Positions 1 through 37,792 of a stretch of DNA of 37,792 bases are shown piece after piece. The notes under the pieces were generated by a model. The model was not told the DNA's origin. It did not search any database and worked only from the letters and a program-made list of their open reading frames with translations. Both the position numbers and the translations under genes were made by a program. The stretch comes from Magnetococcales bacterium (GTDB lineage: Bacteria > Pseudomonadota > Magnetococcia > Magnetococcales > JADFYX01), in the NCBI GenBank assembly GCA_015232405.1, contig JADFZS010000049.1:1-37792 (forward strand). The letters are read 5' to 3'. Every line of letters begins with the position of its first letter. The first letter of the stretch is position 1.

Positions 1-67
1 TTGAAAGGCAGTTCATTACACAGAACTATTGAAAAATTTAAAAAAAGGTGAAGCATTTTTTTTTTAA

Positions 68-325
68 TTGTCCAACAGCCCTGTTCCGCTCACCAAAAGC
101 AATCAATTAGAGATAGATTCAAAGGTTGGTGTAGTCCAAGGTGTACACCTATCTGGTGGTTGTATTAACAATCCCTGGTCAATCCAAGATCTACCAAACT
201 ATCTCAGTAAATTGACATATTCAGAACGCATAAGCCTTGTATCTCTTTTGCAAACAGTAGCAAACCGCATAGAGAGAGATACAGGGCATTTAGTAATGCT
301 AGATAGGGAAATGGGTACAGGTTAG
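68..325 (+). CDS. Small hypothetical protein of the integrated element
   Basis: Eighty-five residues from a TTG start; a TAA stop in the same frame sits directly before it at 65-67, so translation must begin here or later. An AAGGTGA-like ribosome site (about 46-52) lies rather far upstream, separated by a run of ten T residues (56-65). No domain is recognised. The C-terminal half (YSERISLVSLLQTVANRIE, then RDTGHLVMLDREMG) looks helical and soluble, with no membrane segment or signal peptide. It precedes the Rep-like gene on the same strand, which suggests an element-borne accessory or regulatory protein, but nothing in the sequence shows a function. It could also be the 3' part of a longer gene broken or slipped at the T run. 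Confidence 0.5.
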   Translation: MSNSPVPLTKSNQLEIDSKVGVVQGVHLSGGCINNPWSIQDLPNYLSKLTYSERISLVSLLQTVANRIERDTGHLVMLDREMGTG

Positions 326-332
326 ATCAATA

Positions 333-431
333 ATGGATTGTAGGCTTGACGATGAGGAGGAGCGAAGCGACGACGAAGAGGACATGCCGAAAATCCAGGT
401 TTTAGAAGTCCCTGTAACACTTCTATTCTAA
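333..431 (+). CDS. Possible very small element protein (32 aa)
   Basis: An ATG starting 8 bp after the previous stop opens a 32-codon frame. Its N-terminal half is almost entirely acidic (DDEEERSDDEED) and is followed by a hydrophobic C-terminus (IQVLEVPVTLLF). The ribosome site is weak (AGGTTAGA). Tight spacing and co-orientation with the genes on both sides argue for it; small size and lack of known relatives argue against. The acidic tract comes from a GA-rich stretch (350-382), so a chance frame is possible. Confidence 0.25.
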   Translation: MDCRLDDEEERSDDEEDMPKIQVLEVPVTLLF

Positions 432-504
432 TTAAACAGAACTGACGTAAGCAGCACAGTAGAGCACACTGGAGCACAAACAAAAAATTGAAAGGGAAAC
501 GAAA

Positions 505-1776
505 ATGGCTTTAAAAAGAATGAAGAGGTTTCCAGGTATTGATGAAAATTCAAAGGACAACATCATCGAGGTGCAAGAAGATCCTAACGGAAGGTTTTTT
601 GAAGCTCCAGACGAGTTAATAGACCTGCAGAACATAAACATTGTAGGCACAACTGTAGATACTGTTCGACCTATGTTTTCAGGAAAGCTCAAAGAACAGC
701 CAATAAACAACATTATTAACTGTATAGAAAACAGGGGAGAGTTTTTGTCTCAATGGGTTTATGCGCAATGGCATGTATCAAAAGTAGGCAGAAGTTCCGG
801 TTTTACCTACAAATTACAAAATAATGAAATTGGGGTAATTGTACTTATAAAGAGTCAATACAAAGCCATAGATAAAATAGCAACACATGTAAAAATAGAG
901 CTATCACCCCAATTTATTCAAAGCAGAACACCAAAACAAATAACATCAGAAATGAGAACTATATCAAGCTGGTTGCTAGAAGAGCCAGAACCAGCAGGGG
1001 TACATGTTCATATGGCTGTAGATGTACAGGGCTGGCAACCATCAGAAGATTTTGAATCATTGTTTGTAACAAGAGCCAGGACAAAGCGTGTATTTGATGG
1101 GATAGCAAATGTTGAATTTGAAGGGTTGTCATCTGTTGCAATGGTTTATGGTCAACGTGAAACATTTATGTACGGCAAAGCATCGGCTCTACAAGCTTGT
1201 ATATACAGAAAAGATATAGAAATAGTTAAACGTGATAAGCAAGATTATATGCACGAACTATGGAGTGTTTTAAGTGATGGTTTGTTTGATTCTGAAAAAC
1301 CAGTATGGAGAGTAGAGCTAAGGTTTCACCACAGTGTAATTCAAGAAATAGGTATACATCTTGAGCAAGATTTCTTGGAATTTGAATCAGTAGTTCCATA
1401 TTTAACAGATATTTGGCGTTATGGAATGAACCGTAATCGGTTGATGTACAACAGACAGTATTTAGATCCATTCTGGCAATTATTAGATGAAGATTGTGAA
1501 TTTTACGTACCAGCAAAACAGATACAGTTAAAGAGAGTAAAAAAAAAGGGTGGAGAATGTATTATTCGCAACTGTTCAATATTTCTGGGGAATATGATAA
1601 CGCTATACGCTAGAAGGGGGGATGATGGAAGTAAGTTATGGGATGACTTGTACAATATGGATATATACGACGATCTCATAGAATCATATGAGGAAAGAGG
1701 CAAGGATATTAAGCACCTTTACGATGATATTATCCGAGGTGTAAAACTAAGAAAATTAATTGGAAAGGCTGCATAA
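505..1776 (+). CDS. Replication initiator-like protein (Rep_trans/RIF type)
   Basis: This 423-residue soluble protein resembles the replication initiation factors of rolling-circle plasmids and filamentous phages. Seen: a hydrophobic strand GVHVHMAVDVQGW (about 165-177), like the hydrophobic/Asp strand (RxDxAxD) of that group; YGKASALQACIYRKDIEI (about 223-240), matching the GS-K-S...R-Y-K block; and WRVELRF (268-274), matching the following W-R-E-L strand. The HVH could alternatively be read as an HUH-type metal site. GAAAGGGAAAC just before the ATG is the likely ribosome site. The next gene begins 2 bp after the stop, so the two are probably cotranscribed. The assignment is a family-pattern inference; the nicking tyrosine is not identified. 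It might instead be a phage protein of unknown role. Confidence 0.45.
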   Translation: MALKRMKRFPGIDENSKDNIIEVQEDPNGRFFEAPDELIDLQNINIVGTTVDTVRPMFSGKLKEQPINNIINCIENRGEFLSQWVYAQWHVSKVGRSSGFTYKLQNNEIGVIVLIKSQYKAIDKIATHVKIELSPQFIQSRTPKQITSEMRTISSWLLEEPEPAGVHVHMAVDVQGWQPSEDFESLFVTRARTKRVFDGIANVEFEGLSSVAMVYGQRETFMYGKASALQACIYRKDIEIVKRDKQDYMHELWSVLSDGLFDSEKPVWRVELRFHHSVIQEIGIHLEQDFLEFESVVPYLTDIWRYGMNRNRLMYNRQYLDPFWQLLDEDCEFYVPAKQIQLKRVKKKGGECIIRNCSIFLGNMITLYARRGDDGSKLWDDLYNMDIYDDLIESYEERGKDIKHLYDDIIRGVKLRKLIGKAA

Positions 1777-1778
1777 AC

Positions 1779-2078
1779 ATGGAGATATCAAATAATACAA
1801 ATGATGGTGGAACATTTCAGAGACTATTCGAAAAATTTGGGCCATCAATGGGTTATGTAGATATTAAAGGATATTTTGAATACCCAGGTCTTGATCAAAG
1901 CTTTGTAAATTTAGTAAATAGAAGCAAAGAACCTTTTTTTAAAAGTCTAAGACAAGCAAGATTTAAATTTGGAAAACGTGTTAGGTTCAAAACAGAGGCT
2001 ATAGCACAGATTATTGACGGGATAGGGAATCCAGCCTCTGGACAAGATCAGCAGTCCTTAGATGGGTGTAACGTTTGA
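1779..2078 (+). CDS. Excisionase/AlpA-like small DNA-binding protein
   Basis: Ninety-nine residues, starting 2 bp after the Rep-like stop and therefore probably translationally coupled to it. The segment KEPFFKSLRQARFKFGKRV followed by RFKTEAIAQIIDG (about 50-82) resembles the second helix, wing and terminal helix of MerR/AlpA-type excisionases, whose signature is a basic GxRVRF turn followed by an acidic helix. Its last 68 bp overlap the end of the convergent integrase gene. The small size, the motif and the integrase next to it together suggest a recombination directionality factor or an element transcription regulator. The N-terminus (1-45) is unrelated to anything I recognise. Confidence 0.45.
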   Translation: MEISNNTNDGGTFQRLFEKFGPSMGYVDIKGYFEYPGLDQSFVNLVNRSKEPFFKSLRQARFKFGKRVRFKTEAIAQIIDGIGNPASGQDQQSLDGCNV

Positions 2079-3051
2079 GCATCTGCATAGATTTGTGGCC
2101 TGTTATAGCTGATACTTCTTGGTCAGATAAACCAAGTTCAACAAGTCGTGATGTTGCTTCGTGTCTAAGGTCATGGAAAGTTAAACCTTCAATTCCTGCC
2201 CTTTTAAGGGCTTGCATCCATATCTTATTAATGGTGTATGGTCTTCTTACACCATCCCGGCCTGGCTCACCAAAGAATACTAAATTAGTATCTTTGGGTC
2301 TTTCTTCACAATTCAAAGCCAGGTGTAAAACCCTTTCAGCTTCTTGGCTCATGGGTATAGTTCTGGTTTCGCCGTTCTTAGTATCAATTAACAAGATAGT
2401 TCGTTTTGAAATATTGATGTCTTGTTTTTTAAGAGAAACTATCTCGCTCTTACGCATGGCTGTTTCCAAAGCTAAGCGAACAATCCATCCAAGCATTGGG
2501 TTTGGGTGCAGATCCACAGCATCAAGTAGACGTGGCTCTTCATCTTTGTAAAGCCTCCTTTCTCGACCTTTTCCGGTTGGTGGCTTCCTGATACCTGCAA
2601 CAGGGTTGAAAGTTAGACCTATATGCCACTCCTGTATAGCAATAGTGTATATGTGTGAAAGTAGAGCAAGTTCAAGCCTAACAGTGTTTGGTTTTACTAC
2701 TTCTAACCGCATGTCACGGAAATTTGATATAATGTCTGGTGTAAGTGCAGCAAGAGAGAAATTGCCAAGGTGTTTAATTAGCTGTTTTGCTCTGAAATTT
2801 TCGGTTCTTATTGTTTCTTTTGCTTTTGTGGTAGTTACTTCCTTGAGGTATCTTTGAACTGCTTCTTTAAGAGTGGAGCGTTCAGCTTTAGATCTATCAA
2901 CAAAAATTCCACGTTCCATTTCATCTTCAGTTCTTCTGGCCCATGCTTCAGCATCACGTTTAAGGCGGAAATTTTTTGATACGGTGGGCCATCCATTCCT
3001 TCTTATTAAGGCTCTATAACTGCCGGATGGTGTTTTGGAAAATGTAGCCAT
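2011..3051 (-). CDS. Tyrosine recombinase / phage-type integrase
   Basis: A 346-residue site-specific recombinase that would insert and excise the element. Seen: an N-terminal arm-binding domain (ATFSKTPSGSYRALIRRNGWP), a SAM-like core-binding domain (about 58-155) and a C-terminal catalytic domain with all expected residues: Arg200 (ETAMRKSEI), H293-x-x-R296 (FHDLRHEAT), His319 (ITGHKS) and the nucleophile Tyr328 (LKRYTH). Length and motifs are complete, so it should be active. The gene reads away from the tRNA-Asn gene, as is usual for an integrase at an attachment site. Its 3' end overlaps the convergent excisionase-like gene by 68 bp, so transcription of one strand could interfere with the other. 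Confidence 0.93.
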   Translation of the reverse strand: MATFSKTPSGSYRALIRRNGWPTVSKNFRLKRDAEAWARRTEDEMERGIFVDRSKAERSTLKEAVQRYLKEVTTTKAKETIRTENFRAKQLIKHLGNFSLAALTPDIISNFRDMRLEVVKPNTVRLELALLSHIYTIAIQEWHIGLTFNPVAGIRKPPTGKGRERRLYKDEEPRLLDAVDLHPNPMLGWIVRLALETAMRKSEIVSLKKQDINISKRTILLIDTKNGETRTIPMSQEAERVLHLALNCEERPKDTNLVFFGEPGRDGVRRPYTINKIWMQALKRAGIEGLTFHDLRHEATSRLVELGLSDQEVSAITGHKSMQMLKRYTHLRTADLVQRLDSLSRQ

Positions 3052-3111
3052 GGTGTTTTACTCCCTTGCATTGGAAGTGTACCGAAAATGCACATTTTAT
3101 CAAGAACAAAC

Positions 3112-3144
3112 AAAAAAAGCACCTACAGAGAGACTGTAAGTGCT
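3112..3144 (-). terminator. Rho-independent terminator after tRNA-Asn
   Basis: On the minus strand, AGCACTTACAG, loop TCTCT and CTGTAGGTGCT form an 11-bp stem with one G-T pair, followed by seven T residues. It begins about 10 bp after the CCA end of the tRNA and lies before the integrase start, so it should separate tRNA transcription from the integrase gene. Confidence 0.8.
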
Positions 3145-3153
3145 TAATATATA

Positions 3154-3229
3154 TGGCTCCCCGACTCGGACTCGAACCAAGGACAAGGTGATTAACAGTC
3201 ACCTGCTCTACCAACTGAGCTATCGGGGA
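3154..3229 (-). tRNA. tRNA-Asn (anticodon GUU)
   Basis: The minus strand gives a 76-nt cloverleaf starting TCCCCGATAGCTCAGTTGG. The acceptor stem TCCCCGA pairs with TCGGGGA, the anticodon stem is GGTGA/TCACC around loop CTGTTAA (anticodon GTT), the T arm contains GGTTCGAGTCC, and the gene ends in an encoded GCCA. It is a stand-alone tRNA with its own promoter and terminator. Its 3' end borders the integrated element and is the likely attachment site; the gene is intact. Confidence 0.96.
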
Positions 3230-3250
3230 ATGATGCTCTAAAGCCCGGAG

Positions 3251-3279
3251 AGAATAGGAAGTTGGGTGGAGTAAGTCAA
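3251..3279 (-). promoter_or_regulatory. Sigma70-type promoter of tRNA-Asn
   Basis: The minus strand shows TTGACT (3279-3274), a 17-bp spacer and TATTCT (3256-3251), about 21 bp before the tRNA 5' end. A GC-rich stretch, CTCCGGGC, follows the -10 box. Such a discriminator is typical of stable-RNA promoters under stringent control; that regulation is inferred, not seen. Confidence 0.7.
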
Positions 3280-3668
3280 CCAAAAAACTGATAAAAAAAT
3301 GTGGATAATTTTTTGTGTTTTTTTTTCGTTTTTTTAACCCACTGAAAAACAAGCATTAATCAATTTTTCAACAAGAGTGAATCACCCATTTAAAAAAATA
3401 AAATTATATACTTTTACTGCTCTTAAATTTTTTTTGGAAAATTTTGAAAATACAGGTAAAATTTACACTCTATACCATGGTGCAAAGTGCCTCTATAGGC
3501 TAACATACGTTGATAAATGTATTGCTTGTTATTCGCTCTTCTGGTAGTTTCTTATGGTTTCATTATAGTAGGGGTAGATGGTTCTTTGGGAACATTGTTG
3601 CTTTGTTCTGGTCTAAGCCTATCTCAAGTAAGAAGAAAAATAATAAAAAGTTTTGGAGGTTGTTGTTA
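3280..3668. other. AT-rich intergenic region before the VanY-like gene
   Basis: Long A and T runs and no convincing gene. An open frame extends upstream of the peptidase start to 3510, but it encodes a Trp/Phe/Lys-rich stretch unlike a protein and lies in front of a clear Tat signal. Promoter elements for the downstream gene probably lie here but none stands out. Confidence 0.5.
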
Positions 3669-4529
3669 GTGGGGGTACAGATTAAAAGACGAGATTTTGT
3701 TATGGGACTCTGCTCAACAGGGATTAGCTCTGTTATAGCATCGTCTGCTGCTGCGCAATTTTCTTGGACCCTAACTGCACCTAAAAAGAAGGATGTTCCT
3801 GAGCTGGATTTTAAAGCCTACCTTGCCAAGATCCGTAAATTCAACAAAGTTCACCCTACCGACATCTATCTACATCCAGATAAAATGCACCTTTTAAAAT
3901 CTACTACCATGCGATTTAAAAGACTGCAAAGGTTGGTGGGACACGCTAATTTTCATCTTTTAAGCTTTGATGATGCCATCACCTACTCCCGTCGCTATTC
4001 ACAAGTGGACGCATTTACACCTGATGAGTTGGAATTTTTGGAAGGACTTTTTGATGAAACCGCCGACCATTACGGTTTTATGGGCAAAAAACCCATTAAA
4101 AACCTAACAGATCGCATACCTAAACGAGAAGTGGTGAAAATCCGCCATACCGGAAACTATCTCTACAAAGGCAAACCTGTTGAGATGTACAACAGGATTA
4201 AAAAAGATCTGGGTGATAAGGTTATTCTGACATCCGGTATTCGTAGTGTTATCAAACAGTTTTTCCTGTTTCTCAACAAGGCATATAGTAGCGAAGGCAA
4301 CCTCTCATTGGCATCCCGATCTTTGGCCCCTCCTGGCTATTCATTTCATGGCATAGGAGATTTTGATGTTGGTCAGGTGGGCTACGGTAAGCTCAATTTT
4401 ACAGCACATTTCGCCCGTTCTGATGTTTTTCAGCGCCTACAAAAACTGGGCTATATAGATCTTCGCTACACCCGAGACAACCTCCTTGGTGTACGCTTTG
4501 AGCCTTGGCATGTTAAGGTAGTCTCTTAA
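3669..4529 (+). CDS. Tat-exported VanY/M15-type peptidase
   Basis: A likely zinc D-alanyl-D-alanine carboxypeptidase-like enzyme acting on peptidoglycan outside the inner membrane. I choose the GTG start at 3669 (286 residues) because GGAGG lies 9 bp upstream and the product then opens with a twin-arginine signal, QIKRRDFVMG, a hydrophobic stretch and SSAAAQF as probable cleavage site. Metal-site motifs in the C-terminal half: SGIRSVIKQF, SFHGIGDFDVG (His and Asp ligands) and FEPWHVKV (third ligand His). The H-to-D spacing is one residue shorter than the textbook SxHxxGxAxD, which may mark a subfamily. The middle of the protein (about 35-150) is unassigned. It stands alone, followed by a palindromic repeat element. 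Confidence 0.75.
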   Translation: MGVQIKRRDFVMGLCSTGISSVIASSAAAQFSWTLTAPKKKDVPELDFKAYLAKIRKFNKVHPTDIYLHPDKMHLLKSTTMRFKRLQRLVGHANFHLLSFDDAITYSRRYSQVDAFTPDELEFLEGLFDETADHYGFMGKKPIKNLTDRIPKREVVKIRHTGNYLYKGKPVEMYNRIKKDLGDKVILTSGIRSVIKQFFLFLNKAYSSEGNLSLASRSLAPPGYSFHGIGDFDVGQVGYGKLNFTAHFARSDVFQRLQKLGYIDLRYTRDNLLGVRFEPWHVKVVS

Positions 4530-4664
4530 AATTTATCAAAAAAAAGCATGCCCCACTCTTTTTTACCTCTGCAAAATAGTTAAAACCAACATTCCATCCT
4601 GTACGTTCATTTATCAATATCATCCAATTTTTTGGCAAAACAGATCTGTATTGCCAAAATATGC

Positions 4665-4842
4665 GGTTAAACCTAGAAACGGCGGTTGGCGGTGCGTACA
4701 TGGCGTAACATATTGGTTTAGCTGGTGTAACAGAGCAAATCGAAGTCACCTCATTGGTGATGAGACTTTGATCTGTTATGCCAGATGAATCAATAGGTTG
4801 CGTCAGGTGCGTGCTGACAACTGCTGTTTCTAGGTTTAACCA
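4665..4842 (+). repeat. Palindromic MITE-like element, copy A
   Basis: The outermost 16 bp are perfect inverted repeats: GGTTAAACCTAGAAAC at 4665-4680 and GTTTCTAGGTTTAACC at 4827-4842. The 165-bp core (4671-4835) is itself a long imperfect palindrome, centred on a hairpin at 4728-4778. The same 165 bp occurs in reverse orientation at 15166-15330 with three differences. No coding potential is credible. It looks like a non-autonomous mobile element or a structured intergenic repeat; no transposase with matching ends is in the window and no target-site duplication is obvious. Confidence 0.85.
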
Positions 4843-5072
4843 CATTGCTAACATATAAATACCGATTTAGTTGTTACACTATGTTTACCTTTATGTTAGA
4901 ATTGGTGTCATATTTAACTTATTTTATCTTATATAACTATTAGAGAATAAAGATATATTTTGTATATCGGGTAAAAGTTGTGCAATCATTTCTGTTTAGA
5001 TATTATTTACAACTTCGTTTAACTGCAAAATTCTTTTTTCTTTTAGATAACAAGGGATGGATTGTCATATAG

Positions 5073-7862
5073 ATGTATAAAATGTTATCCCTGAAATCAA
5101 AGTTGATAGCGGTAGTGATTTTACCGCTGATGTTTGTTGGGATTACATCTATTTTATCCATACACTATTTAGAAGATTCTAACTTTGACACAATCATTGC
5201 TGACAAACATAGCTATTACAAAAAAACTTTTGAGTCGCAAATAAAAGCCAAAGGTGATTTTCTTGCTTTCAGCTCTTCTCTTATCCAGCAGAACAGCGGT
5301 TTAACCAGATCCCTTAAAGAAGAAGATATTTCACAAATAGCTAAAAATAGCCGGGAGCTTCCAAACCTATTTTCAACAGATAAACATCTTCTACTCTTCT
5401 GGAGAGATGGAAAGATTATTTTTTCAAATGAGGCTAACAATAAAAACATCAGAAAATATTATCCCCCCCTACTAGCCAAGGTAGCAAAGTCAAAATACAG
5501 GGATTTTTCCATAGAAAAACTACCTGATGGTACATTGGGGCTGATGCACGCAGCAGCATATAGAGATATTGCCAGCAACAAACCGTATCTGGTTGTTCAA
5601 GCAGTTAACCTTGATGGAATTTTTTCAAAGTTACAAAACATCGTCGGAAAAGCTGTTATTTCCATCAAACAGTTGGAGAGCATTGATGCCGATGACCATC
5701 ATTTGAACATAGATAGCAAAAGTGTAAAATTTCATTTTCCCCTATATGACGTGACTGGCAAGTTTATCGGGGCAATTGCCATTGAAGAGGATATTTCAAG
5801 CCAATTAAACTCATTCCAAAAAACAGGAATGGTTACTTTTTTCACATTGGCTTCGGCACTATTGCTCGCACTATTTTTGGTTTATAAAATATTGCAATGG
5901 ACCACAAAACGGACAGATTATATTTTACAAATGCTGCATCTTGTCTCAAGTGGAATACACCTGCCACCAGCAAAAACTGTTTTAAACCCAGATGAGTTAG
6001 ACCGCATTGAGAACGGTATAAGAGAACAGAACCAGACCATTTTAACCAGCCAGGACCGATTGATAAAAGCTAAAGAGACTGCTGAAAAAGAGGCATTAGA
6101 GAGAAAGCTTGCCCAACAGACCCTTTTGAAAATGAGCAACCAAAATAATATGCTTCTCAACTGTGCAGGAGAGGGAATTTTTGGTCTCGACAAAAACGGC
6201 CTTATCACTTTTATAAACCCTGCTGCTTGCGAGATGATTGACAGAACTCAGGATGAACTTCTTGGAAATTCAAAACTGGATTTAATACAACATACAAGCG
6301 AAGATGGTACTGCGTTCGGCCGTGAAAATTGCCATATTTTAGCTGTATTAAATGATGGTGAGAGTCGTCATATCAATGATGAACTGTTCTGGTGCAAAGA
6401 TGGCACAAGCTTTCAAGTTGAATATCTCAGCACCCCAATTGTGGAGGATGATAACATTGTTGGGGCTGTGGTTGTTTTCAGTGATATAACCGATAGAACA
6501 TTGTCAGAAAGAAGAACAAGACGGCTACTTGCATTTCAGGAGGTTCTTAATGTCATCCACCAAATTTCATTTAAGGATATCCCTTTAAACAAACAGTTGG
6601 ATCGTGCATTAAAAGAGATCCTGACCATTCCTTGGCTGTTTATTCAACATAAAGGTGCAATTTTTCTTACCAACGAAAACAGTGAAAAAGAGCTTATAAT
6701 GGTCAGCCAGACCGGGATGAACAAAGATGAGGTAAACTCCTGTTCAACTGTTCCATTTGGTAGATGTATATGTGGTAGTGCTGCTAGTTCAAAAGTTATT
6801 GTCCATGCCGAAGCCATAGATGATCGTCACGAAATAACATTTACCAATATAGAGCCACACGGTCACTATGCTGTACCTATACTTTTAGGGCAAAAGCTAA
6901 TGGGGGTTCTCACTCTGTACCTAAATGAAGGCCATAAGCAGAACAGCGAAGAGACCAACCTACTTTTAGCCATCGGCAACTCTCTTGCCAGTATGATTGA
7001 ACGAAAAAAAGCAGAAGAGAATCTTATCATTGTCAATCAAGAGCTTGAAGAGCGTGTAAACAAACGCACACTTGAGCTGCGTGAATATGTAACAAGTCTA
7101 AAGCTGGCACAAGAACAACTTATCCAGTCGGAAAGAATGGCAGCACTTGGCGGCTTGGTTGCAGGGGTGGCCCATGAGATTAAAACCCCTGTTGGTACTA
7201 GCTACACTTCCAGCTCTTATCTAAAAACCCAAACAGAGCTGTTCAAAGAGAAGTTTGCCAAAGGAGGTCTTTTGGTCACCGACCTTGAGGAATATCTTGA
7301 AGAGGCTGAGGTTTCTGTTAACTTGATAACAGCAAATTTAATGCGCGCTGGTAAGTTGGTGGATAATTTTAAAGAGATCGCAGTTGACCAATCCAGCCAA
7401 GAGCAAAGAATATTTAACCTAAAAGAGTATATTGAAGAGATTCTGTTTACCCTAAGTCCCCGACTAAAAAAAAGCGAGCATGTGGTAAAAGTGGTCTGTC
7501 CTGATAATATCAACTTGGAGAGTTATCCCGGTGCGATATCTCAAATTTTGACAAACCTGATAATAAACTCTTTAATATACGGGTTTGAAGGAATCGAATC
7601 CGGAGAAATAACCATTACCGGCTCAACAGATGATAAATGGGTCTCTATATCATATTCTGACAACGGTGTTGGTATGAAAAAAGAGACTCTTAAGCAGATA
7701 TATGAGCCGTTTTTTACGACAAAAAGAAATTTTGGTGGCAGTGGACTGGGAATGAATATCGTGTTTAATCTGGTAACCCAGAGGCTCAACGGTACAATTT
7801 CATGTGATAGCGCACTGGGAAAAGGGACTAGATTCAACATACAATTTCCTATTCAAACGTAG
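5073..7862 (+). CDS. Membrane sensor histidine kinase (Cache-PAS-GAF-HisKA-HATPase)
   Basis: A 929-residue two-component sensor. Order: TM1 (about 9-31), an extracytoplasmic sensing region (about 32-250, Cache-like by its LVVQAVNLDGIF and FPLYDVTGKFIGAIAIEED strands), TM2 (about 252-272), a coiled linker, PAS (about 352-475), a cysteine-containing GAF (about 500-645, C565-I-C567-G and HGHYAVPI), coiled coil, a dimerisation domain with phospho-acceptor His701 (GVAHEIKTPVG), then the ATPase with N828/N832, DNGVG (863-867) and GSGLGMNIV. All catalytic boxes are intact. It has no receiver domain. The response regulator starts 44 bp downstream and is the obvious partner. A second ATG three codons in (5082) is an alternative start; ribosome sites are weak for both. 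Confidence 0.9.
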   Translation: MYKMLSLKSKLIAVVILPLMFVGITSILSIHYLEDSNFDTIIADKHSYYKKTFESQIKAKGDFLAFSSSLIQQNSGLTRSLKEEDISQIAKNSRELPNLFSTDKHLLLFWRDGKIIFSNEANNKNIRKYYPPLLAKVAKSKYRDFSIEKLPDGTLGLMHAAAYRDIASNKPYLVVQAVNLDGIFSKLQNIVGKAVISIKQLESIDADDHHLNIDSKSVKFHFPLYDVTGKFIGAIAIEEDISSQLNSFQKTGMVTFFTLASALLLALFLVYKILQWTTKRTDYILQMLHLVSSGIHLPPAKTVLNPDELDRIENGIREQNQTILTSQDRLIKAKETAEKEALERKLAQQTLLKMSNQNNMLLNCAGEGIFGLDKNGLITFINPAACEMIDRTQDELLGNSKLDLIQHTSEDGTAFGRENCHILAVLNDGESRHINDELFWCKDGTSFQVEYLSTPIVEDDNIVGAVVVFSDITDRTLSERRTRRLLAFQEVLNVIHQISFKDIPLNKQLDRALKEILTIPWLFIQHKGAIFLTNENSEKELIMVSQTGMNKDEVNSCSTVPFGRCICGSAASSKVIVHAEAIDDRHEITFTNIEPHGHYAVPILLGQKLMGVLTLYLNEGHKQNSEETNLLLAIGNSLASMIERKKAEENLIIVNQELEERVNKRTLELREYVTSLKLAQEQLIQSERMAALGGLVAGVAHEIKTPVGTSYTSSSYLKTQTELFKEKFAKGGLLVTDLEEYLEEAEVSVNLITANLMRAGKLVDNFKEIAVDQSSQEQRIFNLKEYIEEILFTLSPRLKKSEHVVKVVCPDNINLESYPGAISQILTNLIINSLIYGFEGIESGEITITGSTDDKWVSISYSDNGVGMKKETLKQIYEPFFTTKRNFGGSGLGMNIVFNLVTQRLNGTISCDSALGKGTRFNIQFPIQT

Positions 7863-7906
7863 TATAAAAAGCTACCAAGAATATAGATTTTCATTGGAGC
7901 AGGACA

Positions 7907-9466
7907 ATGTCAGAAGATAATATGTTATTATTTCCAGAGGATGGAGATACCCCATATATAGGTAAAGAGGCCGTCACCCTTTTTTCCGAAGAACCACCTT
8001 GGAAAATCATGTTGATAGATGATGATGTTGACATCCACTCCATGACCAAGATGGTTTTAAAAAAATTTGTTTTTGAAAATCGCCCAGCTGAGTTTATCGA
8101 CGGCTATTCAGGTGCAGACGCCAGAAAATTAATTGTGGAACATCCCGACACTGCGGTTATTCTTCTTGATGTTGTAATGGAGACAGACAGGGAGGGGTTG
8201 GATGTTGTTCAATATATAAGAAATGAGCTTAACAACCCTTTTGTCAGAATCATTCTTCGTACCGGACAACCGGGTCAAGCACCAGAAGCTGAAGTTATTT
8301 CTGCTTACGACATCAACGATTACATGGATAAGGTAAACGTTACCGATCAAAAGCTCCACACAACGCTTATTACCAGCCTTAGATCATTCAACCTTTTGCG
8401 AACAATAGAAAATACCCGTACCGGCTTAAAAAAGATCATCGATGCTACCAGCCATCTTTATGAGTTGAACTCCCTTGGTCAACTTGCCACCGGTATTCTA
8501 ACCCAGCTTGTAGCCTTAACCAGCCACAACGAAGGATATGAGCAAAATAATGCTGCTGAATGTTTTGCTGCTACGGAAAAACGTGGCTCAATCAACATAT
8601 ATGCAGCCTTTGGCGCTTTTGAGCCGCACATTGGCAAACCTGTTTTTGCTGTGGCTTCAGATGAAATAGTCGAAACAATCAACCAAGCCCTAAAAGAGAA
8701 AAACAGTATTTTTACCGACCACAGCTTTCTTGGTTATTTCCGTACCAAAAACGGCATGGAAAATCTGATCTACATAAAAACCAACAGCCCTCTTAACTCA
8801 ATAAATCGCGGCTTGATTGAGGTTTTTGCCTCAAACATAGCTTCAGCATTTGAAAACCTATTTTTAAATCGAGAAATTACCAAATCGCAAAAGGATGTAA
8901 CCTTCACACTGGGTGAAATTATCGAGACCAGATCTGGCGATGCTGGACAGCATGTTCGCAGAGTTGCCGAGAGTTCCCGTCTACTAGCACAACTTGCCGG
9001 GTTGTCAGAAGTCGATTGTGAACTTTTACGAACCGCCTCCCCCATGCATGATCTTGGTAAAATCGGTATTCCTGATGCAATTTTAAACAAACCTGGCAAA
9101 CTAAACGATGAAGAGTGGAAAATGATGAAAACCCACACTGAAATCGGCTGCAAGGTGTTAGAAAATACCGATCAGGACATAATAAAAACTGGCGGCCTGA
9201 TATGCAGCCAACATCATGAAAAGTGGGACGGTTCCGGCTACCCCGATGGTCTTTCGGGAGAAAACATTCATATCTTTGCTAGAATAACAGCTATTATTGA
9301 TGTTTTTGATGCCTTGACTCATGACAGATGTTACAAAGATGCCTGGAGTATAGATGCCACACTGGACTATATCCGTAGCGAAAGGGGCAAACACTTCGAC
9401 CCCAACCTTGTGGACCTGTTTTTAGATAATTTTGAAGAATTTATGGATATCCAAAAAGCTTTTTAA
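7907..9466 (+). CDS. Response regulator with HD-GYP c-di-GMP phosphodiesterase
   Basis: A 519-residue cytoplasmic protein. Receiver domain about 32-150 with acidic pocket IDDD and phospho-acceptor Asp88 (VILLDVVM); a middle domain of the DUF3369 type (about 165-325); then an HD-GYP domain (about 330-519) with HD at 381-382 (MHDLGKIG) and HHEKWDGSGYP at 436-446. The conserved residues are present, so c-di-GMP hydrolysis is likely by family precedent. It lies 44 bp after the histidine kinase on the same strand and presumably receives phosphate from it, giving a sensor that lowers c-di-GMP. The convergent diguanylate cyclase next door would do the reverse. GGAGCAGGAC before the ATG is a reasonable ribosome site. 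Confidence 0.92.
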   Translation: MSEDNMLLFPEDGDTPYIGKEAVTLFSEEPPWKIMLIDDDVDIHSMTKMVLKKFVFENRPAEFIDGYSGADARKLIVEHPDTAVILLDVVMETDREGLDVVQYIRNELNNPFVRIILRTGQPGQAPEAEVISAYDINDYMDKVNVTDQKLHTTLITSLRSFNLLRTIENTRTGLKKIIDATSHLYELNSLGQLATGILTQLVALTSHNEGYEQNNAAECFAATEKRGSINIYAAFGAFEPHIGKPVFAVASDEIVETINQALKEKNSIFTDHSFLGYFRTKNGMENLIYIKTNSPLNSINRGLIEVFASNIASAFENLFLNREITKSQKDVTFTLGEIIETRSGDAGQHVRRVAESSRLLAQLAGLSEVDCELLRTASPMHDLGKIGIPDAILNKPGKLNDEEWKMMKTHTEIGCKVLENTDQDIIKTGGLICSQHHEKWDGSGYPDGLSGENIHIFARITAIIDVFDALTHDRCYKDAWSIDATLDYIRSERGKHFDPNLVDLFLDNFEEFMDIQKAF

Positions 9467-9544
9467 AAATAGCTTATGTTTGATTTTATTTAGCAAAATA
9501 TTTTCAATATCTGTGTTTGTAAGTATAAATAGGTACTTTTTTTA

Positions 9545-11308
9545 TCAATCCTCCAGCAACATCTCAAAATCAGAGGTGTAAACCTGGGCACTGTTACGAC
9601 CACAATTTTTTACCGCATAAAGAGCCACATCTGCTTTTCGTATCAACTCGTCTGGTGAGTCACCATGTTCAGGAAAGTGGGATATTCCTACACTTGCCCC
9701 AATCTCACACTTAATATCATTTATTAAAAACTCACCGTTAAGCGCATTAACAATTTTTTTTGCCACGCTGATAGCATCTTTTTTGTTGGAATAAGCAGGA
9801 AGAAGTATACAGAACTCGTCACCACCAAAACGGGCAACAATATCGTTCTCTCTGATACAACTCTTTATTCTTGTCGCCGACTGCACAAGCAACTCATCCC
9901 CAGTTGGGTGTCCATGGCTATCATTTATTATTTTAAAATTATCAAGATCCATAAACAATATCGATAAATGAGAAAGCTCACGTCTTGATCTGGCTATCTC
10001 TTGCCCCAACCTTTCAAGAAATGTAGGTCTGTTTGGTAAATTTGTCAGTGAGTCAAATCTCGCTAGCTTCTCAACCTTTTCTTCTGCTCTTTTTCTTACA
10101 ATTATACCAGCTAAAGTGTTGGCTATGGTATTGAGAAACTCCACCTCCTCCTCATCCTGGGGGTGACCGTCAGCAATATACAGATTTAACACACCTAACA
10201 GGCTATCCTGATAAACAATGGGCACACAGTAATGACCATGGGCCTTGATACCATCAAAATGGACGTCATGTTGCTTATCAAGGTGGCTTGCAAAGACAAT
10301 CTTTTTCTGTTCAGCCGCACGACCACACAGACAGTATCCATAAGCCACCTCTTGACAAATGGTAAGCAGCTGCTCAGCAAGACCTGTCTGCACAGCCATA
10401 TTTAGAGTTTTAATTCTATCATCTGCTAAAAATATTGAACCCCTTTTCTCAATAGGCAACCACGGCAAAGAGAGGATTAGATCAAGAGCCACCTCTAATT
10501 GGCGTTTTAAGGAGAGAGGTTCAAGAGATGTTTCCAGAAGTGCAGAAATTGCAATTTTAGATAGGAGAGATCGCTGATTTTTCTCTTCCTGCTTTTGTCG
10601 TTTTGACTGTTCACGAAATGATAATATACCGTGACTGATATCCAATGCCATATTTTCAAGATGTTGGATCTCCTCTTCATGGAAGGCATCTTTTCTTCTG
10701 GCATATAGGTTCAAAGCTCCCACTATTGTACCGTCATACATCAATGGCAGCGCCAATGAGGATGAAAAACCCCTTTTGATGGCAGCTTTCTTCCAGGGTT
10801 TAAAATTTTCATCCTTGGCAATATCTCTGGACACCTCCGGTCGACCGTTACGAATAGCTCTTCCTGTTGGCCCCTGCCCATACTTGTTTTCACCCCATGA
10901 GACTTTAAGGCTATCTAGATATCCGTCATCAAAACCGTGATGGGCTACAGGTATTACATTTTTTTCTGCATCCAAGCCTGCAATACCAACCCATACAAAC
11001 TTATACCCCCCACTTTTAACGATGAGTTGACAGATTTGGTTGAGAAACTGGGTCTCGTTAGAGGCGTTGGCAATGGCTTCATTACAACTGGTGAAGGCTT
11101 TTAATACCCTATCTTTTTCCTCTAGCTGACTCTCGATCAAAAGCCGTTTGGCTTGCTCTTTTTTAAGCTTTGCTCTTGCAACCCTTAAATCAACAGAAAC
11201 TAGAGTAAGAAGTTTTTTTATGTTTTTGTTTATCTTTTTGAATGATTGGCTATTTTTGCAAAAATTTTCTTCATCAAGCAGATACTCAGAGTGTTCTCCG
11301 TTCCCCAT
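9545..11308 (-). CDS. GAF-GAF-GGDEF diguanylate cyclase
   Basis: A 587-residue cytoplasmic enzyme predicted to make c-di-GMP from two GTP. An N-terminal coiled coil (about 20-70) precedes a first GAF (about 75-230) and a second GAF (about 255-405) containing C326-L-C328-G and HGHYCVPI. The GGDEF domain (about 415-580) has intact RFGGDEF (active site 495-499) and an RxxD inhibitory site (R486-E-N-D489) exactly five residues before it, so product inhibition is expected. The second GAF closely matches that of the histidine kinase at 5073-7862, suggesting the two sense the same cue. It is convergent with the HD-GYP gene, with 78 bp between the stops. No membrane segment is seen. Confidence 0.93.
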   Translation of the reverse strand: MGNGEHSEYLLDEENFCKNSQSFKKINKNIKKLLTLVSVDLRVARAKLKKEQAKRLLIESQLEEKDRVLKAFTSCNEAIANASNETQFLNQICQLIVKSGGYKFVWVGIAGLDAEKNVIPVAHHGFDDGYLDSLKVSWGENKYGQGPTGRAIRNGRPEVSRDIAKDENFKPWKKAAIKRGFSSSLALPLMYDGTIVGALNLYARRKDAFHEEEIQHLENMALDISHGILSFREQSKRQKQEEKNQRSLLSKIAISALLETSLEPLSLKRQLEVALDLILSLPWLPIEKRGSIFLADDRIKTLNMAVQTGLAEQLLTICQEVAYGYCLCGRAAEQKKIVFASHLDKQHDVHFDGIKAHGHYCVPIVYQDSLLGVLNLYIADGHPQDEEEVEFLNTIANTLAGIIVRKRAEEKVEKLARFDSLTNLPNRPTFLERLGQEIARSRRELSHLSILFMDLDNFKIINDSHGHPTGDELLVQSATRIKSCIRENDIVARFGGDEFCILLPAYSNKKDAISVAKKIVNALNGEFLINDIKCEIGASVGISHFPEHGDSPDELIRKADVALYAVKNCGRNSAQVYTSDFEMLLED

Positions 11309-11863
11309 GATCCATGCCCCCCACAGACATTAAAACAAACTCCAAACACTAGCGATTTATGCTAATACTTATACATGCTAACATGAATTTTATTTGTAAT
11401 TCCATACATTTATTGTTAATAGACTTTGCCATATTGTCACATGAAGTCACATTTATTATTTTTGTTATCTGCAACTGTTATTCTATAATTCTATTTTGAT
11501 AATATAATTTAGTTCACGTCTATTTTCCATACTCGTTACAACTGTCTATCGCTATATATATTACTTTTTACATACATGTAAATTATTACTAATTCATTAT
11601 TTAACTCCAAAGGATATATTCATCCGATATTGAATAACGTCCCTCCAAGTGAAAACCAAAAACAGCTTAACTTCAGCCGGCTATGATAGTGGCTTAAGAA
11701 TATAGAATTGTATTTAAATAAATGGTGTGAAAAGTAACAAGCCCAGAATCTATTTTCAGGAGGGAACCGATAATCATTTCAACTTGATTTGAGAGAATGC
11801 TTTTGCATGCAAGGATTTAGGTGGTAATTTGACAATTACTATTTATATTGTAGATGCAACATA
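11309..11863. other. AT-rich intergenic region, no gene seen
   Basis: This stretch holds the promoter region of the diguanylate cyclase gene and otherwise no convincing ORF. A good ribosome-site sequence (CAGGAGGGAA, about 11758-11767) is not followed by a usable start codon and frame. No repeat from elsewhere in the window is recognised here. Confidence 0.4.
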
Positions 11864-11913
11864 GGCTTTACATGCATGGTAAAAGCCTCAACTTTTAACA
11901 TACATGTAAAGCC
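11864..11913. repeat. Long hairpin beside a 39-aa ORF
   Basis: Two 22-bp arms (11864-11885 and 11892-11913) match at 20 of 22 positions around a 6-nt loop, CCTCAA. The hairpin begins 14 bp after the stop of the minus-strand small ORF. Neither side carries a T run, so it is not a classical intrinsic terminator. It could protect the 3' end of the small transcript or be a protein-binding palindrome. Confidence 0.7.
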
Positions 11914-11927
11914 AACAGCAAAATTGC

Positions 11928-12047
11928 TTAATTTGCACCATCTACAGTCACATTTGTGTCAACATATTTTTCTTCATGATCATCCAAATCTACAAAGCCA
12001 AAAAGCCCAAAATCTACGCCTACATTTTCTTCAGTGTTGTTCTCCAT
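11928..12047 (-). CDS. Small acidic protein, 39 aa, unknown
   Basis: An ATG at 12047 follows AAAGGATAACAATT, a good ribosome site with normal spacing, and opens a 39-codon frame ending in TAA. The product begins MENNTEENVGVDFGLFGF and continues VDLDDHEEKYVDTN: strongly acidic with a short Gly/Phe-rich hydrophobic patch (residues about 11-19). It has no signal peptide or transmembrane span. It lies alone inside 1.2 kb of otherwise gene-free DNA and is followed by a long hairpin, which makes a discrete small mRNA likely. I do not recognise the family. A small regulatory or binding protein or a peptide precursor are possibilities; nothing favours one. Confidence 0.5.
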   Translation of the reverse strand: MENNTEENVGVDFGLFGFVDLDDHEEKYVDTNVTVDGAN

Positions 12048-12560
12048 AATTGTTATCCTTTTGTTAATGTGGAATTAATAGTTGTTTAAGTTTGTTTCAA
12101 CAATTTAATTTAGTATTTTACAAACATCATAAATTTTTTTACACAATAAATAAAATGTACAAAAAATTTTTGATGGCTATTTGTCGAATTTATGCAAAAT
12201 GCGTGCTTATTTTTTGTGGTAAAAAAAATATTTTAAAACAACTGCCAATGAAAAAATCCTAATTTAAAATCAGGTAAAGATTAGAAATAATCGCCCCTTT
12301 TTGCAAGAAAAAAATAGCGGTTAAATGAAAATATTTTCAATATTATCAAATATTTCTAAATCTTATTATAAGAAGTAGATTTATTACGAAATCAAGACAA
12401 ACAAAGTCGTGTTTCATACTTAACAAGCCAAGTCAAATTTTTTTTTAAATTTTTTTTTCATTTTGGCAAAAAAGTTAGTGCAACAAACTTGAGTTAGTGA
12501 TACGTTATTGCGCAACTGCAATATAAGGGTTTCATGATAATCCAAGGGAGGGAAGCTATA
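12048..12560. other. Very AT-rich divergent intergenic region
   Basis: Separates the divergent 39-aa gene (minus) and the 121-aa gene (plus) and should contain both promoters. Long A/T runs (for example 12164-12172 and 12436-12462) and a short inverted repeat AAATCT/AGATTT near 12357-12382 are visible. A minus-strand open frame near 12420-12623 is low-complexity Lys/Phe codons and overlaps the start of the plus-strand gene, so it is not called. Confidence 0.4.
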
Positions 12561-12926
12561 ATGAGCAGCAAGTTGGATATGGCACATGTTGATAAACAGA
12601 TCCACGATAACAATGATACACATTTGTGGATGGCTGTAATGGATAGAGCAGTGCGTGATTTAGTGGCATTGGAAAGATTTAAAAGAGAAGATCCGCAAGT
12701 ATTGGAAGACCCGGTTTTCAGGTATGACTACCGCACCTTGAAAAAGTGGTTTTATTCCCACTCCATGGAACCCGGTAATTTTAATTGGATCTGCTCTCTT
12801 GTTAACATTGACCCTAGCTGGGCTTTAGCAAGACTAGAAGAAAGACTTGAAATTGGTTTGACCAAAAAACCACAACATAGCCATAAAACAGAACAGGCTG
12901 ATACACCAACAGCAGTAGCAGCTTAA
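12561..12926 (+). CDS. Hypothetical protein, 121 aa
   Basis: The ATG at 12561 is preferred over one at 12534 because AAGGGAGGG lies 8 bp before it. The protein is soluble: an N-terminal helical region (HLWMAVMDRAVRDLVALERF), a middle block RTLKKWFYSHSMEPGNFNWI and CSLVNIDPSWALARLEERL, then a polar tail. The W-x-x-S...F-x-W-I-C-x-x-x-x-I-D-P pattern resembles short proteins found in phage and accessory regions of other proteobacteria, whose role I do not know. It stands alone and is followed by a strong hairpin at 12937-12972. A DNA-binding role is possible but not shown. Confidence 0.6.
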   Translation: MSSKLDMAHVDKQIHDNNDTHLWMAVMDRAVRDLVALERFKREDPQVLEDPVFRYDYRTLKKWFYSHSMEPGNFNWICSLVNIDPSWALARLEERLEIGLTKKPQHSHKTEQADTPTAVAA

Positions 12927-12936
12927 TCTTCTTATG

Positions 12937-12972
12937 GATAATATAGGAGGCGAACAACCCTCCTATATTATC
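12937..12972 (+). terminator. Perfect 14-bp stem, probable terminator
   Basis: GATAATATAGGAGG and CCTCCTATATTATC are perfect complements around an 8-nt loop, beginning 10 bp after the stop of the 121-aa gene. There is no T run after the stem, so it may act as a transcript-stabilising 3' hairpin rather than a full intrinsic terminator. Confidence 0.55.
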
Positions 12973-13210
12973 TATCTAGTTCAAATAACCAACAAAACCA
13001 CCAGTCTAATTAAGCAAACCTTACCGAAATGCGTTTTTTTTTCGCAAATACTCCCCTAACATCTGATATTAGTACAACCCAACGTTGACATATGCTATGT
13101 TCAATTAGTCAAATAAGCTACTAACCATGGAACCAGGGCTACATATAGGGTGTCGAACATAACCATTAGCCCTTAACTTTAAACAAGGCAATAAAATCGG
13201 TATCAAGCCA

Positions 13211-13423
13211 ATGGATGAATCATTGATCAACAAAGCCCAGAGCCTGACTCCTGAGGGGATTCAAAAACTGCAAAAGCTCAAAACAGAGCTTGAGACCCTG
13301 AGTGCTTCTATTCAAAATTTAGATAACAATAATAAATACGAAGTTGAAGATCGTATAAGGGCATTTCAAGATAAAGAGGCAGAAATAAAAAGCTTTTTAC
13401 GCAACCTTGGATTGATAACCTAA
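13211..13423 (+). CDS. Small coiled-coil hypothetical protein, 70 aa
   Basis: The 70-residue product is almost wholly helical, with heptad-like spacing in IQKLQKLKTELETLSASIQN and EDRIRAFQDKEAEIKSFL, suggesting a short dimeric coiled coil. There is no clear ribosome site before the ATG, which weakens the call. A TTGACA box (13085-13090) and an AGGGCTA...TAGCCCT inverted repeat (about 13135-13173) lie upstream and could be a promoter with a structured leader. The following small gene is on the same strand 64 bp away. Function unknown. Confidence 0.5.
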   Translation: MDESLINKAQSLTPEGIQKLQKLKTELETLSASIQNLDNNNKYEVEDRIRAFQDKEAEIKSFLRNLGLIT

Positions 13424-13487
13424 AACAGCTTTTTTATTAAACAAACGGATAAAATTATAAATTTTGTAAAACTGGAAATTGCGAAAG

Positions 13488-13694
13488 ATGACAATTGAAG
13501 AGATTAAAAAGTTAAAAAATGAGTTTGAAGCCGATGGCTCACAAGCTATGGGTGTCTATCTTACCAAGGCCCAAGCAGTAGAGCTGCGCCAAGAGCTTTA
13601 TCTCTATTATGGGTTTGATAACGGGGAAAATCTAACTACCCTATTTGGTATGGAAGTGATGGATGTAAATGCTGAAAGCTTTAAAATTGATTAA
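13488..13694 (+). CDS. Small hypothetical protein, 68 aa
   Basis: I take the ATG at 13488 (MTIEEIKKLK) rather than the TTG at 13479, although GGAAA lies close to both. The product has an N-terminal helix, then VYLTKAQAVELRQELYLYYG, and ends LFGMEVMDVNAESFKID. The ending resembles short phage or accessory proteins in which a Gly-Met turn precedes a final strand, but I cannot name a family. It follows the coiled-coil gene by 64 bp on the same strand. Amino-acid composition is normal, so the gene is probably real. Confidence 0.6.
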   Translation: MTIEEIKKLKNEFEADGSQAMGVYLTKAQAVELRQELYLYYGFDNGENLTTLFGMEVMDVNAESFKID

Positions 13695-13702
13695 ATAGTG
13701 CT

Positions 13703-14034
13703 TGAGGCACAGGGAAAACCTGGGCTTTACCAAACTCCACAAGTCCCCCCCCTGTTACACGACAAAAACTACTAATTTACATGGAATAAAAGGTTATAAA
13801 TCCTGTTTTAAAACAGGATTTATGCCAGGTTTCCCCTGCAGGCCACGATGGACTCGACGCAGACAGTATTTATAGTGATTTTGAATCAAAAAATATACAG
13901 TCAAAAGCAAAACCTTGGGAGGCTTTGCAGGCCCTCAACCCCCCACGCTTTTAAATGTAAAGGCTTAAAAACAAAGGCAAAACCTTGGGCGTTACCCAAA
14001 TCCAGCAAGGAGATAATCCCCCTGCACCCCTAAT
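13703..14034. repeat. Cluster of degenerate GC-rich repeats
   Basis: This gene-free stretch contrasts with its AT-rich surroundings. GCAAAACCTTGGG occurs at 13907-13919 and again at 13977-13989, 70 bp apart, each followed by CCC-rich sequence. A weaker relative (GGGAAAACCTGGGCTTTACC) lies near 13711. Units of about 55-65 bp end in runs such as CCCCCTG and CACCCC. They look like decayed copies of one intergenic repeat. A 61-codon frame across them (13848-14033) is not credible. Confidence 0.55.
13796..13823. repeat. 28-bp perfect palindrome
   Basis: ATAAATCCTGTTTT is followed directly by its exact complement AAAACAGGATTTAT, with no loop. It lies about 100 bp after the stop of the 68-aa gene. 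A loop-less palindrome of this size suits a dimeric DNA-binding protein or a recombination site, or a terminator in which the central TTTTAAAA forms the loop. Confidence 0.8.
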
Positions 14035-14105
14035 AATAAAAATATTTTTTTTGTCCAGATTTGGTTTGAATTTACTATATTAATAAACCTTATAAAATCT
14101 TGGTG

Positions 14106-14540
14106 TTATGATTTTATACGTTTAAAAAGTTCAAACAGAACTTGCTCTTCAAACTTAACTCTTTGTTTTATTGCTTCAATAACCAACAAATATTTTGACT
14201 CAAGATGTTTATTAATTGGTGAGTCATCGTTGTCCAAGCTATTTTCAAAATCATTAATAGCCATAAGGGTTTTTTCTATTCCGAACAGCTTAATATCTCT
14301 GAATATATTTAAATCTTCAGGATTGTTTTTATCTAAATATGAATCTCTGATCGGTTTATATATCATCAACTCTTCTTTATCATCGTGAAGCTGCAGATCA
14401 AGAAAAGCATTTTTGAAGATTGACTTTCCTTTATCGGAATTAATATCCAAGGCAAATGCTTGAAGAAACAACATCAGAATGTCTCTATGTTCTCTCATGA
14501 GTTCTTCGATTATTTCCTGCATATCCGAAGAGGTTTTCAT
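14106..14540 (-). CDS. Hemerythrin-like HHE-domain protein
   Basis: 144 residues, all helical. LMREHRDILMLFLQAF (about 14-29) and LQLHDDKEELMIYKPIRD (about 50-67) match the first helices of hemerythrin HHE proteins, in which His and Glu side chains bind a di-iron site. The later FEEQVLFELFKRI helix is comparable to helix four. Not all canonical His ligands are visible, so oxygen or iron binding is uncertain. TAGGAGCC lies about 11 bp before the ATG. The gene stands alone, with a probable PilZ remnant upstream. A role in oxygen, NO or iron sensing would fit the family but is inferred only. Confidence 0.55.
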   Translation of the reverse strand: MKTSSDMQEIIEELMREHRDILMLFLQAFALDINSDKGKSIFKNAFLDLQLHDDKEELMIYKPIRDSYLDKNNPEDLNIFRDIKLFGIEKTLMAINDFENSLDNDDSPINKHLESKYLLVIEAIKQRVKFEEQVLFELFKRIKS

Positions 14541-14592
14541 TGCTATTTTGGCTCCTAGTTAATCTAATAACAATAACTTGAAGCTATCATTA

Positions 14593-14691
14593 TTAATAAA
14601 ATATTACTGCAACTCCATGCTCTGTAACTCTTACAACTTTGCCAGACAATTGCTGACCTGCATTTTTTAATAGGCAGGAGTTTGATGGTCA
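14593..14691 (-). pseudogene. Possible remnant of a PilZ-domain gene
   Basis: On the minus strand, one frame ends in GQQLSGKVVRVTEHGVAVIF then Tyr and a stop. This closely resembles the last two strands of a PilZ (c-di-GMP-binding) domain. The stretch just upstream in this frame meets a TGA after about a dozen codons, and no start or N-terminal PilZ motif (RxxxR) is seen in frame. A disrupted or truncated gene is therefore more likely than an intact one. The resemblance covers only about 20 residues, so chance cannot be excluded. Confidence 0.3.
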
Positions 14692-15053
14692 CTTTATCAA
14701 TTAGAATCGCATAAGTACAACAACGATACAAAATTCTGTTTACAAATCCAATATATTTAGTGACAATCTGTTTGCATTTTAAATAAATTAACATTAATTA
14801 ACATCAAATTCCATCTAAATATTTATAAATAACATTTTTTGCTGTTATTAATCTTAAGCTTATGAAATACAATAACAATATACAATTAAAATTTTTTGAA
14901 ACTTGTTAATGTTAACTGATGGTGGCTTCCTGAATAGAGTTGTTTTGTAATTATTGTTATCAATACTTTGTTGGTTGATTTTTCTCGAATTTATGAATTT
15001 TTGTTAACAAATCTGTTCACATCAAAAACGGTTCAGTTTATTGTTGGATGGTC
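14692..15053. other. AT-rich intergenic stretch, no gene seen
   Basis: Lies upstream of the possible PilZ remnant and may contain more of its decayed sequence (the minus frame IDKVTIKLLPIKK is suggestive). TTAACATTAATTAACATCAAA near 14788 and similar short A/T repeats are present. Nothing else is supportable. Confidence 0.35.
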
Positions 15054-15118
15054 CCAGTTAATATAATCTGTGACACGAACCAACTCATGATTCGTATCAC
15101 AGATCATCTACAAACTGG
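15054..15118. repeat. Large inverted repeat in intergenic DNA
   Basis: ATCTGTGACACGAA (15066-15079) pairs with TTCGTATCACAGAT (15091-15104) at 13 of 14 positions. An outer CCAGTT/AACTGG pair (15054-15059 and 15113-15118) extends the fold. No T run follows. It lies about 50 bp before copy B of the palindromic element and does not share its sequence. Confidence 0.6.
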
Positions 15119-15165
15119 ATTATCTGAAATTACCTTGAGGGTGATAATATTGATTATAGGTTTTA

Positions 15166-15330
15166 ACCTAGAAACAGCAGTTGTCAGCACGCACCTGACG
15201 TAACCTATTGATTCATCTGGCATAACAGATCAAAGTCTCATCACCAATAAGGTGACTTCGATTTGTTCTGTTACACCAGCTAAACCAATATGTTACGCCA
15301 TGTACGCACCGCCAACCGCCGTTTCTAGGT
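15166..15330 (-). repeat. Palindromic MITE-like element, copy B
   Basis: The 165-bp core, read on the minus strand, matches copy A (4671-4835) at all but three positions, without gaps. The terminal ACCTAGAAAC/GTTTCTAGGT inverted repeats are intact, whereas the outer 6 bp of copy A's terminal repeats are not conserved here, which argues that the mobile unit is the 165-bp core. The central hairpin is at 15223-15273. Confidence 0.87.
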
Positions 15331-15401
15331 AAAAACAATACCAACATAAATGGTTGATATTTTTGTTTTCTAGATTTGATATATCTATTATTATCCTTGA
15401 T

Positions 15402-15500
15402 TCGGCAGTTGGGCGTATGTGAATGACGCAACATACTTAGCTGCCGTAATAGAAAAAATCGAAGTCACCCAATGGGTGATGAGACTTTTTTCTATTTTGC
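15402..15500 (+). repeat. Diverged third copy of the palindromic element
   Basis: In the same orientation as copy A, it begins GGCAGTTGGGCGT, keeps ACGCAACATAC and TTAGCTG..GTAA in order, and retains the centre TCGAAGTCACC...GGTGATGAGACTT. The terminal repeats are lost. Bases flanking the centre have changed on both arms so that pairing is kept (copy A CAG/CTG becomes TAG/CTA), giving a hairpin at 15447-15495. It sits 61 bp after the stop of rny. Confidence 0.65.
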
Positions 15501-15560
15501 TTTAGACTGTATATATTTGATTAGAAATCACAATAACTACCATCAGTTCACAATGGTAAG

Positions 15561-17120
15561 TTAATTAGCTATCTCCTGGGCGCGCATCTCTCTGATTACC
15601 GTTACCTTTATCTGTCCAGGATAGGTCATCTCGTTTTCTATGCGGTCGGCAACCTCACGGGCGATCATCATTGCCCCTTCATCGTTTACCCGGTCATAGG
15701 ATACAATCACCCGCACTTCCCGACCTGCCTGTATGGCAAAAGCTTTGTCTACACCTTTAAAATCGGTTGCAATACCTTCTAACTGTTCTAAACGTTTAAC
15801 ATAGGTCTCAACGTTCTCCCTTCGGGCACCCGGACGGGCTGCTGAAAGCGCATCTGATGCGTTGGTTAGGGGTCCATAAACAGAAGTTGGCTCTATATCA
15901 AAATGGTGGGACCAGATGGCGTTCACCACTTGGGGATGTTCACGATATTTTTTTGCCAACTCACCGCCAATTACTGCATGAGAACCCTGTATTTCATGGT
16001 CAACCGCTTTACCGATATCATGAAGAAGTCCACAACGGCGGGCAATATTGCCATCCAAACCCAACTCTTCTGCCATTATGCCAGCAAAATATGCCACTTC
16101 AACGGAGTGGGAAAGTACATTTTGCGTGTATGAAGTACGAAACTGCAATGTACCCAACAGTTTAATAATCTCAGGATGGACGTCGCTCAAGCCTACCTCA
16201 AAAACAGCTTGCTCGCCCTTTTCGCGGATCTCATTATCTATGGTTTTGGTCGCTTTTTTAACTACCGATTCAATACGGGCCGGGTGGATTCTGCCATCGG
16301 TAATCAACTCCTCCAAAGAGCGTTTTGCAACCTGTCGGCGGACAGGGTTGAAGCAAGAGATAACCACCGCCTCTGGAGTGTCATCGATAATCAGATCACA
16401 GCCTGTTGCGGTTTCTATGGCTCTTATGTTGCGCCCTTCCCTACCAATAATCCGCCCTTTCATCTCTTCTGAGGGAAGAGCCACAACGGACACTGTTCGC
16501 TCTGCGACAAACTCCCCTGCTAAACGTTGTACAGCTGTCGCTATGGTATCTCTGGCCTTCTGCTCTGCACCCTCAAGGGCCTCTGTCTCCAGCTGCTTGA
16601 AAAGGCTTGCAGACTCTCTGCGGGCTTTATCTTCCAAGGAGGACATTATCAACTCTTTTGCCCGCTCACTTGACATCCCTGCTATCTCTTCCAGCCGTTG
16701 TTGAGCTTGGGTTAATAGAGTTTTATATTTCTCCTTTTGTTCATCTAATATGGATCTGTCTTTTTCCAGGCTGGTACGGCGTTTATCAAGCTCACGCTCA
16801 CGAACATCTATTTGATCAAATTTTCTATCAAGCTGTTCTTCCCGTTTATCAAAACGAGCCTTGAGCTGGTCTAACTCTGCACCTTTTTTCTCAAATTTTT
16901 TCTGCAACTCCTCCTCAACACGCAGTTGATGCGCCTTTGAGCTGATCTCCATCTCCCGTTTCATGGCTGTTGATTTCTGCTCAACTGCCTCAATTTTTTG
17001 TTGCAATCTCTCTTCTTGAACAGCCAAATCCTGTTTCTGGCGGTCACGTTGCAAAAAGAAATATGCGAGGGAGATGGCTATTCCAAGAATTGCACCAATA
17101 AGGATAGTAACAATATCCAT
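15561..17120 (-). CDS. rny: Ribonuclease Y
   Basis: A membrane-anchored endoribonuclease that starts mRNA decay by cutting 5'-monophosphate RNAs. I choose the third of three close ATGs (17129, 17126, 17120) because AGGAG lies 10 bp before it; this gives 519 residues, the family's usual length. Seen: an N-terminal membrane helix ([21 protein letters not shown]), a long charged coiled coil (about 25-180), a KH domain with [13 protein letters not shown], and an HD domain with [12 protein letters not shown] and later SHHFDIEP. Downstream there is only repeat DNA; upstream, at 90 bp or more, is fthC in the same direction. The enzyme is found in Gram-positives and in some deep proteobacterial lineages, which helps place the host. 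Confidence 0.97.
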
Positions 17121-17219
17121 GGCCATCATTCTCCTACTCTAATAAACAGCCTATAATACTGATTAATAGAGAAATATCGGTTAATACAAGATGCTCAAAG
17201 ATGCTAAAATAGAGATGAA

Positions 17220-17792
17220 TCAAATAAAACTTTGAACACCATTTTCCGTCACTACATGGTGTAGCGGTACATCATGGGTTGCATTTGGAAGTTGCGCAAC
17301 TCCCTGAAATTGAAAAGCTAAACCAACTATTACCGGTTTTTTTCTATCTGTTTTAACGGTTGACAAGGCCCGGTCATAATAACCCCCACCATATCCCAAA
17401 CGTGTCCCCTCGGGGTCAAAACCAACCAATGGCAGTAAAAACAGATCTATACTACCAATCTCAAGCCAATCGCTGCTGCTTGGCTCCTTTATTCCGTAAG
17501 CTCCTTTTTGTAGAGGATCTCCAGGTTTAAAGTGGGCAAAAACAAGCTTCTGCTTTGGCCTGACAACTGGAAGACAGAGTTTTTTTGTCTTAATCTTGTG
17601 AGAGTTTAAGAGATAGGATGTATCGACTTCATTGTCGATAGGGAGATAGAATGCCACGGTTCGAGCCAGCAAAAACGGCTTAAATTCTAAGACATAATCA
17701 ATTATAGACCTACTAAAAGAAGCAACCTGCCCAGAGGTCATACTCTGCCTCTGTTTGCGTATTGTGTCTCTAACATTTTTTTTGGACAACAT
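17220..17792 (-). CDS. fthC: 5-formyltetrahydrofolate cyclo-ligase
   Basis: Converts 5-formyltetrahydrofolate to 5,10-methenyltetrahydrofolate with ATP in one-carbon metabolism. The 190-residue product has the N-terminal basic helix KKNVRDTIRKQRQSM, the substrate loop FYLPIDNEVDT and the signature PLVGFDPEGTRLGYGGGYYDR, which covers the phosphate and Mg-ATP site. Length is normal. It lies immediately downstream of the 6S RNA gene, matching the ssrS-fthC (ygfA) order known from many proteobacteria, in which the two are transcribed together and the 6S RNA is processed from the transcript. Confidence 0.95.
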   Translation of the reverse strand: MLSKKNVRDTIRKQRQSMTSGQVASFSRSIIDYVLEFKPFLLARTVAFYLPIDNEVDTSYLLNSHKIKTKKLCLPVVRPKQKLVFAHFKPGDPLQKGAYGIKEPSSSDWLEIGSIDLFLLPLVGFDPEGTRLGYGGGYYDRALSTVKTDRKKPVIVGLAFQFQGVAQLPNATHDVPLHHVVTENGVQSFI

Positions 17793-17841
17793 TACAAAAA
17801 CACAACTAAAAGCTGGTTGCTTAATCTATTCTATAAAAAAA

Positions 17842-18020
17842 TCCCCCACCTGTACCGTGGGTGTGCTTTCTCTGAACCCTTCGTTAAAGGCGGACTCCCG
17901 AGATAATCGCTTCTGCGGATCTCCCATAAAGAGAGCATGCACTCCACGATCAGAGCAGGTTTCCTAGGTTCATGAGTATCGGCTCAGGAGAATGCCACTC
18001 CTCACGAGCACCGCAGGGGA
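17842..18020 (-). ncRNA. ssrS: 6S RNA
   Basis: The minus strand between zapA and fthC carries CCTGAGCCGATACTCATG, nearly identical to the 5' conserved block of enterobacterial 6S RNA, then GTGGAGTGCATGCTC and GAAGGGTTCA on the 3' side. The ends pair (CCCCTG with CAGGTGGGG) to close the long rod around the central bubble. 6S RNA mimics an open promoter and binds sigma70 RNA polymerase, chiefly in stationary phase. The 3' end is followed by a hairpin and seven T residues (17841-17835). A GATAAT box just after the zapA stop (18027-18022) could be a proximal -10 element. Ends are approximate. Confidence 0.9.
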
Positions 18021-18027
18021 AATTATC

Positions 18028-18318
18028 TCACCCTCTCATAAACTGATCACTTGATTCGATCAGTCTAACAACATTTTCTTCAAAAGATTTTACACCATCT
18101 TCTACGCTTTGTCTTTGCTGAAAAAGTTGATCAGCAATTCGTACTGCTGCCATAACCGCAACACGATCATGGGTTAAACCTGTTGAGCTTCTACTAATCT
18201 CCTTCATTACCCCATCAACATAGCTAGCAACTTCACGGATGTATTCTGATTCAGTACCGGAACCAGCCCGTAATCTAAGTGACTGACCATGAATGAGAAC
18301 TTCAATAAACTCAGACAT
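18028..18318 (-). CDS. zapA: Cell division protein ZapA
   Basis: A 96-residue cytoplasmic protein that binds and bundles FtsZ at the division ring. The N-terminal FIEVLIHGQSLRLRAGSGTESEYIREVASYVD is the family's beta-strand/helix head, followed by the long dimerising helix (MKEISRSS...VAVMAAVRIADQLFQQRQ). It lies between the zapB-like gene and the 6S RNA gene in the same direction, an arrangement well known in proteobacteria. The 6S RNA begins only a few bases after its stop. Confidence 0.93.
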   Translation of the reverse strand: MSEFIEVLIHGQSLRLRAGSGTESEYIREVASYVDGVMKEISRSSTGLTHDRVAVMAAVRIADQLFQQRQSVEDGVKSFEENVVRLIESSDQFMRG

Positions 18319-18385
18319 ATTTGAGACTCAATTTCACCCTGGACATATTACACAACCTATCCAGGAAAATAAAAAATTTTCCCTA

Positions 18386-18652
18386 TTATTGTCCATAATC
18401 ATTAAAACGAGCAAGCAAAGTTTCAATTTTTAACACAGTTTTTTCTTTTTCCGCCTGTAAAACAGTATTTTGTGCTGCTAAATCAGAGTTCTCCTGAGTA
18501 AGTTCAGCCTGTTTTTTTTTACTCTCTGCCAACTCCCGGTCCAAAACAGCCTTTTCGTCACGGAGTGTCATCACCATTTTTGTCAGAGCCCCCATTCGGC
18601 TCTCCAACTGTTGCAGTAGAGCCGCACTCCTCTCCATTCCGGTGTTTTCCAA
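18386..18652 (-). CDS. ZapB-like small coiled-coil protein
   Basis: 88 residues, almost entirely coiled coil (AALLQQLESRMGALTKMVMT, then repeated E/K/L heptads), ending TLLARFNDYGQ. This resembles the short family often found upstream of zapA (TIGR02449 type) and the division factor ZapB. I use a TTG start at 18652 because AGGGGAG lies 6 bp before it, whereas the ATG at 18637 is too far from that site. A division role is inferred from the neighbouring zapA and the coiled coil; direct homology to ZapB is not certain. Confidence 0.72.
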   Translation of the reverse strand: MENTGMERSAALLQQLESRMGALTKMVMTLRDEKAVLDRELAESKKKQAELTQENSDLAAQNTVLQAEKEKTVLKIETLLARFNDYGQ

Positions 18653-18672
18653 TTAAAACTCCCCTCAAACTG

Positions 18673-20112
18673 TTATGGAAGAACAGAGGCAGAACCCCTT
18701 AGCCATGCATCAACATTTTTGGCAGCTTTACGTCCACCATCAATTGCCTTTAAAACCAACGATTGACCGGTTGCCATATCGCCAGCAGCAAACACCCCTT
18801 CAACACTGGTCATGTGAAGTTTGTTAACCATAACATTACCACGAGGATCAAAATCAACCCCTAGAGCGGTCAACAGACCATTTTTCTCTGGGTGGAGAAA
18901 ACCCATAGCCAAAAGAACCAAATCGGCTTTGAGGGTGAACTCACCGCCAGCAATCTCCTCCATCCGCGGCCCACTCCCCTCCTGCTCATGCCAACGCAGA
19001 CGAATACAATTAAGAGCAGACACTTTTCCGTCGTCACCAGAAAATGATTTACTCAACACGCTCCACAATCTATCACACCCCTCTTGATGGGAGGTAGAGG
19101 TACGCAACTGCTGGGGCCACAAAGGCCATGGAGTGTCTGGAGAGCGATCTTTCGGGGGTTTTGGTAATAGCTCAATTTGAGTTACACTTGCAGCCCCATG
19201 GCGGATTGAGGTTCCTACACAGTCTGAGCCTGTATCACCACCACCGATAACAACAACATGTTTATCGTTGGCCAAAATATCACTTCCTGCTGGAATATCG
19301 AGACCAGATACCCGTCTGTTTTGTTGGGTTAAAAAGTCCATGGCAAAATGCACACCTGCCAACTCACGACCCGGTATTGGTAGATCACGAGGTGTCTCAG
19401 AACCACCAGTCAACAATATAGCATCAAACTGCTCTTGCAGCTGGTCTACAGAAATATCAACACCGATATTGACTCCGGTTTTAATGGTCAGACCCTCTGC
19501 TTCCATCTGCTCTAAACGACGGTCAACCACATGTTTTTCCAACTTGAAATCGGGTATACCAAAACGTAGCAGTCCACCTGCACGCTCATTTTTTTCAAAC
19601 ATGGTTACATCGTGACCTGCCCTGGTAAGCTGTTGGGCAGCTGCCATACCCGCAGGACCAGAACCAACAACCGCAACGGATTTACCTGTTTTATTTTTTG
19701 CTGGTTGGGGTTTGATATAATTCCGCTTCCACCCCTCTTCGGAAATCCTCTTCTCAATCTCCCGGATTGAGACTGGTTCGCTACTAATACCAACAACACA
19801 TGAGGTTTCACATAGCGCAGGACATATCCTGCCAGTAAACTCAGGGAAGTTATTGGTGCGATGGAGAACCTCAAGAGCCTCTTCCCAACGTCCCCGATAG
19901 ACCAGATCGTTCCACTGGGGAATTATATTGTTGAGGGTACAACCACTGTGACAAAAAGGGATACCACAATCCATACAACGAGAAGCCTGCTCCTGGAGCT
20001 TTTCCTGGGGAAATTCCAGATAAAGTTCTTTCCAATCGGTAATACGACTAGCAACCGAGCGTGTACGAGGGTTCTCCCTGTCTATATCCATAAATCCTGT
20101 AACATTACCCAT
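18673..20112 (-). CDS. gltD: Glutamate synthase (NADPH) small subunit
   Basis: The 479-residue beta subunit feeds electrons from NADPH through FAD and two iron-sulphur clusters to the large subunit. N-terminal Cys motifs CMDCGIPFCHSGC and CPALCETSC bind the clusters. VAVVGSGPAGMAAAQQL is the FAD dinucleotide fold and VVVIGGGDTGSDCVGTSIRH the NADPH fold. AAGDMATGQSLVLKAIDGGR near the end completes the FAD site. The ATG overlaps the end of gltB by 8 bp, so translation is probably coupled and the subunits made in equal amounts. Confidence 0.97.
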   Translation of the reverse strand: MGNVTGFMDIDRENPRTRSVASRITDWKELYLEFPQEKLQEQASRCMDCGIPFCHSGCTLNNIIPQWNDLVYRGRWEEALEVLHRTNNFPEFTGRICPALCETSCVVGISSEPVSIREIEKRISEEGWKRNYIKPQPAKNKTGKSVAVVGSGPAGMAAAQQLTRAGHDVTMFEKNERAGGLLRFGIPDFKLEKHVVDRRLEQMEAEGLTIKTGVNIGVDISVDQLQEQFDAILLTGGSETPRDLPIPGRELAGVHFAMDFLTQQNRRVSGLDIPAGSDILANDKHVVVIGGGDTGSDCVGTSIRHGAASVTQIELLPKPPKDRSPDTPWPLWPQQLRTSTSHQEGCDRLWSVLSKSFSGDDGKVSALNCIRLRWHEQEGSGPRMEEIAGGEFTLKADLVLLAMGFLHPEKNGLLTALGVDFDPRGNVMVNKLHMTSVEGVFAAGDMATGQSLVLKAIDGGRKAAKNVDAWLRGSASVLP

Positions 20113-23100
20113 TGCTAGACTCCCGCGCTTTCATCTCTGCCAAAACCCGTTGATACTCATAAGGCATAACCTTAACAAATTGGCTCAATGTTATATCCCA
20201 ATCTTGTAGAAGCCGCTTTGCTACCGAGCTTTTGGTAAATTTCTCATGTTTCTCGATCAACTCTTTGAGCTGGCTCTTGTCTTCTTCAGTCTCAACTTTT
20301 TGTAAATCGATCATTGCTGGATTACACATGGTTTCAAACTGCTTGTCTTGATCCAGAACAAAAGCGATACCACCGCTCATACCTGCACCAAAGTTACGCC
20401 CTGTTGAACCAAGTACAACCACAACACCTCCGGTCATATATTCGCAACCATGGTCCCCTACCCCTTCGACTATGGCTATAGCTCCAGAGTTACGTACAGC
20501 AAAACGTTCTCCAGCCAAACCTCTAAAGTAGGCTTCACCGCCAGTTGCTCCATAAAGCAGGGTATTGCCAACAATTATATTATCTTCTGCTACAATATCA
20601 CTTTTAGCACTAGGATGAACGACAATTCGCCCACCGGACATTCCCTTGCCAACATAGTCATTGGCACTTCCCTCAATGTGAAGGGAAACACCACCAACAT
20701 TGAAAGCACCAAAGCTCTGTCCTGCAACACCTTCAAAGGTGATGTTGATGGTATCTTCCGGCAGACCACTAGCACCAAACCTTTTGGATATGGCGCCACC
20801 CAACATAGCACCTACACTACGGTCTGTATTGAGAATCGGCAGCCGTATTGAAATGGGTTGTAATGTATCAAATGCCCGATCAGCCAACTCCATAAGTTTA
20901 TGATCAAGGACATTATCAATATTGTGGTCCTGTTCCTGAACCCTGCGAACAGCGATATTGGATGGTACGTCAGGTTTCTCCAGAATACTGGTAAAATCCA
21001 ACCCTTTGGCCTTCCAATGATCAATGGCTGTTGTGGTATTTATGCAGTCGACCCGGCCTATCATCTCATCAATGGTTCTAAAGCCCATTTCAGCCATAAT
21101 CTGGCGAACATCATTGGCGATAAAGTTGAAATAGTTGACGATGAACTGGGGACGACCAGTAAATTTCTTTCTGAGTCCCACATCCTGGGTAGCAATGCCA
21201 ACCGGGCATGTACCAAGGTGACACTTACGCATGATGACACAACCTTCTACCACTAAAGGAGCAGTAGCAAAACCGTACTCTTCTGCTCCAAGTAGGGCAG
21301 CTATTACAACATCACGCCCGGTACGAAGCTGACCATCTGTCTGCAACCGGACACGACCCCGCAAATCGTTGAGTACCAAGGTCTGTTGGGTCTCAGCCAA
21401 CCCCAACTCCCAGGGTCCACCTGCATGTTTGATGGAGCTTATTGGGCTGGCTCCAGTTCCCCCATCACCACCAGATATCAGAATCATATCGGCGTGACCT
21501 TTGGAAACACCAGCGGCAACGGTTCCTACCCCAACCTCAGAGACCAACTTAACAGAAACCCGACCATTAGGGTTTACATTTTTAAGATCAAAAATCAGCT
21601 GGGCCAAATCTTCGATGGAGTAGATATCATGATGGGGTGGAGGTGAAATAAGGGTAACACCAGGAGTTGTGTTTCTGGTTTTTGCTATCACCTCATTTAC
21701 CTTGTGTCCAGGTAACTGCCCACCTTCACCGGGCTTTGCACCTTGGGCAATTTTAATCTGCATTTCGTTGGAGTTAGCCAGATAGTGGCTTGTAACACCA
21801 AAACGACCAGATGCCACCTGTTTAATTGCACTACGTGCCAAATCACCATTGGGACGCGGCTTGAAACGTTCGGGATCTTCACCACCCTCACCTGTGTTGG
21901 ACTGCCCCCCAAGACGGTTCATGGCGATGGCGAGTATCTCATGGGCCTCTTTGGAAATAGAGCCGTAGGACATAGCACCTGTCACAAACCTTTTAACAAT
22001 TTCGGAGGCTGGCTCTACATCATCAATAGATATGGGTTTTCTGGCCTTTTTAAGCTCAAACAGTCCCCGTAATGTACAGAGATCACGGGAGCGGTTATTG
22101 ATTAAATCAGCAAACTCTTTGTATAACTCATAATTATTTTGTCGGGTGGAATGTTGTAACTTGGAGACCGTCTCCGAAGTCCACATATGTGTCTCACCCT
22201 CAATCCTGAGCTTATAATCTCCACCAACTTCAAGTGCGTAAGCGTTTGCTAAACTATCACCATAAGCCTTTTTATGTCGCTCCAACACCTCCCGAGCAAT
22301 ACCACAGAGATCAACACCTTCGATACGGGATACCGTTCCGGTGAAATACCGTTCAACCACATGTTTGCTCAAACCGATAGATTCAAAAATCTGGGCTCCG
22401 CAATAGCTAAATAGAGTGGAGATACCCATTTTTGAAAAAACCTTCAACATGCCTTTATTGATAGCTTTTACAAAGTTAGCATGGGCTTTCTCTTCGCTTA
22501 AATCATCAGGAAGATTGCCTTTTGCTTTTAGATCTGAAATTGATTCAAAAGCCAAATATGGATTTACCGCCCCTGCCCCATAACCTGCTAATAGAGCAAA
22601 GTGGTTCACCTCACGGGCTTCACCTGTCTCTGCTATAATACTGGCTTTATTGCGAACACCAGCCCGTATTAAATTGTGATGTACACCAGATACAGCCAAT
22701 AAAATTGGAATAGGAGCATACTCAGCATTGCAACCCTTATCACTGAGAATAACCAGGTTAACCCCTTTTATAAGTGCTTGAGAGACCTGCTCAAAAATTG
22801 CCGATAAGGCAGCTTTCATCCCCTCACTGCCATCAGCAACTTTAAATAGGGTGGAGAAGGTTTGCGCCTTTAGCCCTTTGCGGTCTACATCACGAATTTT
22901 TGCCAGCTCATCACTGCTTAAAATAGGCTGCTTTAAAGATATACGATCAACATGTGATGGGGATTCGTCAAGCAAATTACCAACGGGACCCAACTGCATA
23001 CGCAGACTCATAACCAGCTCTTCGCGGATGGGATCAATTGGTGGGTTGGTAACCTGGGCAAACAGCTGTTTAAAATAGTTAAAAACCAATACTGGTCGCT

Positions 23101-24631
23101 CAGACAACACCGCCATTGCAGCATCATTACCCATGGAGCCAGTTGGTTCCTGACCGTTTAAAGCCATTGGGGCCAAAAGAATATGTTGATCCTCTTCGGT
23201 GTAACCAAAAGTTTTTTGTCTTAATAAAAGAGGTTCTGTCTCTGCCTTGCTTGGTTTGCCCGGAGCAAGATTTTCCAACGGCATCAAGCCTTCCTTAGCC
23301 CATTTGCTGTAAGGTTTACTGCTGATGATACTGGATTTAATCTCCTCATCATCAATTATACGCCCCTCTTCAAGGTCGATAACAAACATACGACCAGGGC
23401 GCAGACGACCATTTAAGAGGGTCTCCTCAGGTGGGAAAGTCAAGGTTCCTGCCTCAGAGGCCATGACACAAAGACCACTCTTGGTAACCTGATAGCGAGC
23501 AGGACGCAGACCGTTACGATCAAGGGTGGCTCCAATATAACGACCATCGGCAAAAGCTACCGCTGCCGGACCGTCCCATGGCTCCATGATGGAGGCGTGA
23601 TACTCATAAAAACCTTTACGCTCTTCATCCATTTGTTTGTGATTTTCCCATGCCTCCGGGATCATCATCATCATCGCTTGGGGTAGAGAGCGACCACTTA
23701 TGACCAAAAACTCCAATGCCCTGTCAAAGGAGGCCGAATCAGACAGACCTTCAGGAACAATTGGAAATAGCTTTTTAATATCATCTCCAAACAGAGGAGA
23801 AGAGAGGGCAGCCTCTCTGGCACGCATCCAGTTGATATTACCACGTAGGGTATTGATTTCACCATTATGGCTGATCATACGAAAGGGCTGGGCCAGATCC
23901 CAAGTTGGGAATGTGTTGGTAGAGTACCTCTGGTGAACCATGGAAAAAGCACTCACCATGGTTGGGTTGCTAAGGTCGGGATAGTACTGCCCAACCTGCT
24001 CTGCTAAAAACATTCCTTTGTAGAGTAGTGTCCGGGTGGAAAAACTGGAAATATGAAAGGCCGCTGTTTCATCGACACCATAACCCAAAACAGCATTTTC
24101 AATGCGCCGTCTGATGATAAAGAGTTTGCGCTCCAACCATAGATCGTCAGAAGATTCAGGAGCATTGCGTATACCAACAAATACCTGACGCATGACAGGC
24201 TCGGCACCTTTGGCTGTGTAACCAATACGTGCATCAACACTAACAGGAACTTTACGCCAACCAAGAAGCAGTTGCCCCTCTTCAGCGATCATCTGTTCTA
24301 CCAGACGGACACATGATTCCCTAAGAGCTTTGTCTTTGGGGAAAAAGATCATACCAACGCCATAATCACCAGCTTTTGGTAGATCGATGTTTAACTTTTT
24401 TGCCTCTTCCTGGAAAAAAGCATCAGGAAGCTGCATCAATATACCAGCACCATCTCCGGTTAGAGGATCAGCCCCAACCGCACCTCGATGGGTGAGATTG
24501 TTGAGAACTTCAAGCCCCATCTCAATAATTTCATGAGATTTTTGACCATTTACATTGGCAACAAAACCCACTCCACAGGCATCATGCTCATGCCGGGGAT
24601 CATATAACCCAATTTTCTTTGGAAAACCCAT
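20105..24631 (-). CDS. gltB: Glutamate synthase (NADPH) large subunit
   Basis: The 1508-residue alpha subunit makes two glutamates from glutamine and 2-oxoglutarate, the GOGAT half of ammonia assimilation. Cys19 in HEHDACGVGFVA is the glutaminase nucleophile, exposed after removal of a short propeptide. Then follow the central domain (about 450-780), the FMN-binding synthase domain (about 800-1230) with GEGGEDPERF and SGGDGGTGASPISS, the 3Fe-4S cysteines CHLGTCPVG near 1140, and the GxGxG beta-helix (for example GGVVVVLGSTGRNFGAGMSGG). Length is normal. It is followed directly by gltD. Confidence 0.98.
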   Translation of the reverse strand: MGFPKKIGLYDPRHEHDACGVGFVANVNGQKSHEIIEMGLEVLNNLTHRGAVGADPLTGDGAGILMQLPDAFFQEEAKKLNIDLPKAGDYGVGMIFFPKDKALRESCVRLVEQMIAEEGQLLLGWRKVPVSVDARIGYTAKGAEPVMRQVFVGIRNAPESSDDLWLERKLFIIRRRIENAVLGYGVDETAAFHISSFSTRTLLYKGMFLAEQVGQYYPDLSNPTMVSAFSMVHQRYSTNTFPTWDLAQPFRMISHNGEINTLRGNINWMRAREAALSSPLFGDDIKKLFPIVPEGLSDSASFDRALEFLVISGRSLPQAMMMMIPEAWENHKQMDEERKGFYEYHASIMEPWDGPAAVAFADGRYIGATLDRNGLRPARYQVTKSGLCVMASEAGTLTFPPEETLLNGRLRPGRMFVIDLEEGRIIDDEEIKSSIISSKPYSKWAKEGLMPLENLAPGKPSKAETEPLLLRQKTFGYTEEDQHILLAPMALNGQEPTGSMGNDAAMAVLSERPVLVFNYFKQLFAQVTNPPIDPIREELVMSLRMQLGPVGNLLDESPSHVDRISLKQPILSSDELAKIRDVDRKGLKAQTFSTLFKVADGSEGMKAALSAIFEQVSQALIKGVNLVILSDKGCNAEYAPIPILLAVSGVHHNLIRAGVRNKASIIAETGEAREVNHFALLAGYGAGAVNPYLAFESISDLKAKGNLPDDLSEEKAHANFVKAINKGMLKVFSKMGISTLFSYCGAQIFESIGLSKHVVERYFTGTVSRIEGVDLCGIAREVLERHKKAYGDSLANAYALEVGGDYKLRIEGETHMWTSETVSKLQHSTRQNNYELYKEFADLINNRSRDLCTLRGLFELKKARKPISIDDVEPASEIVKRFVTGAMSYGSISKEAHEILAIAMNRLGGQSNTGEGGEDPERFKPRPNGDLARSAIKQVASGRFGVTSHYLANSNEMQIKIAQGAKPGEGGQLPGHKVNEVIAKTRNTTPGVTLISPPPHHDIYSIEDLAQLIFDLKNVNPNGRVSVKLVSEVGVGTVAAGVSKGHADMILISGGDGGTGASPISSIKHAGGPWELGLAETQQTLVLNDLRGRVRLQTDGQLRTGRDVVIAALLGAEEYGFATAPLVVEGCVIMRKCHLGTCPVGIATQDVGLRKKFTGRPQFIVNYFNFIANDVRQIMAEMGFRTIDEMIGRVDCINTTTAIDHWKAKGLDFTSILEKPDVPSNIAVRRVQEQDHNIDNVLDHKLMELADRAFDTLQPISIRLPILNTDRSVGAMLGGAISKRFGASGLPEDTINITFEGVAGQSFGAFNVGGVSLHIEGSANDYVGKGMSGGRIVVHPSAKSDIVAEDNIIVGNTLLYGATGGEAYFRGLAGERFAVRNSGAIAIVEGVGDHGCEYMTGGVVVVLGSTGRNFGAGMSGGIAFVLDQDKQFETMCNPAMIDLQKVETEEDKSQLKELIEKHEKFTKSSVAKRLLQDWDITLSQFVKVMPYEYQRVLAEMKARESSNG

Positions 24632-24950
24632 TTAACACTACCTACGCTAAATTAACCTAGAAAAGCCAATCATCATACACCCTGACAGAACATTGCACCT
24701 TGTCACACCAAATTCCAAGTCAGACCCCAACAAAAAAAGATCAGGACATCCATGAAAAATAAAACAAGAAATTCAAATGATTACATCAGGCTACAGACGA
24801 CAAAAAACAGATCTAAGTCCATTAATAAAAAATACTCCAGGGCCACATCCATCGTGAACCGCAATCTTTAGTATATCAAGAAACCATGGTATCATGTCAA
24901 CCTAGCGCGACTATTATAGCATCATAACAAAGTCTTGTTGACGAAGGCGA
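24632..24950 (-). promoter_or_regulatory. gltB promoter and long leader region
   Basis: No gene is seen in these 319 bp. On the minus strand, TTGACA (24900-24895) is followed by GATATA at 17 bp (24877-24872) or TATACT at 19 bp (24875-24870), so transcription could start near 24862. That leaves a leader of about 230 nt before the gltB ATG. I see no match to a known glutamine or nitrogen riboswitch, but a leader of this length could carry regulation. Confidence 0.45.
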
Positions 24951-25838
24951 TTAAGGACGTTGTCTTAGAATAAGGGGGGAGCTGCCTTTGATTTTCCAGC
25001 GCTCCATGGCCCATTTTGCTTGGTTTTGTGATGAGAACGGACCTAACCTCACCCGGTAAAAAAAGTCTTTATCCCCTTTTACCTTGACCAGATAGGCTGG
25101 TGCTCTCTTTTTTCTTAACTCCAACACCACTGCTTGCGCCCGTTCCAAGCTTGAAAAAATCACCAACTGCACCTGATAAACTCCCAACAAACCAACTTTT
25201 TGTGCTTGGGGTTTGGGACGGGGTCTGTTTACTTTTGCTACCTCTATCAAACCACTAACATCTTCAGCAGGTTCATCAAACTCCTCTTTTGGTACTACCA
25301 CTTTACGCTTGGAAAACTCACGGTAAAAGGTGATCTCAATATCTGGGTCACGATGTTTTGGACGTAAATCTTTAGGTAAAGGAGCAACAACCACCTCTTC
25401 TGGTTCCTGCTCTTGGGCCTGTTGGGTTAGCTTACTCTGCTTTGTTTTTATCTCTTTGGGGGTAGGATCTATTTTGACCTTTTTACTGGTTTTAGCTTTT
25501 TCAACTGTTTTTTGCTGCTTTTCAACAGGTTTTTGTAGGGGTCTTTTGACCTCTGGCTTTGGCTCATTTCTTGGTTTAAATTTTATCGGTATGTTTAAAG
25601 ATACCAACTTACTATCAGCAGCATCATCTTCAGAAGCTGGCATGAAATCTTCAGGAATTTCTACCTTTGTCGCAGTGGCTTTTGCACCACTTTTCTCTTC
25701 AACATCATCACCAGTAAAAAACTGGATAAGAAGAAACACCCCACCACCAAACAACACACCTAAAATGGCGGGTGTAAGATATGACTTAGAACGATGCCGT
25801 CGATACTTGGCAGATGTGGGATAGCGTGGAGTTGTCAC
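24951..25838 (-). CDS. SPOR-domain, FtsN-like membrane protein
   Basis: 295 residues: a short basic cytoplasmic tail, one transmembrane helix (about 20-41, YLTPAILGVLFGGGVFLLIQFF), a long Lys/Pro/Glu-rich periplasmic spacer (about 42-215) and a C-terminal SPOR domain (about 217-290; YQVQLVIFSSLERAQAV and YRVRLGPFSS). SPOR domains bind denuded septal peptidoglycan, so a division or cell-wall role is likely; the layout is that of FtsN. Translation starts at GTG, overlapping the argS stop by 4 bp (GTGA), with GGAAAG upstream, so the two genes are coupled. argS next to a SPOR gene recurs in proteobacteria. Confidence 0.85.
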   Translation of the reverse strand: MTTPRYPTSAKYRRHRSKSYLTPAILGVLFGGGVFLLIQFFTGDDVEEKSGAKATATKVEIPEDFMPASEDDAADSKLVSLNIPIKFKPRNEPKPEVKRPLQKPVEKQQKTVEKAKTSKKVKIDPTPKEIKTKQSKLTQQAQEQEPEEVVVAPLPKDLRPKHRDPDIEITFYREFSKRKVVVPKEEFDEPAEDVSGLIEVAKVNRPRPKPQAQKVGLLGVYQVQLVIFSSLERAQAVVLELRKKRAPAYLVKVKGDKDFFYRVRLGPFSSQNQAKWAMERWKIKGSSPLILRQRP

Positions 25839-27556
25839 ATTCTTTCCGGGGCTGAAACACCCAATAGAGTTAATCCATTTGCCAACACCTGCCGAACTGC
25901 ATTTATCAGTGATAACCTGGCAGCTAACAAAACTTTATCATCCTCCAAAATTCTGTGGCTGTTGTAATAGGTGTGAAAAGCTGAGGCCAAATCTATCAGA
26001 AAATATGGCACTCTATGGGGTTCGCGATTAATGGCTGCACCTTCCAACATTTCTGGATAGGTTCCCAGCGCTCTAATTAGACTCATCTCGGCATCTAGAG
26101 TTAAGCAAGAGAGATCACCACCACCATCACCCAACGATTTATCGAGACCTTTTTCTTGCAGTTGACGATAGACCGCATGGATACGTGCATGGGCATACTG
26201 TACATAATAGACTGGGTTATCATTGCTCTTGCTAACTGCCAGCTCCAGGTCAAAATCTAGGGATGCCCCACCAGAACGGGTTAAAAATATAAAACGCACA
26301 GCATCACTACCAACCTCATCTACCACCTCTTTCAAGGTGACAAAGGTTCCATCACGTTTGGACATTTTGACTGGCTCGCCACCACGCACCAAGTTTACCA
26401 TCTGCACCAACTCTACTTCCAAAAGATTATTTTTGTCAGTAAGTGCAGTTAATGCAGCTTGAACCCGTTTTACATAACCACCGTGGTCCGCGCCCCAGAC
26501 ATCTATCAGAAGATCATAACCCCGCTGGGCTTTATCAAAGTGGTATGCGATATCAGCAGCAAAATAGGTGGCTGAGCCATCTGATTTTTTTAAAGCTCGA
26601 TCTTCGGCATCACCATATTTTGTGGATTTAAATAGCAGTTGCGGTCTGGCCTCCCAATCGTCTGGCAGCTTTCCTTTGGGGGGAGCCAGCACACCTTCAA
26701 ATATAAGATCTTTTTTGGTTAGCTCACCAATTGTAGCCTCAATTTTGCCATCAGCATGGAGGGTACGCTCAGAAAACCAGTTATCAAAAAGAATGTTAAT
26801 AGTTGCAAGCTCGCCTCTGATCCACCCCATAATTGTATCCATGGCAAAATCAACCACTTCAATGGGCGGAGAAACAGACATGTCCAACTCAACATTCAAC
26901 CAACGATTACCATCTTGATCCCGCAGAGCTTTGGCAATTTCCACAACATATTGGGCTGGGTAGCAACCTTCTGGCATGGTGATAGAGCACCCAAAAAGTT
27001 CATGATAGCGCATCATAACCGACCAACCCAGCACTCCCACCTGATTTCCCGCATCGTTGATATAATATTCACGCTCTACGGTGTGGCCCGTAACTTTAAG
27101 AATACTGGCAATGGCATCACCCATCACCGCCCCTCGACCATGACCTACATGCATGGGTCCGGTGGGGTTGGCAGAGACAAACTCTATCAAAACTCTTTTG
27201 CCCGACCCCATCTTGCTGGAGCCGTAACTCTGACCCATTTGTAAAATATCGGGGATAAGCTGTCTGATACGGTCAGAGGTAATGTGAAAATTTATAAAAC
27301 CTGGACCTGCCACCTCCCAACGATCCACCTCTTTTTGGTTGGCTGGTAGAGCGGCGAGCATTTTTTGAGCTAGATCTCTTGGCTTCATCTTGGCAAAACG
27401 AGACAGAACCAAAGCGGCATTTGTGGCAAAATCACCATGGGTCTCATCCCTTGGTCGCTCTACTTTGTATTCCGGTAAATCACCAGCTTGCAGAGTGCCA
27501 TCACTTTGCAACTGTTGAACAATTCCACTTACTAAATTTTCTATAATCTGCCGCAC
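25835..27556 (-). CDS. argS: Arginyl-tRNA synthetase
   Basis: A class I synthetase of 573 residues that charges tRNA-Arg. The N-terminal additional domain (about 1-110) is present; ANPTGPMHVGHGRG (about 128-141) carries the HIGH motif and VKMSKRDG (about 397) the KMSKS-like loop. The C-terminal anticodon-binding domain ends AVRQVLANGLTLLGVSAPERM, as usual. TTTGAGGTGAG lies about 10 bp before the start. The stop overlaps the start of the SPOR gene by 4 bp. Confidence 0.97.
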   Translation of the reverse strand: MRQIIENLVSGIVQQLQSDGTLQAGDLPEYKVERPRDETHGDFATNAALVLSRFAKMKPRDLAQKMLAALPANQKEVDRWEVAGPGFINFHITSDRIRQLIPDILQMGQSYGSSKMGSGKRVLIEFVSANPTGPMHVGHGRGAVMGDAIASILKVTGHTVEREYYINDAGNQVGVLGWSVMMRYHELFGCSITMPEGCYPAQYVVEIAKALRDQDGNRWLNVELDMSVSPPIEVVDFAMDTIMGWIRGELATINILFDNWFSERTLHADGKIEATIGELTKKDLIFEGVLAPPKGKLPDDWEARPQLLFKSTKYGDAEDRALKKSDGSATYFAADIAYHFDKAQRGYDLLIDVWGADHGGYVKRVQAALTALTDKNNLLEVELVQMVNLVRGGEPVKMSKRDGTFVTLKEVVDEVGSDAVRFIFLTRSGGASLDFDLELAVSKSNDNPVYYVQYAHARIHAVYRQLQEKGLDKSLGDGGGDLSCLTLDAEMSLIRALGTYPEMLEGAAINREPHRVPYFLIDLASAFHTYYNSHRILEDDKVLLAARLSLINAVRQVLANGLTLLGVSAPERM

Positions 27557-27773
27557 AACTCACCTCAAAAAAAATATCACTGTTTCTCAACAACCGTTTT
27601 ACCAAAAATGGCAGCTTGAAATGCAAACATGACGTAAAATATTGATTTTTCTAAAGTATCTAAAAAAAACCCAACCACCATATTGGTGTTAGGACTATCC
27701 CATGATATGCCAGTTAAACAATAACTTGTGCCAGCTATTATCAATTAACTGCTAAATTAGGGTTTAATGTAAA

Positions 27774-28256
27774 TTAAACTGAGCCAGAAAGCAAAACAAC
27801 TGCTTGGGCAGCAGCCCCCTCTCCCCGTCCTGTAAAACCCAATTTTTCGGTTGTGGTTGCTTTAATGTTTACACAAGAGTTTGATGTTTTAAGAATTTCT
27901 GCCACGCAATCCTCCATAGCTGGTATATATGGAGCCAGTTTTGGTTTTTGACAAATTACCGTTGCATCAATATTTATCACCTGCCAGGAGTCTTTGCTTA
28001 TCTCTTGATAGACAATTTTTAACAGCTCCCGGCTATCGATACCTTTAAATTTATCATCGCTATCAGGAAAATGACGACCAATATCACCAAGCCCGGCAGC
28101 CCCCAAGAGAGCATCCATTATAGCATGGAGCAGAACATCGGCATCAGAGTGGCCCAACAGACCTAAACTGTGGGGAATATCAACTCCACCCAGCCGTAAG
28201 GGGCGGTTTTCTACCCAGCGATGGACATCAAATCCTTGACCTACCCGAATATTCAT
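27774..28256 (-). CDS. ispF: 2-C-methyl-D-erythritol 2,4-cyclodiphosphate synthase
   Basis: Catalyses the fifth step of the methylerythritol phosphate pathway of isoprenoid synthesis, releasing CMP. The 160-residue product has zinc ligands Asp10 and His12 (GFDVHRW) and His44 ([21 protein letters not shown]), the loop RHFPDSD, and the C-terminal [21 protein letters not shown]. Its ATG follows the ispD stop with no gap, so the two are translated from one transcript. A 217-bp gap with a loose inverted repeat (CAGTTAA...TTAACTG) separates it from argS. Confidence 0.97.
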
Positions 28257-28970
28257 CTAACTCTCCTTGTTGGCTCTCAACAAAAATTCTGCAAGTGGAA
28301 GATCTTCTGCCTTGGTGATTTTCATGTTGGCAGACTCTCCAGCAATCGCCACCACTGGTTTACCAAGCCACTCCAGCAATGAAACATCGTCGGTTCCCAT
28401 AAAACCTGCTTTTGCTGCTTGATGATGGGCCTCCATAATTACACCATAACGGAACATCTGGGGGGTCTGGGCCATCCATATTTCATCTCTGTTTAAAGTG
28501 GTTTTAACTAAACCATCTTGTGCAACCTGTTTAATTGTATCACTGGCTTGCAGTGCTGCCAAAAGAGCATCACCTCTATTACGGGCGGCAAATAGTCGAT
28601 CAAGAAGCCCCCGGCTTAACATGGGTCTTGCTCCATCATGTATTGCTACCCACCGGTTTTTATCTAAATTTAACGATGCCAGACCGTTGGCAACTGAGAA
28701 CTGCCTCTCAGTACCTCCTGGTACTGGTTTTTTTAATTTAGAAAAAGCGGCAACTTCATCAACCATGACCTCTTGCCATAAATCTTGCCCGTCTTTAGCA
28801 ATAACTGGAACAATGGCATCAACTTGTGGATGATCTTGCAGCACTTTTAAGGAGTACCATAACACTGGATGTCCTGCCAAAGTTTGGTATTGTTTGGGCA
28901 ATTCACCACCAAATCGTCGCCCCACTCCTGCTGCTAGCACCAAGAAAGTGATTAAATCACTCTTGTTCAT
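28257..28970 (-). CDS. ispD: 2-C-methyl-D-erythritol 4-phosphate cytidylyltransferase
   Basis: Catalyses the third step of the methylerythritol phosphate pathway, using CTP. The 237-residue product has the nucleotide-binding head LVLAAGVGRRFGGELPKQY (about 11-29), HDGARPMLS in the middle, and TDDVSLLEWLGKPV toward the end, all typical. GAAGGAA lies upstream of the ATG. ispD and ispF are adjacent but not fused, unlike in many alphaproteobacteria where they form one protein. Confidence 0.96.
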   Translation of the reverse strand: MNKSDLITFLVLAAGVGRRFGGELPKQYQTLAGHPVLWYSLKVLQDHPQVDAIVPVIAKDGQDLWQEVMVDEVAAFSKLKKPVPGGTERQFSVANGLASLNLDKNRWVAIHDGARPMLSRGLLDRLFAARNRGDALLAALQASDTIKQVAQDGLVKTTLNRDEIWMAQTPQMFRYGVIMEAHHQAAKAGFMGTDDVSLLEWLGKPVVAIAGESANMKITKAEDLPLAEFLLRANKES

Positions 28971-29018
28971 GTCGTTTTTTTCCTTCTGGGTGTATAGTGA
29001 ATCTGATATTGGTAATTG

Positions 29019-29047
29019 TTCCCAGATTTTTGTAATTAGTATATAAT
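29019..29047 (+). promoter_or_regulatory. Possible promoter of the cytochrome-assembly-like gene
   Basis: A perfect TATAAT (29042-29047) lies 17 bp after a weak -35 box, TTCCCA (29019-29024), in the divergent gap between ispD and the membrane-protein gene. It faces the latter, about 60 bp before its ATG. Confidence 0.4.
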
Positions 29048-29109
29048 CATAAAATATCTGAATAAGTTAGTTCAGTGTCAACCTAAGAATCAATTGGGTG
29101 GAGTAAAAA

Positions 29110-29916
29110 ATGGGGGATATCCTCTTGATATGGACGATCTTGGCATATGGGGTCGCAGCAGTAATTATCACCTACAACCATCTACGGGGCTTTACCAAGC
29201 CGTCTGTTGTTGGTTGGTGGATAGTGGCTTCTGGCTGTGTGGTTCATGGCTGGGTGGTGTTGCAGCATGTTAAGCAAGACCAAGGTATATTGGTTAATTT
29301 TACCACCTCACTAAATCTATCTTCCCTTGCCATGGGTTTGATATATCTTGTCATATGGCGACTACGACGACAGATAACACGTACAGCGGGGCTTCTTTTG
29401 CTACCATTGATGGTCTTCTCCTTGGGAGCCTCGCAACTGTTACCAGCTGATGGGTCCAAACTGCAAGCGTTAACAGATCCCCTGTTAATTGCCCACCTGG
29501 CCCTCTCTCTTTTATCTTATGGCCTGTTTAGCATAGCTGCGATTTTAGCCCTGATGGATGCCTTTCAAGAACATGCCTTGCGCACCAAAAGATTTGGCAA
29601 GCTATTTAACCTACTACCCCCCCTTGATGCCCTTGAAGAGACACTGTTTTTAATGGTGCGCATGGGTTTTGTACTGTTGACAATCGCCATTACAACTGGC
29701 TCACTTTACAGCTATTATATCAGTGGAATTTTCTTTACCTTAACCCATAAAGTTGTTTTCACCTGGGCGACTTGGCTGGTTTTTGGAACCCTGATAGTGG
29801 GCAATCACCTATGGGGATGGCGAGGAACCAAAGCCTCGAAGTTCACGATATCCGGCTATATTTTTCTCGCACTGGCCTTTTTAGGGGTTAAGTTTGTTTC
29901 TGATATTTTGCTGTAA
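29110..29916 (+). CDS. CcsA/YpjD-type cytochrome c assembly membrane protein
   Basis: 268 residues with about eight transmembrane helices. The layout of three N-terminal helices, ADGSKLQALTDPLLIAHLAL, SLLSYGLFSIAAILALMDA and later LTHKVVFTWATWLVFGTL matches the HemX/CcsA/YpjD superfamily, including the two conserved His (about 129 and 219) that could face haem. Members act in haem handling or cytochrome c assembly. The clear WWD haem motif of true CcsA is not seen, so the YpjD-like branch is more likely. GGGTGGAG precedes the ATG. The gene is the only plus-strand one in the right 22 kb and is convergent with the TPR gene, with only 5 bp between the stops. Confidence 0.75.
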   Translation: MGDILLIWTILAYGVAAVIITYNHLRGFTKPSVVGWWIVASGCVVHGWVVLQHVKQDQGILVNFTTSLNLSSLAMGLIYLVIWRLRRQITRTAGLLLLPLMVFSLGASQLLPADGSKLQALTDPLLIAHLALSLLSYGLFSIAAILALMDAFQEHALRTKRFGKLFNLLPPLDALEETLFLMVRMGFVLLTIAITTGSLYSYYISGIFFTLTHKVVFTWATWLVFGTLIVGNHLWGWRGTKASKFTISGYIFLALAFLGVKFVSDILL

Positions 29917-29921
29917 CAGCT

Positions 29922-32621
29922 CTATTGTTCACCACACCACTGCTGCCAAACTTTTCTAAACTGTGCTGTTAGATCTTTGCTAAACCTGTTGTGATCACAA
30001 AGGTGGGAGTTGGCAACCCTATCACGCAACCCTTTTTTCAAGCTGCTCAATCTATCTCTATCTTTAGCAAGCTCTACAACCAAATCAACATATTGATCAA
30101 AATTATCGGTAACAAGCTCATCAAGACCAACACAATTGAGTATGCTCTGGGCATGACGACCAGCAAAAGTTGACCCACTGGTTGTTACAACAGGAACCCC
30201 CATCCAGAGAGCCTCCATGGTTGTCAGACCACCAGAATATGGCAGACAATCAAGGGCAATATCAACACTGTTGTATCGCCCAAGAAGCTCCTTGTGGGGT
30301 AGCAGACCCTCAATTACAACTCTGTCAGCAGCTATACCTCCCTTTGTCATTTGGCTATGGATCCGTTTTACATTGCTTGGGTCATCCATACCACGATAGA
30401 TCAAAAGCAGCTTGGAATCTGCTATGCGGTTTAGAACCTGCCCCCAGACTATAAGCATTTTTTTGTTTATTTTTATAGGATTGGAAAAGCACCCCAAAAT
30501 AAAATCAGTTTTTGTACCATCCCCATCAACTTGGGGATCTATCAGTACATCCGGGGTATAATCAGGGGCGGTATAGCTGGCCCAGGAGTCTGCCAACCTG
30601 ATAACCCCCTCACTATAAAATTTATCCTCACCCTCTTTTACATAGTATCTATCGGCTATCAACCAATCCATTGCTGGCAGCCCTGTTGTACCTACATAAC
30701 CTGCCCAGGTTATCTGAATTGGGGCCGGTTTTTTGGCAAACATCTGCAACCTGTTATTAGAAGTATGACCAGCCAGATCTATTAGTATATCTATGGTGTC
30801 ACCATGAACTTTATCTGCCAGCTCATCATCGGATAGGTACATTGTTTCGTGCCATTCATCTGCCATATTTTGCAGTTTGACAGTCATGGCATCGGCATCC
30901 CGGTCGGAATAGCAGATAATTTCCACCTGGGATTTTTCCCGACAGCTAAAAAAACCGTGAAGAAAATAGCCTACAGGGTGTAAACCGAGATCTGCCGATA
31001 CCAAACCAATGCGCAATTTACGATTAAGGTCCACCCTGTTTTTATGTTTATAACACTGTTTTTCCACCCCAAAGCCGGGGATATTTGCACACTCAACGTG
31101 CAGATCATAAAGAGCTTTAAGGGTTTGATCAGGGATATACTGAGAACACATCAATATATTGCTATAGGAGCCAACCATATCTGGCTGGATAGCAAGGGAC
31201 TGTTTAAAGCTTGCCATCGCCTGGGGCAGTTTACCTTGGTCTGACAACACCTTTCCTAAATTACTGTGGGCCTGGGCAAAGTCAGCTTGCAAAGCTATAG
31301 CTTGTTTATAGCTTACAACAGATTTTTCCAACATATGTTGCTTTGAATATAGGTTGCCAAGATTATAGTGGGGTTGAGCAAAATCGGGATTGATGGTAAT
31401 CGCCCTTATCAAGGCAGTTTGGGCTTTCTGGTATTGTTTCAGCTCAGTTAAGACAAAGCCTAAATTGTTATAGGCTTCGCTATTGTCTACTTTTAGCTTA
31501 ACTGCTGTGTCATAACATTTTTTGGCATCTGACAGTCTGCCTTTGGCTTGCAAGGCTAAACCCAGGTTGCTATGGGCTTGGGCATAATCCGGCTTTAAAG
31601 CAACCACCTTTTTATAAATATTAATTGCCTCGTCCAATCTGCCACAAGCCTTGATAGCAGTGGCAAAATTGTTGAGAATCTCAGGATCATCTGGAATTAT
31701 TGCAGAGGCTTTTTGATAGTTTTCAATGGCCTCTTGTAGCTCTCCTTGCTCTTTTAGGGCATTAGCTAAATTGCAGTAGGCCACAGCAAGGTTTGGGTCG
31801 AGTAAAATAGCCTCTCTAAAACTTGCGATTGCTTGAGTTAATCTGTTTTGCTCAATGAACAGATTACCAAGGTTGAAATGAGCGGCGGCAAATCCAGGAG
31901 CAGTTGCTACCGCTTTTTTTAATACCTCATAAGCCTCTTTATACTTACCTGTTTTGGTTAATACTGTACCAAGGTTACTTAAAACATCCACATTTTCATC
32001 ATTGCTATTGAGAGCCTTTTTGTAACATGTAGTTGCTTTTTCGTACTCCCCCTTACTCTGCAGCACAGCCCCCATATTGCCATAAACTTGATGGTTATCT
32101 GGTTGTAACCTACAAACCTTCTCATACAAACCAAGAGCTTTATCCATTAAACCTGCCTTATGAAACTCCACACCCTGTTGCAGATATGAAAACAGTTCTG
32201 CTTGCAGTTTATCAGATATGCTGTTATTGCCGATTTCTGCAAGATATTGGGCAATTTGAGTGTTGTCTGGCTCTATTTGCAAAGCCTTTTGCAACTCTGT
32301 TATTGCCTCTTGTTTTCGTTCCAACATATTAAGAGAGATTGCCAGGTTAAAATATAGTAGAGCACGGTTTTTATCTATATTTATGGCCCGTAAAAACTGT
32401 GTAACAGCCTGTTCATGAAGGTTGACTCTTTGGGCCACAACACCAAGTAGATTTATAGCGTCGATGTGGTTGGGTACAGCTTGAATTATTGCTGTACAGA
32501 GGCGGTCGACCTCTTGATATTGCGCTTTGGCAAAATGGTCCATGGCCTGTTTATAGGCCATATCCACAGTTATTTGCGGTGAGGTATCTTTGGATTTTTG
32601 TGATTGTTTTTTGCTGCTCAT
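29922..32621 (-). CDS. TPR protein with O-GlcNAc transferase-like catalytic domain
   Basis: 899 residues. From about 20 to 480 there are a dozen or more tetratricopeptide repeats of 34 residues (for example the YKKALNSNDENVDVLSNLG and AHSNLGLALQAKGRLSDA units). From about 530 to the end is a glycosyltransferase family 41 domain: RKLRIGLVSADLGLHPVGYF, LIDLAGHTSNNRLQMFAKKP, PIQITWAGYVGTTGLPAMDW and LDCLPYSGGLTTMEALWMGV. The family transfers sugars to Ser/Thr (or Asn) of proteins; bacterial members may glycosylate flagellin or surface proteins, but the target here is unknown. It lies 27 bp after mutL in the same direction, probably by read-through, and there is no glycan gene cluster around it. 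Confidence 0.88.
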   Translation of the reverse strand: MSSKKQSQKSKDTSPQITVDMAYKQAMDHFAKAQYQEVDRLCTAIIQAVPNHIDAINLLGVVAQRVNLHEQAVTQFLRAINIDKNRALLYFNLAISLNMLERKQEAITELQKALQIEPDNTQIAQYLAEIGNNSISDKLQAELFSYLQQGVEFHKAGLMDKALGLYEKVCRLQPDNHQVYGNMGAVLQSKGEYEKATTCYKKALNSNDENVDVLSNLGTVLTKTGKYKEAYEVLKKAVATAPGFAAAHFNLGNLFIEQNRLTQAIASFREAILLDPNLAVAYCNLANALKEQGELQEAIENYQKASAIIPDDPEILNNFATAIKACGRLDEAINIYKKVVALKPDYAQAHSNLGLALQAKGRLSDAKKCYDTAVKLKVDNSEAYNNLGFVLTELKQYQKAQTALIRAITINPDFAQPHYNLGNLYSKQHMLEKSVVSYKQAIALQADFAQAHSNLGKVLSDQGKLPQAMASFKQSLAIQPDMVGSYSNILMCSQYIPDQTLKALYDLHVECANIPGFGVEKQCYKHKNRVDLNRKLRIGLVSADLGLHPVGYFLHGFFSCREKSQVEIICYSDRDADAMTVKLQNMADEWHETMYLSDDELADKVHGDTIDILIDLAGHTSNNRLQMFAKKPAPIQITWAGYVGTTGLPAMDWLIADRYYVKEGEDKFYSEGVIRLADSWASYTAPDYTPDVLIDPQVDGDGTKTDFILGCFSNPIKINKKMLIVWGQVLNRIADSKLLLIYRGMDDPSNVKRIHSQMTKGGIAADRVVIEGLLPHKELLGRYNSVDIALDCLPYSGGLTTMEALWMGVPVVTTSGSTFAGRHAQSILNCVGLDELVTDNFDQYVDLVVELAKDRDRLSSLKKGLRDRVANSHLCDHNRFSKDLTAQFRKVWQQWCGEQ

Positions 32622-32648
32622 AAATAGCTTTAAAAAATTATTTTCCTG

Positions 32649-34592
32649 TCATCTACGACCAAACATTTTTTCCAACTCCGGCAGGGTTATGGTTATATAA
32701 GTGGGACGACCATGGCTGCATTGTCCAGAGTAGTGGGTCTTCTCTATCTGCCGTAAAAGGCTGTTCATCTCCTCAATGGTCATAGAGCGATTGGCTCGTA
32801 CAGAACCATGACAGGCCATGGTGGTTAGAAGATCATCCAACTGGTTGTCCAACGCCCCTGTTGTACCATATTTTTCCAGGTCTGTGACAAGATCCAAAAG
32901 TAAATTTTTAACACTCGATGTGCCCAAAATGGCTGGCAACTCACGTACTGTAAAGGTGTTTGCTCCAAAAGGTTCTACCAACAGCCCCAGTTTTGCTAAA
33001 TTATCAAGCTGTTTTTCCACCCTTCCTGCTTCGGCGGTAGATAGTTCCAACACCTCTGGTATCAGCAAGATCTGCCTCTGTAAACCACTGCTTGCAAAAT
33101 TATTTTTAAGCTCTTCATATACTATACGTTCATGGGCTGCATGTTGATCCACCAGGATGATACCTTCACTGTTTTGGGCTAAGATATATGTACCATGCAC
33201 CTGAGCCAAAGCTTGTCCCATGGGGCCTTGGTGTTGAAATAATTGTGCTTTGTTTGACTCTTGTTTGCTCGGGGTGGTCTCTGGCTGGCTATATTTGCCG
33301 GTTGATGTTTGGTCACTTCCCCACCCCTCTTTAACCCCAACACCACCACTGGTTGCACCCCAACTAGAGCCACCACTACCCATTGATGGTTGTCTGCTGC
33401 TACCTGTTTTGGTGAATTGCCCTCTATCCCACTGTACTGGCTTAGATACTGCTGGTGGAAGATCTGCGGTTACATTGCCGGACAAACTGGCTATCTGTGG
33501 GGGTGGCTCATGACCAGCATCATCTTGAGCATCAACTACAGGTTGGTGATAGGTGCGACACCCCATGGAGGTCAACGCCTCTTGTAGGGATCTTTTTATC
33601 AAGGAGTGGATAAAATTACGGTGGACAAAACGCACCTCCTGTTTAGCAGGGTGAACATTGACATCCACCTGTTGTGGAGGCAGATCGATAAATAGAGCCA
33701 CCACCGGATAGCGATCCCTTGGCATTAGATCACGATAGGCTTCACGCACAGCATGGTTGATAACCTTATCACGGACCCAACGACCATTGACAAAAAGGTA
33801 CATGCCAGCACCACTGCCCCGGTGCAGAGTTGGCAGCCCCAACCAACCGCTTACCTTTACCTGATCCTGTTCACTATCTATGGAGAGACAGTTGGCAGAA
33901 AAATCTCCCCCCAAAATCACCCCTAATCGCCCCTCCATGCTAGACTCATCAACTCCAGCTCGTATATGCAGGGTCTCTTTACCGTTTACTATCAGGCGAA
34001 AACCTACTTGGGGATTGGCTAAGGCCAGCCGTTGCAAAAACTCAGTTACATGGTTGCTTTCAGTCTTGTCGGCACGCATAAATTTGAGACGGGCAGGTGT
34101 GTTGAAAAAAAGATTTCTTACCACAATACGGCTACCTTGAGGCATTACCACACGTCTCTCTTCCAGATCTTTACCGCCTTTCAGCTCCAGCTGAACTCCA
34201 TCAACCTCACTTGCAACCCTGCTCTCCAGGGTAAGGTGAGAGACAGATGCTATGGATGGTAGAGCTTCACCCCGAAAACCCATGGTATTTATACGGAAAA
34301 GATCTTCAGCATCAATAATTTTAGAGGTGGCGTGTCTCTGTAGCGATAGCCTTGCTTGTGAGCCATTCATACCACAGCCGTTGTCAGCGACCCGGATCAA
34401 CTTTTTACCACCCTGTTCTATTTTTACTTCAATCTGTGTTGCTCCAGCATCAAGGCTATTTTCCACCAACTCTTTAACCACAGATGCCGGTCTTTCCACC
34501 ACCTCACCAGCGGCAATCTGATTTGCCAATACCTCTGGTAATATCTGAATAACTGGTTGGGTTGGGGTGGATTCTGACTTTGCTGAGTCCAT
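32649..34592 (-). CDS. mutL: DNA mismatch repair protein MutL (endonuclease type)
   Basis: 647 residues. The N-terminal GHKL ATPase has IAAGEVVERPASVVKELVENSLDAG (catalytic Glu44, Asn45), DNGCGM and GFRGEALPSI. A Ser/Gly/Thr/Gln-rich linker runs about 345-455. The C-terminal dimerisation domain carries DQHAAHERIVYE (about 480), ACHGSVRA and CSHGRPT (about 624). These match the metal-binding nicking site of endonuclease-active MutL, so repair here should be of the MutH-independent kind. The ATG follows the stop of the DNA glycosylase gene without a gap, with AAGGTAGGA inside that gene's end as ribosome site. Confidence 0.97.
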   Translation of the reverse strand: MDSAKSESTPTQPVIQILPEVLANQIAAGEVVERPASVVKELVENSLDAGATQIEVKIEQGGKKLIRVADNGCGMNGSQARLSLQRHATSKIIDAEDLFRINTMGFRGEALPSIASVSHLTLESRVASEVDGVQLELKGGKDLEERRVVMPQGSRIVVRNLFFNTPARLKFMRADKTESNHVTEFLQRLALANPQVGFRLIVNGKETLHIRAGVDESSMEGRLGVILGGDFSANCLSIDSEQDQVKVSGWLGLPTLHRGSGAGMYLFVNGRWVRDKVINHAVREAYRDLMPRDRYPVVALFIDLPPQQVDVNVHPAKQEVRFVHRNFIHSLIKRSLQEALTSMGCRTYHQPVVDAQDDAGHEPPPQIASLSGNVTADLPPAVSKPVQWDRGQFTKTGSSRQPSMGSGGSSWGATSGGVGVKEGWGSDQTSTGKYSQPETTPSKQESNKAQLFQHQGPMGQALAQVHGTYILAQNSEGIILVDQHAAHERIVYEELKNNFASSGLQRQILLIPEVLELSTAEAGRVEKQLDNLAKLGLLVEPFGANTFTVRELPAILGTSSVKNLLLDLVTDLEKYGTTGALDNQLDDLLTTMACHGSVRANRSMTIEEMNSLLRQIEKTHYSGQCSHGRPTYITITLPELEKMFGRR

Positions 34593-35240
34593 TTAGATTC
34601 CTACCTTAGAACAAAAATTTACCGGACACCCCTCACAATTGGGACGTTTTAGACAGTGCTCTTTTGCATGTCGGACAATAAGGGCATGAAACTCGTTGAA
34701 AATATTTTTATCTTTGGCCCTGCTGTTGTGGATAAGCAGTTGAATTTCATCATAACTGGCATTTTGTCCAACCCAGCCCAACCTTGAAAACAGTCTTTTG
34801 GTATAGGTATCGACAACAAAGACATCCCGATTAGCACCATAACAGACTATGCTATCGGCACTCTCTTTACCTATACCATTTACCCCTAACAGCTGTTTGC
34901 GTAGCTCTGTAGTTTCAAGGCTAAACAGAGAGGTTAAACTATCGTTGAAACCTGCCATGAAGTGAGCCAGGAATTTTAAACGTCTGGCTTTTACCCGAAA
35001 ATACCCTGCAGGCCGTAGCCACTGCCACATGGTTTCATCATCAATGTCTCGTAAGGCTTGCCAGTTTAAAGAGCTATTTTTTTCTAGAACATCCACTACC
35101 TTTGCTGCTTGGGTCCAAGTGGTGTTTTGCACCAAGACCACCCCAACCATCATGGCCTCAGTGCTTTTGCTTGGCCACCAGTGTTGGGGACCATAAGCTT
35201 TAAAAAGCATTTCAAAGAGCTTTTGTGGGTTGGGTTTCAC
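34593..35240 (-). CDS. HhH-GPD DNA glycosylase, MagIII-like
   Basis: 215 residues of the endonuclease III superfamily. LLGVNGIGKESADSIVCYGA is the helix-hairpin-helix and VFVVDTYTKRLFSRLGW contains the catalytic Asp. HCLKRPNCEGCPVNFC near the end gives four Cys for a 4Fe-4S cluster. The Lys that makes endonuclease III a beta-lyase (GxGRKTA) is replaced by Glu (GIGKESAD). This pattern fits MagIII-type 3-methyladenine glycosylases or related monofunctional enzymes better than Nth itself. It starts a few bp after the 79-aa gene and abuts mutL, so the base-excision enzyme and MutL would be made together. Confidence 0.78.
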   Translation of the reverse strand: MKPNPQKLFEMLFKAYGPQHWWPSKSTEAMMVGVVLVQNTTWTQAAKVVDVLEKNSSLNWQALRDIDDETMWQWLRPAGYFRVKARRLKFLAHFMAGFNDSLTSLFSLETTELRKQLLGVNGIGKESADSIVCYGANRDVFVVDTYTKRLFSRLGWVGQNASYDEIQLLIHNSRAKDKNIFNEFHALIVRHAKEHCLKRPNCEGCPVNFCSKVGI

Positions 35241-35243
35241 TTT

Positions 35244-35483
35244 CTATTCATAAGAGGCAATTATAAGCTTTTTAGCCAAACGATACTGTTTTTTTGTTAT
35301 ATATCCAGCTTTTAAAGCTTTACGCAGACGGTTGACACGCTGTTCAACATCGCTACCTTTATCAGCAAGGGCGCTATGCACAACCTTCATTTTACCCTTT
35401 GGACACTCTTCTTCTTTATCCTTACAAAAGATAGCTTTTGCCTTTTTACGAATTTTTTTCCAGACATTTGTATGGGCTGCCAT
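35244..35483 (-). CDS. Small basic hypothetical protein, 79 aa
   Basis: Lys-rich and cytoplasmic, with two Cys near the N-terminus (FCKDKEEECPKGK) and a helical C-terminus (RVNRLRKALKAGYITKKQYR followed by LAKKLI) that resembles a short nucleic-acid-binding or SHOCT-like helix pair (L..AGYIT..QY). AAGGTAGAGA lies before the ATG. It sits 3 bp before the glycosylase start and 38 bp after rluB in the same direction, so it belongs to the same operon. I do not recognise a specific family. Confidence 0.65.
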   Translation of the reverse strand: MAAHTNVWKKIRKKAKAIFCKDKEEECPKGKMKVVHSALADKGSDVEQRVNRLRKALKAGYITKKQYRLAKKLIIASYE

Positions 35484-35521
35484 AATGATCTCTACCTTTT
35501 AAAATTCTTTTGATCAATGCC

Positions 35522-36250
35522 TTAGTTTACGGCCTTTTTTAAATATTTAATCTCTGCACCACTTAAACTTCGCCATGCTCCCTTTGCTACCTCACCCAGC
35601 TCAATTCCACCATAAGATATACGAATCAAGCGGCTTACATCCATGTCAAAATGTTTAAAAATTCTACGAATCAAACGATTACGTCCCTCTCTCAAGGTGA
35701 GAGTAAGCCAGCTGTTGGCTCCCTGCACACCATCCAAAGCCACCTCCAGCTCTCCGGTATGACCATCTTCTAGAGGTACTCCAGCTTTTATCTTAGCCAA
35801 AAACTCCTCACTCACCCGACCATGGACCCGTACCCGATAGACACGGGCAACCTCACTGGATGGATGGGTTAATTTATGCACCAAATCCCCATCATTACTC
35901 AACAACAACAGACCTTCAGAGTTGATATCCAACCTTCCAACACTGATAAGACGAGGATGTCCCCTGCCCAACAGCTGAAAAATAGTCGGCCTACCTTCTG
36001 GATCTTTTTTTGTACAAATTCGCCCCACTGGTTTATTTAGCGCCAACACAACTGTACGCTCTTTGCGTTTTGTTGGCAGAGGTTTACCATCCACCACAAT
36101 TTTATCATGTTTACCAACTTTTGTGCCCAAAGTGGTAACAACAACGCCATTTACCTTAACTCGTCCGGCCTCTATCCACCGTTCACCCTCGCGCCGGGAA
36201 CATAGCCCAGCCTCGGCTAACCATTTTTGCAGTCTGATAGGTTCAGTCAT
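35522..36250 (-). CDS. rluB: 23S rRNA pseudouridine synthase, RluB/RsuA family
   Basis: Isomerises a uridine in large-subunit rRNA (position 2605 for RluB). The 242-residue product has an N-terminal S4 RNA-binding domain (RLQKWLAEAGLCSRREGERWIEAGRVKVNG) and the RsuA-type catalytic motif GRLDINSEGLLLLSNDGDL with Asp at about 102. LTLREGRNRLIRRIFKHF and RLIRISYGGIELG are the closing family motifs. The RluB rather than RsuA or RluE identity is by overall look and is less certain. Its ATG overlaps the trpS stop by 4 bp (ATGA), so the two are coupled. Confidence 0.87.
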   Translation of the reverse strand: MTEPIRLQKWLAEAGLCSRREGERWIEAGRVKVNGVVVTTLGTKVGKHDKIVVDGKPLPTKRKERTVVLALNKPVGRICTKKDPEGRPTIFQLLGRGHPRLISVGRLDINSEGLLLLSNDGDLVHKLTHPSSEVARVYRVRVHGRVSEEFLAKIKAGVPLEDGHTGELEVALDGVQGANSWLTLTLREGRNRLIRRIFKHFDMDVSRLIRISYGGIELGEVAKGAWRSLSGAEIKYLKKAVN

Positions 36251-37269
36251 TTTTGCTTCCGCAAACGGGGGGGCATACCCAAAGCATCAACAACTTTTAC
36301 CATCATCTCTTCTGCTCTTTGCTCTGCTGCTATTGCTCCTTGGGATAAAATACGTTGTAGCTCACCCCTATCGCTACTGATCTCTTTGTAGCGTTCTTGA
36401 ACGGGAGTTAATATAGCATTTACCGCCTCGGCACTCTCAACCTTTAGTTTGCCATACATGTTGTGGCTAAAATGGTCCAATGCAGTGTGCAGTGTGTTAT
36501 TGGTTGCGGCACACCAGATGTTGAGAAGATTGGCAACTCCTGGTTGATTCTCCTCATCATATTCAATTACCCCCTTGCTATCGGTCACAGCCTTTTTAAA
36601 CTTTTTTATTATCGCCTTGGGTTCGTCCAACAACATGACTTTAGCAAGATCAGACTCCGCACTTTTAGACATCTTTTTGTTTGGCTCTTGCAGATCTTTA
36701 ACCCTGGCTGATCCTGTTGTGGCTATTAGCGGATCAGGAACTTCAAACACAGGTTTGAAAGCCCCGTTAAAGCGAACAGCAACATCACGGGTCAGCTCCA
36801 AATGCTGCTTTTGGTCAGCACCAACAGGAACCTTATGGGTGTTGTAAAGCAGAATATCAGCTGCCATCAAGGTGGGGTAGGTAAACAACCCGGCATTGAT
36901 ATTGTTTCTATGGCGCAGGGATTTATCTTTAAACTGGGTCATCCTTTCAAGTTCACCCATCTGGGTAAATGTAGAGAGAATCCAGGCCAACTCAGCATGG
37001 GCAGGAACCTGACTCTGAACAAAAATCGTGCTCTTGTCCGGGTCAAGGCCACAAGCCAGATATACCGCAGCAAGATCATATATCTGCTCGGTTAAAGCTT
37101 TGGGGTCTTGACGTACAGTCAAAGCGTGAAGGTCAACTACACAAAATATGCAGTCATACTCATCTTGCATGGCAACCCAATTTTTCAAAGCCCCAAGATA
37201 GTTACCCAAAGTTAACTGACCAGTTGGCTGTGCCCCACTAAAAACAGTTTGTTTATTTGCTGCACTCAC
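36247..37269 (-). CDS. trpS: Tryptophanyl-tRNA synthetase
   Basis: A class I synthetase of 340 residues. FSGAQPTGQLTLGNYLGAL (about 10-28) holds the HIGH-like motif, CVVDLHALTV the tryptophan pocket, and NKKMSKSAESD (about 198) the KMSKS loop. The C-terminal EERYKEISSDRGELQRIL...GAIAAEQRAEEMM is typical, although VQERYKEI is the form seen here. Length is normal. It follows the site-2 protease gene by 45 bp and overlaps rluB by 4 bp, an arrangement recurrent in proteobacteria. Confidence 0.97.
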   Translation of the reverse strand: MSAANKQTVFSGAQPTGQLTLGNYLGALKNWVAMQDEYDCIFCVVDLHALTVRQDPKALTEQIYDLAAVYLACGLDPDKSTIFVQSQVPAHAELAWILSTFTQMGELERMTQFKDKSLRHRNNINAGLFTYPTLMAADILLYNTHKVPVGADQKQHLELTRDVAVRFNGAFKPVFEVPDPLIATTGSARVKDLQEPNKKMSKSAESDLAKVMLLDEPKAIIKKFKKAVTDSKGVIEYDEENQPGVANLLNIWCAATNNTLHTALDHFSHNMYGKLKVESAEAVNAILTPVQERYKEISSDRGELQRILSQGAIAAEQRAEEMMVKVVDALGMPPRLRKQK

Positions 37270-37314
37270 AAAGATAATCCTCTTAAAATTGACATATAAC
37301 TAAGTTTTAAAATT

Positions 37315-37792
37315 TTACATTAATCCGGCAAGTTGAATATAAAACACCAAGACAAACGACATAACAGGTATAAGAATTTTGCCCAAAACACCAGTAAAAG
37401 CCAGAACAATTACAATGGGCAGTCCAAAACGTTCCAATCTTGCCATTTTTTGATCATATGGTGAAGGTAATATTGCCCCCAATACCCTGCCACCATCCAG
37501 AGGTAGAATTGGTAACATATTAAACACTGCCAACAGTACGTTCATCTGCAATGCTGCCATTAACATTTCAACTGTTGCCTTTGCCATAAAGTCAGGCAGA
37601 AGAATGGCCCCACGCAGAGCAAAAACACAGATCAGAGCCAACAGCAGGTTCATCACCGGACCTGCTATGGAGACCGAAAAAATAGCTAAGCGATATCTGT
37701 TTGCTTTAAAATTTCGGGGGTTTATGGGAACCGGCTTGGCCCCACCAAAAACAAATGGCTGACCCATGGTTGTTAAAGAGGTTACCAACATC
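37315..37792 (-). CDS. Site-2 protease family (M50) membrane protein, partial
   Basis: Only the last 158 or so residues are in the window; the gene continues past the right edge, so the N-terminal helix with the HExxH zinc motif is missing. Seen: FGGAKPVPINPRNFKANRYR, the SIAGPVMNLLLALI helix, and FNMLPILPLDGGRVL, whose Asp is the third zinc ligand of this family. Four or so membrane helices remain. Such rhomboid-sized M50 proteins next to trpS are common, but their substrate is unknown. Confidence 0.85.
   Translation of the reverse strand, partial: MLVTSLTTMGQPFVFGGAKPVPINPRNFKANRYRLAIFSVSIAGPVMNLLLALICVFALRGAILLPDFMAKATVEMLMAALQMNVLLAVFNMLPILPLDGGRVLGAILPSPYDQKMARLERFGLPIVIVLAFTGVLGKILIPVMSFVLVFYIQLAGLM

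Follow-up and report, generated by a model that had tools for sequence, protein, structure and literature searches.

Enterobacteria carry ERIC (IRU or RU-1), a 127-bp palindromic miniature transposon (MITE) (PMC2229807, PMC10969869), Yersinia carries YPAL (RU-2), a palindromic element of ~168 bp with an open frame of 56 codons (PMC2759123), and the hairpin of the Neisseria MITE Correia (NEMIS) is transcribed and processed by RNase III (PMC2229807, PMC10969869). The repeat described here, copies of which lie in a 37,792-nucleotide stretch of a Magnetococcales genome (the window), is a non-autonomous miniature transposon of 162–163 bp, carrying the tested features of a MITE and a hairpin of the kind seen in ERIC, Correia, and YPAL. 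With ERIC it shares an imperfect palindrome, intergenic dispersal, a long hairpin, target duplication, and a high copy number, however the sequences differ and the target of ERIC is TA. YPAL is of similar size and likewise palindromic with an open frame, and its kinship to the repeat, prompted by the length of 168 bp, was rejected because its printed sequence shows no evident likeness by eye and its strands fold differently (-68 and -59, with 4 G·U pairs each).

Within the window, copy A (4672..4834, plus strand, plus being the best-folding strand as in alignment A1, described below) is a complete 163-bp element with ends CCTAGAAACGG..TGTTTCTAGG and flanking 5-mers TTAAA and TTTAA, its core at 4705–4801 scoring 103.7 bits with a covariance model. 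Copy B (15167..15329, minus strand; core at 15200–15296, minus strand, 105.9 bits) is also a complete 163-bp element, inverted with respect to copy A, of which it is the reverse complement with 98% identity over 169 nt. Copy C (15395..15501, plus strand), a truncated element matched by nhmmer over model positions 1–111, comprises the initial ~107 nt of the element, with the left end (recognisable as ATTAT|CCTTGATTCGGCAGTTG at 15390–15411) and the core kept, and the right ~52 nt lost. The core of copy C (15445–15499, plus strand) scores 45.9 bits (E = 7e-9) with a covariance model built without it, a match to the family far above chance. Copy D (27607..27753, plus strand) is a very decayed, nearly full-length relic (nhmmer E = 8.7e-14; covariance model 24.3 bits, E = 0.0014).

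The original prediction treated copy C as a third, diverged copy in which paired changes keep a central hairpin. The letters it quoted are all present, with copy A reading ..CAG AGCAAA TCG AAGTCACC TCATT GGT GATGA GACTTTGAT CTG.. and copy C reading ..TAG AAAAAA TCG AAGTCACC CAAT GGGT GATGA GACTTTTTT CTA.., such that CAG/CTG becomes TAG/CTA and CAAA/TTTG becomes AAAA/TTTT. Copy C is indeed a real copy of the repeat, but it is not a decayed A or B; its nearest relatives belong to the subfamily of G003, another species of the genus (score of 111, compared with 81 for copy B), and A/B and C thus represent two subfamilies. The hairpin of copy C would have been kept because its ancestral, different subfamily already had the paired differences.

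Copies B and C are located just downstream of the RNase Y gene (15561–17129), with copy C 60 bp from its stop codon and the structured strand of copy C antisense to that gene. Elsewhere in the window, a tRNA gene (3157–3229) adjoins a phage-type integrase gene (2011–3051), both on the minus strand, and these, together with an uncharacterised 423-aa ORF (505–1776) beyond the integrase gene, look like an integrated element. A 6S RNA gene is found at 17839–18022 on the minus strand (90.9 bits).

The full repeat unit of 163 bp is near-palindromic and occurs in dozens of copies per genome in several Magnetococcales. Blast recovers ~40 copies in the window's own genome, mostly 94–99% identical, and a covariance model of the 97-nt core recovers at least 67, along with at least 74, 27, 19, and 83 copies in four other species of the genus, and at least 41 and at least 44 in further genomes of the order; the copies analysed below are a sample by best match, and several of the assemblies are incomplete metagenome bins. 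Core-model matches occur in 9 of 48 genomes of the order Magnetococcales, with no match in the remaining genomes of the 48, and a 399-genome sample of the phylum yielded 17 more genomes with matches, all from one other (second) family. This second family appears to include Mariprofundus, judging from one contig of the same content (G140:C372, L155). The copies form a large family of short mobile DNA repeats, hosted by Magnetococcales and iron-oxidising relatives. Carriage by a phage, virus, or plasmid was rejected, as the plasmids, viral contigs, and phages searched contain no match to the repeat. No description of the repeat was found in the literature searched, an absence which is not proof of novelty.

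Several individual loci deserve mention. A Magnetococcales-type copy lies on the Nitrospinota-binned contig JADGAW010000244.1 (L151, positions 77–239), reflecting either misbinning or transfer, and at L043 (positions 567–806) fragments of both element ends directly precede a complete copy, as if part of the element had been duplicated or a second one inserted in tandem. G003 also carries hairpins of 44–48 bp with element-like ends (CCTGGAACCGGCAGTTG and its complement) at G003:C87:50540-50583 and G003:C7:106102-106149, which could be mini-derivatives or terminators.

Copies of the repeat start with CCTAGA and finish with TCTAGG, or close variants of these, and are flanked by 5-bp target duplications which are perfect in 66 of 95 copies and agree at 4 of 5 bp in 15 more, the duplicated targets being AT-rich and mostly TTNAA or ATNAT. 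The length is exactly 163 in 82 of these 95 copies, and 162 in most copies of the second family. The elements are thus shorter than 500 bp, with terminal inverted repeats complementary over ~17 bp and no transposase gene, and they are dispersed and mostly intergenic, crude gene calls placing no ORF across 85 of the 103 sites. It is the terminal repeats, combined with the 5-bp target duplications, that identify the element as a MITE.

ISEcp1, which we take to be a member of the IS1380 family, and its relatives share with the repeat ends of the type CCTAGATTC-, 5-bp duplications, and matching ends within the same genome; in contrast, the repeat lacks a transposase and its interior is unrelated to that of the IS. 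The left repeat of ISEcp1 is CCTAGATTCTACGT (PMC7864471). IS1380-family transposases are present in both the Magnetococcales and the second-family groups, with the second-family genome G161 containing about 18 full-length matches to the transposase model above the cut-off (the best at 313.6 bits). An intact, multi-copy IS1380 element of 1670 bp in G161, whose transposase scores 312.6 bits against a cut-off of 180, has the ends CCTAAATCCTGCAAGTG and, in its clearest copy, the duplication TAATA. The MITEs of G161 end in CCTAGATCCTGCAAGTG, with 16/17 identity to the IS1380 end, and this genome consequently holds an autonomous element that matches its MITEs both at the ends and in the length of the duplication. 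The IS and the MITE are alike at the terminal 17 bp only, with no likeness between their interiors, and this comparison of sequences shows that the internal body of the MITE does not descend from the IS that accompanies it. For a second type of MITE end, CCCAAGATCCGACATTG, similar ends are seen on an IS1380 element in the relative G140. In the Magnetococcales assemblies, none of the IS1380 elements recovered carries the exact end CCTAGATTCGGCAGTTG of the Magnetococcales MITEs; they end in CCTGAATCGGTGA, CCCGGATATTTCATGAA, and others. The matching ends and the 5-bp duplications, present on both the MITEs and the IS1380 elements, suggest that the MITE is moved by IS1380 transposases, an interpretation which is well supported in one genome.

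One strand of the element folds into a hairpin of ~75 bp with the conserved core AAAYC-GNN-GUYACC-UUAUU-GGURAU-RA-GRCUUU. In a gap-free alignment of 61 copies (A1), the cells of which count copies rather than independent events, kinship being ignored, 90% of cells are paired in this hairpin, compared with no more than 42% in slid control structures. Both sides are changed in some copies at 41 of the 76 pairs, giving 395 both-side-changed cells against 132 ± 10 in shuffles, and RNAalifold on its own gives essentially the same hairpin. Pairing is thus conserved beyond chance, in strong support of the prediction that the structure is kept by compensatory change. The second family has largely different arms but retains the hairpin, core, and strand preference.

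The unpaired segments proposed at the centre of the hairpin fared less well. The bases TC of TCG, thought to be unpaired, pair with GA and change to CC/GG elsewhere (45 copies with TC/GA compared with 8 with CC/GG), although an internal loop does exist, formed by G-N-N opposite R-A, along with one bulged C. In copy C, as aligned to A1, the 5′ side of the loop is GAA (15461..15463, plus strand), of which the G is nearly invariant and the other two bases vary, and the 3′ side is GA (15481..15482, plus strand), of which the first base co-varies with its partner (A·G or C·A) and the second base, A, is nearly invariant. The bulged C (15485..15485, plus strand), which corresponds to column 95 and is C in 52 of 61 copies, is common in Magnetococcales and absent from the 162-nt copies of the second family. 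Across A1, G71·A92 hardly ever varies, column 73 is variable, and columns 72 and 91 switch in concert between A·G (31 copies) and C·A (26). The loop alternates and G71·A92 stays, and so the bulges, which had been presumed fixed, are conserved in kind rather than in their letters. The suggested kink-turn was rejected, as the stem side lacks the required 3-nt bulge and the second pair is A·G or C·A in place of tandem sheared G·A pairs.

Residual mismatches in the Magnetococcales copies fall at A1 columns 18, 29, 39–41, 50–52, and 62–64, with a best period of 10.75 bp (p = 0.002 by permutation, all periods considered), as though confined to a single helical face. This periodicity is not replicated in the second family (p = 0.23) and was therefore set aside. 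Comparison with Rfam, proposed as a check on the hairpin, returned tRNA and 6S alone at the gathering threshold for the window, with only microRNA-precursor and snoRNA models appearing below threshold; the alignment and model describe a family without an Rfam match.

The pairing is specific to one strand. Non-Watson-Crick cells on the structured strand of A1 comprise 735 G·U, 60 A·C, and 406 others (with kinship again ignored), and where a pair column includes G-C as well as A-U forms, G·U occupies 408 cells in total compared with 24 for A·C. G·U is the commonest state in 12 pair columns, A·C in none, and G·U makes up about 18% of standard pairs, a proportion regarded as typical of RNA. In 95 of 95 copies it is the same strand that gives the more stable fold, with genome means of -76 to -104 kcal/mol compared with -46 to -68 kcal/mol for the other strand, and this holds for 21 of 21 tested copies of the second family, where the ratio of G·U to A·C is 125 : 17. 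This bias is much stronger than that in the printed ERIC, YPAL, and RU-3 elements, which are single published sequences rather than families; the strands of the published ERIC sequence differ mildly, folding at -45 and -62 with 2 and 4 G·U pairs respectively, compared with 13 and 0 in copies from the window's genome. Of the two modes of action first envisaged for the hairpin, as RNA or as a protein-bound DNA cruciform, a double-stranded cruciform is not supported because both strands would count equally and no strand preference would be expected, whereas the tolerance of G·U but not A·C, always on the same strand, favours selection of the hairpin as RNA rather than DNA.

Strand preference is also compatible with selection of the hairpin as single-stranded DNA, one of the two strands being favoured, as might happen in replication or transposition. 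The palindrome, the fixed length, and the random orientation relative to genes (25 : 25 for tandem gene pairs in crude gene calls) fit such a role, and with DNA parameters the same strand remains the more stable one in 93 of 95 copies. We nevertheless consider this unlikely, as G·U pairs at such a frequency are RNA-like, and the IS1380-like ends and target duplications suggest transposition as double-stranded DNA.

Another possibility is that the repeat is an ordinary MITE whose hairpin is functionless, the likeness of its arms being due to strand-biased mutation or to quasipalindrome correction. In a palindromic element one arm can serve as the template for correcting its partner, and C-to-T change on a transcribed strand would also leave G·T on one strand only. 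Correction, however, would remove the internal loop and the G·U pairs, both of which persist across two families, and wobble pairs interchange with G-C as well as with A-U. Correction would also act without strand preference, in contrast to the predominance of G·U over A·C among the pair columns, making this explanation distinctly improbable.

We give very little credence to a regulatory hairpin maintained by the host in 3′ untranslated regions. Convergent gene pairs are favoured over divergent pairs by 27 : 8 (crude gene calls), as this would predict, however avoidance of divergent promoters is expected of any insertion, and tandem pairs show no preference in orientation, with the result that read-through from host genes does not explain the strand-specific selection. 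A peptide encoded in the manner of the Rickettsia palindromic elements (RPE), also palindromic repeats of ~150 bp with an open frame, is scarcely credible and protein coding was rejected: in 59 of 82 copies frame 2 of the opposite strand has no stop over the full 163 bp, 163 + 5 = 168 bp would preserve a reading frame, and long ORFs run in frame through a few copies (L031, L072), but the repeat shows no sign of coding selection (observed/expected synonymous fraction of 1.00, with first and third codon positions varying alike), whole subfamilies carry fixed stops, and most copies are not spanned by an ORF.

We therefore regard as probable a MITE moved in trans by IS1380 transposases, one strand of which is kept as a long RNA hairpin. 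The transposases would recognise the terminal ~17 bp and duplicate a 5-bp AT-rich target (TTNAA, ATNAT, and the like), and within this long-lived element one strand would be maintained as a ~75-bp hairpin with a conserved core. Because G·U, and seldom A·C, is the intermediate when pairs change, pairing would be selected in a transcript of the structured strand, and our best guess is that the hairpin RNA may serve the element itself, in its mobility or control, rather than neighbouring host genes. More tentatively, the repeat may be both a DNA transposon and an RNA gene: a long-lived selfish element whose hairpin RNA has survived as a lineage in two distant bacterial families by acquiring, time and again, the terminal repeats that belong to different IS1380 transposases, the RNA contributing to its own mobility or control.

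A MITE is commonly interpreted as what remains of a decayed insertion sequence. The interior here, however, is not derived from the accompanying IS, and the two distant families share conserved pairing on one strand although their ends follow different IS1380 elements. An interior not derived from that IS, one-strand pairing, and changing ends together make this family a good case in which to ask if a mobile repeat can bring along a structured RNA of its own and rely on it.
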